NCBI GenBank assembly: GCA_002238685.1
Contig: MPMV01000021.1
Location: 1-64,000, forward strand
Direction: 5' to 3'
Length of the DNA: 64,000 nucleotides
Source of the DNA: a bacterium EF100-94H03 bin56
Lineage (GTDB): Bacteria > Pseudomonadota > Alphaproteobacteria > SP197
Positions 1 through 64,000 of the stretch are shown piece by piece (positions within the stretch are counted from its first letter, which is position 1; every line of letters begins with the position of its first letter). The translations under genes and the position numbers were made by a program. The notes below the pieces were generated by a model. The model was not told where the DNA came from. It did not search any database and saw only the letters and a program-made list of their open reading frames with translations.

Positions 1-8
1 AAAATTGA

Positions 9-21
9 ACCGAAAATCGGT
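9..21 (-). terminator. weak terminator-like hairpin after the leftward nuclease operon
   Basis: ACCGA-AAA-TCGGT forms a 5-bp stem with a 3-nt loop. Read on the minus strand it is followed by a T-rich tail (TCAATTTT), and it lies about 75 nt past the last stop codon of the leftward operon. The stem is short, so this is only a candidate. I see no gene in bases 1-94. Confidence 0.25.
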
Positions 22-94
22 CCGAAATACGGCAAAAATCCACCAGCAGAGTACTCAAGGTGATCATCGCTTGCGCCCCGGGCCGAATATGAGG

Positions 95-766
95 CTATCG
101 TTCCCCTTGGTGATGGATGCGGGCTAGCACCGTGGCAGCCGGGTCTATCGTACACAAAATGCCCGTGGACCTCATGAGGAGGTCATTCTTGTAGTCGAGC
201 ACGTTCGAGTAATCTGAGTGTGCTTTGCCATTCGGCGAGACTACCGGCGTTTCGTCGGTGACCGTGAACGATACCGGGCCACCTGATGCCACGAAGTGCG
301 TGCGGGACTCGGCCCAATACAACAAGTTGCTTTGAGTGTGAGCCAAGAACTCCCCGGGGGTCCCGACACCCGGAAAGTCCGGGAAGTCCTCGCTGATCGG
401 GCGATCCCATGGCTTAAGGGTGTACAGCTCGACACCGTGGCTCGAGGCCTTTGAGCAAGCCCCGTCTGTGTAGCCCGATGTTGAGAAGATGGCCTTGTGG
501 GTGACCTTCGGCATATCGGCCAGCTTCAGACTCAGTTGCTCAACTACCGTGACATCAAGCGGCTTGCCCTCGTGCTTTACCTCGGAAGCCTTGAACGCAG
601 TAACCTTTCCATCATTGCTGGTCAGCGTGACAGTTACATCGACGTCTCGCTCTTTGCCGGCGGCATCGTCCATCACCATGTCGCCAACGGTGACATCTAT
701 CGCGTCCGAATCATGTCGCAAGCAGCATAATCCGACCAGATACTGAACCATCATTGGTGTGAGCAT
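95..766 (-). CDS. Mrr-like PD-(D/E)xK nuclease
   Basis: This 223-residue protein looks like a restriction-endonuclease fold of the Mrr type. The likely active site is Asp41/Asp43 in RDVDVTV followed by Glu62-Val-Lys64 in SEVKHEG, with the downstream Q..L.LKL helix (77-82) and the FSTSGYTDGA strand (94-103) that is usual in Mrr-like domains. The C-terminal 100 residues are not recognised. ATG at 766 is preceded by AGGAG at 8 nt, and the gene starts 24 nt after the stop of the phospholipase D-type gene, so it is probably the last gene of the operon. It could cleave modified DNA or act as the effector of a multi-gene defence module; the fold call is firmer than the role. Confidence 0.7.
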   Translation of the reverse strand: MLTPMMVQYLVGLCCLRHDSDAIDVTVGDMVMDDAAGKERDVDVTVTLTSNDGKVTAFKASEVKHEGKPLDVTVVEQLSLKLADMPKVTHKAIFSTSGYTDGACSKASSHGVELYTLKPWDRPISEDFPDFPGVGTPGEFLAHTQSNLLYWAESRTHFVASGGPVSFTVTDETPVVSPNGKAHSDYSNVLDYKNDLLMRSTGILCTIDPAATVLARIHHQGER

Positions 767-790
767 GCGGAGTACTCCTAACGGCGAGCC

Positions 791-2254
791 TCAGCCGCGG
801 GCAGGATGCGTAGTGGAGAATTCGATTTCGATAGTCGATGACCGACCGCTTTCCGTCGTTCGGACGATGTTTTCCGGGATGCTTCCCTGCTGCCGCCACA
901 ACTTCCACATTGCGTCGCAAGCCATGGGGAACCGGTTCGGTTCCGTACCGCCGACCACGTTGCGGTGCAGGTCGCGTGCGACGATTCGGGTTGCCGGTCG
1001 CCCTGCCTGCCGACCCGCGTCGAGCATCCGCAGCAGTTCGCGGTTGAAATCGTCCTGCGTGAAGTCTGGGGATTGCTCGGGATGGGCAGGAAGTTCCGGC
1101 CAGTCGAGTTCACGGAGAACGTGGCGGCGAAGTTGTCCGTGGACATCGAATGCGGTTTGAAGCCGGGCGTTCAGCCATTCGAACCCCTCATGAGAAAGCT
1201 CAACGGCTGGCTGCTGCATAAAGGCGCGGCGCGGGTTCGTGTTGCCCTGACCGCGGGCCGCATTGCGCTGGGTGGGTGCGAAGGAATCGCTCCCGAGAGT
1301 GTTCATCAGTTCTGCCAGGGAAACACCGTTCTGCATGGTGCCCGCAACGAACTCGGCATGGTGAACGCGAATGTAGCGGGACCAGTGCGCCTTCCACGGG
1401 CGCCGCTCTATGTCGGCTGGGGTCGCGTCGTCCCGTCCCGCCTCGTGTTTGAGTGCGACGGCACGTCCGAAAATGCGGATATCCGGCCCTTTCACGAGCC
1501 GAGAAACGAACATGACAGCGCCGTCCTCGACGCCGGTAGGACGCCTGTTGCCTCCGGCAGGCCAGGCGAGTGCCCAGTGGCAGCCCGCGCGGTCGATTTC
1601 TTCAATGGTGGAGCAATCGAGAGGAACACGGTTGTTGCCCTCGCCGAGGAACTTGACGAACGCCTGGGGCGAATCCGCGAGTATCGGCGGCGGGCTGGAG
1701 TTGGGCAGGGGTTCGAAGCTCGCCACCGCTCCGAAGTCTCCAAGATCCCCCGATTCCGAGGGCGGCCCGCTCGATGCCAGATGGTTCGATAGCGTGTGGG
1801 TCCAGCTGTCGAGCTGCGAATGCTGCAAGTCGTTGCCGGCGTCCTGCCAGAGCGCGTCGAACCAGGTCAGGCAACGTTCGACGGCGGCGCTGTCTTCGGT
1901 GACGACCCCGAACTCTCGGTTTTCCGTGAGGCCGGCGCCGGTAAGGTTGGCCGACGTGATAATCGCCCGACCCGTTCCGAAAACGTAGAGCTTGGCGTGA
2001 AGGCCGTGAACGCCGCGAACGGCTCCACCGGCATCGAGAAACAGCCGGAGCGATTGGATATCGCTCACGCCTTCCGCAAAGTTGGGAAGGCTGAACCGCG
2101 TGATGACGCGGAGGAAAGGGAGCCGCGTGGACAATATCCGGGCGAGAGCACGGCGCTTGATGAAGGGGCAAACGATCCGAAGCGCGCCCGGATGCTGGAG
2201 AAGACCGTCGACGAATTCGGACTCCCAGCCCCTGTCGACCAAGCGAAATGTCAT
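791..2254 (-). CDS. phospholipase D-like nuclease-domain protein
   Basis: This 487-residue protein carries one phospholipase D catalytic signature near its N-terminus: His86-Ala-Lys88 in GLHAKLYVF followed by Ser101-Ala-Asn103-Leu in ITSANLTG. The Asp of a full HKD motif is Gly here, as happens in some PLD-type nucleases. With a single motif it would need to dimerise, as Nuc-type enzymes do. Residues 120-487 are not recognised and may recognise a target. An open frame continues to 2605, but that would run into the upstream gene, so I chose ATG 2254, which has AGGAG 10 nt upstream. It lies 52 nt after the HEPN-motif gene and 24 nt before the Mrr-like gene. Confidence 0.7.
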   Translation of the reverse strand: MTFRLVDRGWESEFVDGLLQHPGALRIVCPFIKRRALARILSTRLPFLRVITRFSLPNFAEGVSDIQSLRLFLDAGGAVRGVHGLHAKLYVFGTGRAIITSANLTGAGLTENREFGVVTEDSAAVERCLTWFDALWQDAGNDLQHSQLDSWTHTLSNHLASSGPPSESGDLGDFGAVASFEPLPNSSPPPILADSPQAFVKFLGEGNNRVPLDCSTIEEIDRAGCHWALAWPAGGNRRPTGVEDGAVMFVSRLVKGPDIRIFGRAVALKHEAGRDDATPADIERRPWKAHWSRYIRVHHAEFVAGTMQNGVSLAELMNTLGSDSFAPTQRNAARGQGNTNPRRAFMQQPAVELSHEGFEWLNARLQTAFDVHGQLRRHVLRELDWPELPAHPEQSPDFTQDDFNRELLRMLDAGRQAGRPATRIVARDLHRNVVGGTEPNRFPMACDAMWKLWRQQGSIPENIVRTTESGRSSTIEIEFSTTHPARG

Positions 2255-2306
2255 GGCGGGCGCTCTCCTGCACTGGTGTTCGAGGGTATTGAAGGATCGA
2301 CCGCCG

Positions 2307-4259
2307 TCAGGAGGGACCCGAATCGTTGTCAGCGGCTTCGGCGACGTCGGAAGGTGGGCCAGCCGCAGAGCTCCTTTCCCATCCCTGGTTCCCCTCCATC
2401 CATTCTGCCAGCCTGTCCCAGTGCTCAAACACATGCAGGCAACACAGCCGAAACATGAACCAACATGCGTAGATCGCGTCCGTTCCGTAGCATGCCGCGC
2501 CCGAGACCAGCCCGTGGGCCAGTTGATGCCTGAGTGCGGGGCCGCCCGGGAAATCGAACAGGTTCTCAATCTCGTAGACGATGGCGGTGCCGAATACACC
2601 CTCAAGCGAATCGCGATCTTTCTTGAGCATCACCGACAGGGTCCGGTTTTCCTGCGTCATGTCGCTCCGGATTGACGAGGGTTCATGGCCGGCTCGCTTC
2701 AGTATGTACCGTAGCGAGTTCTCCAACTGCGGGACGAGAATGTGCAGCGCGGAAATGAAGTCGCCGCCGAAAAAGCGCGTGAAGGCAAGACTGAAGAGGC
2801 CCTCCCGGTCGGCAGGCACAAACGGGCTCATTGCAACGAGGGGAATGAAGTCGCGCTGTTCGAGCGGATGTTCGAGTTGGATTAGGCGTCGCGCCGGGTC
2901 GATCAGCCCGGAAGCGACAAGCTGTCTGAGGAGTCCCTCGTTGCGGGCGATGCTATGGCGCAAAGCAAGGTCATCCGTCTCTGCATCCCCGACGAACGCG
3001 GGAGATTTGGAGATGACTTTGCCCTCGTCATCGACCATCAACATCGGAATCAAGCTGGAAAACAAGTTCTCCCCGGCCTGCCTTTGCGCTTCATCCCGCA
3101 ATTCATCCGGAGTTCGTGACGCCGCCAGTCGCGCGAAGACGGCGAATGCGTGCGGGAGACTCAGGCCTTCGACGCTTTCACGGGCGTCCTTGTGGAGTTC
3201 GGTCAGATCAACGGGTCTCGAAATGGTGCCCATCTGATCGCGTATCGAGACTTGCGCTTCGCGGAGGCGGGGCTCGAGTTCCCGTCGTCTTACATCGGTA
3301 TTCGGTATCCGCCTGAGCGCTTCGATGGCATGCATCAGGTGGCTGGCTGCGACGATTCCACGACCCCCGTCGCCTTCGGCCAATGCGACAAGACGTTCGG
3401 CTGCGGACACAAGGCAGCGGTCGCGCTCTGCGTCGTCGCCGGACTGCTGGTGGGCGCGCGCGGCAAGTTCCCATAGTTCGCGCGATGTGAAGGCGTCTGG
3501 CCCACCCGTTGCAGCCAGGGTCTCTGCGTTCCGGGCTACTGCGGTCGGTTCGTCAATGCGAAACCGAAGAGCGATTTCGGCAGCATTGAGGAACCCGCGA
3601 TGGTCCTTACGGTCGAATGCGTCCTGTGTCACGTCCGAAACCAGTGCCTTGAGGCGCGTTCCTTCGGGATCTTTCCAGCCTGTCGTCTTGGCGATCCGGC
3701 AAGCGCGGCACAGCATGTCGGCGCCGCCGCGGCTGCTGGCTGACGGGTTGTTTGGAAAAAACTCGGATCGGGCTTCGAGCACGGCTTGCACGGCATCGCT
3801 GTACGCATCGATAGCAAGTTGCGCCATGGCGTAGAGCTTGCGGTCGTTGAGCCAGGCCACGTCGGAGATCCTTGCCCTCAGGCCCGGATTCTGTAAACCG
3901 GGGGCAATTGCGGCGAACACGGCAGACTGGTCGCCCCGCAGGTCGCTGGGGATCATGCTGCGTGTCCCATCCGCCAGGACCATCATTGGCCCGTACGGCT
4001 CCGTACCGTCGTCGGGCTTGAAATGCATGCGGGTGACCTGAGCGAGAAGGCCAAAGACACGGGCAGCGCCTTCATCGCCCGATTGTGCGTGCTGCTTGCT
4101 GGCGGTTTCGTAGAGGCTGCCGAGATTCCGGCAATCAACGCTATTGCCGTCTCGAATTGGTGCTTCGACGTCCGCTTCCGCGAATTCTTCCGGGGTAACT
4201 GTCACGGCACCCGACGGCGCCTCATCCCCTTGCTGGTGTCCTGGTTCGTCCTCCGTCAT
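2307..4259 (-). CDS. large DUF4209-like protein with C-terminal HEPN RNase motif
   Basis: This 650-residue protein is mostly alpha-helical with TPR-like helical repeats in the first 350 residues. Near the C-terminus, Arg577-His-Gln-Leu-Ala-His582-Gly fits the Rx4H motif of HEPN ribonucleases and the conserved R....HG signature of DUF4209. The preceding helix (YEIENLFDFPGG) and following helices suit a HEPN bundle. The ATG at 4259 overlaps the upstream stop as ATGA, so translation is coupled to the RHH gene; the ATG at 4295 is less likely because it lies inside that gene. No signal peptide or membrane segment is visible. I infer an RNA-cleaving effector or sensor in a defence module. The motif is seen; the function is inferred. 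Confidence 0.6.
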   Translation of the reverse strand: MTEDEPGHQQGDEAPSGAVTVTPEEFAEADVEAPIRDGNSVDCRNLGSLYETASKQHAQSGDEGAARVFGLLAQVTRMHFKPDDGTEPYGPMMVLADGTRSMIPSDLRGDQSAVFAAIAPGLQNPGLRARISDVAWLNDRKLYAMAQLAIDAYSDAVQAVLEARSEFFPNNPSASSRGGADMLCRACRIAKTTGWKDPEGTRLKALVSDVTQDAFDRKDHRGFLNAAEIALRFRIDEPTAVARNAETLAATGGPDAFTSRELWELAARAHQQSGDDAERDRCLVSAAERLVALAEGDGGRGIVAASHLMHAIEALRRIPNTDVRRRELEPRLREAQVSIRDQMGTISRPVDLTELHKDARESVEGLSLPHAFAVFARLAASRTPDELRDEAQRQAGENLFSSLIPMLMVDDEGKVISKSPAFVGDAETDDLALRHSIARNEGLLRQLVASGLIDPARRLIQLEHPLEQRDFIPLVAMSPFVPADREGLFSLAFTRFFGGDFISALHILVPQLENSLRYILKRAGHEPSSIRSDMTQENRTLSVMLKKDRDSLEGVFGTAIVYEIENLFDFPGGPALRHQLAHGLVSGAACYGTDAIYACWFMFRLCCLHVFEHWDRLAEWMEGNQGWERSSAAGPPSDVAEAADNDSGPS

Positions 4260-4690
4260 TCGGCCAATTCCGTGTGGGCTGGCGTCGGCAGGCACATTCC
4301 GCTTTCAATAGCACGACAGCGGTCCGCCACTTGAAATGTACCGGGCGACTCCAAATGGCCGATTCTATCCGCACGTTCGCGGTAGATGGGCATCAACGAG
4401 ACCGGGCCAAGACTAGCAGTCTCTGGTCGCGGTGGATTGGCGAAGATGTTCGAAAGGGTCATTACGAGCGGCCTTCCCGTAGTCCGTCTTGTACTTGCCG
4501 GGTCGCGAGCGGCGTCGAGACATGCAGCGCGGACGAACTCGGCGGCGGCAAGGCCCCGGCGCTCGGCTGCCGCCTTGACCTCTTCCCATTCGGATCGGGA
4601 GAAGCAAATGCCTCTGGTCTTGCGCGGCTCGTCCGGCTGTTCCGCCTCCGCGACGCCGTGTTCGGGCGTCCATGAGTCCGTTGTCGTCAT
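4256..4690 (-). CDS. ribbon-helix-helix protein with C-terminal extension
   Basis: This 144-residue protein has an RHH fold at about residues 24-61: a basic strand RKTRGICFS, then SEWEEVKAAAERRG and the second helix LAAAEFVRAACLDAA. It resembles MobC-type relaxosome proteins and RHH antitoxins. The last 80 residues are not recognised. The ATG at 4690 is preceded by GAGGGG at a good distance; the open frame upstream to 4801 has no better start. It is the first gene of the four-gene leftward operon and overlaps the next gene by ATGA. It may repress the operon or neutralise the HEPN-motif protein; a link to plasmid mobilisation is the alternative. Confidence 0.6.
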   Translation of the reverse strand: MTTTDSWTPEHGVAEAEQPDEPRKTRGICFSRSEWEEVKAAAERRGLAAAEFVRAACLDAARDPASTRRTTGRPLVMTLSNIFANPPRPETASLGPVSLMPIYRERADRIGHLESPGTFQVADRCRAIESGMCLPTPAHTELAE

Positions 4691-5017
4691 GCAATCCCCT
4701 CTTCCGGTCGCCCGAACCGATCCCCAAATCGGGCAACCGGCCAGTGTGAAATGCGACGAATCTTCCCTGCGGTAGCTACCCGATCGACCGCCTCCTGGCA
4801 ATTCCGGCGGGCGAAAGGCACGGCGGCGAAGATGGTACGGGGCAAGGCCTGACGGATCACTGGGCCCAGTCGCTACGTCAGGGAAGCGGCGGAATCGAAT
4901 AAGTTGGATCGCGCATCGGAATCACGAAGTGTTCCCCGCCCGCGGGGATGAACAGTAAACCATCCCATTGCACACCGCGTTTCATGATATGCCGTTCACC
5001 AAGGGGTTTCGGCGAGG
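4691..5017. other. 327-bp gap between recombinases and nuclease operon
   Basis: I see no gene here. It must hold the promoter of the RHH operon, unless transcription reads through from the recombinases, and it contains the isolated CRISPR-like repeat at 4929-4953. No tRNA is visible. Confidence 0.5.
4929..4953 (+). repeat. solitary type I-E-like CRISPR repeat, 2-nt deletion
   Basis: The 25 bases begin GTGTTCCCCGC and end CGCGGGGATGAAC. This matches the common type I-E repeat of this form (GTGTTCCCCGC, then ACC, then CGCGGGGATGAACCG) apart from a 2-nt deletion in the centre and a different base just after it. I looked one repeat-plus-spacer length (about 61 nt) to each side and found no second copy, and there is no cas gene in the window. 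It may be an array relic, an integration footprint or a chance GC-rich hairpin. Confidence 0.5.
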
Positions 5018-6289
5018 TTATGCCCGTCGCGCATTGCTCTGTTCCCTGGTGCATCCTTTATGTGGGACAGCATTCGCCAAGGACGGTTGTCTGTTGCGGA
5101 TTCGCGCTCTGGATTCTCGACCGTCGAGGCACAGAGCAGACTGGGCACACAGTCGGGTGATGGCCACTCCGATCCGCTCGGCGGCGGCATCGACTTCTCT
5201 ATCGTGGACATGCGCATAGCGCAGCGTCATGGAAGAACGGCTGTGACCCAGAAGTCTGGCGACGATCGGCAATGGCACGCCACTCATGACTGCGTGCGAG
5301 GCAAAAGTGTGCCTCAAGTCATGCAAGCGAACATCCTCGATGCCGGCCTCCTTGCGGGCCCTGTACCATAGCCCGATCTCGCGTCCGCATGGCCTCGCAG
5401 GATCGCGCGGCGAGGGAAAGACCCAGTCGCTGCCCACCCTTGGTTGACGCTCGATGAGTTCCTGGGCGGCCGCCGACAGCCAGACTTCGCGCGGCCCGGT
5501 CTTTGCGTCGGTCAGCCTGAGTGTGGCGCCGTGGACCTCACACCATCGCAGTCTGACGATCTCGTTGCGTCGGCAGCCGGTGAGAAGGAGCAGACGGATC
5601 ATGTCGGCCTGAGGCTGGTACGACGGACGCTTTGCGACCATTGTGTCCAGCGTTTTGTAGAGGCGGGCGATTTCCTGCCTCGACAGGAACCGCGTCAGGG
5701 ACGGGCGCTTGTTTCGTTTCACGCCCCGCGTCGGGTCGCTGCTGATATGGCCGCTCGCGACGGCGAACTTCATGATGCGTCGTAACGTTGCCAGCGTCCT
5801 GTTGGCGCCGCCCGGTGCAATCTGGCTGTAGGCATCGAACCACACCTCGACCTGACGCGGTCCGATGTGATCGAGCCGCAGGGAACCGAATGACGGCAAC
5901 AACTGCCTTTTGAGTTGCCGGGCAAGGCATGCACGCCACCGAGGTTTGCAATGGTCGAGGAACGCTTCCGTCCATGGCCCTGTGGCGAAGGCAGAAAAGA
6001 GCGGGACCACCGCGTCAGCCTTGCGATCGCCGGATTGCTCCTGGACCATGAGGGTCAGGCAGTCTCGACGCGCCTCTTCGATGGTCTGCAGTGCGACGGG
6101 TCCGATGGTTGTGCGCGCCGGACGGCCGTTTCTGAAGCCCTGCCAGACATAAGCGCGATGGCCCGAGGACCGGACCCGCACGCCAAGGCCGGCGATACGG
6201 GTGTCCCAAACGGTATATTCGACCTCGCGTGGACGGAGTCTCTCGACGGCGGCGTCCGTCAACCGCACCCTCCTCGCCTCGGTTCTCAT
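5018..6289 (-). CDS. tyrosine recombinase/integrase (second of tandem pair)
   Basis: This 423-residue integrase has an N-terminal arm-binding DUF4102-like segment (1-80), a SAM-like core-binding domain (about 95-190) and a catalytic domain. The catalytic residues are visible: Arg240 in LLTGCRRNEI, Lys263 in DAKTGPRE, His323-x-x-Arg326 in LHDLRHTFA, His349 in LLGHS and the nucleophile Tyr358 in LRYAHVHD. It should cut and rejoin DNA at an attachment site. ATG 6289 overlaps the stop of the upstream integrase as ATGA. It is a diverged paralogue of that protein, so the pair may act as a heteromeric recombinase. The last 45 residues are Arg-rich and not family-typical. Confidence 0.9.
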   Translation of the reverse strand: MRTEARRVRLTDAAVERLRPREVEYTVWDTRIAGLGVRVRSSGHRAYVWQGFRNGRPARTTIGPVALQTIEEARRDCLTLMVQEQSGDRKADAVVPLFSAFATGPWTEAFLDHCKPRWRACLARQLKRQLLPSFGSLRLDHIGPRQVEVWFDAYSQIAPGGANRTLATLRRIMKFAVASGHISSDPTRGVKRNKRPSLTRFLSRQEIARLYKTLDTMVAKRPSYQPQADMIRLLLLTGCRRNEIVRLRWCEVHGATLRLTDAKTGPREVWLSAAAQELIERQPRVGSDWVFPSPRDPARPCGREIGLWYRARKEAGIEDVRLHDLRHTFASHAVMSGVPLPIVARLLGHSRSSMTLRYAHVHDREVDAAAERIGVAITRLCAQSALCLDGRESRARIRNRQPSLANAVPHKGCTREQSNARRA

Positions 6290-7407
6290 GCCAGACCCTC
6301 CGAAAGGACCGGCGCGACGGCATCGATGGCCTCTCGAACTGCCCCGTCGTGGAGATGCGTATAGCGCAGGGTCGTGGACGCCTTGCCGTGGCCAAGGAGT
6401 TTGCCGATGGTGAGGATGGTCTCGCCATTCTGGAGCGCAACGCTGGCATAGCTGTGACGAAGGTCGTGCAGGCGGACGTCGTTCAATCCGGCCTCCGCGC
6501 GAATCCGCCACCAGAATCGGTCGAGATGGAACGGCTTCGGATTTGTTGCCGAAAAGACCCATCTATTCTTCCGCGGGAGGTTGTCGAGAACATCGCGCGC
6601 GGCTTGTGACAGCCAGACGGTGCGCGGGCCGGTCTTGCTGTCGGGTAGGAACAACTTGCCTTCGCGGTAATCCGCCCATCTCAGCATGATGATCTCGCTC
6701 TTGCGACAGCCCGTCAGGAGAAGCAACTCAACGGCAGCGGTATGCAACGGGTGTCGCGATCGATGGTGTGCCAGAACGGCAGCGAGACTGCGGTACTCCT
6801 CCGGCAGGAGGAACCGTTCGCGTCTGGTCTCGCGGTAGCGGCGGATACCGACACAGGGGTTGCTGTTCTCCGGCCTGTAGCCCCAGGATTCGGCCTTCTG
6901 CATGATGACGGAAAGGACCGGTGCAGAGCGATTTGCCGCTGCGGGCTTTGCATGAAGGGACCGGAACCAGGTTGCGACGTCCTGCCGGGTGATGGCGCTG
7001 ATCATGCGGCCCGTGAAGAAGGGCAGGATCTGCCGGTGAAGATAGATCCGGTTGGCCTTGAGCGTGCCGGGCTTCCAGAGCCGTTCGTAGTGGACAAGGA
7101 CGTCCTGTGCGACGGTCTCGAAGAGTGCGTCTTTCTCTATCCCGGAATCTGCAGGGTCACCGTTCCTGTACGTCGCCAGCATCGTGCGTGCCCGTCGACG
7201 TGCCTGCGCCACGGTCACGGTGCCGGCATCGTCGATAGTCTTCCAGAGTCTGCGGCCCTCGTGCTGAGAGTGAATGAAGTAGCGTCTGGCGCCCGAGGGC
7301 ATGATGCGGATGCCAAAGCCCTTCAGTTCGGTATCGCGCACATCCAGGATGGCCTTCTTTGGCTTGAGCCTATCGACCCGTTGCTGGGTGAGGTGCATTC
7401 TGGCCAT
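6286..7407 (-). CDS. tyrosine recombinase/integrase (first of tandem pair)
   Basis: This 373-residue integrase is complete. It has an N-terminal DUF4102-like arm-binding region (1-75), a core-binding domain (95-190) and a catalytic domain with Arg235 in LLTGCRKSEI, Lys258 in DSKTGPR, His314-x-x-Arg317 in LHDLRHSYA, His340 in LLGHG and Tyr349 in LRYTHLHD. ATG 7407 has GGAGGA 7 nt upstream. It is the most upstream gene of the leftward island, and the 236-bp gap before the rightward binding-protein gene is the natural place to look for the element end and attachment site. Overlap with the next integrase implies coordinated synthesis. Confidence 0.92.
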   Translation of the reverse strand: MARMHLTQQRVDRLKPKKAILDVRDTELKGFGIRIMPSGARRYFIHSQHEGRRLWKTIDDAGTVTVAQARRRARTMLATYRNGDPADSGIEKDALFETVAQDVLVHYERLWKPGTLKANRIYLHRQILPFFTGRMISAITRQDVATWFRSLHAKPAAANRSAPVLSVIMQKAESWGYRPENSNPCVGIRRYRETRRERFLLPEEYRSLAAVLAHHRSRHPLHTAAVELLLLTGCRKSEIIMLRWADYREGKLFLPDSKTGPRTVWLSQAARDVLDNLPRKNRWVFSATNPKPFHLDRFWWRIRAEAGLNDVRLHDLRHSYASVALQNGETILTIGKLLGHGKASTTLRYTHLHDGAVREAIDAVAPVLSEGLA

Positions 7408-7643
7408 GATTGTTCCTCCGGTGTCTGTGACGTTGGGGGAAGAAAGGCATCGCCCTTCCGTCCATAGTTGCAGACACGGGAAAAATTATGTACGTTAAAT
7501 CCGCCGTTTAGCACCACAGGTGCGGCGTCCCGTGTAGCTGCACCACCTGGCACGTGGCAGGGGTTTGCCGGGCAACGGACCGGATTGATCAGGTGGCGAC
7601 GCTGACTATTGTGACACCGGGATCACCACCGTCAGGAGGACAC
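7408..7643. other. probable island boundary region
   Basis: No gene is visible. The segment holds an inverted pair GTGTCTG (about 7424) and CAGACAC (about 7471) in front of the integrase genes, a short A/T-rich stretch near 7480-7500, and the small palindrome GCACC-ACA-GGTGC at 7511-7523 with a related GCACCACC nearby. These could be recombinase or regulator sites. An attachment core cannot be identified because the other end of the element is outside the window. Confidence 0.3.
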
Positions 7644-9221
7644 ATGAAACATCAACGCAAGCCGGCTATCGAATCGGGGCTCGACAGGCGCCATTTCATG
7701 AACGCGGCCATGGCAACGGGCATGACCGCTGCCGCGGCTTCGGCGCTGTGGACCCGAACGGCTCATGCAGCACCTTCTCACGGCGGGCATGTGACCATCG
7801 GCACGGATGGCGGCGCCTCAGTCGACACGCTCGATCCGATCAAGGCGATCGGGACCGATCACGTGACCATGGCGGCTCTGTGCTGCTTCGACGCCCTGAC
7901 GGAACTCCAGGCGGACGGAACTCCGGTGGGCAGTCTCGCCGAGAGCTGGGGGACCTCGACGGACGGACGGACATGGACCTTCAAACTGCGCGAAGCGGAG
8001 TTCCACAACGGCAAGACGGTGACAGCCGATGATGTCGTCTGGTCACTCAATCGCCACCTCAGCGACGACAATACCTATGCGGAAGGCAAGCAGATCGTCG
8101 GCTCCCTCGAGGAACTGAAGTCCGACGGACCCGACACTGTCGTCATGGTGCAAAGGGAGGTCAACTTCGATCTGCCCGTTCATCTGTCAGCCTTCGGCCT
8201 GCTGATCGGACCCGAGGAAACGACCGACTGGGAACGGGGAGTCGGCTCCGGGCCGTACGTTCTCGATGAGTTCACCCCCGGCGTGCGTTTCAGCGGCCAC
8301 AAGTACGGAAACTTCTACCGGGACGACCAGGGCTTCTTTGATTCGGTGGAACTGCTCAACATCGAGGATGCGTCGTCGCGCGCGAGCGCACTCCTGAGCG
8401 GGTCAGCCGACGTCATATCCCAGCCGGATGCGCGTACCGCCGGTCTCCTTGGAAGCACCGATGGCGTGAGCCTGCTGGAGGCTCCCGGAACACAGCACTA
8501 CACCACCGCCATGCGCACCGACGTCGATCCCTTCACCGACAATCACATCCGCCTTGCGGTCAAGTACGGCATCAGGCGCCAGGAAATCGTCGACAAGGTG
8601 TTCGGCGGGTTTGGCTATGTTGGCAACGACCATCCGATCGGCCGCAGCCAGCAGTTCTTCAACACGGACCTGCCGCAGCGCCAGTACGATCCGGACAAGG
8701 CCGCGTGGCACCTGAAGGAAGCCGGTCTGGACAGGATCGCCCTCGAGCTGAAGGCCAGCGACGGCGCCTTCGGCGGCTCGGTCGACATGGGTGTGCTCAT
8801 GGCCGAATCGATGGCGCCGGCGGGTATCGACGTCACCGTCGACCGGGTGCCGGGTGACGGATACTGGTCGGAGGTCTGGCTGGTGGCACCCTGGTGCTGC
8901 GTCTACTGGAACGGCCGCCCGACCATCGACTGGATGCTGACGTCGGCCTACATCTCGACATCGTCCTGGAATGACACCTACTTCACGAACGAACGTTTCG
9001 ATTCCCTGCTCGCCGCCGCCAGGAGTGAACCCGACCAGGCGCTGCGCCGGGACATGTACTTCGAACTCCAGGAGATTCTCAACATGGAGGGTGGCACCAC
9101 CGTCATTGCCTTCGCCAGTTCCCTCATCGGCGCCTCGGACGCCCTGGGTCACGGCGAAATCAGCGGCAACCGTCGCATGGACGACGGCAGGCTGGCGCGG
9201 CGCTGGTGGTTTGTGGCCTGA
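7644..9221 (+). CDS. Tat-exported ABC substrate-binding protein, family 5 (peptide/opine type)
   Basis: This 525-residue periplasmic binding protein belongs to the DppA/OppA family (SBP_bac_5). A twin-arginine signal (GLDRRHFMNAAMATG, residues 13-27, hydrophobic stretch, then AHA-A) indicates folded export. Family landmarks are LAESWGTSTDGRTWTFKLRE and the FHNGKTVTADDVVWSL motif. ATG 7644 has AGGAGG 7 nt upstream; an in-frame start at 7554 is unlikely. No permease or ATPase gene follows; the next gene is a CocE/NonD hydrolase. The substrate may be a peptide or amide, but this is inferred from neighbours only. It is a distant paralogue of the binding protein at 59227. Confidence 0.9.
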   Translation: MKHQRKPAIESGLDRRHFMNAAMATGMTAAAASALWTRTAHAAPSHGGHVTIGTDGGASVDTLDPIKAIGTDHVTMAALCCFDALTELQADGTPVGSLAESWGTSTDGRTWTFKLREAEFHNGKTVTADDVVWSLNRHLSDDNTYAEGKQIVGSLEELKSDGPDTVVMVQREVNFDLPVHLSAFGLLIGPEETTDWERGVGSGPYVLDEFTPGVRFSGHKYGNFYRDDQGFFDSVELLNIEDASSRASALLSGSADVISQPDARTAGLLGSTDGVSLLEAPGTQHYTTAMRTDVDPFTDNHIRLAVKYGIRRQEIVDKVFGGFGYVGNDHPIGRSQQFFNTDLPQRQYDPDKAAWHLKEAGLDRIALELKASDGAFGGSVDMGVLMAESMAPAGIDVTVDRVPGDGYWSEVWLVAPWCCVYWNGRPTIDWMLTSAYISTSSWNDTYFTNERFDSLLAAARSEPDQALRRDMYFELQEILNMEGGTTVIAFASSLIGASDALGHGEISGNRRMDDGRLARRWWFVA

Positions 9222-9289
9222 CCGGCATTGTTCACGGGATGTGAGGAACGGGTCTGGCAACGCGCGAAACGGAACACCTGTGGATCGGC

Positions 9290-11242
9290 ATGACCGATGG
9301 CGTACGCCTGGCAGCACGGCTGTGGTTGCCGGTGTCCGCCGACCACGCGCCGGTCCCCGCTCTCCTCGAGTTCATCCCCTATCGAAAGCGTGATCTGACG
9401 CGGTTGCGCGACGAGAGCAACCACGCGGTGTTTGCCGAAGCGGGCTATGCATCGATCCGCGTCGACATGCGTGGGTCGGGCGATTCCGAAGGCCACATGG
9501 CCGACATGTTCACCGATGCCGAGCTCGACGATGCCATTCGCGTGATCGAGTGGATCGCGGCACAACCCTGGTGCGACGGCCATGTGGGCATGTTCGGTCA
9601 GTCCTGGGGTGGCACGGCAAGCCTCCTGGCGTCTTGCCAGGCTCCACCGGCGCTGAAGGCGATCATCGCCTGTTGCGCCACCCACAACCGGTTCGACGAC
9701 GACATTCACCACATGGGCGGCTGTCTGCTGACCGATACCATCGAGTGGGGCGCCCAGTTGCCCGCCATCCTTGCCTCGCCACCCGATCCGCAAACGGTGG
9801 GTGAGGGATGGCGGGACCTGTGGATGGAGCGCCTGGCGAGGCTGACTTTCCCACTGGAGAAGTGGATCAGCCACGAGTGGCGCGACGACTACTGGCGACG
9901 GAGTTCCGTTACCGGGACGATGCACACGATCTCCTGTCCGGTGCTGGCGGTCGGCGGCTGGGCGGACCGCTACAGCAATGCGGTCCTGTCACTCGTCGCC
10001 GGAACCGGCCGTGACTGCTGGGGCATTGTCGGCCCCTGGGGCCATCACTACCCCTTTGCCGGAGAACCGGGACCGGCGATGGGTTTCCAGCAGGAAGCCG
10101 TGAGGTGGTGGGACCACTGGCTGAAGGGAGTTGACAACGGAATTGACCGCGAACCGCGCCTGCGCATCTGGCGCATGGAATACCAGCCCCCCGCCGACCG
10201 GATGGCCGAGCGCAGGGGCGATTGGATCGCCGAAGACTCCTGGCCGTCTTCCCGGATCGCTCCGCTGGTGTTCGCCCTCGCCGATGGGAAGCTGACCGGA
10301 CCGCCCGGAGGCGACAGTCAACCCGTTGGCGTGCCCCATGACGCCAGGGTCGGTCTGGCCGGCGGCGACACCGGTTACTTCGGGCGAACAGGTGGCCTCC
10401 CCCTTGACCAGTGTGCCGACGATGCCCTGTCCCTCGTCTTCGAGAGCGACAGGCTCGAGACTCCCCTCGACCTTCTCGGTGAAACGGTTCTCGACCTTGA
10501 TGTCGCGTGCGATGCGCCCGTCGCCACCCTTGCCTTGCGTCTCAACGATGTTCCTCCCGAAGGCGGCGTCGCCCGGGTCGTCTGCGCCGTTCGCAATCTG
10601 GCACTCGATGACGAAGGCGTTCCATTTGGCACACCGGAAAGGCGGCGGCGTTGCCGGATCGTGTTTCCCGGAACGGCCTATCGTTTCCGTGCCGGGCATC
10701 GCATTCGCCTCGCCCTTTCCGCCTCCCTCTGGCCGCAGATCTGGCCATCGCCCGATTCCGCGCCCGTGACGATCGATGCCGGCAAGGCACGCCTCACTCT
10801 GCCGCAGCGCACCGGCGACCGCAAAGCCGATGCATCGGTCAGTTTTCCTCCGCCCCTTGAACCGGACGGCGAGAGCGCGACAACTCTCGCCGCGCCCTCC
10901 ATCTCCAGGGACATCGGGCGCGACGCTGCCTCGGGCCGCCTCACATCAGGGTGGACCAACACGCCGGCACGGGTGCGATTCTGTGCGACCGGCGTCACCT
11001 TCGGATCCAGGACCCGTTGCGATCACTCCATCGTTCCCGGGGACAACAACAGCGGCCACAGCCGCGTGGAACATCGCCTCACCTTTCACCGCGACGACTG
11101 GTTCGTGACGGTTACCTCGATCGCCGAACTCAGGTCCACGCCCACGATGTTCCTGCCGCGGGGCCGCCTCGAGGTCACCGAGAACGGCGACACAGTCCTC
11201 GTTCGTACATGGTCGTCGGACATCCCGCGCACCTGTTCCTGA
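9290..11242 (+). CDS. CocE/NonD family alpha/beta hydrolase (S15-like)
   Basis: This protein of at least 650 residues is a serine hydrolase of the X-Pro dipeptidyl-peptidase S15/cocaine esterase family. The nucleophile is Ser105 in MFGQSWGG, the acid is the Asp of GWADRYSNA (about 226) and the base is a His of GPWGHHYP (about 253). A beta-rich C-terminal jelly-roll domain follows from about 370. The family usually has a short EHVWIPMRDGVRL-like beginning, and here EHLWIG is coded in frame just upstream of the ATG. The true start may therefore be the CTG at 9254, which has AGGA 6 nt before it. It probably hydrolyses an amide or ester taken up with the preceding binding protein. Confidence 0.85.
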   Translation: MTDGVRLAARLWLPVSADHAPVPALLEFIPYRKRDLTRLRDESNHAVFAEAGYASIRVDMRGSGDSEGHMADMFTDAELDDAIRVIEWIAAQPWCDGHVGMFGQSWGGTASLLASCQAPPALKAIIACCATHNRFDDDIHHMGGCLLTDTIEWGAQLPAILASPPDPQTVGEGWRDLWMERLARLTFPLEKWISHEWRDDYWRRSSVTGTMHTISCPVLAVGGWADRYSNAVLSLVAGTGRDCWGIVGPWGHHYPFAGEPGPAMGFQQEAVRWWDHWLKGVDNGIDREPRLRIWRMEYQPPADRMAERRGDWIAEDSWPSSRIAPLVFALADGKLTGPPGGDSQPVGVPHDARVGLAGGDTGYFGRTGGLPLDQCADDALSLVFESDRLETPLDLLGETVLDLDVACDAPVATLALRLNDVPPEGGVARVVCAVRNLALDDEGVPFGTPERRRRCRIVFPGTAYRFRAGHRIRLALSASLWPQIWPSPDSAPVTIDAGKARLTLPQRTGDRKADASVSFPPPLEPDGESATTLAAPSISRDIGRDAASGRLTSGWTNTPARVRFCATGVTFGSRTRCDHSIVPGDNNSGHSRVEHRLTFHRDDWFVTVTSIAELRSTPTMFLPRGRLEVTENGDTVLVRTWSSDIPRTCS

Positions 11243-11266
11243 AACGGTCCTGGCGCTCCAGAACGA

Positions 11267-11299
11267 GTTGTGTCCAGAGTTTTCTGCAGTTTGTCATGG
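11267..11299. repeat. terminal inverted repeat of IS256-family remnant
   Basis: The segment, read on the minus strand, has the form GACAAACTGCAGAAAACTC followed by TGGACACAAC, which resembles the terminal repeats of IS256-family elements. It lies about 70 bp beyond the stop of the transposase remnant, as expected for the right end. The partner repeat was not found at the other side. Confidence 0.5.
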
Positions 11300-11316
11300 C
11301 AGACGGTTGTGTGTAG

Positions 11317-11358
11317 AGCCCCGACACCTCCCGGGTATACCCGGGAGGGGTCGGGGCT
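11317..11358. terminator. 21-bp near-perfect hairpin inside the IS end
   Basis: Two 21-nt arms beginning AGCCCCGAC and ending GTCGGGGCT pair with a single mismatch around the centre GGTATACC. The hairpin sits between the transposase stop and the terminal repeat. It can stop transcription leaving or entering the element and also lies downstream of the hydrolase gene. Confidence 0.55.
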
Positions 11359-11366
11359 CGGCGCCG

Positions 11367-11605
11367 TCAGGCTGCCTTGCGCAAGCGTTCGCGGCGGTGC
11401 TCCTTGAGGTGGATCATGTTGAGATAGCGATTGGCTTCCAGCCAATCCTCGTGGATCTCGACCGCCAGTGCCCTGACCAGGCGCAGGCAGCTCGAGGCGT
11501 TGGGAAACACACGCACGATGTGGGTGCGCCGCTTGATCTCCTGGTTGACACGCTCGAGCATGTTGGTCGACTTCAGGTGCTTGTGGTGCTGCAGAGGCAG
11601 TCTTC
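11367..11605 (-). pseudogene. IS256-family transposase, C-terminal remnant
   Basis: About 80 residues match the C-terminal end of IS256/mutator-type transposases: KHLKSTNMLERVNQEIKRRT, then VFPNASSCLRLVRALAVEIHEDW and LNMIHLKEHRRE. The catalytic DDE residues lie far upstream in this family and are absent. The homology ends at about 11605, and the sequence beyond (to 11799) is unrelated to the transposase. No intact copy is in the window. The remnant separates the hydrolase from hyuA and marks an old deletion or rearrangement point. Confidence 0.85.
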
Positions 11606-11799
11606 TGTTTGCATCTGTTCGAACTCGTCGAAGCCGGTCCGATGGTGTCATGCACAACGCATATCACCAGACAACGGTGATGCGCTGGAACAAGGCCTGG
11701 TGGAGCCGCACCAACGAAGTCGAGAGCATCGCCACACGGGGCATTCCGCGCCTGGACTCATCGGTTACACTGCGCCGGCCGGCAGCCAGGGAATGAGCC
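11606..11799 (+). other. possible truncated gene end between IS remnant and hyuA
   Basis: On the plus strand an open frame to about 11796 ends in RWNKAWWSRTNEVESIATRG and a short tail. It looks like the tail of a real protein but I do not recognise it. It may be a gene whose front was lost when the IS256 element inserted and decayed. It could also be chance. Confidence 0.3.
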
Positions 11800-13815
11800 A
11801 TGCGTGTGGGAGTCGAGGTCGGGGGAACGTTCACGGACCTGGTGGCGATTGACGCTGACGGCGCCATTACCATCGCCAAGGTGCCATCTGTCCCCGGAAA
11901 CCCGGACGAGGGCGCGTTCAATGCCATCGTCGAATCGGCGGTGCCGGTATCGGGGATCGATGACCTGGTGCATGGCTCGACGATTGCCACCAATGCGGTG
12001 CTCGAGCGCAAGGGTGCCCGCATCGCCTTCGTCACGACCAGCGGTTTTCGCGACATTCTCATCATGCAGCGGCACAATCGCAGCCGTGTCTATGATCTCA
12101 CCTACCGCAAACCGCAACCCGTGGTCCGCCGGCGGGATTCATTCGAAGTAACGGAACGGATTCTCGCCGACGGCAGCGTGCTGGTGCCGCTCGATGCCGG
12201 GGCCGTCGAACGCGACCTTGTCCCCCGCCTTCGCGAAGGCGGCTACGAGGCCGTCGCCATCTGCCTGCTGAACGGCTACGCCAATCCGGCCCACGAGGAG
12301 GAACTGCAGTCGATCATCGCGCGCAACTGCCAGAACATCGAGATCGCCTGCTCATCAACCGTCACCCGGGAATTCCGGGAGTACGAGCGGGCATCGACCA
12401 CGACACTGTCGGCCTACGTCCAGCCGGTCATCAACCGCTACCTCGAACGCTTCGAGAAACGCCTCGCGCAAGACGGGTTCGCCGGACGTTTTTCGGTCAT
12501 GCAGTCGAACGGTGGTCGTCTTCCGGCAGAGGGCATGAGACGCAACGCGATCACCTCCCTGCTTTCGGGACCGGCCGCTGGCGTCACCGGGGCCATCCGC
12601 CAGGCCGGCAGGTCCGGCTACCGGGATCTCGTCACTCTGGACATGGGAGGAACCTCCACCGACGTCTGTCTCGTGACCGCCGGGGAACCCGAACTCACCG
12701 CCGAGTTTTCTCTCGACGGCCTTCCGGTGCGCACGCCGATCATCGACATCAACACGATAGGCGCGGGCGGCGGATCGATCATCTGGATTGACGACGGGGG
12801 CATGCTGCGCGCCGGTCCGGTCAGTGCCGGGGCAGACCCCGGTCCGGCCTGCTATGGCCGTGGCGGAACACGGCCGACGGTCACCGACGCCCATGTGATT
12901 CGCGGCACGCTGAAACCCGAATCCTTTCTCGGCGGGCGCATGGCGATCGATGCACAGGCCTCGCGCGAGGCCTTCCAGCCCCTTGCGGACTCCCTCGCCA
13001 TGGGCCTCGAGGAGATCTCCGATGCCGCAATCCGGGTCGCCAACGCGTCCATCGTGCGCGCCATGCAGATCGTATCCACCGAGCGTGGCAAGGATCCCAG
13101 AGACCACGCTCTTGTCGCCTTCGGTGGCGCCGGCCCCCTTCATGCGGCGCATGTCGCCGGGGATCTCGGCATGACCACCGTGATCGTGCCGCCCCATGCC
13201 GGCGTGCTGTCGGCCTACGGTCTCATCGCTTCCGACTACCAGCAATTCTCCACAGTCACCCGCAAGATGCTCCTCGACGACGCGGCGCCGGGCGCCATCG
13301 CCGAAGTCTATGGGGACATGAGGAAGCGCGCGATCGAACGCTTTGTCCTGATGGGTCTCGGATCGCGGCCACGCATCTCGTTCTTTGCGGACATGAGATT
13401 CGTTGGCCAGGCGTTCGAGGTCGCGGTCCCCGTTGATCCGCCGTCAGGCCTGACAACCAGTGGCTTGAGGACACTTTTTGCCGACGAGCATCACAGGGTC
13501 TTCATGCATGGCGGGGATGCGTCGCGACCCATCGAGATCGTTGCCTTCCGCCTCGGCGTGTCGGCGCCGCTCAAGGTGGTGCCGGCGCTGAAGGAGGAGC
13601 CCGGCGACGAGGAGATCCCCTTCACGCCCTGGCGTTACCATGATCAGGGGAGATGGCGTGATGGCGTCATCGGCCACCGGACCGCCATGGCCCCCGGTAG
13701 GACACTCGCCGGGCCGGCCCTGATCGAGGACGATACGGCCACCATTGCGGTTCCGGACGGCTGGTCAGCGACCAGGGACCAGCATCACAATCTCGTACTC
13801 ACCCGGGCGGGCTGA
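11800..13815 (+). CDS. hyuA: hydantoinase/oxoprolinase subunit A family protein
   Basis: This 671-residue protein belongs to the HyuA/N-methylhydantoinase A family (ATP-dependent, ASKHA fold). MRVGVEVGGTFTDLV is the first phosphate-binding motif, DLVHGSTIATNAVLERKG the typical segment at about 50-67, LDMGGTSTDVCL the second nucleotide motif (about 284-295), and VAFGGAGPLHA the third (about 440). ATG 11800 has an AGGGAA ribosome site. Members usually pair with a HyuB subunit to open hydantoin, oxoproline or similar rings using ATP. No hyuB follows; a strong terminator comes next. Either it works alone, its partner is elsewhere, or the partner was lost at the adjacent IS remnant. Confidence 0.9.
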   Translation: MRVGVEVGGTFTDLVAIDADGAITIAKVPSVPGNPDEGAFNAIVESAVPVSGIDDLVHGSTIATNAVLERKGARIAFVTTSGFRDILIMQRHNRSRVYDLTYRKPQPVVRRRDSFEVTERILADGSVLVPLDAGAVERDLVPRLREGGYEAVAICLLNGYANPAHEEELQSIIARNCQNIEIACSSTVTREFREYERASTTTLSAYVQPVINRYLERFEKRLAQDGFAGRFSVMQSNGGRLPAEGMRRNAITSLLSGPAAGVTGAIRQAGRSGYRDLVTLDMGGTSTDVCLVTAGEPELTAEFSLDGLPVRTPIIDINTIGAGGGSIIWIDDGGMLRAGPVSAGADPGPACYGRGGTRPTVTDAHVIRGTLKPESFLGGRMAIDAQASREAFQPLADSLAMGLEEISDAAIRVANASIVRAMQIVSTERGKDPRDHALVAFGGAGPLHAAHVAGDLGMTTVIVPPHAGVLSAYGLIASDYQQFSTVTRKMLLDDAAPGAIAEVYGDMRKRAIERFVLMGLGSRPRISFFADMRFVGQAFEVAVPVDPPSGLTTSGLRTLFADEHHRVFMHGGDASRPIEIVAFRLGVSAPLKVVPALKEEPGDEEIPFTPWRYHDQGRWRDGVIGHRTAMAPGRTLAGPALIEDDTATIAVPDGWSATRDQHHNLVLTRAG

Positions 13816-13838
13816 TCTCAAACCGGTTCCCGGAAACG

Positions 13839-13867
13839 AGGAAGGCCGGCGCAGCGCCGGCCTTCCT
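13839..13867. terminator. bidirectional terminator hairpin
   Basis: A perfect 14-nt inverted repeat (AGGAAGGCCGGCGC / GCGCCGGCCTTCCT) with a single central base separates the convergent hyuA and betaine-type binding-protein genes. Confidence 0.8.
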
Positions 13868-13894
13868 GATCGGTGTCCTGAAGGACGTCAGTCG

Positions 13895-14863
13895 TTACAT
13901 GGAAGCCTGATCAATCCAGCCCTGGACCGCTTCTGAATTGTTGTCGAGCCATTCATTGACGACTTCCGTCAGATCGCGACCCATGTCATCGATCTCCGAC
14001 ATCATGGCGGCCTGCTCGGCATTGGTGATCGAATACGCCTCGATCAGCCCCCAGGCGCCGGGATGGCTGTCCTTGAGCCCCGGATTGGCAACCTTCCAGA
14101 TCTCGCCTCCAGACCAGTCGCAGTCAAAGGTCATGTCCGGGTTGAGGCCCATCGACGCATCATCGTGGCAGCCATCGAAGTACTCGGGCAGGAAAACGCG
14201 CTGCAGGTCGATCTGGGCGTGAATCCAATGCGGCTCCCAGAACATCAGGAGCAGCGGCGCCTGGCGTTCAACAGCCGAACGGATTTCCGTGATGAGCGAA
14301 CCCTCGCCACCGGACGGGATGGAGACGTAGTCGAGACCGAGCGCCTCGATGCGCCTGGAGTTCGAGTCACCCCAATCGGCCGGATAGTCGAGGAACCGCC
14401 CCGATGGTGCGGTGTCGGCGGTCTCGAAAAGTGCCGTGCAATCGTTCAACGCTTCCCAGCTCGGCAGACCCTCGCACATGTCCACGACATAGTCCGGCAC
14501 ATACCAGGCCTCCTGGGGCCTGAGACCGGCGACCGCGACGATGACCGCCTCACCGGAATCAAAGTGCTCATTCCAGGCATCACCGATATTGGAACTCCAG
14601 ATTTCCAGGGTCGCGTGAATGTCGCCGTCGGCGACAGCCGTGACCTGTGGATAGTATCCGGCGGTGACGTACTCGACGTTGTAGCCCATCCGCTTCAGCG
14701 TTTCGCCGGCGATGACCGTCGAAACATGCTGACCCGTCCACTCGTTCATGGCGAGCTTGATCGGGTCATCCGTTTCGGGAATTGACTGGGCGCCCGCCGT
14801 CGCTGCAACGCCCACAAGCAGTGCACCAGCCACAGCTGATGCGATCCTAGGGAGGAAGTTCAT
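13895..14863 (-). CDS. glycine betaine/choline-type ABC substrate-binding protein (copy 1)
   Basis: This 322-residue periplasmic protein of the OpuAC/ProX/ChoX family has a Sec signal peptide (MNFLPRIASAVAGALLVGVAATAGA, cleavage before QS). Typical features are the early NEWTGQHVS segment, the E-W-S block after the first strand and the ligand-side FWEPHW motif around residue 213. It should bind a quaternary amine such as glycine betaine or choline. It lies next to a near-twin at 14965 with the same spacing and leader. No permease or ATPase is present, so it must use a distant transporter. GGAGGAAG belongs to its own coding sequence; the leader has CAGGAGACAGACACC just before the ATG. Confidence 0.88.
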   Translation of the reverse strand: MNFLPRIASAVAGALLVGVAATAGAQSIPETDDPIKLAMNEWTGQHVSTVIAGETLKRMGYNVEYVTAGYYPQVTAVADGDIHATLEIWSSNIGDAWNEHFDSGEAVIVAVAGLRPQEAWYVPDYVVDMCEGLPSWEALNDCTALFETADTAPSGRFLDYPADWGDSNSRRIEALGLDYVSIPSGGEGSLITEIRSAVERQAPLLLMFWEPHWIHAQIDLQRVFLPEYFDGCHDDASMGLNPDMTFDCDWSGGEIWKVANPGLKDSHPGAWGLIEAYSITNAEQAAMMSEIDDMGRDLTEVVNEWLDNNSEAVQGWIDQASM

Positions 14864-14924
14864 GGTGTCTGTCTCCTGTTGTTGATACCGGAAACCTTAC
14901 TCAAGGGTGATCCGAGGTCATTCT
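14590..14924 (-). repeat. direct repeat copy 1 (5' part of binding-protein gene plus leader)
   Basis: This segment matches 15660-15994 with 13 mismatches in about 335 positions by my count. It covers the first 90 codons of the gene and 61 nt of leader. Identity drops clearly both downstream in the gene and upstream of the leader. Confidence 0.85.
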
Positions 14925-14964
14925 TTGATGTCCGGCCTTCCGGTTCGTTCCCCTTGAGGAGCGC

Positions 14965-15933
14965 CTACATCGACGCGTGGTCGATCCAGCCCTGGACCAT
15001 CTCCGAGTTGTTGTCGAGCCACTCGTTGACGACCTCGATAAGATCGCGGCCCTTGTCGTCAATCTCGGACATTATCTGGGCTTGCTCGAGGTTGGTGATG
15101 GAATAGGCCTCGATCAGCCCCCAGGCGCCGGGGTGGCTGTCTTCAAGCCCCGGATTGGCGACCTTCCAGATCTCGGCACCGGCCCAGTCGCAGTCATGGG
15201 TGGCGTCGGGATTCACGCCGAGCGATGCGTCGGTCTCGCAACCTTCGAAGTACTCGGGCAGATAGACCCGCTGCATGTCGAACTGGGCGTGCATCCAGTG
15301 CGGCTCCCAGAACATGGTGATCAGCGGCGCCTGGCGTTGGAAGGCCGACTTGATCTCGGCGATGATCGCGCCCTCGCCGCCCGACGGGATGTTCACGAAG
15401 TCGAGCCCGAGCGCGGCGATTCGGGGAGAATTCTTGTCGCCCCATTCGGCCGGATAGTCCAGGAAACGGCCCGAAGGCATCGTTTCGGGCGTCGCGAACA
15501 TGTCGGCGCAGTCGTTGAGCGCCTCCCAGCTCGGCAGGCCCGGGCACATGTCGACGACGTATCCCGGAACATACCAGGCTTCCTGCGGCTTGAGCCCGGA
15601 CAGCGCCACGATTTCGACCGCGCCGGAATCAAAATGCGCGTCCCAGCCCTCGCCGATGTTGGAACTCCAGATTTCCAGGGTCGCGTGAATGTCGCCGTCG
15701 GCGACGGCCGCGACCTGTGGATAGTATCCGGCGGTAACGTATTCGACGTTGTAGCCCATCCGCTTCAGCGTTTCGCCGGCAACGACCGTCGAAACATGCT
15801 GACCCGTCCACTCGTTCATGGCGAGCTTGATCGGCTCGTCCGTTTCGGGAATTGACTGGGCGCCCGCCGTCGCTGCAACGCCCACAAGCAGCGCACCAGC
15901 CGCAGCTGATGCGATCCTGGGGAGGAAGTTCAT
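14965..15933 (-). CDS. glycine betaine/choline-type ABC substrate-binding protein (copy 2)
   Basis: This 322-residue protein is the tandem paralogue of the one at 13895, with the same length, the same signal peptide and the same NEWTGQHVS and FWEPHW motifs. The first 90 residues are almost identical. The remainder differs at many positions, mostly on the second lobe (for example MHAQFDMQRVYLPEYFEG against IHAQIDLQRVFLPEYFDG), which could change affinity. Its leader has the same ribosome site, and the repeated leader suggests that both are controlled alike. It is the upstream gene of the pair; 101 nt separate the two. Confidence 0.88.
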   Translation of the reverse strand: MNFLPRIASAAAGALLVGVAATAGAQSIPETDEPIKLAMNEWTGQHVSTVVAGETLKRMGYNVEYVTAGYYPQVAAVADGDIHATLEIWSSNIGEGWDAHFDSGAVEIVALSGLKPQEAWYVPGYVVDMCPGLPSWEALNDCADMFATPETMPSGRFLDYPAEWGDKNSPRIAALGLDFVNIPSGGEGAIIAEIKSAFQRQAPLITMFWEPHWMHAQFDMQRVYLPEYFEGCETDASLGVNPDATHDCDWAGAEIWKVANPGLEDSHPGAWGLIEAYSITNLEQAQIMSEIDDKGRDLIEVVNEWLDNNSEMVQGWIDHASM

Positions 15934-15994
15934 GGTGTCTGTCTCCTGTTGTTGATACCGGAAACCTTACTCAAGGGCGATCCGAGGCCATTCT
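15660..15994 (-). repeat. direct repeat copy 2 (5' part of binding-protein gene plus leader)
   Basis: Partner of the repeat at 14590-14924, offset by exactly 1070 bp. The shared leader begins right after the ATG and ends at about 15994. Confidence 0.85.
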
Positions 15995-16067
15995 CCGGAT
16001 CCTGACGACGCGGTCCGGCAGAAGGCAGCCTATCATATCCGGATGTGTCCACCTGTAAAACCGTCGA

Positions 16068-17606
16068 TCAGGCTCTCCGGGCAAAGGCGCGCAGGGCGTC
16101 AAGCCTGGTCCGATCGGCAATCACGCGCGGCACCTTGTTCTGGCCGCCGAGCTTGCCCTGGGCCGCCATCCATGCGGCAAATCCCCCGGGCGGCATCACC
16201 TCGATGCGTGGAGGATCCATGCCCCAGCCGCCGGCGCGGTGGGCCGCGTAGTCCGCGTTGACGGACTGCAGGATGTGGTCGAGAGAGGCGGCGAACGATT
16301 CCAGGAGCCGTTCGTCGATCAAGGGTGCGGAAAACTCGATGACGTGGAGGTGGCCACCCCGTTCCCCGGCGCGCGAGGAAAAGATGCTGCCGACGGCAAA
16401 GTCGCTGACCGTGGCGCCGATGGCCCGCGCCGCGCCGGAGACCGCCTGTTCGAGCTCGGCCACGATCACGTGTTCACCGAAGGCGGACAGCATGTGGGCC
16501 GTGCGTCCGGTAAAGAGAATGCGTGGCGGATCGAGCGTGGTGAAGGTGACGGTGTCACCGACGAGATAGCGCCACAGACCGGCCGCCGTGCTCACCACGA
16601 GCGCGTAGTTGACGCCTTCCTCGACATCCCCGATCCAGCGGCACGCATCCGTTCTCACCTGCCGGCCTTCGACCGGGGCGAACTCGAAGAACATCGCGTT
16701 GTCGAGCTGCAGGCGCATGCCTGCATCCGTGCCCCTGTCCGCCACGGCGAAGAAGCCCTCGCTGGCGGCGTAGACCTCGCGGGTTTCCGCATGACTGCCC
16801 TCGAGGAGAGCGGCGAAGCGCTCCCGGTAGGGCGCCCAGGAGACGCCGCCATGGACAAGCAGTTCGAGCCCGGGATAGACCGAGGCGATGCGCCCGTCTC
16901 CCGCACCGGCGATCTCCAGAAGATGATCGAAGTAGATCAGCAGCCAGCTCGGAACCCCGCAGGCGGCGTGGATGGGCTGATCGAGCGAATGCCGGGCGAA
17001 CCGGTCGATCTTGACGTTCCAGTCGCCGATGGCTTCGAGGTGCCGGGGCGGAAAGGTCCGCAACCGGGCCCAGCGCGGCATGACGGAAGCCGTGATCCCG
17101 CTCAAATCACCGCTCGTCACCCCGGGAGCACGGTGTTCAAGTCCGGTCGATCCTCCGAGAATGAACACGCGTCCGGCGAGAATCCTGCTTCGCGGCCGGT
17201 TGGTCACATGCCAGACGAGGAGGTCGCTCGCCGCTCGCCGGTTCGAGCGATTCATCTCGCGGGTGAAGGGAATGAAGCGGGTGGTGCCCCGTGTCGTCCC
17301 CGACGTCTCGGCAAACCAGGGGACAAGACCAGGCCAGGTGCAGTTCACGAGACGCGGGAAGTCGCGGCTCCAGTAGTCGTCCCAGAAATCGTCATGGCTG
17401 CGCACAGGCACACGGGCGCGATAGTCGTCGAGGGTGCGGACACCGGCGAGGTCATGGTCCCGCGCGAAACGCGTCGTTGCCGCCCTCCTGGTGAGAGAGA
17501 AAAGAACGCCGGTCTGGAGGCGCTGCGCGTCGCCAGCCTCCAGACGGTGCAACCTCCGGCGCGCGTGGGCACGCAGCAGCCACGTTGCATCATGCATGAT
17601 CGTCAC
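16068..17606 (-). CDS. GH3 family acyl-adenylate/amide synthetase
   Basis: This 512-residue protein belongs to the GH3 family, best known from plants, where it joins hormones such as jasmonate or auxin to amino acids through an acyl-adenylate. The phosphate-binding motif FAETSGTTRGTTRFIPFT lies at residues 98-115. Other family landmarks are EVYAASEGFFAVADRG, YALVVSTAAGLWRYLVGDTV and FTGRTAHMLSAFGEHV. No signal peptide is seen. It starts 9 nt after the penicillin-acylase stop and is the last gene of the M81 peptidase / acylase / GH3 operon. Bacterial GH3 proteins are largely uncharacterised. A ligase next to an acylase suggests making and breaking of the same N-acyl amide, which is inference. 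Confidence 0.85.
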   Translation of the reverse strand: MTIMHDATWLLRAHARRRLHRLEAGDAQRLQTGVLFSLTRRAATTRFARDHDLAGVRTLDDYRARVPVRSHDDFWDDYWSRDFPRLVNCTWPGLVPWFAETSGTTRGTTRFIPFTREMNRSNRRAASDLLVWHVTNRPRSRILAGRVFILGGSTGLEHRAPGVTSGDLSGITASVMPRWARLRTFPPRHLEAIGDWNVKIDRFARHSLDQPIHAACGVPSWLLIYFDHLLEIAGAGDGRIASVYPGLELLVHGGVSWAPYRERFAALLEGSHAETREVYAASEGFFAVADRGTDAGMRLQLDNAMFFEFAPVEGRQVRTDACRWIGDVEEGVNYALVVSTAAGLWRYLVGDTVTFTTLDPPRILFTGRTAHMLSAFGEHVIVAELEQAVSGAARAIGATVSDFAVGSIFSSRAGERGGHLHVIEFSAPLIDERLLESFAASLDHILQSVNADYAAHRAGGWGMDPPRIEVMPPGGFAAWMAAQGKLGGQNKVPRVIADRTRLDALRAFARRA

Positions 17607-17615
17607 GGCGCATCG

Positions 17616-19880
17616 TCAGTTGTCGATGACCGTCACATGGGGGAACGACGCCCGTACACCTTCGGGAGTGAGTGGCATGCGCACATACCCGCCCGACTGC
17701 CACAGGGGCCACTGGTCGAGCATGGTCGAGCTGTTGAGCCAGCCGTCCTGCCCTCCCAGCAGCACGAAGTAGTTCTCATCCATATCGGTCATGTCGGAAA
17801 CATGCCGGGCATTGGCGCCGTAACGCACCGTATGGCGTGTGGCGCTGGCATCATGGGCCGTCTTCATGATGGTTTCGGAACTGCCGCCCACACCGTGGTC
17901 GCCGAAGCGGTAGCGTTCGCCGATGACAGGAAGCATGGAGAGCGGATGGGCCAGGGAAAGGCGATGCATGTCCGACCAGTCGGTGAACACATCGAGTCCT
18001 TTCTCCGCTGCCTCCAGACCGGCCGTCAGGGCAGCGTCGAGCACCTCCCGGGAGGCCTGTTCCATGTCGCGGACCAGCACCCCTCCCCGGCGTGCCATGA
18101 TGGCGCCGTGCTCCTCTCCAAGGAGCCGGCTGTAGAACGAATGGACAAATCCGGCGCGGAACTGTTCGAAGCTGACGGCGCCGACGGACCCGGCGCGGTA
18201 GTGACCGTCCCAGTTCCGCATGCGGGTGATCGCTTCGGCTGCTTCACGTCCGGCCGACGACACCAGTCCCGCAGCTTCCAGGCCTTCGATGAAGTCATCG
18301 CGCAGCCTCGCCGACGACGGCATGTAGACGTCCCGCTGGATCGCCTTCACTGCGGCGACATCAAGCCGGCCACCGCCGCCCGTGAGGCTGGCCAGACGCG
18401 ACACCCTGTCGTCTGAAGAAAAGAAGAAACCGACCGGGGTGGCTGTGCGGGTCGGCCGGTTGTTGGCCGAAACCAGATACCCCTGCCGGGGATTGTAACT
18501 CCAGGGAAAGTCCCCGGACGACTGCATCGTGGCCCAGGTCCTTGTGACCTCTCCGGCATCGGCGACGATATCGCCCGGAGATCCGGTTCTCTGCGGCAGC
18601 GTGACAGCCATGACCTGGCCGATGTTGCCGTCGTGGTCGGCAAAGATCATGTTCTGCCCGGGCACCGCAAAGGTATCGAAGGCCGTGCGGAACCCGGTGA
18701 AATCCCGGGCCCGGCTGACCGCCAGCATGGCGCCGATTTCGTCGCTTGCGTCATGACCGGTCCAGCGGAGTGCCAGGTCCGGGAGACCGTTGTCGGACAG
18801 GAAGGGCGCATCGCTGATCACCGGACCCAGCGGGGTCTGCCTGATGGTGACGGTCGAATCGAACCACCAGCGCACGGAAATCGTCTCGTCGCGCGTCTCG
18901 ATGGCATCTGGATCGAGGTCACTGACATCGACGAGATCACTGGAGGCGGCCCGCATGTTGGTGCCGCCCCAGGCGATCGACGGATTACGGCCGATGGCGA
19001 AGACCGGCAATCCCGGTCCCATCAGACCGACGACGTGATAAGAGGGCGACTTCAGGCCGGCGATCAGCCACACGTTGGGGACCAGGATCCCGAGGTGGGG
19101 GTCGTTGGCAATGATTGCACCCCCGGTCGTCGTGCGTTCCGGCCCGATCGCCATGCTGTTGGACCCCGTCCGGCCAACGCCCGCCAGAATCGCGTTCACA
19201 TCGGCATCGGCGAAACTCGGCAACGACGCACTCCCGCTTTCCACCAGACGCGCCCACAGCTGCGGCCAGTCCGGACGTTTCCTCAGGGGCAGCAGCCCGC
19301 TCCAGATCAGCCAGTTCACATCCGTGCCCACCAGCCGCCCGATGGTGAGGACATCGGTGACGGTCCACGGTTCACGTTCCATGCCGAGAACGCCGAACTC
19401 CTGGGGGAGGTCGTCGAGCGTTGCCTGGTAGTGGTTGATTCCGTCGACAAATCGCTGTGTCCAGCGCCGTGCACCGGACTCCATCGCAGCCTCGATATCC
19501 CGCGCCGCGTGGCCAAAGGAAAGAATGCGCAGACCGTGGTCAATGTCACTGGCAAGCGGGCCTGCCACTTCGGCGAGGCGGCCACGGGCCGCCATGCGCA
19601 CCAGGCTCATCTGGGCAAGACGCAGATGAGCGTGGACCATGCCCAGCGCAAAGGCGGCATCGTCGTCGCTCAAAGCCTCGATGAACGGTACCTGGTGGTC
19701 ATTCCAGCGGATCGTCACCCGCCCGTCCAGGTCCACTCCATGGTCCGGAAAGACGGCCAGACGATCCGCCAGTCCACGGGGTTCGGGAAGTGGCGCCAGC
19801 AGGGCGCACGCAGCCAGGGAACCACCCGCAAAGAGAAGGCCGGCAGCACGGACCAGGTGGCGTCCGGTACTCCGCCTCAT
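17616..19880 (-). CDS. penicillin acylase family lipoprotein (Ntn hydrolase)
   Basis: This 754-residue protein is a penicillin-amidase/acyl-homoserine-lactone-acylase type Ntn hydrolase. A lipoprotein signal ends in LAAC with Cys25. The alpha-chain region has the usual FALGMVHAHLRLAQMSLVRMA segment, and autocleavage should occur before the Ser of GSNSMAIGPERT near residue 240, which becomes the N-terminal nucleophile of the beta chain. An Asn/Arg-rich active-site half follows (WGGTNMRAASSDLVD). ATG 19880 overlaps the upstream M81 peptidase stop as ATGA; the open frame further upstream is a shadow. It likely sits in the inner or outer membrane facing the periplasm and releases acyl groups from amides or peptides. 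Confidence 0.88.
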   Translation of the reverse strand: MRRSTGRHLVRAAGLLFAGGSLAACALLAPLPEPRGLADRLAVFPDHGVDLDGRVTIRWNDHQVPFIEALSDDDAAFALGMVHAHLRLAQMSLVRMAARGRLAEVAGPLASDIDHGLRILSFGHAARDIEAAMESGARRWTQRFVDGINHYQATLDDLPQEFGVLGMEREPWTVTDVLTIGRLVGTDVNWLIWSGLLPLRKRPDWPQLWARLVESGSASLPSFADADVNAILAGVGRTGSNSMAIGPERTTTGGAIIANDPHLGILVPNVWLIAGLKSPSYHVVGLMGPGLPVFAIGRNPSIAWGGTNMRAASSDLVDVSDLDPDAIETRDETISVRWWFDSTVTIRQTPLGPVISDAPFLSDNGLPDLALRWTGHDASDEIGAMLAVSRARDFTGFRTAFDTFAVPGQNMIFADHDGNIGQVMAVTLPQRTGSPGDIVADAGEVTRTWATMQSSGDFPWSYNPRQGYLVSANNRPTRTATPVGFFFSSDDRVSRLASLTGGGGRLDVAAVKAIQRDVYMPSSARLRDDFIEGLEAAGLVSSAGREAAEAITRMRNWDGHYRAGSVGAVSFEQFRAGFVHSFYSRLLGEEHGAIMARRGGVLVRDMEQASREVLDAALTAGLEAAEKGLDVFTDWSDMHRLSLAHPLSMLPVIGERYRFGDHGVGGSSETIMKTAHDASATRHTVRYGANARHVSDMTDMDENYFVLLGGQDGWLNSSTMLDQWPLWQSGGYVRMPLTPEGVRASFPHVTVIDN

Positions 19881-21379
19881 GGACGGCGATACTCCGGACC
19901 GCCCGGTCCCAGCCTGACACCGTCGCGCAGGAAGCGATACCCGAGATGGTCCAGACGGCACGGGTGTTCGCCCGGCGACTCGACGATGAGGGTCCTGGCG
20001 GCAATCGGGTCGTAGTCGGCCCGGAAATGCACCGTACTCTTGACCACAAGGATGTGCTGGTCCGTCGGCTCGACGCCGATATGGCGAAAGCACGCCTGGT
20101 CGAGATTCTGAAATCGGACACTCGAGACAATCACCTTGACGTCGCAGTCGGCATCGGCGACCGACAGCAGGGCCAGTGGACCGAGATTGGTGACGACGCC
20201 CCGGTACATCTCGCCGTGGCATTCGAAGATCCCGTTGCCGAGACGTTCGACCCTGAAACGACCGCGAAAGGGTGACTGGCCCGGTCTGCCGGACTTGCCG
20301 CCGAGAGGCGCATCGAACGTGCTCTCCTCCCCTCGGGCATGGGCTTCCCGCGCCACCTCGGGATCGCACAGCAGGGCGAGAGCCGCGCCGGTGGCATGAT
20401 GTCGCACCAGGGCCTCGAGAATGCCCACCGTGTCGGAGGTGCCTCCTGCACCGGGATTGTCCTGGGCATCGGCGAGAACCACCGGGCCGGCCGGCTCGGC
20501 CATGGCGGCTCTCACCGCCTCGCCGGCGTCAAGCAGCGCATTGTCGAAGCCGTCCTCGGCACCGATGAAACCTGTCATGATCCCGCGTGCGGTCTCACGG
20601 GCACGGTGAGGATCGGCATCGTAGGCAAGTGCGGCCGGTCCGCATTCGGCGATGTCGGCCGGCGGGAAGCCAAGCGCCAGATCCGCACTCGTGATACCGG
20701 CATGTTCGCGCCGCCTGATGTCGTCGTAGAAGCCGTTGTTGGGCGCTGCGCCGGTCCACTGGGCCGATAGTGGCACCAGGAACGGTGACCTGGCGAATCC
20801 CTTCGCTAGGGGCTCGCCCGAAAGCAGGCGCATCGCCAGGCGATAGCAACGGCGTCCCGTCTCGTCCATGTCGATGTGCGGATAGGTCCGGTAGATGGTC
20901 ATGGCCGACGACATCGCCACCATGCGTTGCGTGATGTTCGCATGGAGATCGAGGCTGTTGACGACGGGGATGGAGTGTCCGACGACACCGCGGACGCGCT
21001 CCAGGGTTTCGCCCTCGCCGTCCTCGCAGTGCGCGGTGACCATGGCACCGTGGAGATCGAGGAAGACGGCATCGAAGGGACCGAGGCGCGCCAGGTCATC
21101 GGTCATCATGCCGACAATCCTCTCGAAGGCATCCTCGGTGACGTGGGACGACGGCTCGGCGGAGGCCCACAGAAGCGGCACGAGTTCGTGGCCGTCATCG
21201 GTTGCCTGGCGAATGAACGATTCCAGGGCGAGGTTGAGACCGGCGACGGCGTCGAAGAGTTCCGGGCCGCGTGTCAGGCCCGGCCAGGCATCATGGAGTT
21301 CGAAGTCGTGAAAGTCCGCGTTGGTCGACGCGAAGGTGTTCGTCTCGTGCTGAAATCCACCCACGGCGATACGAGCCAT
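19877..21379 (-). CDS. M81 family metallopeptidase (MlrC-like)
   Basis: This 500-residue protein is a full-length member of the MlrC family, known from microcystin breakdown. The family signature GGFQHETNTFAST is at residues 7-19; likely metal ligands are in FLDLHGAMV and NSLDLHANIT, and a C-terminal DUF1485-type region with LADAQDNPGAGGTSDT follows. ATG 21379 has GAGGGG 6 nt upstream. No signal peptide is seen, so it is cytoplasmic. It leads an operon with a penicillin-type acylase and a GH3 synthetase. In other bacteria homologues often sit beside peptide transporters, so a small peptide or amide is the likely substrate. Confidence 0.88.
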   Translation of the reverse strand: MARIAVGGFQHETNTFASTNADFHDFELHDAWPGLTRGPELFDAVAGLNLALESFIRQATDDGHELVPLLWASAEPSSHVTEDAFERIVGMMTDDLARLGPFDAVFLDLHGAMVTAHCEDGEGETLERVRGVVGHSIPVVNSLDLHANITQRMVAMSSAMTIYRTYPHIDMDETGRRCYRLAMRLLSGEPLAKGFARSPFLVPLSAQWTGAAPNNGFYDDIRRREHAGITSADLALGFPPADIAECGPAALAYDADPHRARETARGIMTGFIGAEDGFDNALLDAGEAVRAAMAEPAGPVVLADAQDNPGAGGTSDTVGILEALVRHHATGAALALLCDPEVAREAHARGEESTFDAPLGGKSGRPGQSPFRGRFRVERLGNGIFECHGEMYRGVVTNLGPLALLSVADADCDVKVIVSSVRFQNLDQACFRHIGVEPTDQHILVVKSTVHFRADYDPIAARTLIVESPGEHPCRLDHLGYRFLRDGVRLGPGGPEYRRP

Positions 21380-21657
21380 GATGCACCCCTCTGATCCGGG
21401 AAGGGCGCGATTCTGTCACGCTGTCCGGAGCCGGCGCAACCGCTGAACATACCCCGAAGTCGGGTCGCAATGACCATTCAATCACGTCTGTGCACGTTGA
21501 CCCGGGATTTGCCGTGATACCAGGGCACGGTTCGCCAATGTGTTGTCTGGCCTGCCGATTGGCAAAGAGTGAGTCCGAGGAACCAGACTTCCACACCAAA
21601 CCGCGTGCCTGTGCGTTGCATGATGTGCCTCGATCGCGGCACCGCCATCAAGGGCGA

Positions 21658-21975
21658 TCAGGCCCCCGTGGTAATCGCGCCTGCGTCGTTGTCGACGATC
21701 ACCGGCGTTTCGAAGTACTCGATCGAAGGCTCGGCGCCCAGGCGCTCGTGGATACCGGCCCGCCAGGCCGCATCAAAGAGGCGCTCGGCATCCTCGCGAG
21801 ACTTGAAGAGATACACACCACCGCCGGTCCGGCCGTCCCCGGACAAGAGGTAGTATTTTCGGATCAGGCCCTGGACATCCCGGTAGAGCGGCGCGGACGC
21901 TTCGAACGCGGCCCTTGCCGCCTCGCGCGTCCTGTCCTCGCCCAGCGCGAAACGAACGATCGCGGTAATCGCCAT
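21658..21975 (-). CDS. small monooxygenase-like (ABM/YdhR-type) protein
   Basis: This 105-residue protein fits a dimeric alpha-beta ferredoxin-like barrel of the antibiotic-biosynthesis monooxygenase/YdhR group: MAITAIVRFALG first strand, VQGLIRKYYLLSGDGRTGGGVYLFKSREDAERLF in the middle and EYFETPVIVDN last strand. The ATG follows GGAGGCTGA. Gene context (between an M81 operon and a DUF1989 gene) does not point to a substrate. Function is unknown. The gap 21380-21657 upstream of the M81 operon shows no gene. Confidence 0.75.
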   Translation of the reverse strand: MAITAIVRFALGEDRTREAARAAFEASAPLYRDVQGLIRKYYLLSGDGRTGGGVYLFKSREDAERLFDAAWRAGIHERLGAEPSIEYFETPVIVDNDAGAITTGA

Positions 21976-22075
21976 GATTCAGCCTCCTTGGTTCATCGTT
22001 CCGGACCACGCAGGGTCACCAACCGGAGCTAAGTACTCCTGCACCAGGTCCGGGGACGCGACCTGGATCTTCGCT

Positions 22076-22669
22076 TCAGGTCACGATCTCGAAGTGGGCC
22101 TCGGTCGGCTGCCGGTTCACCCCGTTGACCGGCAGCAGGTCCTGAGGGCAGGCCGACATGGCCACCACGCAATCCATGAGGGCGCGCAGCACGACATGGT
22201 CACCGGGGGCCGACAGCGGCGACTCGAAGGCGAGCCCGCCGTCATCCTCCCAGGGGATGTTCATGAAGAGATTGAGAGGAGACGGCGTGTGTGTCTCCTG
22301 CAATCCGAGTTCGCTCATCGCCTGCGAGAGATTGTCGGCGCAGTTGTCGTGGTATCCCCTGACGCCAAGGAGCTCGTAACGCCAGCGGTCGCAGGCCGCC
22401 ATCAGGGTGTCGTGGCGGCCCGGCGACGTGTCCTCTTCGAGGGCGAGAATCGGGCGCCGGCGATTGGAGACAAGACGGTCGCCAACACATGGAGTCAGGC
22501 GCTGGTTGAAGACGCGTGTGGCATCCATCGCCATGTATTCCGAAACGTCGTCACCGTTGAACGCCCAGGTGTCGACGACCTGCGTGCCATGGGTGTTGAT
22601 GATGCGGATCGCTGCGCCACGCGCTACGCGCACGGCCTTGCCGCCACGCGCCGGGATGGTTGATGACAT
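22076..22669 (-). CDS. DUF1989 (urea carboxylase-associated) family protein
   Basis: This 197-residue protein is a DUF1989 protein. The family includes the urea carboxylase-associated proteins, shown in guanidine-degrading bacteria to form a carboxyguanidine deiminase. Family marks are THGTQVVDTWAFN, HDNCADNLSQA, NLFMNIPW, SAPGDHVVLRALMDCVVAMSACPQD and the final PVNG. The Cys of CADN and of SACP are shared with the DUF1989 domain of the fusion at 44703. No urea carboxylase gene or guanidine riboswitch is visible here, so a guanidine role is not supported locally. It is a single gene, divergent from the DNA glycosylase. Confidence 0.85.
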   Translation of the reverse strand: MSSTIPARGGKAVRVARGAAIRIINTHGTQVVDTWAFNGDDVSEYMAMDATRVFNQRLTPCVGDRLVSNRRRPILALEEDTSPGRHDTLMAACDRWRYELLGVRGYHDNCADNLSQAMSELGLQETHTPSPLNLFMNIPWEDDGGLAFESPLSAPGDHVVLRALMDCVVAMSACPQDLLPVNGVNRQPTEAHFEIVT

Positions 22670-22757
22670 GGCTCTCTCTTGCAGAATTCAGGCCGGTTGC
22701 ACGATATCTTCGGTTGTCGGACGATCCTGTGCAAGCGGCCGGACGGATCGGGGCACC

Positions 22758-23363
22758 ATGATTATCGCCACCCAGGCGGATCTCGAGGAGGGTGTCACGA
22801 CGCTCATCGGTCTCGAGTCCCGGTTCGAACCGGTCGTGGAAAGACTCGGGACAATTCCCCTCAGGATCGAGCCGGCAGGTCTGTCATCGCTGCTTTCCAT
22901 CATCACCGAGCAGTCGATTTCTCTCAAGGCTGCCGCCAGCATCCGCAAGCGCCTTGACGCGGCCTTCGATGCCGACGACGCGGGTGCCGTCCTCGGGGTT
23001 CCGGTGGAACACCTGCGGGCGCTCGGACTCACCCGCTCCAAGGGTCGTGCCTTCCATGCCGCGGCAAGGGCAGCGCGCGACGGACTTCTGGAGTCCCTCG
23101 TGACTCTGGGAGACGACGAAGCGAAGGAGACGCTCACCGCGCTTCACGGCGTCGGAGAGTGGACCGCCCAGACCTATCTGCTGTCGTGCCTTGGACGATC
23201 CGATGCCTGGCCGGCGGGAGACGTGGCGCTGCAGGTGGCCACCGCGGCACTGTTCTCCATCGATCCGCGTCCCGATGTGAGGCGGATGGTGGCGCTCGCC
23301 GAACCCTGGCGACCCTGGCGCGCCGTGGCCGCGCGCATCCTCTGGGCATGGTATCGGACCTGA
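22758..23363 (+). CDS. alkA: DNA-3-methyladenine glycosylase II (AlkA-type)
   Basis: This 201-residue enzyme is an HhH-GPD DNA glycosylase that excises alkylated bases. The helix-hairpin-helix LHGVGEWTAQTYLL is at 129-142 and the catalytic Asp155 is in WPAGDVALQ. It lacks the extra N-terminal domain of E. coli AlkA and resembles the short form common in alphaproteobacteria. ATG 22758 was chosen because family homology starts there; the longer frame from 22407 is antisense to the DUF1989 gene. Its stop and that of pyrD are joined in the palindrome TGATCA. Confidence 0.88.
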   Translation: MIIATQADLEEGVTTLIGLESRFEPVVERLGTIPLRIEPAGLSSLLSIITEQSISLKAAASIRKRLDAAFDADDAGAVLGVPVEHLRALGLTRSKGRAFHAAARAARDGLLESLVTLGDDEAKETLTALHGVGEWTAQTYLLSCLGRSDAWPAGDVALQVATAALFSIDPRPDVRRMVALAEPWRPWRAVAARILWAWYRT

Positions 23364-24413
23364 TCAGGCGTCGGCGCCGACGGCCTCCGCCAGACTCCCC
23401 AGGCCGTCCGCGGCCAGGTGCTCCTCGAGACCGTCGAGAATGCGCCCGACAACAGCGAGACCGTGCCAGACCAGCGCGGTATAGATCTGGATCAGCGAGG
23501 CGCCCGCCCGGATCTTCCGGTAGGCGTCTTGCGCCGACATGATGCCGCCCGCACCGATGATCGGCAGGGTGCCGTTGCCCGCATTGTGGAGTGTGCGCAC
23601 CATGCCGGTGGAAAGCTCGAAAAGCGGTGACCCCGAGAGACCCCCGGCCTCGCCGGCATGGCGGTGGCGCAGTCCGGCCGGCCGGCTGATCGTCGTGTTG
23701 GACACCACAAGGCCGGCGACACCGTGATCGGCCGCCACCCGGGCAGCATCCCCTGCATCCTCGGGCGCCAGATCAGGGGCAAGCTTGAGCAGCAGGGCTG
23801 CGTCCGGGGCTTCGGGGCGCACACACTCAAGCGACTCCAGGAGTCTCGCGAGATGGCGCACGGCCTGAAGATCCCGCAGGCCAGGCGTGTTGGGAGACGA
23901 CACGTTGATCACGACGTACTCGGCGAGAGGCGCGAGCCGGACGAAGGCGCGACGGTAATCACCGGCCGCATCGGCGCTGTCACGGTTCATGCCGATGTTG
24001 ACGCCGACGATTCCGGCTTCCGGCCGGCGTGCCTCGAGGCGCGCCGCCACCTGGTCCATGCCTTCGTTGTTGAAACCAAGGCGGTTGATCACGGCCCTGT
24101 CTGCCGGCAACCGGAAGATCCGCGGCCGCGGATTGCCGTCCTGCGGTCGGGGCGTCACTGTGCCGGCCTCGACGAATCCGAACCCCGCCGCCAGCATCTC
24201 GCCCGTCACCCTTGCATTCTTGTCAAACCCCGCCGCCAGGCCCAGGGGATTGGGAAAGTCGAGCCCGAACAGGGTGGTCGCAAGCCCCGGGCGTTCCCTC
24301 GACGCGCGCCGTCCCGCCACACCGGTCTCCAGGGCCTTGAGGGCCAGGTCGTGGGCGCGCTCTGGTTCGATGAGGCCCATCATGGGACCGAGAAGGCGCC
24401 AGGCGTCGAACAT
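23364..24413 (-). CDS. pyrD: dihydroorotate dehydrogenase, quinone-dependent (class 2)
   Basis: This 349-residue enzyme oxidises dihydroorotate to orotate in pyrimidine synthesis and passes electrons to quinone. The class 2 N-terminal membrane-associated helix is present (MFDAWRLLGPMMGLIEPERAHDLALKALE). FMN-site and catalytic features are PNPLGLAAGFDKNA (54-67), INRLGFNNEG (109-118), NVSSPNTPGLRDLQ with the catalytic Ser (170-183), VVSNTT, and GLSGSPLF. ATG 24413 matches the family start. It faces alkA convergently and the aminotransferase gene divergently across 88 bp. Confidence 0.95.
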   Translation of the reverse strand: MFDAWRLLGPMMGLIEPERAHDLALKALETGVAGRRASRERPGLATTLFGLDFPNPLGLAAGFDKNARVTGEMLAAGFGFVEAGTVTPRPQDGNPRPRIFRLPADRAVINRLGFNNEGMDQVAARLEARRPEAGIVGVNIGMNRDSADAAGDYRRAFVRLAPLAEYVVINVSSPNTPGLRDLQAVRHLARLLESLECVRPEAPDAALLLKLAPDLAPEDAGDAARVAADHGVAGLVVSNTTISRPAGLRHRHAGEAGGLSGSPLFELSTGMVRTLHNAGNGTLPIIGAGGIMSAQDAYRKIRAGASLIQIYTALVWHGLAVVGRILDGLEEHLAADGLGSLAEAVGADA

Positions 24414-24501
24414 CCGGTGACACTCCCTCCTCCCAAACCGTGCACATGCGGACCGGACCGTGCTAGAAGTGCGTGGCTCTGTGCAGGACAGCCGATCAGC
24501 C

Positions 24502-25353
24502 ATGGAACAGCTTACCTTTTTCGACGGCGCCTTCCACGAAGGCAACCCCATGATCATGGGCCCCCTCGACCAGTCGTTCTGGTTTGCCACGCAGGTCTTT
24601 GACGGCGCTCGCGCCTTCGACGGTGTCATGCCGGACATCGATCGTCACTGCGAACGGTGCCTGAAGTCCGCGAGGGTCATGGGCATGGAGCCGCAGCAGT
24701 CGGTCGACGACCTGGTCGAACTTGCCGGAGACATGGCGCGCCGCTTCCCGGCGGATGCCCACCTCTACATCCGGCCGACCTACTGGAGCGGCGCCAGCGA
24801 TTCCCTGTGGGCGGTCTCCGAACTCACCAGGTTCCTGATGGTCCTGGAGGTGGCGCCCATGGCGGAGCCGAAGGGGTTTTCGGCATGTCTTTCCGAAATT
24901 CGGCGTCCGGCGCCCGACATGGCGCCCACCCTCGCCAAGGCTTCATGCCTCTACCCGGCAACCGGCGATGCGGTCCGCCGCGCCAATGCGCGGGGATTCG
25001 ACAACCCGGTGATGCTGGACCATGAAGGCCATGTCGCCGAGTTCGCCACGGCCAATCTCTTCATCGTCAGGGATGGTCAGGTGCACACGCCCGTCGAGAA
25101 CGGCACCTTCCTTGCCGGCATCACGCGCCGCAGGGTGATGTCGCTTCTCCGTGACGTCGGCTGGGAGGTCTTCGAGCGTTCCATTTCCTGGGACGAGGTC
25201 CGGACCGCCGACGAGGTGTTCTCGACCGGCAACTACAACAAGGTCATGCCGGCCACCCGCATTGACGACCGCGACCTCCAGCCCGGGCCGGCCTACCGCG
25301 AGGCCCGCGAACTCTATTTTGCCTTTGCCCGCGACAGGGGCCACCGCCTGTAG
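24502..25353 (+). CDS. class IV aminotransferase (branched-chain aminotransferase-like)
   Basis: This 283-residue PLP enzyme has fold type IV. The Schiff-base Lys146 is in PTLAKASCLYPA, and Glu180 in HVAEFATANLF is the residue that contacts the PLP ring nitrogen. The usual KxSGNY context is changed to KASCLYPA, so substrate preference may differ from IlvE. It is likely a branched-chain or D-amino-acid aminotransferase-like protein; the exact substrate is open. ATG 24502 fits the family start (FFDGAF). A methyltransferase gene follows 36 nt downstream, probably in the same transcript. Confidence 0.82.
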   Translation: MEQLTFFDGAFHEGNPMIMGPLDQSFWFATQVFDGARAFDGVMPDIDRHCERCLKSARVMGMEPQQSVDDLVELAGDMARRFPADAHLYIRPTYWSGASDSLWAVSELTRFLMVLEVAPMAEPKGFSACLSEIRRPAPDMAPTLAKASCLYPATGDAVRRANARGFDNPVMLDHEGHVAEFATANLFIVRDGQVHTPVENGTFLAGITRRRVMSLLRDVGWEVFERSISWDEVRTADEVFSTGNYNKVMPATRIDDRDLQPGPAYREARELYFAFARDRGHRL

Positions 25354-25389
25354 GTCCCGTCGCGTCCGGGGGTGCTCGAGGTGACAACA

Positions 25390-26217
25390 ATGAACAGCGA
25401 CACGGTCATCAATCGCGACTGGTGGGACGAGGTCACGCCCGTTCACGAGGCGAGTGCCTTCTACGACGTTGCCGGCTTCCTCGACGGCCGCAATACCCTG
25501 GGTACCGTCGAGCGGCAGGCTGTCGGCGACGTCGCCGGCAGGAAACTCCTCCACCTGCAGTGCCATTTCGGCCTTGACACCCTGTCCTGGGCGCGGCTTG
25601 GGGCCGATGTCGTCGGTATCGACTTTTCGCCTGCCGCCCTCGCCACGGCGCAACGCCTGACCACGCAGTGCAGCCTGGAATCACGGGCCCGCTTCATCGA
25701 GGCCGACGTCACGACCGCCGGCCGGCTCGCCGGCGCGCCGTTCGACATCGTCTTCACCTCGCTCGGCGTCCTCGTGTGGATCAGTGATCTCGACGGCTGG
25801 GCGGCCACCATTGATGCCAATCTGGCGGACGACGGATTCTTCTACATTCTTGAATCCCACCCCCTGTCGATGGTCTTCGATGAATCATCGCCGGTCCCCG
25901 TCGTGCGCTACGACTACTTTCAGGGCACAGTGCCGATCCAGGAACCGGCCGGCAGTCCCGATTACGCCGATCCCACCTACCTGATCAGGTCCCAGGCACG
26001 CTCGTTCACCTGGTCGCTGTCCGATATCTTCGCCGCCCTCGAGAGCCGGGGGCTCCGGGTCCACGAGGTGCGGGAGTATCCCTTCGGCGCCTGGCCGCAG
26101 TTTCCCGACATGAAGGAGGGAGAAGACGGCTACTGGCACCGCTCTGCGGACGTCCCGCCCCTGCCGCTTCTGCTCGGATTCAAGGCGCGGCGGCAGCGCT
26201 CAGCCGGAGCAGGGTGA
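25390..26217 (+). CDS. class I SAM-dependent methyltransferase
   Basis: This 275-residue protein has a Rossmann methyltransferase core: motif I LLHLQCHFGLDTLSWARLG (53-71), an acidic residue at the end of strand 2 (Asp78 in VVGIDFS), and a motif IV region FDIVFTSLGVLVWISDL. The C-terminal part (YFQGTVPIQEP, then FTWSLSDIFAALES) is typical of a bacterial group annotated only as methyltransferases. ATG 25390 has CGAGGTG before it; GTG 25372 is an alternative. It follows the class IV aminotransferase closely. The substrate is unknown. Confidence 0.82.
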   Translation: MNSDTVINRDWWDEVTPVHEASAFYDVAGFLDGRNTLGTVERQAVGDVAGRKLLHLQCHFGLDTLSWARLGADVVGIDFSPAALATAQRLTTQCSLESRARFIEADVTTAGRLAGAPFDIVFTSLGVLVWISDLDGWAATIDANLADDGFFYILESHPLSMVFDESSPVPVVRYDYFQGTVPIQEPAGSPDYADPTYLIRSQARSFTWSLSDIFAALESRGLRVHEVREYPFGAWPQFPDMKEGEDGYWHRSADVPPLPLLLGFKARRQRSAGAG

Positions 26218-26220
26218 GGG

Positions 26221-27337
26221 TCATTCCCGAGCGCCATCCTGGCCGACGCGCTGCGCCAGGGCCGCATGGATGAACCCGTCGAGATCGCCGTCAAGGACTG
26301 CATCCGTATTGCTGGTTTCGTGACCGGTCCGCAGGTCCTTGACCATGCGGTAGGGCTGCAGGACATAGGAGCGGATCTGGTGGCCCCAGCCGATCTCGCT
26401 CTTTTCGGCATGCAGCGCCTGGGCCTCTTCCTCGCGCAGGCGCAATTCCCGGTCGTAGAGCCTCGATTTGAGGACGGCCATCGCCTCGGCCCGGTTGCGG
26501 TGCTGGGAGCGGTTGTTCTGGCACTGCACGACGATGCCTGTGGGAAGGTGTGTCAGGCGCACGGCACTGTCGGTCTTGTTGACGTGCTGGCCACCGGCGC
26601 CGGAGGCACGATAGGTGTCGACGCGCAACTCTCTTTCGTCGACGGTGATCTCGATACTGTCATCGACAACCGGCGACACGGAGACACTGGCAAAACTGGT
26701 GTGGCGGCGCATCTGTGAATCGAAGGGTGATATCCGCACGAGGCGATGGACACCGGATTCCGTCTTGGCCCAGCCATAGGCGCCGTCACCGACAAACTTC
26801 AGGGTCGCCGACTTGATACCGGCCTCCTCTCCCGGGGTGTCGCCGAGTTCTTCGACGCGGTAGTCCCTGCGTTGCGCCCACCGGCGGTACATGCGCACCA
26901 GCATGTTGGCCCAGTCCTGGCTCTCCGTACCGCCGGCGCCGGCGTGAACCTCGATGTAGCAGTCGTTGCCGTCCGCCTCACCGGAAAGGAGGCTGGCAAT
27001 GCGCAGCTTTCCGGTGCGCCGGGAGAGCGCTTCGAGTGCCTCCAGGCACTGTCCGACAAGGTCCTCCTCGCCTTCGGCCTCGGCCAGTTCGGCGAATTCC
27101 AGATGTTCGGCAAGCTCGGTCTGAAGGGCACGCACGCTGCCGATGGCAGCGGCAAGCCGCGTGCGTTCACGCAGCAGTGCCTGGGCGTTCGCTGAATCGT
27201 TCCAGAGTTCCGGATCCTGCGTCAGGTGCTCGAGTTCGTCGAGCCGGGCGTTGGCATGTTCCCAGTCAAAGATGCCTCCGCACGAGGTCAAGACCGGATT
27301 CGATGCTGTCCTTCAGTTCGGCAATGGCGGGGCGCAT
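26221..27337 (-). CDS. prfB: peptide chain release factor 2, made by programmed +1 frameshift
   Basis: RF2 (371 residues after the shift) ends translation at UGA and UAA. The coding sequence begins at ATG 27337 with 23 codons ending RRHL, then meets an in-frame TGA at 27268-27266. The site reads CTT-TGA-C, preceded by CGGAGG as an internal ribosome-binding stimulator. A +1 slip that skips T27268 resumes at GAC (27267) and runs to 26221. The UGA-recognition motif is SPF (about 203-205) and the catalytic GGQ is at about 248-250 in GAGGQHVNKTDSAVR. This is the known autoregulation: low RF2 gives more frameshifting and so more RF2. The gene follows PBP1A by 35 nt. Confidence 0.96.
27266..27283 (-). 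promoter_or_regulatory. prfB +1 frameshift site
   Basis: On the minus strand, CGGAGG, a 3-nt spacer and CTTTGAC combine the anti-SD binding stimulator, the slippery CTT codon and the UGA stop followed by C, as in classical RF2 genes. Confidence 0.95.
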
Positions 27338-27372
27338 GGTTCCTTGTCTCCTCCGGCCACCACACAGGGGGG

Positions 27373-29817
27373 TCAGTAGACGCCCGATGACCTGTCATCG
27401 CCCAGCGATAGCACGACATGCCGGTCCGCCTCAACCGTCGGTTCGCTGCCCGGCCGGAAGGCCTCGGTGATGATCCGGGTGGTGACCTCGCCCGGCAACA
27501 GACCATGGTCGGCATCGATGCGCACGAGACGGACCCCCGGGGGGATTCGGAACGGGATGACGGGTTCGCCGGCGAGCGCATCGGCCACGAAGAGCTGCCA
27601 CACAGGCACCGCCACCGACGATCCGGTCTCCCGGTCGCCCAGCGTTCTCGGCTGGTCGAAACCGACGTAGACGCCAACGGCGAGATCCGGGGAAAACCCG
27701 AGAAACCAGGCATCGCGGTTGTCATTGGTGGTTCCGGTCTTGCCGGCAAGCGGCCTTTCCAGCGCACGCAGCCGGGCGCCGGTCCCGCGTTCGACCACAC
27801 CCTCGAGCATGTGCACCATCTGGTAGGCGGTCACCGGATCTATGAGTCTGGGCCGGGCGTCCGGGAGTGCGGGAACCTGCAGGTGACGGTCCCAGGCTGT
27901 GGCCCGGCACTCATCACATTCCCGCGTGTCACGCCTCCAGATGGTCCTGCCATGGCGATCCTGGATGCGTTCGATCAGTTCGGGGCCCACTTCCCTGCCG
28001 CCGTTGACGATTGCTGCATAGGCTGCCGTCAGGCGCATCAGGGTGGTTTCGGCGGAACCCAGGGCGACCGGCAGGTAGTAGGATTGGGACTCCTCCAGGA
28101 TGCCGAACTTGCGAATGTACCCATCAACAACGTCGGGCCCCAGCGTGTTGGCCAGGCGCACGGTCATCAGGTTGCGGGACCTTTCGATGCCCACCCGCAG
28201 CGGCACCAGGCCGTAGAATTCCTGCGTGTAGTTGGCCGGGCGCCAGAGCGCCTGTCCGGCGCCGGGATCGTAGACGAAGGGTGCATCCTCGATCAGTGCC
28301 GCGGGGGTATAGCCATGGTCGAGGGCAGCCATGTAGACAAAGGGCTTGAAGGCGGAACCGGGCTGGCGCAGAGCCTGTGTCGCCCGGTTGAACTCGCTCA
28401 TGGCGTAGCTGAATCCGCCCTGCATGGCGAGCACGCGGCCGGTATGGGGATTCATGGCAACAAGGCCACCGGACACCCGGGGAATCTGGCGCAGGGCATG
28501 GAACCCGGCGCCATCCGGGGCGTCCTTTGCAAGCCTCTCCACCAGGACGACGTCACCATGGGCCAGCACGTCGTCCGGTCGGCGGGGAACCGGACCGAGC
28601 CTGCCGTTGTCGAGCTGCCTTCTCGCCCATGCCATGTCCTCCAGGAGGACCAGGCCGTGGCCGCCGTCGACAAACCCGACAACGGCTGCCGTATCGTTCA
28701 TGCCGAGGACGATGGCGATCTGCCAAGGAGCAACGTCCATCGACCCGGCAATGGTCTCGAGGGCATCGGTCCAGGAGTCGTCGAGGTCCACCCGGGCCAC
28801 CGGCCCGCGCCAGCCGTGCCGACGGTCATAGAGTCCGAGACCGTTGCGCAGGGCGCGACTGGCGGCCTCCTGGAGCGCCGGATCGATGGTCGACCTGACA
28901 TAGAGTCCTCCGGTGTAGAGCGCATCGGATCCGTACCGGCTGGCAATGGCGCGACGGATCTCCTCGACTGCATAGGAGGCATTGGCGAAGGCACGGGAAC
29001 CCGACCTGGAGACAACCAGGGGCTGGTGCTGCGCCAGCACGGCCTCCCGGTGCGTGATGTGGCCATCCTCCGCCATGCGCGAGATGACCCAGTTGCGCCT
29101 CGCGACGGCCGCCTTTCGCTTGCGTTCCGGGTGATAGTTGTTGGGGGCCTTGGGCAGGGCCGCCAGATAGGCCGCCTCGGCGACCGACAGGGAATCGAGC
29201 GACTTGTCGAAGTAGTTGAGTGCAGCCGCCGCGACACCGTAACTCCCCAGTCCGAGGTAAATCTCATTGAGATAGAGTTCGAGAATTCTCTCCTTGCTCA
29301 GGGCCTCCTCGATGCGGAACGCGAGGATCGCCTCCCTGATCTTGCGGCGGTAGGACATCTCGTTTGTCAGCAGGAAGTTCTTGGCGACCTGCTGGGTGAT
29401 GGTCGACGCGCCCTGCAGCCTGCGGCCCTCGATGGTCGCTTCGACATTGGCAATCACGGCCCGCATGATACCGAGGGGATCGATGCCCGGATGCGCAAAA
29501 AAGGTCTTGTCCTCTGCCGAAATGAAGGCCTGCCTGACCCTCAGGGGAATTGCCTGAAGCGGCACGAAGACCCGGTTCTCCACGGCGAACTGCGCCATCA
29601 GGCTGCCATCTCCCGCATATACACGGGTGGCGACCGGAGGTTCGTAACCGGCGAGCATGCGGTGATCCGGCAGACCCTGGCTGAAATTGGTCCAGGCGGC
29701 CACCACGAGAACACCGGCGGCAATCAGGATGACGACGATGAACGATACGCACGCAGTGAGCCATCGCAGCCAGCGTCTTTGCCTTCGCACCGGCCTGTCG
29801 TTGTGTGCTGCGGTCAT
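27373..29817 (-). CDS. mrcA: penicillin-binding protein 1A (bifunctional peptidoglycan synthase)
   Basis: This 814-residue class A PBP has an N-terminal membrane anchor (about residues 18-42), a glycosyltransferase domain with catalytic Glu102 in FISAEDKTFFAHPG and GASTITQQVAKN, an OB-like insertion and a transpeptidase domain. The transpeptidase motifs are SxxK in PGSAFKPF (about 485), SRN in GIERSRNLMT and KTGTT in GKTGTTNDNRDAWF (about 692). It polymerises and cross-links peptidoglycan at the cytoplasmic membrane. Its place between the amidase and prfB is common in alphaproteobacteria. Confidence 0.95.
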   Translation of the reverse strand: MTAAHNDRPVRRQRRWLRWLTACVSFIVVILIAAGVLVVAAWTNFSQGLPDHRMLAGYEPPVATRVYAGDGSLMAQFAVENRVFVPLQAIPLRVRQAFISAEDKTFFAHPGIDPLGIMRAVIANVEATIEGRRLQGASTITQQVAKNFLLTNEMSYRRKIREAILAFRIEEALSKERILELYLNEIYLGLGSYGVAAAALNYFDKSLDSLSVAEAAYLAALPKAPNNYHPERKRKAAVARRNWVISRMAEDGHITHREAVLAQHQPLVVSRSGSRAFANASYAVEEIRRAIASRYGSDALYTGGLYVRSTIDPALQEAASRALRNGLGLYDRRHGWRGPVARVDLDDSWTDALETIAGSMDVAPWQIAIVLGMNDTAAVVGFVDGGHGLVLLEDMAWARRQLDNGRLGPVPRRPDDVLAHGDVVLVERLAKDAPDGAGFHALRQIPRVSGGLVAMNPHTGRVLAMQGGFSYAMSEFNRATQALRQPGSAFKPFVYMAALDHGYTPAALIEDAPFVYDPGAGQALWRPANYTQEFYGLVPLRVGIERSRNLMTVRLANTLGPDVVDGYIRKFGILEESQSYYLPVALGSAETTLMRLTAAYAAIVNGGREVGPELIERIQDRHGRTIWRRDTRECDECRATAWDRHLQVPALPDARPRLIDPVTAYQMVHMLEGVVERGTGARLRALERPLAGKTGTTNDNRDAWFLGFSPDLAVGVYVGFDQPRTLGDRETGSSVAVPVWQLFVADALAGEPVIPFRIPPGVRLVRIDADHGLLPGEVTTRIITEAFRPGSEPTVEADRHVVLSLGDDRSSGVY

Positions 29818-29884
29818 GCCGCTCTCTTCGCTCGCTCCGGTCAGGCCACGCTCACATGTCCATGTGTCACGCCGGTGGCAACGA

Positions 29885-31066
29885 TCACGGCCGGCGCGAC
29901 GACATGAAGGTATCGATGGCCCTGACGACGCCGGCGAGGAATGTCCGCCGCCAGGAGCGATCCTTCATCCGACGTTCCTCCACCGGGTTGGACATGAACC
30001 CCATTTCTATCAGAACCGAAGGGACATCGGGCGCCTTCAGCACCCGAAATCCGGCGAACCTGTGGACGTTCCGGCGCAGTTCGGTCACCCGGGTCAGCTC
30101 GTTGGCCAGAATCCCGGCGAATTCCGACGACGCGTTCTTGGTGTCCCGCTGCGCCAGGTCGATCAGGATGTTGGTGGTGACAGGATCGTAGTCGATGCTG
30201 ACGAAATCGACCCCCTCGATGAGGTCGGACCGATTCTCGTTCCTCGCGAGGGCCTCGGCCTCCTTGTCCGATGCAGTCTCCGAGAGTGTGTAGACACCGG
30301 TACCCCTGACATCCGGGTTGTCGATCGAATCGGCGTGAATGGAGATGAAGAGATCCGCACCCGCCGCACGGGCGAACAGGACCCGGTCGGCAAGACGCAG
30401 GATCCAGTCGCCGTCACGGGTCATGACAACATGATAGCGGCCGGTCTCCTCAAGCATCGCCTTCAGTTCGCGTGCGGCGGCCAGAACGATGTCCTTCTCG
30501 TGGGCGCCGCTGGCGCCAACGGCGCCTGGATCCGGGCCGCCATGACCGGGATCGAGAACGATGATCGGCAACGGCGGGGGAGGCTTGATGCCGGGTCTCA
30601 GGAAACCGTCATCCTCCACCGCGTTGTCGGAAGGCACTGTGGCGGCACTGACGCGTGGCGCGATGTCGAGCACGATCCGGTGGCCGTAGTCGCCCTCCGG
30701 TTCCAGGACCAGGGTGCCCCGCACCACCCCGGGTTCGACAAGGTCGAGCACGACACGCGTGACGTCGACAGTCGGCGTGCCGAAGCGGGCGCGCACGATG
30801 AGACCGGTGTCGATGCCGAGTTCCCTTTCGAACATCCCCCGCGACACCTGCGCAAGGTCGACGACGACTCTCGCAGGATCGTCAAGCGTGAAGGTGCGGA
30901 AGTCCGCCGGACCATCGAGGTCGATGACAAACCGTGTCAGTTCCCCCGACACGCCGGTCCTCACGTTGACGAGAACGGCATCGCCGGCGATGGCCCCCGA
31001 CATCATCAGGGTCAGCATGATCACGGTCATGGCCGCCTTGATGTATCCGGGGCTTGTCGGACGCAT
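29885..31066 (-). CDS. amiC: N-acetylmuramoyl-L-alanine amidase (AmiC-type, AMIN + Amidase_3)
   Basis: This 393-residue periplasmic amidase cuts the bond between muramic acid and the stem peptide during cell separation. It has a signal peptide (MRPTSPGYIKAAMTVIMLTLMMSGAIAG), an AMIN targeting domain (about 30-130), a Pro-rich linker (KPPPPLP) and an Amidase_3 domain with zinc ligands in LDPGHGGPDPGA, the Glu of GAHEKDI, the FISIHADS block and the late Glu of VLIEMGFMSN. ATG 31066 gives the signal peptide; the longer frame is a shadow. It is followed by PBP1A after 67 nt and diverges from rne across 297 bp. Confidence 0.93.
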   Translation of the reverse strand: MRPTSPGYIKAAMTVIMLTLMMSGAIAGDAVLVNVRTGVSGELTRFVIDLDGPADFRTFTLDDPARVVVDLAQVSRGMFERELGIDTGLIVRARFGTPTVDVTRVVLDLVEPGVVRGTLVLEPEGDYGHRIVLDIAPRVSAATVPSDNAVEDDGFLRPGIKPPPPLPIIVLDPGHGGPDPGAVGASGAHEKDIVLAAARELKAMLEETGRYHVVMTRDGDWILRLADRVLFARAAGADLFISIHADSIDNPDVRGTGVYTLSETASDKEAEALARNENRSDLIEGVDFVSIDYDPVTTNILIDLAQRDTKNASSEFAGILANELTRVTELRRNVHRFAGFRVLKAPDVPSVLIEMGFMSNPVEERRMKDRSWRRTFLAGVVRAIDTFMSSRRP

Positions 31067-31363
31067 GGGAGACGTTGTAGAATATTGATGTCGCCTGGTC
31101 ACTGCCAAAGGATGGCAGGAGGTGGTCGCGGGCAATCCGCAACCCTGGCAGTGCGACGGGAGGTGCCGGTTCCGGCGCCGGAATTGGAACAACCGTGACC
31201 CTTGCACCAGATCATTCCCGTGGCATGAACCGGAACCCGATTCCGGTCCTGCAAGCATTGCATGCTGCCCGTGCCGCGGATGAGTCATGGTGGAGGCGTC
31301 ACCCAACCGAGGCGGCAGTGCGGCGAAACACCAACGCCACTGCACCTGCCGACTGGACCATCC
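31067..31363. other. 297-bp divergent region with long rne leader
   Basis: No gene is seen. For rne it forms a long 5' leader; in E. coli the rne leader is the target of RNase E autoregulation. The stem-loop at 31201-31255 is the clearest structure. Confidence 0.4.
31201..31255 (+). promoter_or_regulatory. stem-loop in the rne leader
   Basis: An inner stem ACCGGAA/TTCCGGT with a CCCGA loop (31229-31247) is enclosed by a possible outer pairing CTTGCA/TGCAAG (31201-31206 with 31250-31255). It ends about 110 nt before the rne start. A role in autoregulation is inferred only by analogy. Confidence 0.35.
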
Positions 31364-33388
31364 ATGACCACACGCATGCTGATCGACGCGGGCCACCCCG
31401 AAGAAACCCGCGTTGTCGTTTCCGACGGACATGAACTGCAGGAATTCGACGTTGAATCATCTGTCAAGACACAGATCAAGGCCAACATCTATCTCGCCAA
31501 GGTTGTTCGCATAGAGCCTTCGCTGCAGTCCGCCTTCGTCGAGTACGGGGGCAACCGCCATGGTTTCCTTCCGTTCAGCGAAATTCACACGGACTATTTC
31601 CAGGTTCCCGTATCCGACCGCGACGAGATCACTGCCGAACAGGCGAGACTGGTCGAGGAAGCGAGCCTTGACGACATCAACGAGGACGAAGCGGCGGACA
31701 CCCCCGACGGCGAAACCGTTCCTGCCGAGTCAGGCACCCCCCCGGCACGGGGTAGTGGACGCCGCCGCCAGCAGGACGATCGCGAAGATCATCCCGAATC
31801 GATCCTTCATGCGGCCATCCTCCAGCGCGGATACCGCATCCAGGAGGTGATCAGGAAGAACCAGATCCTGCTGATTCAGGTTACCAAGGAAGAACGCGGC
31901 ACCAAGGGTGCCGCGCTCAGCACCTATCTGTCGATTGCCGGACGCTACTGCGTGCTGATGCCCAACACGCCCCGTGGCGGCGGCATCTCGCGCAAGATCA
32001 CGGACCATGCACAACGCCGGCGCCTCAAGGAGGTTGCTGCGGGCCTCGACATTCCCGAAGGCATGGGCCTCATCGTCCGCACCGCCGGCCAGAACCGCTC
32101 GCGCCCGGAAATCCGCCGCGACTACAACAGCCTGCTCAAGCAGTGGGAGGACCTCCGGGACAAGACGCTGAAGAGCACGGCGCCCTGCCTCATCAGGGAA
32201 GAGGCCAGCATCATCAAGCGGGCGATCCGCGACCTTTACACGAAGAGCGTGGAAGAGGTGCTCGTGGAGGGGGCCGAGGGCTACCGTACCGCCAAGGCCT
32301 ACATGAAGTTCCTCATGCCGAGCCATGCCTCGAGGGTGAAACTCCACCGGGAACCGGTCTCCCTTTTCCACACCTTTGACGTGGAGAAGGAAATCGATGC
32401 CATGCACAGCCCCGTGGTGCCGCTGGCTTCAGGTGGCTCCCTCGTCATCAATCCGACCGAGGCACTTGTGGTCATCGACGTCAACTCCGGACGTTCCACA
32501 CGGGAGCGCTCCATCGAGGAGACGGCGCTGAAGACCAATCTCGAGGCGACCCGGGAAATCGCTCGCCAGATGCGGTTGCGGGACCTTGCCGGGCTGGTCG
32601 TCATCGACTTCATCGACATGGACGACCGTCGCAACGATGCCACTGTGGAACGCCGCATGAAGGAGGCGGTGAAGGGCGACCGCGCCCGCATCCAGGTTGG
32701 CCGTATCAGTCACTTCGGCCTCATGGAACTTTCCCGCCAGCGTATGCGTCCCAGTCTCGAGGAAGCCATCTCGGCGCCGTGCCCGACGTGCAACGGTTCG
32801 GGTTACATGCGGTCGACCGAGTCGACGACACTGCACGTGTTGCGGGGTATTGAAAGTGCGGCAGCGGGCAGGACCGGCGGAACACTCCTTGTGACCGCGC
32901 CGATGGCCATCGCCTTCCAGCTGCTCAACCACAAGCGGCTCATGCTGACGGGAATCGAGGATCGCTACAAGGTCACGGTGACCATCGAGGCCGATGACCG
33001 GCTGCTGGCGCCCGACTTCCGCATCGACACCGGGGAGTCCGGAGCGGCTGCCCATGCTCCCCGGGAAGACGCCACTCAAGTCCCCGACGAATCCTCATCT
33101 CCACGACGCCGCAAGCGTTCAAGGCGCCGGCGCCGTGACCCCGGCAGCGAAGCGGATCCGGATCCGGTGAAAGCCGACGGCCAGGAAAGCGAGGACGAGG
33201 CCGCCGAGCAGGGAGAGCGCAAGCGCCGGCGAAGGGGCAGACGCGGTGGCCGGCGGCGCAAGGCCAACGGGGAAAACACCCAGCAAACCGCTGGCGAGAA
33301 TCGCCAGGGGCAGCAGGATGACACAGATCCGGCGCCCGCCGCGGAGACTTCCCCTGCGGATAGCGGGGCGGAGGCCGCGGCCGGATAG
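31364..33388 (+). CDS. rne: ribonuclease E/G
   Basis: This 674-residue endoribonuclease processes and degrades RNA. MTTRMLIDAGHPEETRVVV starts the RNase H-like/S1 part, IYLAKVVRIEPSLQSAFVEYGGNRHGFLPFSEIH is the S1 domain (about 42-75), NRSRPEIRRDYNSLLKQW lies in the sensor region, DVNSGR and DFIDM hold the catalytic Asp residues, and CPTCNGSGYM is the zinc link. The S1 domain carries an acidic insertion rich in Asp/Glu, Arg and Gln (about 90-145), as in many alphaproteobacteria. The C-terminal tail is short (about 140 residues) with Arg-rich blocks, so the degradosome scaffold is reduced compared with the 900-residue forms. Confidence 0.95.
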   Translation: MTTRMLIDAGHPEETRVVVSDGHELQEFDVESSVKTQIKANIYLAKVVRIEPSLQSAFVEYGGNRHGFLPFSEIHTDYFQVPVSDRDEITAEQARLVEEASLDDINEDEAADTPDGETVPAESGTPPARGSGRRRQQDDREDHPESILHAAILQRGYRIQEVIRKNQILLIQVTKEERGTKGAALSTYLSIAGRYCVLMPNTPRGGGISRKITDHAQRRRLKEVAAGLDIPEGMGLIVRTAGQNRSRPEIRRDYNSLLKQWEDLRDKTLKSTAPCLIREEASIIKRAIRDLYTKSVEEVLVEGAEGYRTAKAYMKFLMPSHASRVKLHREPVSLFHTFDVEKEIDAMHSPVVPLASGGSLVINPTEALVVIDVNSGRSTRERSIEETALKTNLEATREIARQMRLRDLAGLVVIDFIDMDDRRNDATVERRMKEAVKGDRARIQVGRISHFGLMELSRQRMRPSLEEAISAPCPTCNGSGYMRSTESTTLHVLRGIESAAAGRTGGTLLVTAPMAIAFQLLNHKRLMLTGIEDRYKVTVTIEADDRLLAPDFRIDTGESGAAAHAPREDATQVPDESSSPRRRKRSRRRRRDPGSEADPDPVKADGQESEDEAAEQGERKRRRRGRRGGRRRKANGENTQQTAGENRQGQQDDTDPAPAAETSPADSGAEAAAG

Positions 33389-33391
33389 GGA

Positions 33392-33877
33392 CTAGCGGCG
33401 TATGCCGATGCCCCGTCCGGAAAGCGACGGACGCCCAAGGCTGTCGTGGGCGGCGCGCACGGCGGCGAGGCGGCAGGCAACGGCCTCCGGAAAGCGGCGC
33501 GGGCGGCGGGTCTCACTGTCCATGAGGATCTCGATCAGCTCGAAGGACGCAGCGACATAGTTCTGCCGCTCCTGGATCATGGTCAGGAAGCTCACGATCT
33601 TGTTGTGGTCGTGATCGACAAGCTGGGCCGTGATGAGGAGTGGATCATCGAGCAGGACCTCCCGGATGTACCAGGACGTGTCCTGGAGGGCAAAGATGGT
33701 CGTGCCATCGGCAGCGAGGGATTCGCGCGACAACCCGAGGGCCGAATAGAACGGACCGGTGGCCCGGTCGAAGAGCCTGGTGTACGAACGGATGCCCATG
33801 TGACCGTTGTGATCGACAAGATCATGGGTCACGGCAAGACGCAGCGCCTCGAAGGGAGCCCCGATCACCACCGTCAT
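33392..33877 (-). CDS. acyl-CoA thioesterase-like hotdog protein
   Basis: This 161-residue protein fits the 4HBT/YbgC hotdog fold. The VTHDLVDHNGHMGIRSYTRLFDRA segment (about 17-40) carries the conserved Asp and His-Met-Gly of the active helix, followed by the TSWYIREVLLDDPLLI and HDHNKIVSFLTMIQE strands. It resembles thioesterases linked with carnitine or betaine metabolism, although no such genes adjoin it. ATG 33877 starts 4 nt after the gamma-glutamyltransferase-like stop, so the two are probably co-transcribed. Its stop is 3 nt from that of rne on the other strand. Confidence 0.78.
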   Translation of the reverse strand: MTVVIGAPFEALRLAVTHDLVDHNGHMGIRSYTRLFDRATGPFYSALGLSRESLAADGTTIFALQDTSWYIREVLLDDPLLITAQLVDHDHNKIVSFLTMIQERQNYVAASFELIEILMDSETRRPRRFPEAVACRLAAVRAAHDSLGRPSLSGRGIGIRR

Positions 33878-33881
33878 GCCG

Positions 33882-35426
33882 TCAGTCGGGAACCCGCGGA
33901 TCGGTGACCGCCATACAGCTGTCCGGAGCATTGCGCAGACCGTCGGGACAGTGAATGGCCAGCACACGGCCGATTTCGGAGACTCCCTCCACCACGTGTC
34001 CGCGCTCCGCGAGAGCCTCCCCGACTTCGCCCTCGGCGAAGACCACATGGGGGAGGCCGCGATGATGCACCCGTGGGCGGCCCACGGCATCATCCAGCGA
34101 CAGGCCGTCATCAAGAACGTCCGTCAGGACCTGCGCCATGAGGACGGGCGATGCTGAACCTCCTGTCGCCGTGCCGGCAAGGACCACCGAACGCAACACG
34201 TCGTTGACCACGATCACAGGCAGCAGGGTTTCATCGGTCCCGGATGACGCCGGGACGACGATGCCGGTCCCGGGCAGCACGGACCCGTCACCGAAGAGAC
34301 CGTTCAAGGTGAAGACACAGGCCACGGCGTTGCCCATCCGATCGGCGGTGACGACTCCCGTGGCATAGGGCGATTCGTCGAGCTGCACCGGTGATCCCGG
34401 CAGCGCCGCCGGATCCGTTGCCCGGGCAGCACTGTAACTTTCCATCAGGTTCGCCGTTCCGCCGAACCCGCGCGCCACCGTCAGGCGCAGGGCCACCTCG
34501 GCAAGCAGGTGGTACCTCTCCGCGTCACGGTCCAGCGAACCGGCGTCGCCCAGCAGAGCGAGAGCCGTCAATGTCGAGGCCCCCGCATCGATAGTCCCGT
34601 CCGGCACCTCTACGGCCAGATCGGAGGCTATCAATCCACGCTCGAAGGCGAATGTTGCCGGATCGGACCACGCCACCGCGTAGGCGCCGAACTCTTCAGG
34701 CGTGATCACGCGGCCCGCCTCATGGGCTGCCTCCATGATGCTCCGCGCAGTCTGGCCACGATAGAAATCGCTGGCCCCGCGGGTCCTGATTCCAGACAGC
34801 ATGTCCGACAGTTCGAACTGCACCAGAGTGTCGCCGACACCAGGCATGTCGCCTGCCGGGGAAGCAAAGAGACGCCTGGCCTCAGTGTCCCCGAGCAGGA
34901 TGCCGGAGGCGTGTGCAAGATCGCTTGCGAGAGCGGGCGACACCTGCACACCGAACCGCGCCGCACGTTCGGCGGGAACCAGCAGATCATGCCATGCGAG
35001 ATTGCCTTGGACAGCCTGCAGAGCCGACATGCCGCGCACGGCTCCCGGGATCGGCAGACCGGCCCCTTGCGTGGCGGCCGGACGGTTGCGGAAATCCAGA
35101 AGTCTTGTCTGGTTTTCCGCTTCCTCGTATGACAGGCACAGACCGCCGGAAGCGAGCGAAACCCGCGAGGGGTAACTGACCGCCGCCATGAAGAAATATG
35201 CCACTGCCGCATCCGCCGCGGTTCCTTCCCGTGCCAGCACCTCCATGGCGATCCGGCGTGACAGGCCGTCTTCGCCCGCCACCAGGCCGGTTTCGCCACT
35301 GCCCACGACCCGGCCGACGGGAGGCCCCCCCTCTTCAAAGGTCCCGCAGCCGACTGTCGCGAGGGAGCATGCCAGAACCAGCGCACACGCCAAGGGACTG
35401 TCTGTTCGCGCAATTGTGTTCAGCAT
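33882..35426 (-). CDS. gamma-glutamyltransferase-like lipoprotein, nucleophile apparently replaced
   Basis: This 514-residue protein has the gamma-glutamyltranspeptidase fold: AMEVLAREGTAADAAVA near the start, a GVVTADRMGNAVACVFTLNGLFG core and GTATGGSASPVLM late. A lipobox (SLATVGC) follows an N-terminal hydrophobic stretch. In an ungapped comparison with the E. coli core ESNQTTHYSVVDKDGNAV, the query ESPYATGVVTADRMGNAV has Ala where the catalytic first Thr belongs, and HYS is also lost. Autocleavage and transfer may therefore be absent, unless the next Thr serves. ATG 35426 gives the lipoprotein signal but lies directly opposite the proposed M48 start. ATG 35465 is an alternative. Confidence 0.75.
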   Translation of the reverse strand: MLNTIARTDSPLACALVLACSLATVGCGTFEEGGPPVGRVVGSGETGLVAGEDGLSRRIAMEVLAREGTAADAAVAYFFMAAVSYPSRVSLASGGLCLSYEEAENQTRLLDFRNRPAATQGAGLPIPGAVRGMSALQAVQGNLAWHDLLVPAERAARFGVQVSPALASDLAHASGILLGDTEARRLFASPAGDMPGVGDTLVQFELSDMLSGIRTRGASDFYRGQTARSIMEAAHEAGRVITPEEFGAYAVAWSDPATFAFERGLIASDLAVEVPDGTIDAGASTLTALALLGDAGSLDRDAERYHLLAEVALRLTVARGFGGTANLMESYSAARATDPAALPGSPVQLDESPYATGVVTADRMGNAVACVFTLNGLFGDGSVLPGTGIVVPASSGTDETLLPVIVVNDVLRSVVLAGTATGGSASPVLMAQVLTDVLDDGLSLDDAVGRPRVHHRGLPHVVFAEGEVGEALAERGHVVEGVSEIGRVLAIHCPDGLRNAPDSCMAVTDPRVPD

Positions 35427-36753
35427 GACTGTCCTTGCGGCCTTGTTCTGTGGCGCAGACAGCACCCGGGCCCAGTCGGGTCAGACCCTGTCGCTTTTCC
35501 GTGACGCAGAGATCGAGGGTATCATCAGCAGCTACGCCGAACCACTGTTCCGCGTCAACAACCTCGACTTCAACAGGTTCGCCATTCATCTCGTGGCCGA
35601 TGACAGTCTCAATGCGTTCGTCGCCAACGGCAAGCACCTGTTCCTGTTCAGCGGCCTGCTGCGGCGCAGCGACGATCCGGGCATGGTGATCGGCGTCATT
35701 GCCCACGAAGTCGGGCATCTGGCCGCCGGCCACCTGACGATGGTCCGGGGCGCCATCGAGGACGCTTCGGCGATGGTCATTCTCTCGACATTGCTCGGCG
35801 TCGGTGTCGGCCTCGTTGGTGGTGGCGAGGCGGGCGTCGCTGTTGCCGCCGCCGGACAGCAGATTGGAACCCGCACGTTTACCCGCTTCAGCCGCATCCA
35901 GGAGTCGGCTGCCGATCAGGCGGCGCTCAGGTCCCTTGAACTGGCCGGCCGGTCGGCGGAAGGGCTTCGCGACCTGATGAAGGACCTTGCGCAATCGGAA
36001 CTTCTGCTGTCGTCGTCCTCCGAGATTCCCTGGTTCCTGACCCATCCCCTCAGCACGGAACGCGTGCACACGATGAATGCCCACATCGAGCGTTCCGCCT
36101 TCAGCGGCGGCGCCTTCGACCCGGACGAGATCGACCGCCACAGGCGCATGATCGCCAAGATCACCGGTTTCCTTCTCGATCCCGGTGCCACATACCGCGC
36201 CTATCCGGATCCCGGGAAATCGGTCTATTCCCGCTATGCCTGGGCCATCGCCCGCTACAGGGAACGTCTGATGGACGAGGCGTTGGCCCTCATCGACGGC
36301 CTGATCGCGGATGAACCGGAGAACCCCTGGTTTCACGAGCTGCGCGGCCAGATGCTCTACGAGACCGGTGACATTGCCCCCTCTGTTCCCTCCTACACAC
36401 AATCGGTCAAGCTGGCCCCCGGGGAACCGCTGCTGAGAATCAATCTGGCACGCAGCCTGCTGCAGCTCGACGACGAGGCCGGCTGGCGCGAGGCGGTCCG
36501 CCATCTCGACGAGGCGCGTGTCCACGAGAGCGACATGCCGGTGACATGGAGCCTGCTTGGCCATGCCTTCGAAAAGCTGGGCGACATGGCGCGGTCCCGG
36601 GTTGCCCGCGCCGAGATGCACTACCTGAGAGGCGAGCTCCAGCGTGCCCGCGACCTCGCCGGGGACGCGATTGACGGCCTCGAGTCCGGAACCACCGACT
36701 GGTTCCGTGCCACCGACATCCTGGCCGCCACGGACTTCCTGGAAAGGGGGTGA
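35425..36753 (+). CDS. M48 family metalloprotease with TPR tail (BepA/YfgC-like)
   Basis: This protein of at least 442 residues is a periplasmic zinc protease involved, in relatives, in outer-membrane protein quality control. HEVGH in GVIAHEVGHLAAGH is the metal motif, and the third ligand Glu is in QESAADQAALRSLE. The C-terminal half has TPR-like helices (ALALIDGLIADEPENPWFHELRGQMLYE). The start is uncertain: ATG 35425 leaves a short signal peptide (to TRAQ), and GTG 35416 or an earlier non-ATG start would add the basic LSVRAIVFS region. Any of these overlaps the start of the divergent lipoprotein gene. Confidence 0.88.
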   Translation: MTVLAALFCGADSTRAQSGQTLSLFRDAEIEGIISSYAEPLFRVNNLDFNRFAIHLVADDSLNAFVANGKHLFLFSGLLRRSDDPGMVIGVIAHEVGHLAAGHLTMVRGAIEDASAMVILSTLLGVGVGLVGGGEAGVAVAAAGQQIGTRTFTRFSRIQESAADQAALRSLELAGRSAEGLRDLMKDLAQSELLLSSSSEIPWFLTHPLSTERVHTMNAHIERSAFSGGAFDPDEIDRHRRMIAKITGFLLDPGATYRAYPDPGKSVYSRYAWAIARYRERLMDEALALIDGLIADEPENPWFHELRGQMLYETGDIAPSVPSYTQSVKLAPGEPLLRINLARSLLQLDDEAGWREAVRHLDEARVHESDMPVTWSLLGHAFEKLGDMARSRVARAEMHYLRGELQRARDLAGDAIDGLESGTTDWFRATDILAATDFLERG

Positions 36754-36783
36754 CCGCCGGCGGCGGTTGCACCTGCCGGCGGT
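36753..36783 (+). terminator. stem-loop after the M48 gene
   Basis: ACCGCCGGC and GCCGGCGGT form a 9-bp stem with a 13-nt loop right after the stop. No T-tract follows, so termination strength is doubtful. Confidence 0.35.
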
Positions 36784-36861
36784 GCAGTGTGAAATGGGCC
36801 GTCGTTTCGTGCCGGGCAGGGGTGATCCGGGCAGGGGCGGCGGTGATCTCTTGGGGATGAC

Positions 36862-37317
36862 ATGCCCGCTGATATCCGAATCCTGGTTCTCAACGGACCC
36901 AATCTCAATCTTCTCGGCACAAGGGAACCGGGTATCTACGGCCCGCAGACCCTGTCCGACATAGAGGACGCCGTGCGCCGGCGGGCCGGTGAACTCTCCA
37001 TGGTGGTGGACTTCCTGCAGAGCAACCACGAAGGCGAACTGATCGACGCCGTGCAGAACGCCGGTGGCCAGGCGGCGGCACTTGTCATCAATGCCGGTGG
37101 ACTGACCCACACGTCAGTGGCCCTCGCCGACGCCCTGAGAGCGTTCGACGGTGTCATTGTCGAGGTCCATCTCTCCAACATTCACGCCAGGGAACCCTTC
37201 CGGCACCATTCCCATGTGGCGGGTGTCGCCACCGGGTCGATTTGCGGATTCGGGGGCCACGGCTACATACTGGCCATCGAAGCCATTCACACCATTGTCG
37301 GATCCCCGTCACCATGA
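36862..37317 (+). CDS. aroQ: 3-dehydroquinate dehydratase, type II
   Basis: This 151-residue enzyme converts 3-dehydroquinate to 3-dehydroshikimate in the shikimate pathway. Type II marks are [20 protein letters not shown] with the catalytic Tyr (about 25), [42 protein letters not shown] with the catalytic His, and a C-terminal [13 protein letters not shown]. It overlaps accB by ATGA. The order aroQ-accB-accC is widely conserved in alphaproteobacteria. Confidence 0.96.
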
Positions 37318-37760
37318 GCCAAGAACCCTTCCCGCTCGACGCGGAGGCGATACGGGAACTGGCGCGCCTGCTCGAGGAAACCGGCCTTGCGGAAATTGAG
37401 GTGGAGAACGCCGGACGCAAGCTGCGCGTGGTGCGCGGACAAACCTCCGTTACCGCCTTCCCCTTGCCCCAGGCCGCGGTGCACCCTCCGGAAACCATCC
37501 AGGAAACCGTTGTCGAGGGCGCCGTTCGCTCGCCGATGGTCGGCACCGCCTACCTGGCGGGCGAGCCCGGTGCGGCCTCCTTCGTGAAGGTGGGTGACGA
37601 GGTCGCAGAGGGCGACACCCTGCTGATCGTCGAAGCGATGAAGGTCATGAATCCGATCCGTGCACCCCACGGCGGCACCGTGACCCAGATCCTCGTCTCC
37701 GACGGCAGGCCGGTCGAGTATGGCCAGGTCCTCATGGTCATCGACCCGGCGCATGTTTGA
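37314..37760 (+). CDS. accB: acetyl-CoA carboxylase biotin carboxyl carrier protein
   Basis: This 148-residue BCCP carries biotin for malonyl-CoA synthesis. The biotinylated Lys is in [10 protein letters not shown] (about 105), within a C-terminal lipoyl/biotinyl domain ([26 protein letters not shown]). The N-terminal part and the Ala/Pro linker are of usual length. ATG 37314 overlaps the aroQ stop; its own stop overlaps accC by 8 nt, so the three are translationally linked. Confidence 0.96.
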
Positions 37761-39096
37761 CAAGGTTCTCATCGCCAATCGCGGTGAGGTGGCCCTTCGC
37801 ATCCACCGGGCCTGCCGGGAAATGGGTATCCGCACCGTCGCAGTCCATTCCGAAGTGGACACCAACGCGATGCATGTCCGCCTTGCCGATGAGAGTGTGT
37901 GTATCGGTCCGGCGCCGGCACGCGACAGCTATCTCAATGTTCCGGCCATCCTCGCCGCTGCCGAGATCACCGGCGCCGATGCCATCCATCCGGGGTACGG
38001 CTTCCTGTCCGAGAACAGCCGGTTTGCCGAGATCATCGAGGAACATGGCATCACCTTCATCGGACCGGGCAGCGAACACATTCGCCTGATGGGCGACAAG
38101 ATGGCGGCGCGCAACAAGGCCAGAGACCTCGGGATTCCGGTGCTGCCAGGTTCCGACGGTGTGGTGCGTGACGCGGTCGAAGCCGCTGCGATCGCCCGGG
38201 AGATCGGCTATCCGGTCCTCCTCAAGGCGGCGTCCGGCGGCGGCGGCCGCGGTATCTCCCTGGTGGAGGACGACTCCGACATGGAGGCGATCTTTGCCCG
38301 GTCGAGGCGCGAATCGGAGGCTGCATTTGGCGACGGATCCCTCTACGTGGAGAAGTTCCTGGCCAATCCGCGCCATATCGAGATCCAGGTCGCAGGCGAT
38401 CTCGAAGGACGCGTCGTCCACCTCGGTGAACGCGATTGCTCGGTGCAGCGCCGTCATCAGAAGATCGTCGAGGAGGCACCCAGTCCGGCGCTCAATGCCG
38501 GGCAGCGGCTCGCCATCGGCGAACTCGTCGTCGATGCCATGGTCAGGCTTGGTTACCGGAATCTCGGGACGGTGGAGTTTCTCTACGAGGACGGTTTGTT
38601 CCACTTCATCGAGATGAACACCCGGTTGCAGGTCGAACACCCCGTCACGGAAATGGTGACCGGCATCGACCTCGTGCGCGAGCAGATCTGCCTTTCCTCC
38701 GGCGCGCCGCTCAGCTTCAGTCAGGATGACGTGACGATGACCGGTCATGCGATCGAGTGCCGGATCAACGCCGAAAGCCCCTTTTCCTTCATGCCCTCGC
38801 CCGGCCGGGTGACGACCTACCACGCGCCAGGTGGCATGAGTGTGCGAATCGATTCGGCGCTCTATTCCGGCTATACGGTACCGCCGACCTACGACAACCT
38901 GATCGCCAAGCTCGTGGTGTGCGGACGCAACCGCAACGAGAGCATGATGCGGTTGAGACGGGCTCTCGAGGAGTTCGCCATTGACGGTATCGAGACCACC
39001 ATCCCGCTCCACCAGGCGCTTCTCGGCAACCAGGACTTCGCCAATGGTCACTATGACGTGACATGGCTGGAACGCTTCCTTGCTTCCGCAACCTGA
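37753..39096 (+). CDS. accC: acetyl-CoA carboxylase biotin carboxylase subunit
   Basis: This 447-residue ATP-grasp enzyme carboxylates biotin on AccB. It has [25 protein letters not shown] (N-terminal Rossmann-like domain), YGFLSENSRFAE, the Gly-rich ATP loop KAASGGGGRGISLV (about 158-171), HLGERDCSVQRRHQKIVEEAPS, and FIEMNTRLQVEHPVTEMVTGIDLV with catalytic and metal residues. Length and motifs are those of the family. It forms an operon with aroQ and accB, and aat may follow in the same transcript. Confidence 0.97.
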   Translation: MFDKVLIANRGEVALRIHRACREMGIRTVAVHSEVDTNAMHVRLADESVCIGPAPARDSYLNVPAILAAAEITGADAIHPGYGFLSENSRFAEIIEEHGITFIGPGSEHIRLMGDKMAARNKARDLGIPVLPGSDGVVRDAVEAAAIAREIGYPVLLKAASGGGGRGISLVEDDSDMEAIFARSRRESEAAFGDGSLYVEKFLANPRHIEIQVAGDLEGRVVHLGERDCSVQRRHQKIVEEAPSPALNAGQRLAIGELVVDAMVRLGYRNLGTVEFLYEDGLFHFIEMNTRLQVEHPVTEMVTGIDLVREQICLSSGAPLSFSQDDVTMTGHAIECRINAESPFSFMPSPGRVTTYHAPGGMSVRIDSALYSGYTVPPTYDNLIAKLVVCGRNRNESMMRLRRALEEFAIDGIETTIPLHQALLGNQDFANGHYDVTWLERFLASAT

Positions 39097-39742
39097 ATCG
39101 GACGAAGCGGCCGGACTGACCACTCCGATGCTCCTGTCGGCCTATGCCCGGGGTCTCTTCCCCATGGCGAACCACCGGCTCGACAGAAATCCGGAATGGG
39201 TGTTTCCCTACCGCCGTGGCATCATACCCCTCAACCACTTCCACGTTCCGCGCAGTCTGGAAAAGGTCTTGAGACGGGGCGGGTTCGAGATCACCGTCAA
39301 CCGGGCCTTCGCCAGGGTGATCGCCGCCTGTGCCCGGCCGACACCCGGGCGGGAGAACACCTGGATCAGCGTCGACATCGAGAAGGCCTACACCCGACTG
39401 CACCATGAGGGTCACGCCCACAGTGTAGAGTGCTGGATGGACGGTGTGCTTGCCGGCGGTCTCTACGGTGTCCAGCTGCGCGGCGCATTCTTCGGTGAAA
39501 GCATGTTTTCCGATATCGCCGATACCAGCAAGGTGGCGCTCGTCCACCTCGTCAGGCGTCTCGTCAAGGGTGGCTTCGTTCTTCTCGACACCCAGTTCAT
39601 CACCGATCATCTGCGCATGTTCGGCGCCATCGAGATCACCGGAGCGGAGTATCTGGAACGTCTCGACCGGGCGCTCTCGACCGAGAGTGCCGACTTCTAT
39701 TGCCTTCCCCGGTCGATACAGTCCAGCACCCAGATGTCGTAG
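39080..39742 (+). CDS. aat: leucyl/phenylalanyl-tRNA--protein transferase
   Basis: This 220-residue enzyme adds Leu or Phe to N-terminal Lys/Arg of proteins and so marks them for ClpAP (N-degron pathway). Typical features are LLSAYARGLFPMA, RGIIPLNHFHVPRSLEKVLRRG, TWISVDIEKAYTRLHHEGHAHSVECWMDGVLAGGLYGV, FFGESMFSD and LLDTQFITDHLRMFGA. I favour the TTG start at 39080, which overlaps accC by 17 nt, because family homology begins before the ATG at 39128. It overlaps the convergent DUF2155 gene by 46 nt at its 3' end. Confidence 0.93.
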   Translation: MLPQPESDEAAGLTTPMLLSAYARGLFPMANHRLDRNPEWVFPYRRGIIPLNHFHVPRSLEKVLRRGGFEITVNRAFARVIAACARPTPGRENTWISVDIEKAYTRLHHEGHAHSVECWMDGVLAGGLYGVQLRGAFFGESMFSDIADTSKVALVHLVRRLVKGGFVLLDTQFITDHLRMFGAIEITGAEYLERLDRALSTESADFYCLPRSIQSSTQMS

Positions 39743-40134
39743 ACCGGGTGCTCGAGCGCCGACACGCCCGGCGTTCCGGCGAACATCCAGCCGCTGAAGA
39801 CCTCCTCGGGATCACCCGAACGGCTATCCCGGATCTCGAGGAAGGAGGCACTCTCGGGAGTCTGCCAGGGCGGTGTCTTGCGACAGGCCCTGACGGTCAC
39901 CTGCAATGTCCCGAAGGATCCCGTGTCGCTCACACCGATGGCAAAGACAAAGGCATGGCCGGTCACCTTCTCCATGCCGCCCAGCAGTACCGTGTCGTGA
40001 TCCTCGAACACCTGTTCGGCCTCGGCGCGATAGCTGGCGATCATGGCAAGGAAGACGCAGGCAATCAGGCGAAGGGCTTGTCCAGTGTTGCCACCAGGTC
40101 CGCGAGTACCTTTCGCATCTGCTGCTCGTCGCAT
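39697..40134 (-). CDS. DUF2155 domain protein, exported
   Basis: This protein of about 145 residues has the DUF2155 pattern: LGGMEKVTGHAFVFAIGV, FGTLQVTVRACRKTPPWQTPESASFLEI, VFSGWMFAGTPGVSALEHPVYDIWVLDC. A hydrophobic segment (LRLIACVFLAMIASYRAEA) should be the signal peptide. ATG 40134 lies inside the preceding small gene and gives a long basic N-region; a CTG at 40068 overlapping that gene's stop would be a tighter start. The family is alphaproteobacterial and is usually found beside aat and the NDUFA12-type gene, as here. Its function is unknown, probably envelope-related. Confidence 0.88.
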   Translation of the reverse strand: MRRAADAKGTRGPGGNTGQALRLIACVFLAMIASYRAEAEQVFEDHDTVLLGGMEKVTGHAFVFAIGVSDTGSFGTLQVTVRACRKTPPWQTPESASFLEIRDSRSGDPEEVFSGWMFAGTPGVSALEHPVYDIWVLDCIDRGRQ

Positions 40135-40286
40135 CCCATCACCACCGCATCTTCAAGCGCGTCCTGTGCCATGTCGCGAAGTTCGTCAAGATTGTCCCTC
40201 AGCACGGCGAGCTTGTCATGGCAACCAACGGGCTCGCCGTCGGGTGAGAGCCAAGTTTCGGGCAGCCAGGTCGGTCGCTGATCCAT
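40065..40286 (-). CDS. small uncharacterised protein (73 aa)
   Basis: A 73-residue, mostly helical, acidic protein: a Pro/Trp-rich start (RPTWLPETWLSPDGEPVGCHDK) and a helix with two Leu-rich stretches. It lies 9 nt after the MlaD-type gene and overlaps the DUF2155 start. I do not recognise it. Its place in a compact operon supports it being real. Confidence 0.6.
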   Translation of the reverse strand: MDQRPTWLPETWLSPDGEPVGCHDKLAVLRDNLDELRDMAQDALEDAVVMGCDEQQMRKVLADLVATLDKPFA

Positions 40287-40295
40287 GAATCCGAG

Positions 40296-40742
40296 CTACT
40301 CGTCTTCGAGGCCGCCGAACATCGACCGCGACACGGCGTCTATCAGGTTGATCGCCCCCTGGGTGTCGGTGAAGAGATAACCGTCACCGGCAGCTTCGCC
40401 CGTGCCCGGGTGAAGGGACACATAGTGCCCGCCGAGCAGACTTGCCGAGGCGATCGTAACGATGGTGTCGCGTGGCAGACTGACGCCGGCATCGATGGTC
40501 ATGGCGACTCTTGCCAGGTACCAGTCCGGATCGAGATCCAGTCCCGACACCTGACCGACCCTGATGCCAGCGATCCGGACATCGTCACCGGCCTGCAGAC
40601 TACCGATGTCTTCGAACTCCGCGTGAAAGACAGTGCCGGCCCCGTCGGCAATGTCGACGCTGTCATAGACGAAGGCCACGAAGGCCACGGCGACGACGAT
40701 GACGGCGGCGCCGACAAGGGTTTCGAGTGCGCGCCCGCCCAT
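40296..40742 (-). CDS. mlaD: MlaD/MCE family lipid-transport protein
   Basis: This 148-residue protein has one transmembrane helix (LETLVGAAVIVVAVAFVAFVY, anchoring it in the inner membrane) and a single MCE domain: AEFEDIGSLQAGDDVRIAGIRVGQVSGLDLD is diagnostic and ASLLGGHYVSLHPG follows. In E. coli MlaD forms a hexameric ring with MlaFEB that moves phospholipids between the membranes. Here mlaE, mlaF and mlaB are not adjacent. ATG 40742 follows the NDUFA12-type stop by 2 nt; GTG 40778 is possible. Position between a complex I gene and DUF2155 is an alphaproteobacterial pattern. Confidence 0.88.
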   Translation of the reverse strand: MGGRALETLVGAAVIVVAVAFVAFVYDSVDIADGAGTVFHAEFEDIGSLQAGDDVRIAGIRVGQVSGLDLDPDWYLARVAMTIDAGVSLPRDTIVTIASASLLGGHYVSLHPGTGEAAGDGYLFTDTQGAINLIDAVSRSMFGGLEDE

Positions 40743-40744
40743 TT

Positions 40745-41122
40745 CTAGGGAGTTCCGGATTCCTTTTCCGGGCGCCACGCCTCGTAGTCACCGCGCGCCG
40801 GTGCCCGTCTGCCACCACGAAGAAGGTGTCCCTTCGGCAGCCAGGCCTGACCGGTACCGGTGAGATTGGGCTGGTGTTCCCTTTCCCACGCCCTGGTCTC
40901 AAGGGGGGCACGGCTCGGCGGCTCGGCAATGGTGCGATGCAGCCAGGCATTCCAGCCGGGCGGCACCCTGGAGGCTTCGGCTGCGCCCCGGTAGTACACC
41001 CAGCGCCGCCGCCACCGGCCTTCGGCCACACCCCGTTCCTGGTAGTAGCGGTTGCCGAACTCGTCCTCGCCCACGGCCTCACCCTTCAGGGTCGTGAAAA
41101 GCCACGTGCCGATCCTCGACAT
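40745..41122 (-). CDS. NADH:ubiquinone oxidoreductase NDUFA12 (17.2 kDa) homologue
   Basis: This 125-residue protein matches the accessory complex I subunit NDUFA12/B17.2, which is shared by mitochondria and alphaproteobacteria: IGTWLFTTLKGEAVGEDEFGNRYYQER, RRRWVYYRGAAEASRVPPGWNAWLHRT and HQPNLTGTGQAWLPKGHLL. It binds the side of the hydrophilic arm of complex I. ATG 41122 is the family start; a TTG two codons earlier is less likely. It is the first gene of the leftward group with mlaD, the 73-aa gene and DUF2155. Confidence 0.94.
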   Translation of the reverse strand: MSRIGTWLFTTLKGEAVGEDEFGNRYYQERGVAEGRWRRRWVYYRGAAEASRVPPGWNAWLHRTIAEPPSRAPLETRAWEREHQPNLTGTGQAWLPKGHLLRGGRRAPARGDYEAWRPEKESGTP

Positions 41123-41271
41123 GCACAACTCCCTTGCCCATCAGGTCGGCGCCATCATGCGCTTGCAGCGCCGAAGAATCCAGAGACCCGAGATGCGGAC
41201 GACAGGTTGCAAGATAGAGTCCGCCTGGGTTAGGTTTCACTCGCCATCGACGAGAGCCGGGACGACGACAC

Positions 41272-41607
41272 ATGATTATTTCCTCCGACAGCCAGAACGG
41301 CGTCACCATCGTTTCGATCAACGGTCGCGTGGATGGTGCGTCGGCCCCTGATCTGGAAGGCGAACTCTCCTCCAGGATTCGTGATGGATCCGTTCGCATC
41401 CTGCTCGACTGCAACGAGATGAACTACATTTCCAGTGCCGGGTTGCGTGTCTTTCTCCTGGCAGCCAAACGGTGCAAGCAGGCTGGCGGCTTGCTGTCCA
41501 TTACGTCCCTGCAACCATCCTGCAGGTCGGTCATCGAAATGGGTGGATTCCATACGATCATCGATTGCTACGACTCCCGCGACGAGGCACTCGCGGCCAA
41601 CGCCTGA
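41272..41607 (+). CDS. STAS-domain anti-sigma factor antagonist
   Basis: This 111-residue protein is a single STAS domain like SpoIIAA/RsbV. The phosphorylatable Ser is in MNYISSAGLRVFL (Ser54 or Ser55), after ILLDCNEMNYI. It should switch a serine-kinase anti-sigma factor or similar partner, but no such kinase or sigma gene is in the window. It is followed 11 nt later by a GPP34-type gene, so the two may act together. The 150-bp upstream gap to the NDUFA12-type gene must hold divergent promoters. Confidence 0.88.
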   Translation: MIISSDSQNGVTIVSINGRVDGASAPDLEGELSSRIRDGSVRILLDCNEMNYISSAGLRVFLLAAKRCKQAGGLLSITSLQPSCRSVIEMGGFHTIIDCYDSRDEALAANA

Positions 41608-41618
41608 GCCATACACAC

Positions 41619-42275
41619 ATGCTGACCTTCATCGAGGAAATCCTCCTTCTGACACTGGATGACGAGAACGGCTCGTTCCTGCCCATCCGCGACAACACGA
41701 TGGACTATGTGCTGGCCGGTGCCGCGCTGCTCGACCTCGCCTTCATCTACCGCATCGACACGGATCCCGAGCGCCTCATGCTCATCGACAGGACGCCACC
41801 GGGCATTCCGATGCTCGACCGTGTCCTGGAACGCATTGCCGGATCCGCCGAGGACCGGAACACACGCGACTGGGTCGAGACGCTGGCCCGTGAAGAAGCC
41901 GAGAACCTGCGCGAGTCCGCACTCGCCCGGCTGGTCGACCAGGGTATTCTCGAAACTCAGGACAAGAAGTTCCTGTGGGTCTTCCGGGCACGCCGCTATC
42001 CGGCCATCGACGGCACCGTCCAGCGTGAAGTGAAGCACCGCATTGCCGGTGTCCTGCTGTCCGACGAGGTGCCAGATCCCCGGGATGTCGCGATCATCTC
42101 ACTCGCCGACTCCTGTGCCATCCTGCGCAGCATTTTCTCGGACCACGGCATGGATTCCCTGCGACCGCGTATCGACCAGGTCCGCAAACTCGATCTCATC
42201 GGCAGGGAAGTGGCTGGCACCATCGAGGAAATCGAACGCACCATGGCGATGGCCATGGCCCGCATCCCGCACTAG
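41619..42275 (+). CDS. GPP34 (Golgi phosphoprotein 3) family protein
   Basis: This 218-residue protein resembles the GPP34/GOLPH3 family. LTFIEEILLLTLDDENGSFLP at the N-terminus, then VLAGAALLDLAFIYRID, LARLVDQGILETQDKKFLWVFRARRYP and a helical C-terminal part are typical. Eukaryotic members bind phosphatidylinositol-4-phosphate on Golgi membranes; bacterial members are poorly known. ATG 41619 lies 11 nt after the STAS stop. A membrane-associated partner of the STAS protein is possible but untested. The 137-bp gap after it shows no gene. Confidence 0.85.
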   Translation: MLTFIEEILLLTLDDENGSFLPIRDNTMDYVLAGAALLDLAFIYRIDTDPERLMLIDRTPPGIPMLDRVLERIAGSAEDRNTRDWVETLAREEAENLRESALARLVDQGILETQDKKFLWVFRARRYPAIDGTVQREVKHRIAGVLLSDEVPDPRDVAIISLADSCAILRSIFSDHGMDSLRPRIDQVRKLDLIGREVAGTIEEIERTMAMAMARIPH

Positions 42276-42412
42276 AGCAGACTGCATGAATCCCGCGAGC
42301 CCCCCTGGACCCGGGCGAGATCATGTTGTTGAACCTCCTGTCGGATGCTAGAGATTCGTCAGCCCGGCAAACGGAGCGATGAGCCAATTCACACGTGTCG
42401 AGGGAGCAGGTG

Positions 42413-43816
42413 ATGAGCGATGACGTCAAGATGTGGGGTGACGAGGAATTCTGGGGTATCGGCTATGAGTACGACCCGCAGTTCTTCCTGACCGAACGAC
42501 AGCAGGAGATCCAGAGGGACCTCATCGATCTGTGCCGGACAACACTCAGGGTGAACGCTGTCGAATCGGATCGCGGTTTCATCTTCCCGCGCAAGAATTT
42601 CGAAGCCCTCGCGTCCAAGGGCCTTCTCGGCCTTTTCGTTCCCGAGGAACTCGGCGGCATGGGCGAGAACCACGTCGCCATGTGCATGGTCGTGGAAACC
42701 GTGGCCCGCTACGGCTGTCCGTCGACGGCGATGTGTCTCACCATGCACTATGGCGCCTGTTCGGCTGCCCTCTTCCGCTACCACGACAACGACGCCATCA
42801 AGGACATCCTGTCGCGTCTCGACCGGGACGTGCTGGTCGGAACCCTGTCCTATTCCGATCCCGAGACGGGCTCTCATTTCTGGTATCCGGTCTCGTCGGG
42901 CGCCGAGGCAACCGAGGACGGCTGGAAGGTCACCAAGAAGGCCTCCTGGACGACGTCGGGCGGCTTTGCCGACTGGTACATCGTGCAGACCACGTCACCG
43001 GAATTCGGCGGTGACTATTCGGATCTCTCCGTGTGGCTGATCCTGGCCGACGAGGTCGAGGCCGATGTTGCCGGCTGGGACGGCATGGGCATGCGTGGCA
43101 ATCAGTCGGGGGCGCTCCTGGTGGATGGCGTCTCCATCCCGAAGAACCGCCTTGTGGGCCCCACCGGCGACGGCGCGGTCTCCAATGACGAGACCGTGGA
43201 CCCGTTCTTCCTTCTGAACTCGTCGTGCGCCTGGAACGGCATTGCCATGGGCATGATCGATATCGCCAAGAGGCACACGACGCGCAAGCGACATGTCGAT
43301 GTCGGCTTGCGAGTGTGCGATTACCCCACCATCCAGGACTACGTCGGGGAAGCGATCATCGGCACCAACGCCAGCCGGTTGATGACATTGGGTCTTGCCA
43401 AGGCACTCGACGAACTCACCGGGAACTGTGACTGGTCGATTCACCGGGATCTCGAGGCCGCACCCCGCGCCGACCTGCTCAACCAGCTCTGGCAGGTCAA
43501 GTTCCAGGCAGCCAAGAACGTTCACGAGGTCTCGGACAAGATGCTGCACGCCTGCGGCGGCACCGCCTACAAGGCCGGCCTCGGCATGGAACGCCTCCTG
43601 CGCGATGCCAAGGCCGGCTGGGTCATGGGACCGACCAACGAGGTTCTCCGCCAGTTTGTCGGCAAGCATGCGCTTCTCGGCTTCGATTCCCTCGATTACT
43701 GGAATACGGCCATCAATCAACGGTCCATCGACAACGAGGTGAGGAAGATGTCCGCCGGGGAGAAGAAGGCCCTGGCGGATCGCCTGCTCGAGGAAGCCGG
43801 CGCCGCTGCCGAGTAG
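42413..43816 (+). CDS. acyl-CoA dehydrogenase family protein
   Basis: This 467-residue flavoprotein has N-terminal, middle and C-terminal ACAD domains. The FAD/acyl regions are GTLSYSDPETGSHFWYPV (middle domain start), TKKASWTTSGGFADWYIVQ, and the C-terminal HACGGTAYKAGLGMERLLRDAKAGWVMGPTNEVLRQFVG. The Glu of GPTNEVL is at the position of the catalytic base in many members. It is longer than classic ACADs (about 380). ATG 42413 has GAGGGAGCAGG just upstream. The substrate is unknown. The kinase gene that follows overlaps its 3' end if read from CTG. Confidence 0.85.
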   Translation: MSDDVKMWGDEEFWGIGYEYDPQFFLTERQQEIQRDLIDLCRTTLRVNAVESDRGFIFPRKNFEALASKGLLGLFVPEELGGMGENHVAMCMVVETVARYGCPSTAMCLTMHYGACSAALFRYHDNDAIKDILSRLDRDVLVGTLSYSDPETGSHFWYPVSSGAEATEDGWKVTKKASWTTSGGFADWYIVQTTSPEFGGDYSDLSVWLILADEVEADVAGWDGMGMRGNQSGALLVDGVSIPKNRLVGPTGDGAVSNDETVDPFFLLNSSCAWNGIAMGMIDIAKRHTTRKRHVDVGLRVCDYPTIQDYVGEAIIGTNASRLMTLGLAKALDELTGNCDWSIHRDLEAAPRADLLNQLWQVKFQAAKNVHEVSDKMLHACGGTAYKAGLGMERLLRDAKAGWVMGPTNEVLRQFVGKHALLGFDSLDYWNTAINQRSIDNEVRKMSAGEKKALADRLLEEAGAAAE

Positions 43817-44702
43817 CCCTTCCCCACACCTCGTCGGCGCCAGCGCACCGTCTGTCGACGAGGTTCTCCGCCGGTACGATGCCGGGGCAAGACTGCGTGA
43901 TAGCCGCCCTCTCGAGGGCGGCAGTTCCACCACCATGTCACTGCTCGAGATCGACCGCTCGGATGACCGTCCGGCACGCATCGTTCTGCGCCGGTGCGGG
44001 CGTGCGAACCTGCGCGCCAATCCCGGTTCCGCCGACGCGGAATTCCACCTCCTGAAGCATCTGGCGAACCGTGGATTTCCGGTGCCACGGCCACTGGTTC
44101 ACGATCCGTCCTGCGCCGCGCCATGGCTGCTTCTGGATTACCGTGACGGTGAACCGCTCTGGCATCCGGACGAGGGGCACGCCCTGGCGATGGCCGGTTT
44201 CCTTGCGGGTCTGCACGGAATCGTTCCTGGCGGCGCACTCTCCTTCGTGCCACGCCAGACCATGCCCGGCGCTCCGGCATCCACCCGTCTCGACCTGCCG
44301 GCGGATCTCGATTGGCCACCCGGCGCACCAGGCACCCGCCGGCTGCTCCACGGCGACTTCTGGACCGGCAACGTGTTGTGGAGCGACGGCGGTCTTGCGG
44401 CGGTGATCGACTGGGAGGATTCCATGATCGGCGATCCCCTTGCCGATCTCGCGATTGCCCGATCGAACCTCGTGTGGACCCATGGCATCGGGGCCTGCCG
44501 CGCCTTCACGGCGCACTACCGCAACGCCATGGGTCTCGACCCGCATCGCCTGTGGCTGTGGGACATCCATGCCGCCGTGACCATGGCGCCGCACGCGGGG
44601 GACTATGCCGCCGACTGGCAGGAACTCGGCCGCAGGGACGTCAGCGAAACGATGATCCTCGAGCGGCTCCAGGACCTCGTCGACGGTAACGTGATGCCGT
44701 GA
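43806..44702 (+). CDS. APH-family phosphotransferase with non-ATG start
   Basis: This small-molecule kinase of the aminoglycoside phosphotransferase fold has the catalytic LLHGDFWTGNVLW (Asp and Asn) and the metal-binding VIDWEDSMIGDP. The first ATG in frame (43935) would begin inside the N-lobe, because the codons just before it read LEGGSSTTM, which continues into SLLEIDRSDDRPARIVLRR, the usual Gly-rich loop and first strands. The frame is open back to 43743 with no ATG, GTG or TTG, so CTG 43806, overlapping the acyl-CoA dehydrogenase end, is my proposed start. The natural substrate could be a choline- or sugar-like alcohol. Its stop abuts that of the fusion at 44703. Confidence 0.75.
   Translation: MPSSPSPHLVGASAPSVDEVLRRYDAGARLRDSRPLEGGSSTTMSLLEIDRSDDRPARIVLRRCGRANLRANPGSADAEFHLLKHLANRGFPVPRPLVHDPSCAAPWLLLDYRDGEPLWHPDEGHALAMAGFLAGLHGIVPGGALSFVPRQTMPGAPASTRLDLPADLDWPPGAPGTRRLLHGDFWTGNVLWSDGGLAAVIDWEDSMIGDPLADLAIARSNLVWTHGIGACRAFTAHYRNAMGLDPHRLWLWDIHAAVTMAPHAGDYAADWQELGRRDVSETMILERLQDLVDGNVMP
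43903..43922. repeat. GC-rich inverted repeat in the kinase 5' region
   Basis: GCCGCCCT-CTCG-AGGGCGGC has 8-nt perfect arms. It may end acyl-CoA dehydrogenase transcripts, or it may simply be coding sequence of the kinase if translation begins upstream. Confidence 0.4.
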
Positions 44703-47057
44703 TCAGGATCGCGGGCGTTCCTTCCCGGGATCATAGAAGGGGAAGGGCACCACGGTGGCCGGAATGCGCTTCTGGTGCCCATCCATCTTGCCCACCTCGA
44801 CCTCGTCGCCGATCGAGGCATGGTTCACATCCATGCGGGCCAGCGCGATGTTGCGGTTGAGCAACGGCGATCGCATGCCGCTCGTGACCACACCCACCTG
44901 GGCCCGTCCCACATGCACGCAGTCGCCGTGGGCGCCCGCCTCGTTGCCCTCGAGTTCCAAGCCGACCAGCTTGCGCTGCGGGTGGGCCTTGCGCCTTTCG
45001 AGAGCCTGACGGCCAACGAAGTCCTCTTCGGTCGTCTTCAGGCCGACGGTGAAGCCGATCCCGGCCTCGAAGGGATCCGTCTGGTCATCGAATTCCTGGC
45101 CGGCGAACACCAGCCCCGCCTCGATGCGCAGGAGATCGAGACCCTCGAGACCCAGGGGCAGGAGACCGTGGGGCTCGCCGGCCTCGAACACGGCGTCCCA
45201 GACCTCTTCGGCATGCCGGGGATGGCACCACACCTCGTAACCCAGTTCACCGGTGTATCCCGTCCGTGACACGACCACAGGCACGCCGTTGTGATCGCCG
45301 ACGCGACCGACGGTGAACCTGAACCAGTTGATCTCGTCGACACGCGGGTTTGCCGGCGCCGTCCAGATGATGCCGCCCAGAAGATCGCGGCTGCGCGGCC
45401 CCTGGATGGCGAGATTGTGCAGCTGGTCGGTGGAACTGCGCACCAGCGCCCGCAATCCCCACTCCTTCGCCCTGGCACGCAGCCATTCGCCGCCGAAGTC
45501 CGTGCCGCCAATCCAGCGATAGCCGGTCTCCGACAGGCGGAACAGGGTCCCGTCGTCAATCATGCCGCCATGCTCGTAGCACATCGCCGAATAGACGACA
45601 TGGTGATCAGCCATGCGCCGGACATTGCGTGTCAGTGTCCTCTGCATGAGTTCGCCGGCATCGGGTCCGGTGACTTCGAACTTGCGCAAGGCAGAAAGAT
45701 CCATGGCAGTGACACGCTCGCGGCAGGCCCAGTACTCGTCGATCGCGCCATGGTTGGTGAAGTGGGTGGGCAGCCAGAAGCCATTGTATTCGGTGAAGTT
45801 GCGGGTCCGCGCCGCCGTGCGTCCATGGAACCCTGTCTCGCGGGTCATCTGGGGATCGGAATCGGGCATGGGTCTGTTGGCAATCGCCCTCCTGAAGAGA
45901 TTGTCCCCGGGATAGATACGGATGAGGATATCCGTGGGATTCCAGCCGTTGGCGGGATCAATGGCATCCGGACACGCAGAGTTCACGCACACGACATCCT
46001 GAAGCGCCCGGCACAGCACGTAGTCACCGGGGCGTGACCACGGCTCGTCGAGATAGATCTGATAACGGTCGTCGACCAGCGTGTTGTAGAAGAAGTTCAT
46101 CGCCTGCCAGCCCTTGCGCGGGCGCACGCCGTAAGGTTCGAGCGAGGCGTTGAAGTTGTCGGTGCAATTCGCGTGGCCGGGATAGCCGACATCATCGTAG
46201 TACTTCGCCGTGCAGGCGAAGTTGAAGCTGTCATGACGGCCCACCGTGTCCTGGACGATCTCGATCGAGGGCTGGAGGTCTCCGTCGAAGAGCTTGGAAA
46301 AGAGGCCAGGAGCGGGATAGGCGGCGCCATTGAGAACACGGGTGGCGGTAGGATCAATATCGCGTTCCAGTCCCCGGTCGAGCGCGGCAAGCGACAGGGC
46401 CTGGAAATCGGAACATTCGCGCCCCTCGATATCGAGAACCTGGATGTACTCGCCCTCCCGCACCTCGTAGGCCCGGGCGGTGCCGGCCTCAATACGAAAC
46501 TCGTCGCGCGGCTCGGCAAGGGGATCGGGCAGGCTCCGCTCCGCCGCCATGGCGGCATCCCTGCGGTTGACAAGGAGTTCGAGAGGTGTCGGCGGCCACT
46601 GAGCCGGGATCTCCATGGGGTCTCCTGGCGCTGCGACAATGACAAATCCGTCCTCCTCCACGGCGACCACCTCATCGATCCCGGCCGGTGTCTCGCGGTC
46701 GAAGAGGCGCACCGCGCGATCGAAGCGTGACGTCCACCCCTTGCGTTCGAGTGTGTCGAGCAGTGACCGGGCCGCCTCACCACCATTGGTCAACATGGCC
46801 GCAAGACCAGCCGCCGGACCGGAATCGGGGCGCCCGAGAATGCCGGGAACCTGTCGTGCCGCGTTGTCGAAGGCGACGACCTCACATGTCTGGCCGCCCT
46901 CGGTATTGACAATCTTCAGAGTGTCGCCGGCAAGGACAGTGACCACCACAGAGCCGGCAGCCGGCACAACGTAGCGTTCAACGCCTGGCGGCAGCCTCCT
47001 GATCCCGGGAAGCAGAATGCGCGGACGTTCACCTGTTCCGGCCACCATCACAGCCAT
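44703..47057 (-). CDS. DUF1989 - GcvT-type aminomethyltransferase fusion
   Basis: This 784-residue protein joins three parts: a 190-residue N-terminal region that looks like a diverged DUF1989 repeat (PPGVERYVVPAAGSVVVTVLAGD), a clear DUF1989 domain (about 195-390, with YIQVLDIEGRECSDFQAL, HANCTDNFNASL and NSACPDAIDPANGW) and a C-terminal GcvT/dimethylglycine-dehydrogenase-type folate-binding domain (about 430-784, with LDLLRIEAGLVFAGQEFDD). GcvT-like domains move one-carbon units from amines to tetrahydrofolate. ATG 47057 has GGAG 7 nt upstream. It diverges from the GltD-PyrK fusion across 156 bp, which suggests shared control and a redox-linked amine demethylation or deamination. Confidence 0.88.
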   Translation of the reverse strand: MAVMVAGTGERPRILLPGIRRLPPGVERYVVPAAGSVVVTVLAGDTLKIVNTEGGQTCEVVAFDNAARQVPGILGRPDSGPAAGLAAMLTNGGEAARSLLDTLERKGWTSRFDRAVRLFDRETPAGIDEVVAVEEDGFVIVAAPGDPMEIPAQWPPTPLELLVNRRDAAMAAERSLPDPLAEPRDEFRIEAGTARAYEVREGEYIQVLDIEGRECSDFQALSLAALDRGLERDIDPTATRVLNGAAYPAPGLFSKLFDGDLQPSIEIVQDTVGRHDSFNFACTAKYYDDVGYPGHANCTDNFNASLEPYGVRPRKGWQAMNFFYNTLVDDRYQIYLDEPWSRPGDYVLCRALQDVVCVNSACPDAIDPANGWNPTDILIRIYPGDNLFRRAIANRPMPDSDPQMTRETGFHGRTAARTRNFTEYNGFWLPTHFTNHGAIDEYWACRERVTAMDLSALRKFEVTGPDAGELMQRTLTRNVRRMADHHVVYSAMCYEHGGMIDDGTLFRLSETGYRWIGGTDFGGEWLRARAKEWGLRALVRSSTDQLHNLAIQGPRSRDLLGGIIWTAPANPRVDEINWFRFTVGRVGDHNGVPVVVSRTGYTGELGYEVWCHPRHAEEVWDAVFEAGEPHGLLPLGLEGLDLLRIEAGLVFAGQEFDDQTDPFEAGIGFTVGLKTTEEDFVGRQALERRKAHPQRKLVGLELEGNEAGAHGDCVHVGRAQVGVVTSGMRSPLLNRNIALARMDVNHASIGDEVEVGKMDGHQKRIPATVVPFPFYDPGKERPRS

Positions 47058-47213
47058 GGTCAACTCCGTCATGCAGCACAAGCGACCACGATAGAAACCG
47101 GTCGCCGCCACCGCAACCCTCCGGCACCGCAGACCAGGAGTTCCTTGCCTCCCCCTTTTCATTCGCCGCGTGATTCTCTACATCGTGACGGTGCTGCGGT
47201 CGGCCGGACCTGG
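47058..47213. promoter_or_regulatory. divergent promoter region between the two fusion genes
   Basis: The 156-bp gap must hold promoters for both large fusion genes. I see no clear consensus boxes or operator. Confidence 0.4.
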
Positions 47214-50200
47214 ATGAACGAACTCTCCCTCTCCCATGGGCTTGTCTTTTGCGACCTCTACAGTCGTGAAGGGCTCGTGCGCCTCGACAACGCCTTCAGC
47301 GAGGCGCTGCGGCAACACGACGTACTTCTCTTCAATCGGTTGATGAGCGCCCGGGCAGCCCCCGGGGATCTCTCCGACAGGGAGCACTCCGACCTCCTTA
47401 TCGATCTTGGACCCTTCGTGGAGGATTTCATCGGCGACCTCTTCCGGGTGGCCGGCGACCTCGAACGTCAGCGCGTGGCGAGCCGCGACCTCGACCCGAT
47501 CTATCAGTGCAAGCTTGTCTTCGTGCGCCGGCGTGCCGCGCGTGTGCGGCTCGCGGAAGACATCGATTCGATCGATGGCGAGGCCCTCACGCGCGACGTC
47601 GAGGCCCTGATCGGCACGGAGTTTGACGAACTCGCCTTCTCGCGGGCCGTTCTCGGCTGGCTCGAGGACGAGGCGGGCCACCCGGAAGAGATCGCCCGTG
47701 CGGAACGATTCGCGGCCTGGGCGACGCGCTCGCGGGCCGGAACACTGCGTTTTTGCAAGAGCGCTCTCTTCCGTCTGCCCCAGCGCACAGACCCCGACAG
47801 CCTGGTGCCGGTGGCCACTGAAGTGAAGGACGGCGTCACCATGCTTGCGGCCCCACCGGAAGACCTGCGCACCAGGGAAGGCTTCACGCTGACCGATCAG
47901 GGCATGGATCTCACACAGGCGATGGCCCACGCCAACTACTGCATCTTCTGTCACAACCAGGGCAAGGACAGCTGTTCGAAGGGTCTGCGGGAGAAACAGG
48001 GTACTTCCTTCCGCACTTCGGCCCACCGCATCCCGCTGGCCGGATGTCCTCTCGACGAGAAGATCAGCGAAATGAACCTGCTGAAGGCCCGGGGACACGG
48101 CCTTGCCGCCCTCGCCGTCGTCATGATCGACAATCCGCTCGCCGCCGCCACGGGGCATCGCATCTGCAACGACTGCATGAAGGCCTGCATCTTCCAGAAA
48201 CAGGAACCAGTCGACATTCCGCAGGTCGAGACCCGTACGCTGAAGGACGTCCTCGCCCTGCCCTGGGGATTCGAGATCTACAGCCTGCTCTCCCGATGGA
48301 ACCCTCTCAACCTGACGCATCCCGTGCCGCGCCCGGCCTCCGGGCGCCGCGTGCTGGTGGTGGGCACCGGGCCGGCCGGCTTCAGTCTTGCCCATCACCT
48401 GCAGAACGACGGCCACACGGTCGTGGCCATCGATGGGCTCAAGATCGAACCGCTCGATCCCGATGTCTCGGGCATCGACGTCTTCGGCAACCGGAGGGTG
48501 TTCCGACCCATACGCGACATCGCGGAACTCCACGAATCCCTCGACGACAGGGTGATGGCGGGATTCGGCGGCGTAGCCGAGTACGGCATCACGGTGCGCT
48601 GGGACAAGAACTTCCTCAAGCTGATACGCCTGCAGCTGGAACGCCGTTCGTCGTTCCGGATGTACGGAGGTGTGCGCTTCGGCGGCACGGTGACCATCGA
48701 AAGCGCCTTCGCCATGGGCTTCGATCATATCGCGCACTGTGCCGGAGCCGGGCGCCCGCAACTCATCGACATGCCCAACTCCCTTGCCCGGGGCGTTCGC
48801 ATGGCATCCGATTTCCTCATGGCGCTGCAGCTGACCGGCGCCGCCAGGCAGGTGTCGATCGCCAATCTCCAGCTTCGCCTTCCTGCGGTCGTCATCGGCG
48901 GCGGACTCACCGCCATCGACACGGCGACCGAGGCCCTTGCCTACTACCCGCGCCAGGTCGAACGGTTCCTCGAACGCTACCGGATCCTCGTTTCCGAACA
49001 CGGCGAGGAGCATGTGCGGGCATCGTGGAGCGAGGAAGAGGCAGTCATCGCCGACACCTTCATGGATCATGCCAGGGCGCTCGCCCGGGAGCGCGGGGAG
49101 GCCACCAGGGACAACCGCGAACCGGATCTTCTGGGTCTTCTCGATTCGTGGGGCGGCGTCACCATCGCCTACCGCCGCGACCTGACCGAGGCGCCGAGCT
49201 ACCGTCTCAACCACGAAGAGGTGGCTCTCGCCCTCCAGGAAGGAATCCGCCTGGCGCCGGGACTGGTTCCGGTTGCCGCGGAGGTCGACCGGCACCGTCA
49301 CGTCCGCGCGGTCCGCTTCTCCGACAGCGATGGAGGCGAGCACGTGCTCGAGGCCCGCGCCCTCCTGGTAGCCGCCGGGACCCGCCCGAACACCGTCCTG
49401 GCACGGGAATCGGACGTCGTGTCGATGAACGGCCGGTTCTTCCAGGCGCTCGACAGCGAGGGCAGGCCTGTCACGCCCGAGGCGAGCGTCAAGCCGGACC
49501 GGGTCCACATCCTGATGCACCAGGACGGGGAAGGCCGCGGAGTGAGTTACCACGGCGACCTCCACCCGAGCTTTGCCGGCAACGTCGTCAAGGCACTCGG
49601 TGGCGCCAAGCGTGCGTGGCCGGTGATTTCTGACATGCTGAGCGGGCTGGACCGTCTCCCGCAACCAGACAACGTGACATTCTTCCAGGATCTCGACTCC
49701 CGGTTCATCGCCCGCGTCACCGCGGTGACACGGCTGACGCCCACCATCATCGAGGTCGAGGTCGAGGCCCCGGAGGCCGCCGGAGCCTTCCGGCCGGGAC
49801 AGTTCTATCGCCTGCAGAACTTCGAGGCCTGCGCCTCACGGGGGCGGGACGGCACGCTGCTTGCCATGGAGCCGCTGGCCATGACGGGTGCAGGCATCTC
49901 GGCGGATTCCACCAGAATCAGCGTCATCGGTCTCGAGATGGGCGGATCCTCCGACCTGATGGGGCATCTCGAACCCGGCGAGCCGGTCATCCTGATGGGT
50001 CCCACTGGCAGCCCGACGGAGATCCCCGCAGCCGGGACGGTTCTCCTGGTGGGCGGCGGCCTCGGCAACGCGGTCCTCTTTTCCATCGGCCAGGCGATGC
50101 GCCGGGCCGGCGCACGGGTACTCTATTGTGCCGGTTACCGCACGATCATGGACCGCTACAAGACCGACGAGATCGAGGCTGCGGCCGATGCCGTGATCTG

Positions 50201-50696
50201 GACCTGCGAGGAGGCGCCGGGCTACCGTGCGGAGCGGCCGCAGGACCGCAGTTTCGTCGGCAACGTCGTCGAGGCTCTCGTTGCCTACCAGGAAGGTCGG
50301 CTCGGTGAACGGCCCATCGATCTTGGCGACGTCGACCGCATCATGTCCATTGGCTCGGACCGCATGATGGCCGCCGTCAAGGCGGCACGCTCGGGCGCTC
50401 TCAAGCCCTGGCTGAAGCGCGATCATGTCGCCATCGCCTCCATCAACAGTCCCATGCAGTGCATGATGAAGGAAGTCTGCGCGCAGTGCCTGCAGCCGCA
50501 CGTCGATCCGCTGACCGGTGAACACCGACCTCCCGTGTTTTCATGCTTCAATCAGGATCAGCCGATGGATTGCGTCGACTTCGAAGGCTTGAGTGAACGC
50601 CTTCTGCAGAACGGTGTTCAGGAGAAGCTCACCCGCCTGTGGGTCGACCGGACCCTTGCAGGTCTCTCCCTTTCCGGACCCGGGGAAACTCCATGA
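47214..50696 (+). CDS. GltD-like / PyrK-like fused flavoprotein oxidoreductase
   Basis: This 1160-residue protein fuses a glutamate-synthase-small-subunit-type module to a PyrK-type electron-transfer module. After a 240-residue helical start there are Cys clusters (ANYCIFCHNQGKDSC and ICNDCMKACIFQKQEPVDIPQVE, iron-sulfur type), an FAD motif VLVVGTGPAGFSLAHHL (about 379), an NADPH motif PAVVIGGGLTAIDTA (about 558), and from about 825 an FNR-like domain ending in a 2Fe-2S Cys set (CMMKEVCAQC, then FSCFN and MDCVDF). It should shuttle electrons between NAD(P)H, flavins and Fe-S centres. The catalytic partner is not in the gene; the divergent GcvT fusion is a candidate. A reductase gene follows by ATGA. 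Confidence 0.88.
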   Translation: MNELSLSHGLVFCDLYSREGLVRLDNAFSEALRQHDVLLFNRLMSARAAPGDLSDREHSDLLIDLGPFVEDFIGDLFRVAGDLERQRVASRDLDPIYQCKLVFVRRRAARVRLAEDIDSIDGEALTRDVEALIGTEFDELAFSRAVLGWLEDEAGHPEEIARAERFAAWATRSRAGTLRFCKSALFRLPQRTDPDSLVPVATEVKDGVTMLAAPPEDLRTREGFTLTDQGMDLTQAMAHANYCIFCHNQGKDSCSKGLREKQGTSFRTSAHRIPLAGCPLDEKISEMNLLKARGHGLAALAVVMIDNPLAAATGHRICNDCMKACIFQKQEPVDIPQVETRTLKDVLALPWGFEIYSLLSRWNPLNLTHPVPRPASGRRVLVVGTGPAGFSLAHHLQNDGHTVVAIDGLKIEPLDPDVSGIDVFGNRRVFRPIRDIAELHESLDDRVMAGFGGVAEYGITVRWDKNFLKLIRLQLERRSSFRMYGGVRFGGTVTIESAFAMGFDHIAHCAGAGRPQLIDMPNSLARGVRMASDFLMALQLTGAARQVSIANLQLRLPAVVIGGGLTAIDTATEALAYYPRQVERFLERYRILVSEHGEEHVRASWSEEEAVIADTFMDHARALARERGEATRDNREPDLLGLLDSWGGVTIAYRRDLTEAPSYRLNHEEVALALQEGIRLAPGLVPVAAEVDRHRHVRAVRFSDSDGGEHVLEARALLVAAGTRPNTVLARESDVVSMNGRFFQALDSEGRPVTPEASVKPDRVHILMHQDGEGRGVSYHGDLHPSFAGNVVKALGGAKRAWPVISDMLSGLDRLPQPDNVTFFQDLDSRFIARVTAVTRLTPTIIEVEVEAPEAAGAFRPGQFYRLQNFEACASRGRDGTLLAMEPLAMTGAGISADSTRISVIGLEMGGSSDLMGHLEPGEPVILMGPTGSPTEIPAAGTVLLVGGGLGNAVLFSIGQAMRRAGARVLYCAGYRTIMDRYKTDEIEAAADAVIWTCEEAPGYRAERPQDRSFVGNVVEALVAYQEGRLGERPIDLGDVDRIMSIGSDRMMAAVKAARSGALKPWLKRDHVAIASINSPMQCMMKEVCAQCLQPHVDPLTGEHRPPVFSCFNQDQPMDCVDFEGLSERLLQNGVQEKLTRLWVDRTLAGLSLSGPGETP

Positions 50697-51259
50697 AGGC
50701 TCTTGTCGTCCTCAGCCATCCCAGAAGGGATTCCCTGACCGGCCAGGTCGCCGATGCGGTCGCCGCCGGCCTGAACCAGGCCGGACACCAGACCGAAATC
50801 GCCGATCTCTATCGCGAGGGCTTCGATCCGATTCTGATGCCGGAAGACGAACCGGACTGGGGACGCGAGGACAAGGTCTACAGCGATGCCGTGCACCAGG
50901 AAATGGCGCGTCTGGATCGCAACGAGGCGATCATCCTCGTGTTTCCCATCTGGTGGTGGTTGTTTCCGGCCATGCTGAAGGGCTGGGTCGACCGTGTATG
51001 GAACAAGGACTATGCCTACGGCTCCAGGAAGCTCGGCCACCTCAAGGCGCTGGCCATAGGCTTGTCTGCCTCCGACACGGAGACTTATGCGAGGACCGGA
51101 CAGGACGTGGCCATCGAGACGGAGATCGCAAAAGGGGTCTTCCAGTACTGTGGCATCGACGACGCCAGCTTCGTCTTCCTCCACCATTCGACTGACGGCG
51201 GCAGCCGGGCCACGGACATGATCCGCGAGGCCCGCGACATCGGCCGCACCTTCGCCTGA
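50693..51259 (+). CDS. NAD(P)H-dependent flavodoxin-fold oxidoreductase
   Basis: This 188-residue protein resembles NQO1/KefF/MdaB-type quinone reductases: MKALVVLSHPRRDSLTGQVADAV (FMN phosphate loop), LVFPIWWWLFPAMLKGWVDRVW (flavin and quinone site) and a short C-terminal helix. ATG 50693 overlaps the stop of the GltD-PyrK fusion as ATGA, so the two are coupled. It probably uses FMN or FAD and NAD(P)H to reduce quinones. The 125-bp gap to hslU shows no gene. Confidence 0.88.
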   Translation: MKALVVLSHPRRDSLTGQVADAVAAGLNQAGHQTEIADLYREGFDPILMPEDEPDWGREDKVYSDAVHQEMARLDRNEAIILVFPIWWWLFPAMLKGWVDRVWNKDYAYGSRKLGHLKALAIGLSASDTETYARTGQDVAIETEIAKGVFQYCGIDDASFVFLHHSTDGGSRATDMIREARDIGRTFA

Positions 51260-51384
51260 GGCCCTCAATTCATGATCGGCGCCGGACGCCAGCCTGATCG
51301 TCCGTGACGAGTTTTCCGCGCTTGCCTCGAAGGGCATGCGCCTCCCGGTGGCATGGTGTGAGATGACGGCGCCGACTGGCGGCT

Positions 51385-52695
51385 CTACAGGATGAAGCGC
51401 CCGAGATCGGAGTTTCTTGCCAGATCGCCCACCCTTTCCTCGACGAACTCGGCGTCGATGACCACGGTTTCGCCGCTTCGGTCGGGAGCGGTGAAGCTGA
51501 TGTCCTCCAACAGCTTTTCCATGACGGTGTGCAACCGGCGGGCACCGATGTTCTCCACGCTCTGGTTGATCTGCGCGGCAAGGTCGGCAAGAGCGTCGAT
51601 CGCCACTTCGTGAAAATCGAGCACGATGTCCTCGGTCGCGAGAAGTGCGGTGTACTGGATGATGAGGCTGTTCTCGGGCTCGGTCAGGATGCGCCGGAAG
51701 TCGTCTCGGTCGAGGGCCTGGAGTTCGACGCGATTCGGCAACCGCCCCTGAAGCTCCGGCAACAGGTCCGACGGCTTGGCGAGATGGAAGGCGCCCGAAC
51801 AGATGAAGAGAACGTGATCGGTCTTCACGGATCCATGCTTGGTGGCGACCGTCGTCCCCTCGATGAGAGGCAGCAGGTCGCGCTGCACTCCTTCGCGGGA
51901 GACATCGGCGCCGGCCCGCTCGTTCCGGGCTGTGATCTTGTCGATCTCGTCGATGAAGACGATGCCGTTCTGCTGCACGGCGTCGATCGCCGCGCGGATC
52001 ACCATCTCCTCGTCGAGAAGCTTGTCGGATTCCTCGGCCATCAGGACATCGTGGCTCTCGGCAACCTTCATCTTGCGCCGGCGTGTCTGGTTGCCCAGCA
52101 CCTTGCCGAAGACATCGTTGAGATTGAGCATTCCCATCTGGGCGCCCGGCATGCCGGGAATGTCGAAGGTGGGCAGAGAACCGGCACCGGCATCCTGAAG
52201 ATCCAGCTCCAGCTCCCTGTCATCGAGATCCCCGCTGCGCAGCCGGTCGCGCATCTTGTTGCGGGTCTCCTGGCTTGCCTTGTCACCGACCAGGGCGTCG
52301 ACGACCCGTTCCTCGGCGGCCAGCTCCGCCCGCGCCTCGACCTCCTTGCGCATGTCCTCGCGGGTGCTGGTGATCGCGGTCTCCACGAGATCTCGGACGA
52401 TCTGCTCGACATCGCGTCCGACGTAGCCGACTTCGGTGAACTTGGTCGCCTCGACCTTGAGAAAGGGCGCCTTGGAGAGCCGGGCAAGGCGACGCGCGAT
52501 TTCGGTCTTGCCGACACCGGTGGGCCCGATCATCAGGATGTTCTTGGGCAACACCTCTTCCTTGAGATCATCCGGCAGCTGCTGCCGGCGCCAGCGATTG
52601 CGCAGGGCGATCGCCACCGCCCGCTTTGCATCGGTCTGGCCGATGATGAACCGGTCGAGTTCGGAGACGATCTCGCGGGGAGAGAACGATGTCAT
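51385..52695 (-). CDS. hslU: ATP-dependent protease ATPase subunit HslU
   Basis: This 436-residue AAA+ unfoldase partners HslV. It has the N-terminal [32 protein letters not shown], Walker A GPTGVGKT (57-64), the [16 protein letters not shown] pore loop, an I domain (about 105-230), Walker [10 protein letters not shown], and a C-terminal sensor-2 and docking end finishing in LGRFIL. All parts are intact. ATG 52695 lies 42 nt after the hslV stop in one operon. Confidence 0.97.
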
Positions 52696-52737
52696 CAGGG
52701 CCTCCGTACAGTCTTGCCAGGAGCCTGACAAGGAATG

Positions 52738-53286
52738 TCACCCTGCATCCAGCACCTCCAGGGTGACATGGCGGTTGGTGTAGATGCAGATGTCGGCTGC
52801 GATCTCCAGACTCCGGCGGGCGACCTCTTCGGCCGAAATCCCGTCGACCGCGAGCAGTGCGCGTGCCGCCGCAAGGGCATAGTTGCCGCCCGACCCGATT
52901 CCGATCAGGCCGTCCTCGGGCTCCAGAACATCCCCGGTGCCCGAAACGATGAGGGAGACCGACCGGTCAGCCACCGCCATCAGGGCCTCCAGGCGCCTGA
53001 GATAGCGGTCGGTGCGCCAGTCCTTGGCGAGTTCCACACAGGATCTCGCCAACTGGCCGGGATGGCGTTCGAGCTTTTCCTCCAGCCTTTCGAACAGGGT
53101 GAAGGCATCGGCTGTCGCGCCCGCGAATCCGGCCAGAATGGAGCCCGACCCCAGCCGCCGGACCTTGACGGCGTTGGCCTTGACCACGGTGTCACCCATG
53201 GATACCTGGCCGTCACCGGCCACGACGACTCGGTCGCCGCGACGCACCGAGAGGATGGTGGTGCCGTGCCAGGGAGAGTTCGCCAT
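52738..53286 (-). CDS. hslV: ATP-dependent protease peptidase subunit HslV
   Basis: This 182-residue threonine peptidase forms the dodecameric core of HslUV. The short propeptide MANSPWHG precedes the nucleophile Thr9 in [23 protein letters not shown]. The chain also has [21 protein letters not shown] and [33 protein letters not shown] 53286 gives the family-type propeptide; upstream in-frame ATGs at 53298 and 53337 are less likely. It is first in the hslVU operon and diverges from dusA across about 150 bp. Confidence 0.97.
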
Positions 53287-53440
53287 CACAATGCCCATCC
53301 AGGTGTCATGGGTTGCTATGTGGCACCCGATCACCACGGATCAAGGGACCCGGCCCGATTCCGCCTCCTCCGCCATGTCCTAGGCGAAACTGTCGAACCA
53401 GACACCCGGTCTGTGCTACATGACCTGCCGACACGGACAC

Positions 53441-54430
53441 ATGACACGATCCATGCAAGAGCTGTCTGTGGCACCGATGATGAACTGCACGGACCGGCAC
53501 GGCCGCGCCTTTCTGAGGTGTGTCACGAAACATACCCGCCTCTACACGGAGATGATCGTCGCCGACGCGGTGGTTCGCGGGGACCGCCAACGCCTGCTCG
53601 CCTTCGACGAGACCGAACACCCCGTGGCCCTGCAGGTCGGCGGCTGTGATCCGGAATCACTGGCCACTGCGGCGCAGATTGGCGAGGACTTCGGATACGA
53701 CGAGATCAACCTCAATGTCGGCTGCCCTTCCAGCAGGGTCCGTTCCGGCCGGTTCGGCGCCGCACTGATGGCCCGCGCCGGCCTCGTCGCGGCCTGTGTG
53801 GCGGCCATGCGCGATGCGGTCTCGGTGCCGGTGACGGTCAAGTGCCGCATCGGCATCGACGCCATGGACGAGGAAGAAACACTCGCCGGCTTCCTGACCA
53901 CGGTGGCAGGAAGCGGCTGCACCACCTTCATCGTGCATGCCCGCAAGGCCTACCTCGATGGCCTGTCCCCGAAGGCGAACCGCGAGGTGCCGCCGCTGCG
54001 CCACGATGTCGTCCATGATACCAAGCGCATGTTTCCCGACTTCGACATCATCATCAACGGCGGAATCCGGGACCTCGCCTCGGCATCGCACCATCTCGCC
54101 CATGTCGATGGCGTGATGATCGGTCGCGCAGCCTACCGGACGCCCTACATGCTGGCCGAGGCCGACCGGCTGATCTTCGGCATCGATGAACCACCCTTGG
54201 AGCGCTGCGGGATCGTCCGCGCGTGGCTGCCCTATCTCGAGGAACATCTGGCCCTGGGCGTGCCGCTGGCCCGCATGAGCCGTCACATGACCGGTCTCTA
54301 TCACGGAGAACCGGGTGCAAGGATCTGGCGCCGACTGCTCACCGAATGGGCCTCAAGGCCGTCAGCGGACGCGACCACGATCAAGGAGGTTCTGGAACGC
54401 GTTGAGGACAGCCGTCAGGCGCCGGCCTGA
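53441..54430 (+). CDS. dusA: tRNA-dihydrouridine synthase A
   Basis: This 329-residue FMN enzyme reduces uridines of the tRNA D-loop. Features are LSVAPMMNCTDRHGRAFLR (FMN site and DusA signature), LQVGGCDPESLA, INLNVGCPSSRVRSGRFGAALM with the catalytic Cys95, VTVKCRIGID, FIVHARKAYLDGLSPKANREVPPL, and INGGIRDL followed by GVMIGRAAYRTPY. Starts at 53441, 53453 or 53420 are possible, none with a good ribosome site; 53441 is a compromise. DusA rather than DusB/C is supported by the SPKANREVPPL segment. Confidence 0.93.
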   Translation: MTRSMQELSVAPMMNCTDRHGRAFLRCVTKHTRLYTEMIVADAVVRGDRQRLLAFDETEHPVALQVGGCDPESLATAAQIGEDFGYDEINLNVGCPSSRVRSGRFGAALMARAGLVAACVAAMRDAVSVPVTVKCRIGIDAMDEEETLAGFLTTVAGSGCTTFIVHARKAYLDGLSPKANREVPPLRHDVVHDTKRMFPDFDIIINGGIRDLASASHHLAHVDGVMIGRAAYRTPYMLAEADRLIFGIDEPPLERCGIVRAWLPYLEEHLALGVPLARMSRHMTGLYHGEPGARIWRRLLTEWASRPSADATTIKEVLERVEDSRQAPA

Positions 54431-54474
54431 CGATGAACCGCCAACGCAAGACATCCGGCCGCGTCGGCGCCGGC

Positions 54475-54864
54475 TCAGACGGGGGCATGGCAACAGGCCT
54501 GGAGCTTGTTGCCGTCGTGATCACGCAGGTAGGCGCCATAGTAATGCTCGTGGTAGTGGGGTCGCGGGCCCGGTGCGCCTTCGTCCGTGGCCCCGAGGGC
54601 GAGTCCGCGCGCATGGAAGGCGTCGACCCCCTCCCTTGTGGACGCCAGAAAGGCCGCGTGGGTGCCGTTCCCTGCCGTGGCTTCCCTTTCATCGAACGGC
54701 AGGCAAACAAAGAAACCGGGCCTCTCGCCCGGGCGCCCATAGCCGGCGAAACCGTGTTCGAGCGACGAGAACAACCGGACGACGCCCAGCGGCTCGAGTA
54801 TGGCGTCGTAGAACTGCAAGGCGCGTTCCAGGTCGTTGGTACCGAATGTGATGTGACTGAACAT
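54475..54864 (-). CDS. VOC (glyoxalase/dioxygenase fold) family protein
   Basis: This 129-residue protein has two beta-alpha-beta-beta-beta repeats. MFSHITFGTNDLERALQFYDAILEPLG starts the first and FLASTREGVDAFHARGLALGATDEGAPG the second; GAYLRDHDGNKLQACCH holds a metal-ligand-like position. Metal-dependent chemistry is likely but the substrate is unknown. ATG 54864 has GGAGG 8 nt upstream; a GTG at 54873 would leave that site inside the gene. It follows the kinase/aminotransferase fusion by 5 nt. Confidence 0.85.
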   Translation of the reverse strand: MFSHITFGTNDLERALQFYDAILEPLGVVRLFSSLEHGFAGYGRPGERPGFFVCLPFDEREATAGNGTHAAFLASTREGVDAFHARGLALGATDEGAPGPRPHYHEHYYGAYLRDHDGNKLQACCHAPV

Positions 54865-54869
54865 GGGCG

Positions 54870-57233
54870 TCACCTCCCGAGCTCGTTCATCGCCTGGTCC
54901 ATCGACGCAACCAGCGCATCGGCGTGGCTGCGCTGGAAGACCATGGGCGGGCGAATCTTGAAGATATTGCCGAAACGTCCCTCCCTGCCAACGAGAACAC
55001 CGAGTTCCCGCATCCGGTTCTGCACCGCCACCATGCCTTCTGGATCCGGGTCCCGGGTCTCGCGGTTCTGAACGATCTCGACTCCCGCGATGAAGCCGTG
55101 GCCACGCACGTCCCCGATCATGGGATGACGGTCCATGAGACCTTCGAGACCGGCCTTGAGGTAGCCGCCCGTCGTGCGTGCATTCTCAAGCAGGTCCTCG
55201 CGCTCGAGAACATCGAGAACGGCAATGCCCGCGGCACAGGCGACCGGATTGCCACCGAAGGTCGAGAAGAGGCCCAGGGCCCGGGAAAACTCCTCGAGTA
55301 TCCCGGCGGTGGTCACGACCACACCGAGAGGAAAGCCGTCGCCCACCGGCTTGCCCAGAGTGACGATGTCCGGTTCCATCCCGTGGTAATCGAACCCCCA
55401 CATGTGTGTGCCCGGGCGGCCGAAGCCGTACTGCACCTCGTCTGCAACAATCATGCCGCCGGCCGCGCGCACCCGCGCCGCAACGTCCCGCAGGTATCCG
55501 GCGGGCACGTCGGGAATGCCGTTTGAGCAGAATGAGGTATCGATCATGAAACAGGCGGTGCCGAACCCCGCGTCCTCGAGTTCCCGGATGGCCCGGTCGG
55601 CATCGGCGGCATAGAAGGCGGCGGGTTCGCTGTCCCCTTCAACCCGGTTGCGGTAGGGATCTGGCGACACCAGCGTGCGCACGTGCGGAACCACCGCTTC
55701 GGGCCGTTCCGGAGAAAGGTGACTGATCGCCTCGGTGATTCCGTGATAGGCATCCTCCATGACGATGCCGCCGCGCTTGCCGGTGAGCAGGGTGGCGATA
55801 CGCCAGGCGATGTCGTTGGCCTCGCTTCCCGAATTCACCATGATCGAACAGGTGAGATGGTCGGGCATCGTCGCCTGCAGCCGGTCGGCATAGTCGGCGA
55901 GAATTCGGTAGACGTAACGCGTGTTGGTGCCGAGTGCCGCCGCCTGGCGGGATATGGCGTTGACCACGTGCGGATGGCAGTGGCCGACACTGGGAACGTT
56001 GTTGTAGGCGTCAATGAAGGCGCGGCCGTTGGCGTCGTAGAGAATGGCGCCTTCACCCCTCTCGACATGCAGGGGCCTCTTGTAGAAGAGGCTGAGATGC
56101 CGGCCGAGCCACCGGTGACGTCTTCCAAGTTCGTGGTCGAGCGCATCCGACTCGGGCGTTGTCACCGTACCCTTCGGACAGCGCTGCGGCATGCGCAGGG
56201 CATCGCGGATCTCCACGGTGGCGGCGTCGGGACCGGTCTGGAACATGATGTCGAGGGCTGCAAAGACATCCAGGTCATATCCGGGCATGTAGGGTGGAGA
56301 GCCAAGGCGCGCCACGGCCCTGCGCGCCACGATGACCGCACCGATGGCGAGGCGGGTAACGACCATGTCGAAAAGGGCATCAACCTCGTCTTCGCGCAAG
56401 GCGAGAACCGAATCGAACCCGATCGCCACATCGATGATGTCGTCCATGGGCCGGTCCGAACCAAGGGCATAGTTGTCGCATGCCAGGGCAAGTTCGACTG
56501 CTACGGGCCCATGCATCATGTCGCCGAAATCAATCACACCGTTGGGTTCGTCCGGCGTCTCCGCACGGGCGACGACATTGTTCCGGTTGGCATCGTTGTG
56601 AATGACCTGGCTGCGGAAGTGGTTCCAGCGCGGCAGGACGTCCCCGATGAAACGGTCAAGCGCGGTGTTGACGAGTTCGCGTGACGAACGTTGTGCGATG
56701 TCGCCTGTATGGACGCGCAGCTTTGGCGCCTGCCGGATGTCCCACAGCAGGGTATGCCGGGCGGCCGGGTGGAAGAATCCCTCGAGGGCACGATCGAGGC
56801 GCGCCACCAGGGTCCCCAGACCGTGACGCTGCCGGCGCGTCGAGGGGAACGAATCAACACTCAACCCCGGGACCCAGGTGAGCAGGCGCACGATACTCTC
56901 GCGGCCATCGGGCGCCGTGGCCCTGGCAAAGGGTTCGCCGGTGAGGGTGGGCACCACCTTCGGCACAAGGATGTCGGGGGCAGTGACGGCGATGTGGCGA
57001 AGCGCAGCGTTCTGGAAATCGACAACGCTCGCCTCTTCCTCCGGGTGGTGAAACTTCAGGATCCAGCGGTCGTCGCCGCTTGTGAGAAGAAAATTCTGAT
57101 CCCGGTCCGAGTCGAGTGGACGGTACTCACCCTCGACACCGAACAACCGGCTGGAAATTCCGGCAAGTGCGGAGTCGGGAAACCCTGGAAGGTCGGTGAC
57201 CAGGTACTTGATGTTCTCGTCGCGTCCGCTCAT
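54870..57233 (-). CDS. APH-type kinase / class III aminotransferase-like phospho-lyase fusion
   Basis: This 787-residue protein joins two enzymes. Residues 1-350 are an APH-fold kinase with IHNDANRNNVV (His212, Asp214) and VIDFGDMMHG (Asp235). Residues 370-787 are a class III PLP enzyme with IMVNSGSEANDIAWRIA, ADEVQYGFGRPG and the PLP Lys (about 627) in TLGKPVGDGFPLG. In vertebrates, hydroxylysine kinase and 5-phosphohydroxylysine phospho-lyase are separate proteins of these same two families, so a kinase followed by phospho-lyase action on an amino alcohol such as hydroxylysine is a good working model. A VOC gene follows; a ureohydrolase gene diverges upstream. Confidence 0.85.
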   Translation of the reverse strand: MSGRDENIKYLVTDLPGFPDSALAGISSRLFGVEGEYRPLDSDRDQNFLLTSGDDRWILKFHHPEEEASVVDFQNAALRHIAVTAPDILVPKVVPTLTGEPFARATAPDGRESIVRLLTWVPGLSVDSFPSTRRQRHGLGTLVARLDRALEGFFHPAARHTLLWDIRQAPKLRVHTGDIAQRSSRELVNTALDRFIGDVLPRWNHFRSQVIHNDANRNNVVARAETPDEPNGVIDFGDMMHGPVAVELALACDNYALGSDRPMDDIIDVAIGFDSVLALREDEVDALFDMVVTRLAIGAVIVARRAVARLGSPPYMPGYDLDVFAALDIMFQTGPDAATVEIRDALRMPQRCPKGTVTTPESDALDHELGRRHRWLGRHLSLFYKRPLHVERGEGAILYDANGRAFIDAYNNVPSVGHCHPHVVNAISRQAAALGTNTRYVYRILADYADRLQATMPDHLTCSIMVNSGSEANDIAWRIATLLTGKRGGIVMEDAYHGITEAISHLSPERPEAVVPHVRTLVSPDPYRNRVEGDSEPAAFYAADADRAIRELEDAGFGTACFMIDTSFCSNGIPDVPAGYLRDVAARVRAAGGMIVADEVQYGFGRPGTHMWGFDYHGMEPDIVTLGKPVGDGFPLGVVVTTAGILEEFSRALGLFSTFGGNPVACAAGIAVLDVLEREDLLENARTTGGYLKAGLEGLMDRHPMIGDVRGHGFIAGVEIVQNRETRDPDPEGMVAVQNRMRELGVLVGREGRFGNIFKIRPPMVFQRSHADALVASMDQAMNELGR

Positions 57234-57360
57234 CGATCCTGCGCCCCGTTGCCGGCTTGGCCGAGTGTGTCGCGATGCACCGGAGCGATCAAGGCATGGT
57301 GGCTTGCGGCGTCATGCCCTTCGCGCCAAGGTTCACCGTCCATTCAGAGGCTATCGCGGC

Positions 57361-58320
57361 ATGTGCCCAGACCACAATCAACCCGTCGATGCATCCGTTG
57401 TGCCGCGATTCGGCGATATCCCGACATTCATGCGCCTGCCCCACACGCGCCTCGCGGACGGTCTCGACATCGCTCTCGTCGGCGTCCCCTGGGACGGAGG
57501 CACGACCAACCGTGCCGGCGCCCGTCACGGACCACGCGAAATCCGCAACCAGTCGAGCCTGATGCGCAAGGTTCATCACGTCTCCCGCATCGCGCCCTAT
57601 GATCTCGCCCAGGTGGCAGATCTCGGCGATTGTCCGGTCAATCCCATCGATCTCATGGATTCCTTGGCGCGAATCGAGCGGTTCTACCGGACGATCCACC
57701 AGGCAGGCGCACTGCCGCTGTCTGCCGGCGGCGATCACCTGATTACCCTGCCCATCATGCGCGCCATCGCCCGCGACCGGCCCGTCGGCATGGTGCACTT
57801 CGATGCCCACAGCGACACCAACGACCGTTACTTCGGCGACAACCCGTACACCCACGGAACACCCTTCAGGCGAGCCGTCGAGGAAGGTCTTCTCGACCCT
57901 CGGCGCACCGTTCAGATCGGTATCCGCGGGTCGATCTACGGCGCCGGTGACATGGCCTTCGCGGAAGAGAGCGGCATGCGTGTCATCTACATGGAAGAGT
58001 TCACCTCCACAGGTCCCGAAGAGGTCATCAGACAAGCGCGCCGCGTGGTCGGCGATGGTCCAACCTACATCAGCTTCGACGTCGACGGACTTGATCCGGC
58101 GTTTGCCCCTGGAACCGGCACACCGGAAATAGGAGGCATGACGACACGCGAGGCCCAGGAAGTGGTGAGAGGGCTTCAGGGTCTCGATCTCGTGGGTGGC
58201 GACGTGGTCGAGGTGGCTCCGCCTTTCGATCCCAGCGGCAACACGGCACTGGTTGGAGCAACCTTCATGTTCGAGATTCTCTGCCTCATCGCCGACCGGG
58301 TGGCCCGGACCCGTGAGTGA
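57361..58320 (+). CDS. ureohydrolase (agmatinase/guanidino-acid hydrolase family)
   Basis: This 319-residue enzyme has the Mn-binding ureohydrolase motifs: SAGGDHLITLPIMRA (about 122), GMVHFDAHSDTND (about 144) and SFDVDGLDPAFAPGTGTPEIGGMTTRE (about 238). The family removes urea from arginine, agmatine, guanidinobutyrate or guanidinopropionate. The sequence is closer to agmatinase/guanidinobutyrase types than to arginase, judged by the PEIGGMTTRE end and the N-terminal FMRLPH. ATG 57361 is the family-like start; it diverges from the kinase/aminotransferase fusion across 127 bp. The specific substrate is open. Confidence 0.9.
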   Translation: MCPDHNQPVDASVVPRFGDIPTFMRLPHTRLADGLDIALVGVPWDGGTTNRAGARHGPREIRNQSSLMRKVHHVSRIAPYDLAQVADLGDCPVNPIDLMDSLARIERFYRTIHQAGALPLSAGGDHLITLPIMRAIARDRPVGMVHFDAHSDTNDRYFGDNPYTHGTPFRRAVEEGLLDPRRTVQIGIRGSIYGAGDMAFAEESGMRVIYMEEFTSTGPEEVIRQARRVVGDGPTYISFDVDGLDPAFAPGTGTPEIGGMTTREAQEVVRGLQGLDLVGGDVVEVAPPFDPSGNTALVGATFMFEILCLIADRVARTRE

Positions 58321-58341
58321 ACCCGGCATGCCCACAGGACC

Positions 58342-59049
58342 ATGACGGCGGACCGGTGGTGGAGTCCCTGGTGCTCGGTGGACGACACGACCATCCTCCA
58401 CGTGGATCTCGCACTCTCCCCGGAACGCGAGGAGCAAGCTGTCACCCTGCTCGACGAAGCCGAAAGAGCGCGGTGGAAACGCTCCCGGTCAAGGCAGGCC
58501 CGGCACGCATTTGCCCTGTGCCGCGCGGCCCTGCGCATCAATCTGGCTGCGCATGCCGGCTGTGACGCGGATGATCTCTCTTTCGGCCACCTGGACCACG
58601 GCAAGCCATTCGCCATCATGGGCGGCAGGCGTTCCGGTATCGGTTTCAACGTGTCGCACAGCGGTTGTCATGGACTGATCGCCATCGGCGGACATGACGA
58701 CCTCGGCGTCGACGTGGAAGAACGCTCCTTGCACCGTGACTTCGACGGGCTCGCCGGCCGTGTCTTCGGACCGCAGGAACGCCAACGGCTGGCCCACGTC
58801 TCCGGCACGGCACGCCTCCACCTCTTCTATCGCCTGTGGACCATGAAGGAAGCGCTGCTCAAGGCCATCGGCACCGGCCTGTCGCTGGGTCCGTCCCGGT
58901 TCGAGATCCCCGATGCGATGTTCGACGGCGGCCGTGCGTGCCTCTTCCGGTTTCCGCACGATCCATCGCCACCTCTGCGCCTCTTCGATCTCGGAGAGGA
59001 GCGATTCGCGGCCGCCCTGGCCCGCAGGCCGGGCGCGCACGTCCCCTGA
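58342..59049 (+). CDS. 4'-phosphopantetheinyl transferase (Sfp type)
   Basis: This 235-residue transferase activates carrier proteins by adding phosphopantetheine from CoA. It has GIGFNVSHSGCHGLIAIGG, the Mg-binding DLGVDVEERS (about 118-128) and FYRLWTMKEALLKAIGTGLSLG (about 160-180), with the Asp-Glu and Trp-x-x-Lys-Glu of the Sfp group. No NRPS or PKS is in the window, so the target carrier protein lies elsewhere. It starts 21 nt after the ureohydrolase stop and may share its transcript. Confidence 0.9.
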   Translation: MTADRWWSPWCSVDDTTILHVDLALSPEREEQAVTLLDEAERARWKRSRSRQARHAFALCRAALRINLAAHAGCDADDLSFGHLDHGKPFAIMGGRRSGIGFNVSHSGCHGLIAIGGHDDLGVDVEERSLHRDFDGLAGRVFGPQERQRLAHVSGTARLHLFYRLWTMKEALLKAIGTGLSLGPSRFEIPDAMFDGGRACLFRFPHDPSPPLRLFDLGEERFAAALARRPGAHVP

Positions 59050-59123
59050 CTCTCCGGGACTCGTGCCCGCCTTCGATCCCTGCAACAGGCGCACTCCCCC
59101 GGTGACGTCAGACCTTGCCAAAC

Positions 59124-59141
59124 TCAAGGGACTTCCCTTGA
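59124..59141. promoter_or_regulatory. palindrome upstream of binding-protein gene
   Basis: TCAAGGGA-CT-TCCCTTGA is a perfect 8-nt inverted repeat about 86 nt before the start of the binding-protein gene. It could be an operator or a weak terminator for the transferase gene. Confidence 0.4.
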
Positions 59142-59226
59142 AGCCCGACGCAGATTAGGCTTGATTCTCGCAAACGTGCCCTTTGCGGCACGCTGATGAA
59201 CAAGAACTGACAGGGAAAGCGCCAAC

Positions 59227-60825
59227 ATGAGCAAACAACAACTCGACTGGATGATTGACGAAATCAGGGCCGGTCGCCTTGAACGCCGGGAATTCATCGG
59301 TCGCGCCGGTCAGCTCGGCTTCGGAGTGGCTGCGGCAACGACCATGTTGAGCAGCGCCGGCATCGCCGAAACGCCGATCAAGGGTGGGGAGGTCCGCGTC
59401 GCCCCGGAGTATACCGGCGCCGAGGAGACCTATGATCCCACCAAGATGACCAACAGCACGGACATCCAGCGTGCCTACCAGGTCTACAACAGGCTGACCA
59501 ACCTTGACCGCGACATGAACGTCGTTCCCAACCTGGCAACCGAATGGGAGGCCACCGACCAGGCGTCCAAGTGGACCTTCAAGCTGCGCGAGGGAGTCGA
59601 GTTTCACGACGGAAAGACGCTGACGGCCGACGACATCATTTATTCCCTTGGCGAACACATCAAGGAAGGCTCCGAGTCACCGTCCAAGCCTTTGCTTTCG
59701 CCCATCGTGGACATGCGGGCCGATGGACCCAACGTCGTCAGGATCACGCTCGATTCGGGCAATGCCGACTTCCCGGTCACCCTGGGCCACGACTATCACA
59801 CGTCGATCGTCAAGGAAGGCTGGAAGGACGGTGACCCTGTTGTCGGCACCGGACCCTACAGGGTCACGGAGTTCACTCCGGGACTGGCCTCGATCGCCGA
59901 GAAGAACGAGAGTTACTGGAATTCGGATGCCGGTCACGTCTCGACCTTCATCACCCAGGGAATTCCCGACAACGCGGCTCGGTCAAGCGCATTGCAGGCC
60001 GGTGATGTCGATTTCGACCTCGATGTCGAGCCCCGTGTCACCGCCTTGTTGGGCCAGAATCCCGGTGTCAAGGCTTACTCGACCCCGTCGGGTTCGTGGT
60101 TTGCCTGGATCATGGCGGCCGACAGGGCGCCCACGGACGATCTCAACCTGCGCCTGGCGATGAAACACGCCGTCGACCGGAATGTCGTCGTCGATACGGT
60201 GATGGTCGGGCATGGCCGGATCGGTAACGATTTCCCGGTCAACCCGGGCCTGCCGACGTACTGTGATGCCATTCCGCAGCACGACTACGACCCTGAGAAG
60301 GCGAAGTGGCACTGGGACAAGACAGGACTCTCGTCGATCGAGCTTGCCGTCGCGAATGCGGCGCATTCGAACGCCATCGATGCCAGCACCATTCTCCAGG
60401 AGCACGCGAGGGAAGCGGGGATTTCCATCGAACTCAACCGTGTGCCCGATGACGGGTACTGGAGCCATACCTGGATGCAGGTGCCGTTCTGTGCAACCGG
60501 CTGGAACTCCCGTCCGACCGCGGATGCGATCCTGACGATCGCCCATGCCTGTGGCGGTTCCTGGAACGAGACGTTCTGGTGCAACGAGCGGTTCGACGAA
60601 CTGCTCGTCATGGGCCGCCTTGAAACGGACGATGCCAAGCGCCTGGAAATCTACTGCGAGGCATGCACCCTGCTGCATGACGACGGTGGACTGTTCCTGC
60701 CGTTCTTCATGAACTACATCGAGGCGACCACGTCGCGAATCCAGAACTACCACGGCAGCCCCGCCTTCTCGGGCGGCGCCGGATGGCCTTACGAGGAGGT
60801 CTGGATCGACGAAAGCCAGGCCTGA
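59227..60825 (+). CDS. Tat-exported ABC substrate-binding protein, family 5
   Basis: This 532-residue periplasmic binding protein belongs to the DppA/OppA family. A twin-arginine signal is seen (LERREFIGRAGQLGFG, then a hydrophobic stretch to GIAETP). Family landmarks are NLATEWEATDQASKWTFKLREGVEFHDGKTLTADDIIYSL. VPDDGYWSHTW corresponds to VPGDGYWSEVW in the binding protein at 7644, showing that the two belong to one subfamily. No permease or ATPase follows; a terminator and an MttB-type gene come next. A methylated amine or amide ligand is a guess from the neighbour. Confidence 0.9.
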   Translation: MSKQQLDWMIDEIRAGRLERREFIGRAGQLGFGVAAATTMLSSAGIAETPIKGGEVRVAPEYTGAEETYDPTKMTNSTDIQRAYQVYNRLTNLDRDMNVVPNLATEWEATDQASKWTFKLREGVEFHDGKTLTADDIIYSLGEHIKEGSESPSKPLLSPIVDMRADGPNVVRITLDSGNADFPVTLGHDYHTSIVKEGWKDGDPVVGTGPYRVTEFTPGLASIAEKNESYWNSDAGHVSTFITQGIPDNAARSSALQAGDVDFDLDVEPRVTALLGQNPGVKAYSTPSGSWFAWIMAADRAPTDDLNLRLAMKHAVDRNVVVDTVMVGHGRIGNDFPVNPGLPTYCDAIPQHDYDPEKAKWHWDKTGLSSIELAVANAAHSNAIDASTILQEHAREAGISIELNRVPDDGYWSHTWMQVPFCATGWNSRPTADAILTIAHACGGSWNETFWCNERFDELLVMGRLETDDAKRLEIYCEACTLLHDDGGLFLPFFMNYIEATTSRIQNYHGSPAFSGGAGWPYEEVWIDESQA

Positions 60826-60851
60826 TTGATCAGGTCGCCTGACGATCCGGG

Positions 60852-60888
60852 CAGGCGCCGGCGGCTGTTGCCGCCGGCGCCTGTCTTT
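60852..60888 (+). terminator. rho-independent terminator
   Basis: Perfect 14-bp stem (CAGGCGCCGGCGGC / GCCGCCGGCGCCTG) with a TGTT loop followed by TCTTT, just after the binding-protein gene. Confidence 0.85.
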
Positions 60889-60909
60889 GCGAAGGCCTGA
60901 AGGCGTGCG

Positions 60910-62448
60910 ATGCGGCGATCAAGACGGCAGGCCGCTGGCCGAAGGAAGGACGAGGGAGCCTCCCGCAAGGTTCCGCAACTGCCCTGGACCGTCGTGCGCA
61001 ATCCCTACCCGGCGATGGACATCGCCGGGCCCGACGATGTCGAGGCCATACATGACGCCTCGATGCGCGTCCTCGAGGAAACAGGGATCAACATCCTCCT
61101 CGGGGAAGCGCGCGACATCCTCCGTGACTCCGGAGTCGCCGTCACGCCGGGCGAGACCCGGGTGCGATTCGACCGCGGCTTCATCGAGGAAGCGGTCGCC
61201 CGGGCACCGCGTCAATGGACTCTCCATGCCCGCAATCCGGCGCGAAACCGGGTCATGGGAGGCAACCACATCAACTTCTTTCCCGTGGCCGGCAACCCGA
61301 ATGTCTCCGACCTCGAGGGTGGCCGCCGGGCGGGCAATCTCGCCGACTATCGCGACCTGCTGCGCCTCGCCCAGGTCATCAATGCGGTGCATGGCTGCAC
61401 GCCCATGCTGGAACCCGTCGAGGTCGACCCCGATATCCGCTATCTCGACATCGTCGGCGAACAGCTTTTCCTGACCGACAAGATCGCCTTCGGCTACTCG
61501 CTCGGCCGCCGCAAGATCAGGGATGCCATCGACATGGTCCGCATCGCCCGTGGCATCAGCGAGGCCGTGCTCCTCGATGAGCCCAGCATCTGGACGGTCG
61601 TCAACTGCAACTCTCCGCTGCAGCTCGATGTGCCGATGCTGCATGGCATGATCGAGATGGCCCGGCACAACCAGGTCATCGTCGTCACGCCGTTCACGCT
61701 CGCAGGCGCCATGGCACCGGTTACCATTGCCGGTGCCCTGACCCAGCAGAATGCCGAGGCACTTGCCGCCATCGCCTTCTGCCAGACGGTGCGGCCGGGA
61801 ACTCCGGTGGTCTACGGCGGATTTACCAGCAACGTCGACATGAAGTCCGGCTCTCCGGCGTTCGGCACGCCGGAGTACGTCAAGGCGGTTCTCCTCGGCG
61901 GCCAGATGGCGCGTCACTACGCCCTGCCCTACCGCTCGTCCATCGTCAATGCCGCCAACTGGCCGGATGCCCAGGCGACCTATGAAAGCGCCATGTCGCT
62001 GTGGGCGACCGTCCAGGGCCACACCAACATGGTGATGCACAGCTTCGGCTGGATGGAGGGGGGCTTGAGTGCCTCCTTCGAGAAGATTGCCATTGATCTC
62101 GAAATGGTCCAGACCATGATCAAGGCCCTGGAGCCGGTAGACTTTTCAGAGCCCGAACTCGCCGTTGACGCCATTGCCGATGTCGGTCCGGGGGGGCACT
62201 TCTTCGGTACGCGCCATACGCTCGAACGCTACGAAACCGCCTTCTACGAGCCGATTCTCTCGGACTGGCGCAACTTCGAGACCTGGAAGAGCGATGGCGC
62301 CATCGACACCACCAGGCGCGCCACCAGGGTGTGGCGCCAGCTTCTCGACGAGTACGAGACACCCGACATGGACCCCGGCATTGCCGAGGAACTGACCGCC
62401 TTCATCCGCCGGAGAAAGCAGGAAGGCGGCGCCACGGCAGACGACTGA
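60910..62448 (+). CDS. MttB-family (non-pyrrolysine) methyltransferase
   Basis: This 512-residue protein belongs to the trimethylamine methyltransferase family. There is no in-frame TAG, so it is a non-pyrrolysine member, like MtgB that demethylates glycine betaine onto a corrinoid protein. Typical segments are HDASMRVLEETGINIL, GNHINFFPVAGNPNVSDLEGGRRAG, TPFTLAGAMAPVTIAGAL, YGGFTSNVDMKSGSPAFGTPEY and HSFGWMEGGLSASFEK. No corrinoid protein (MttC type) or reductase is adjacent. ATG 60910 is preceded by GAAGG. It starts after the binding-protein terminator, so it needs its own promoter or reads through. Confidence 0.88.
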   Translation: MRRSRRQAAGRRKDEGASRKVPQLPWTVVRNPYPAMDIAGPDDVEAIHDASMRVLEETGINILLGEARDILRDSGVAVTPGETRVRFDRGFIEEAVARAPRQWTLHARNPARNRVMGGNHINFFPVAGNPNVSDLEGGRRAGNLADYRDLLRLAQVINAVHGCTPMLEPVEVDPDIRYLDIVGEQLFLTDKIAFGYSLGRRKIRDAIDMVRIARGISEAVLLDEPSIWTVVNCNSPLQLDVPMLHGMIEMARHNQVIVVTPFTLAGAMAPVTIAGALTQQNAEALAAIAFCQTVRPGTPVVYGGFTSNVDMKSGSPAFGTPEYVKAVLLGGQMARHYALPYRSSIVNAANWPDAQATYESAMSLWATVQGHTNMVMHSFGWMEGGLSASFEKIAIDLEMVQTMIKALEPVDFSEPELAVDAIADVGPGGHFFGTRHTLERYETAFYEPILSDWRNFETWKSDGAIDTTRRATRVWRQLLDEYETPDMDPGIAEELTAFIRRRKQEGGATADD

Positions 62449-62867
62449 ACTGACAGGGATCCGTGCCGCCAGCCACATTCAGACCTTCACGTCTGTCGGC
62501 ACACCACCTGTCACCGGCAAGAACGACAGCACGAGAACCCGGGTAAGCGTCACGGCCTGCTGCGATACAGCGTGGCTGGCGCGTGGCCCGCCGCATTCGG
62601 GAGTTGTGTCCGTCGACAGCTGTCAGGAGCTCACCGGATCCTGTCGCTCGTCAGATCAACTGTTCCGTGGACGGGCGATAGTTCGGGCACAAACCCCGGG
62701 ACCTCCATTCGGCGTCCGGGAGCCTGGGAGTGGCACAGCAAAGGGCCCGTCAAATGGGATGAAGAACGAGCTGCCCGTGGATCGCAGGTGCACGCTTGAA
62801 GTCGTGCACTACACAAGTGTACATTTTTCCCTATGTGAAATTGGATAATTGACTTAGGGGAAAGGTC
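62449..62867. other. 419-bp intergenic region before the AbiE locus
   Basis: I see no convincing gene. The first 300 bp are GC-rich. The last 60 bp (62800-62860) are distinctly A/T-richer and hold a candidate promoter and palindrome. The change in composition may mark the edge of an acquired segment. Confidence 0.45.
62796..62825 (+). promoter_or_regulatory. candidate autoregulated promoter of the abiE operon
   Basis: TTGAAG (62796-62801), an 18-nt spacer and TACATT (62820-62825) fit a sigma-70 promoter. The palindrome TACAC-AA-GTGTA (62810-62821) overlaps the spacer and -10 box. AbiEi antitoxins are known to repress their own promoter by binding inverted repeats, so this is a reasonable operator. 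Confidence 0.45.
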
Positions 62868-63428
62868 ATGCGCACCATCGAGGCCGTCAAGACCCTGGCC
62901 GAGTGGGACCGCTCCGGTTGGTCCGTTTTCACGCTCCCGGACCTGCGCAAGCTCTTTCCGCACCAGTCGGACAAGACACTCTCCGAGAGCCTGCGTCGCA
63001 TGGTGCGGCAGGGAGTGCTTGAGCGGGTGGCCAACGGGGTTTTCGTGAATCCACTCTCGGGCCACAGCCGTGTCGGGCTGTTCGAGCGGATTGCCAGTGC
63101 GATCCGGTGCGGCGAATACAACTACATCAGCCTGGAATCCGCCCTCTCGGAATGGGGCGTGATCTCGCAGGTGCCGCAAGCCTATTTGACCGTCATGACG
63201 ACAGGAAGGAAGGGCACATTCAGGACCCCCTACGGCGTGATCGAGTTTACCCACACCAAGCGGTCGCCGGCGGACATCGCGAGAAACACCATCGAGCGGG
63301 GGCGCCCGTTGCAGATTGCCACGGCACCGGCAGCGCTGCGCGACCTGCGGCGTGTCGGGCGCAATCTGCATCTCGTCGATCTTGAGGCGTTGCAGGAATA
63401 TATCGACGCAAAGGAGCAGGCCTCGTGA
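62868..63428 (+). CDS. abiEi: AbiEi-type antitoxin (type IV toxin-antitoxin)
   Basis: This 186-residue protein has an N-terminal winged-helix region (WSVFTLPDLRKLFPHQSDKTLSESLRRMVRQGVLERVANGVFVNP) and an AbiEi C-terminal domain (YISLESALSEWGVISQVPQAYLTVMTTGRKGTFRTPYGVIEFTH). It counteracts AbiEii toxicity and represses the operon. AGGGGAAAGG precedes the ATG. GTG of the toxin overlaps its stop (GTGA). Confidence 0.92.
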   Translation: MRTIEAVKTLAEWDRSGWSVFTLPDLRKLFPHQSDKTLSESLRRMVRQGVLERVANGVFVNPLSGHSRVGLFERIASAIRCGEYNYISLESALSEWGVISQVPQAYLTVMTTGRKGTFRTPYGVIEFTHTKRSPADIARNTIERGRPLQIATAPAALRDLRRVGRNLHLVDLEALQEYIDAKEQAS

Positions 63429-64000
63429 GCGAACAAGGTACGTTCCGCGAACTGGCCGATGTTGCGCTCCAGCGCAATCCCCAACTCGCCGGCATGGAAG
63501 TTATCGTCGAGAAAGAACTGCTGCACTACGAACTGCTTCACGTCCTCCAGCGCGGGCGCTGGCTTGACGGTCTGACGTTCCAGGGCGGCACGGCACTTCG
63601 ACTCTGCTATGGATCCTCCCGGTTGAGCGAGGATCTGGATTTTTCGGGCGGACCTGGCTTTTCGGCCGAAACCATGGACGGTCTGGCCGCATACCTGGAA
63701 CAGACGCTTTCCAAGCGGGGGCTGGCTGTCGACGCAAGGCCTCCGAAGACGGTCACCGCGCATCGCCCTTCAGACGGTGGCGTATCCACCTGGCGCATCT
63801 CATTTGAAATCCAGCCCCGCCGACGCGACGTTCGCAGGCAGATGGTCAATCTCGATATAGACAATGCGCCGACCTATACGGACGCGCCTGGAGCAATCGC
63901 CCAGAACTACGGTGTGACGCGATCCTCCGAGATACTCGTGCGCGTCCAAAGCCGGGAAGAGATCCTTGCCGGCAAGCTCGTGGCTTTTTCCGACTCGGTG
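63425..64000 (+). CDS. abiEii: AbiEii/AbiGii nucleotidyltransferase toxin, truncated by window end
   Basis: The first 192 codons are present; the gene continues beyond the window. LTFQGGTALRLCYGSSRLSEDLDF (51-73) is the nucleotidyltransferase core, with GG (54-55), the Ser of GSS and Asp70-x-Asp72 as metal ligands; VNLDIDNAPTY and REEILAGKLVAF are further family blocks. Family members transfer nucleotides to RNA and stop growth on phage infection. GTG 63425 overlaps the antitoxin stop, so translation is coupled. Confidence 0.92.
   Translation, partial: MSEQGTFRELADVALQRNPQLAGMEVIVEKELLHYELLHVLQRGRWLDGLTFQGGTALRLCYGSSRLSEDLDFSGGPGFSAETMDGLAAYLEQTLSKRGLAVDARPPKTVTAHRPSDGGVSTWRISFEIQPRRRDVRRQMVNLDIDNAPTYTDAPGAIAQNYGVTRSSEILVRVQSREEILAGKLVAFSDSV

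Follow-up and report, generated by a model that had tools for sequence, protein, structure and literature searches.

The systems closest to the locus studied here are DISARM, the PADLOC candidate family PDC-S39, the nucleases SauUSI, BfiI and NgoAVII, and an Abi_2-like HEPN and PLD gene pair on Agrobacterium Ti and Rhizobium plasmids. In DISARM, the nuclease DrmC is dispensable and mix-and-match use of such nucleases has been suggested, according to the DISARM paper (PMC9142583). For P. aeruginosa PAO1, a published report gives a PADLOC listing with one PDC-S39 among six defence systems (PMC11878078). Our literature search found PDC-S39 only as a listing, with no report of its being put to the test; DUF4209 was found as a HEPN family, and DUF7380 was not found in any paper.

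The window, that is, the whole stretch of 64,000 nt that was analysed, starts with the first base of a contig of 72,119 bp, so the downstream side of the locus can be read to base 1 at most. The ORF listing, the sequence and the translations place four genes in one direction, all on the minus strand, as a sequence-only reading had stated: a gene for a small RHH-like protein (P0004, 4690-4256), a HEPN gene (4259-2307), a PLD-type nuclease gene (P0002, 2254-791) and a gene for a 223-aa fourth protein (P0003, 766-95). The ATGA overlap at the RHH/HEPN junction and the intergenic gaps of 52 nt (HEPN-PLD) and 24 nt (PLD-fourth gene) were reproduced from the sequence and the ORF listing. Two tyrosine recombinase genes (Pfam PF00589; longest ORFs 7407-6286 and 6562-5018, minus strand) lie upstream of the RHH gene, so the recombinases claimed near the four genes are indeed present. 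We propose that the row holds a two-gene HEPN-PLD cassette, probably anti-phage, carried on a mobile element (probability roughly 0.58), and that it is best read as known defence parts in a new combination.

The HEPN gene encodes a protein of 650 aa, in which Pfam recognised DUF7380 (164.4 bits vs a cut-off of 27) and, slightly below the cut-off of 22.3, DUF4209 (19.6 bits). The PADLOC family PDC-S39 matched at full length with an E value of 5.8e-120, positions 7-603 of the 615 in the profile aligning with residues 32-625 of the long ORF. In the C-terminal motif R577-H-x3-H582, R577 and H582 were invariant in 14/14 alignment rows, the window's row included (record H68, 2,192 bp, is in this alignment and outside the locus count given below), which upholds the RHxxxH HEPN motif read from the sequence, DUF4209 alone being sub-threshold. 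By its sequence, the protein is a full-length DUF7380-DUF4209 protein of PDC-S39, sharing with that family the full-length HMM match and the invariant RxxxxH, and it is predicted to be the core of the cassette, an RNase effector. PDC-S39 is listed as a single-gene system, and we take the "S" in its name to mean single, whereas in the window the HEPN gene is followed by a PLD nuclease gene, an arrangement present in one other locus only.

The PLD gene encodes a protein of 487 aa with a single H-x-K...N...E site. PF13091 scored 34.6 bits, above the Pfam cut-off of 27, and H86, K88, N103 and E114 were kept in 40/40 proteins of alignment A5, which comprises P0002 and 39 proteins from 46 PLD loci, seven having been dropped as partial or with a stop. 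The structure model (pLDDT 87.9) was compared using VIA-align with SauUSI (7clg; Z 17.7, rmsd 2.2, 147 residues), Nuc (1byr; Z 16.6, rmsd 2.4, 141 residues), BfiI (2c1l; Z 15.6, rmsd 2.7, 149 residues) and NgoAVII (4rct; Z 14.2, rmsd 2.8, 148 residues). Together, the family score, the conserved site and the confident nuclease fold bear out the earlier call of a PLD-type nuclease; a PDB sequence search with P0002 gave no matches. The fold in common with SauUSI, BfiI and NgoAVII lies within residues 1-192, but the window PLD has no fused helicase or recognised specificity domain, and its middle and C-terminal parts were barely covered. Of the 46 loci, L030, L031 and L033 alone have a match to the C-terminal extension (about residues 393-487). 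In the cassette, the PLD protein is the partner of HEPN, a predicted DNase.

In PADLOC, the PLD protein matched the DrmC model PDLC02599 with an E value of 1.2e-132 over about residues 2-388, but with the NCBIfam model DISARM_DrmC_I it reached 38.7 bits, well under the cut-off of 133. A scan of six genes (95-7407, with the contig end on the downstream side) found no DrmA, DrmB or methyltransferase. The MZB domain, which we take to be the mark of DrmB, had no match in the window's own genome, 98.45% complete. With DrmA and DrmB missing and the NCBIfam cut-off unmet, DISARM was rejected.

The neighbourhoods of PLD relatives were then compared over 46 loci selected by the presence of either of two peptide patterns, a subset of the relatives; 24/46 had full 8-kb flanks, 45/46 at least 2.5 kb upstream and 43/46 at least 1.5 kb downstream. 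Genes were called by ORF length alone, by which the PLD gene was missed in L030, L036, L055 and L074 and appeared as two ORFs in L073, and the PADLOC neighbour scan covered 79 of the 106 listed neighbours. Gene clustering and PADLOC placed type I R-M genes near the PLD gene at 16/46 loci; with the clustering used, none was found at 30/46. IetAS was found near PLD in L073, and L075 carries the same gene clusters. In L032, the gene before PLD encodes a lysine--tRNA ligase, indicating that some PLD neighbours are not defence genes and, together with the 30 loci where the clustering showed no type I R-M, that the defence context of PLD is not universal.

An arrangement like that of the window was seen on Ti plasmids of Agrobacterium and on Rhizobium plasmids (L002, L003, L062-L064), where a HEPN-like gene with an RNxxxH motif, recognised by eye, stands directly before a PLD gene whose product is 42-44% identical to P0002. 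This HEPN-like protein, however, belongs to a different family from that of the window, and the next gene, of about 130 aa, is unlike the window arrangement. The family search, run on one of the three loci with an Abi_2-like/PD-T4-5 HEPN gene near PLD (L064 of L062-L064), gave Abi_2 at 24.1 bits, below the cut-off of 25.6, and PADLOC PD-T4-5 at E 5.2e-16.

For the HEPN family, 18 further loci were examined: nine neighbourhoods (H1-H5, H7, H19, H20 and H23) opened out of 27 plasmid records that matched HEPN, eight fetched flanks from other genomes with a match (G122, G258 and G462 being left out) and the phage record H69. In one of these loci, a P2-like phage, the HEPN gene is flanked by gpA on one side and the portal gene on the other, and a gene near-identical to that of the phage occurred in 54 of 5,426 E. 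coli genomes. None of the 18 showed the RHH, PLD or fourth gene, and among the 46 PLD loci the window HEPN was present in one (L030), while the RHH gene and the fourth gene were shown in none.

The four-gene set thus occurred in 0/46 PLD loci and 0/18 further HEPN loci, and the four-gene unit, which the sequence-only reading had put forward as an undescribed operon, was rejected on co-occurrence. That an RHH regulator, one RNase and two DNases act jointly as a true four-gene system is, despite the gene order, the ATGA coupling and the short gaps, very improbable. Two of the four genes match PADLOC models; the proposed mobile anti-phage module loses its four-gene extent and keeps a defence link that is plausible from family membership. 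In the window, HEPN and PLD are adjacent on one strand, and relatives of each occur apart. The same counts, with both genes together in 1/46 PLD and 0/18 further HEPN loci, and the presence of PLD near several other systems would also suit a chance row of independent defence cargo (a solitary HEPN, a solitary PLD and an orphan gene with no joint mechanism). We consider this doubtful, given the short gaps on one strand and the joint retention of the two genes in L030.

L030, a MAG contig close to the window copy, shares with the window a minus-strand block of HEPN, PLD and leader (824..4822). Identity is 88% across 824-4293 and 74% across 4596-4822; window positions 4294-4595, the RHH core, are missing from L030, and the homology ends at the PLD end. 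Both the HEPN and the PLD frames are open in L030, their products being 85% and 87% identical to those of the window, and the L030 HEPN copy matches PDC-S39 with E 2.8e-119. The dN/dS ratios were low, 0.25 for HEPN (dS 0.30) and 0.20 for PLD (dS 0.37), while both flanks had changed, which speaks against independent cargo. As the pairing comes from one close MAG locus, it may reflect one ancestral event rather than a selected partnership. The absence of the RHH core and the fourth gene from a locus with open HEPN and PLD also argues against a four-gene system.

The RHH-like protein (144 aa) has a NikA-like Pfam match of 21.6, below the threshold of 27. Its position invites a toxin-antitoxin reading, in which the HEPN RNase would be the toxin, RHH both antitoxin and repressor, and PLD a passenger: a small DNA-binding-like gene is ATGA-coupled before a candidate RNase toxin, and small upstream genes of unrecognised family occur at some HEPN loci, as in L077 (91 aa, 81 nt before HEPN). 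In L030, however, RHH is a frameshifted remnant beside the open HEPN frame, and tblastn with P0004 against the other 18 HEPN loci gave no match, a weak test for a short protein. The first 61 residues of RHH are similar to a protein encoded in G261, a genome from the genus to which the window belongs (48% over 61 aa; E 7e-11 when the two proteins alone were compared and 4.3e-8 in the genome search). The gene of this relative follows a SLOG (YspA) gene on the same strand at a distance of about 540 nt; no HEPN match was found in G261. In L030, a homologue of the SLOG gene precedes the RHH remnant by about 1.5 kb. Because of this remnant and the relative near the SLOG gene, RHH as a fixed antitoxin was rejected, and the toxin-antitoxin reading as a whole is improbable. 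The RHH-like gene is probably part of the carrier element, outside the defence unit; now standing before the cassette, it may govern how the cassette is expressed.

The fourth protein was called Mrr-like/PD-(D/E)xK by eye (E62-V-K64). Searches of Pfam and PADLOC (up to E 1) and of NCBIfam and PHROGs (up to 0.01) gave no family for it, its PDB sequence search gave one hit (E 0.74), and its structure model (pLDDT 30.9) was unusable. No relatives were found in 72,556 plasmids, 50,697 phages, 397 further genomes from the phylum sample or a pattern scan of viral_contigs, a further point against a four-gene system. The gene lies outside the block common to L030 and is most likely separate cargo.

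Beyond the four genes, a single orphan CRISPR-like repeat lies at 4929-4955. At up to one mismatch it was found, among 385 genomes, in its own genome only, and the other best local matches covered 16 of 29 positions, shuffles reaching up to 19. CreA-like crRNA antitoxins are the idea behind one reading of such a repeat; with one repeat only and local matches below the shuffle maximum, this candidate was rejected. From its position, a still bolder idea is that the repeat might place the cassette under Cascade control. Promoter scanning found none, the terminator scan gave fewer than in shuffles, and an Rfam search of 1-9000 yielded a single match, far under the gathering score. Scans of viral_contigs with P0001, P0003 and A1 found no relatives, and a PDB sequence search with A4 returned two weak hits to designed proteins (E 0.026 and 0.038).

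For the HEPN-PLD cassette, we infer a role in phage defence with the HEPN protein as main effector. Infection would be sensed by the N-terminal DUF7380 part, which would then free the C-terminal HEPN RNase to cut RNA and stop the phage, perhaps the cell also, and PLD would serve as an accessory DNA nuclease. PLD may be an exchangeable part, found elsewhere near type I R-M, IetAS or Abi_2-like HEPN genes. Going further, we tentatively suggest a portable PLD effector recruited via adjacency by varied sensors, the window then combining RNase and DNase under one trigger; it is possible, at a similarly tentative level, that the recruiting sensors are type I R-M, IetAS, the Abi_2-like HEPN and the DUF7380-HEPN protein.

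A gene row that looked like a defence system has thus been dissected into a probable carrier gene, an orphan and a pair of known defence parts, HEPN and PLD, which have been combined at least once. The HEPN family spreads over a P2-like phage, E. coli chromosomes and, by PADLOC listing, P. aeruginosa PAO1, and the changing neighbours of PLD raise the question of whether one accessory DNase serves unrelated sensors.

The window carries the four genes in the layout that the sequence-only reading had described, all on the minus strand: an RHH-like gene (4690-4256), a gene for a 650-aa HEPN protein (4259-2307) that overlaps it by ATGA, a PLD gene (2254-791) placed 52 nt further on, and, after another 24 nt, a fourth gene encoding a 223-aa protein (766-95). 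The ORF listing, the sequence and the translation agreed on these positions. Upstream on the same strand lie two overlapping tyrosine recombinase ORFs (5018-7407) identified by Pfam, which also match an arm-binding domain (one match below the cut-off). Base 1 of the window is base 1 of a 72,119-bp contig, and the downstream side of the operon is thus the contig end.

That these genes form a recurring four-gene defence operon was not borne out. When the genome_contigs collection was scanned with patterns from the PLD alignment, 46 PLD loci were confirmed, with full 8-kb flanks in 24, at least 2.5 kb upstream in 45 and at least 1.5 kb downstream in 43. By tblastn, HEPN was found at one of them, L030 (85%), and the RHH and fourth genes at none (E <= 0.01). 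None of 18 further HEPN loci had a PLD, RHH or fourth-gene match (E <= 0.05; tblastn is weak for the short RHH protein), and these loci are not all independent, since L078 and L082 are near-identical. The complete set was therefore seen at 0/46 PLD loci and 0/18 further HEPN loci. Some of these HEPN genes did have other defence-like genes nearby, for example one for a restriction endonuclease (L004 and L080) or those for a methyltransferase and a helicase (L081).

The comparison with L030, a metagenome-assembled contig, separates the pair from its flanking genes. Window positions 824-4293 and 4596-4822 match L030 at 88% and 74% nucleotide identity, respectively, while the RHH core between them (4294-4595) is missing from L030 in the nucleotide comparison, where RHH is a frameshifted remnant; at the other end, the homology stops where PLD ends. 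The dN/dS values between the two loci were 0.25 for HEPN (dS 0.30) and 0.20 for PLD (dS 0.37). These homology limits and ratios indicate, at the level of sequence comparison, that the adjacent HEPN and PLD genes are retained together while RHH has decayed and the downstream gene differs, though an assembly fault may affect this contig. In place of the fourth gene, L030 encodes a 163-aa protein after the pair (6396-6887), for which neither PADLOC nor Pfam gave a match.

Residues 1-61 of the RHH-like protein match a protein of the congeneric genome G261 (48%; genome-search E 4.3e-8). The gene for this relative follows a SLOG (YspA) gene on the same strand at a distance of approximately 540 nt, and G261 gave no HEPN match. 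In L030, a homologue of this SLOG gene (60% identical) precedes the RHH remnant by approximately 1.5 kb, and another match of 35 nt falls between the two, in conserved order. Given this common SLOG-RHH order, the RHH-like gene probably belongs to the carrier element. The window had no match to the G261 SLOG protein, and the RHH-like protein had none among 72,556 plasmids (E <= 0.1).

The fourth protein had no family match, and no relatives in plasmids, phages, viral contigs, 15 other genomes of the order or 397 others of the phylum sample; within the genome_contigs collection it was sought in the 46 PLD loci. Its predicted model (pLDDT 30.9) was too low for use, and the putative Mrr-like call comes solely from a motif seen by eye, E62-V-K64.

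The interval from the recombinases to the RHH gene contains a lone CRISPR-like repeat (4929-4955, plus strand), presumably of type I-E by its sequence. It differs from the repeat of an array on contig C38 of the same genome (11 copies, 61-nt spacing) by a 2-nt loop deletion and one substitution near each end, and was found in none of 384 other class genomes (<=1 mismatch). CRISPR-like arrays of this genome lie at C38 25871-26505, C38 2041-2187 and C58 14810-14895, one being regular and the others having degenerate repeats.

The HEPN protein matched Pfam DUF7380 at 164.4 bits (cut-off 27), DUF4209 at 19.6 bits, slightly below the cut-off of 22.3, and PADLOC PDC-S39 (E 5.8e-120). R577, H582 and G583 are invariant among 14 aligned HEPN proteins, and H578 is present in 11. 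Relatives occurred in 27 of 72,556 plasmid records, 2 of 50,697 phage records, and 7/288 class-sample and 5/397 phylum-sample other genomes (E <= 0.001; some partial). A P2-like phage carries its HEPN gene, with one small ORF, between the replication endonuclease gpA and portal genes, a known cargo slot of P2; a Salmonella plasmid record has the identical order, and in 54 of 5,426 E. coli genomes the chromosome carries a gene with 99% or higher identity to the phage one. In a Mesorhizobium plasmid (L005, 8001-12434), HEPN homology is split to both sides of an IS66 element. Published work places DUF4209 among HEPN families, with the C6orf70/DUF4209 family predicted to be active (PMC3710099), and lists one PDC-S39 in P. 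aeruginosa PAO1 (PMC11878078); our literature search found no paper naming DUF7380.

The PLD protein passed the Pfam PLDc_2 cut-off (34.6 vs 27), and H86, K88, N103 and E114, presumably the catalytic residues as in PLD nucleases, are invariant in 40/40 aligned rows. The first ~190 residues of its predicted model (pLDDT 87.9) have the PLD fold, fitting SauUSI (Z 17.7, rmsd 2.2, 147 aligned), Nuc (Z 16.6, rmsd 2.4, 141 aligned) and BfiI (Z 15.6, rmsd 2.7, 149 aligned). PADLOC assigned it to DrmC (PDLC02599, E 1.2e-132); however, its score with the NCBIfam model of DISARM DrmC was 38.7 bits, where the cut-off is 133, and its genome gave no match to the MZB domain, a marker of DrmB. A C-terminal extension (residues 393-487, window 791-1078) had no Pfam match and, among the 46 PLD loci, was matched in L030, L031 and L033 only.

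Type I restriction-modification genes (blastp clusters c1-c4, with representatives assigned to HsdS, HsdM and HsdR by Pfam) flank PLD in 16 of the 46 loci, and no such cluster was seen in 30; among 79 scanned neighbours, 13 matched a type I specificity model and 16 a type I methyltransferase model. IetA and IetS precede PLD in L073, with the same gene clusters in L075, and a PD-Lambda-3_B gene does so in L051. In L062-L064, PLD is preceded by a single clustered gene and followed by one encoding 114-130 aa, as is also seen on one Ti and one Rhizobium plasmid; the L064 copy of the gene ahead was slightly below the Pfam cut-off for Abi_2 and was called PD-T4-5 by PADLOC. The trio of Abi_2-like HEPN gene, PLD relative and ~130-aa gene (L062-L064, L002 and L003) recurs on plasmids of Agrobacterium and Rhizobium and on related contigs, and the L064 copy of its ~130-aa gene lacked Pfam and PADLOC matches. 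Counter to the defence-neighbour pattern, a lysine--tRNA ligase gene precedes PLD in L032.

In the proposed mechanism, the N-terminal part of the HEPN protein would sense infection, HEPN would cleave RNA and PLD would cleave DNA. The components are already known or listed, and our literature search found no paper describing the pair; the combination is new to us. The DISARM paper PMC9142583 describes DrmC as dispensable and proposes a mix-and-match use of PLD nucleases, an idea with which the pattern observed here agrees, without proving it.
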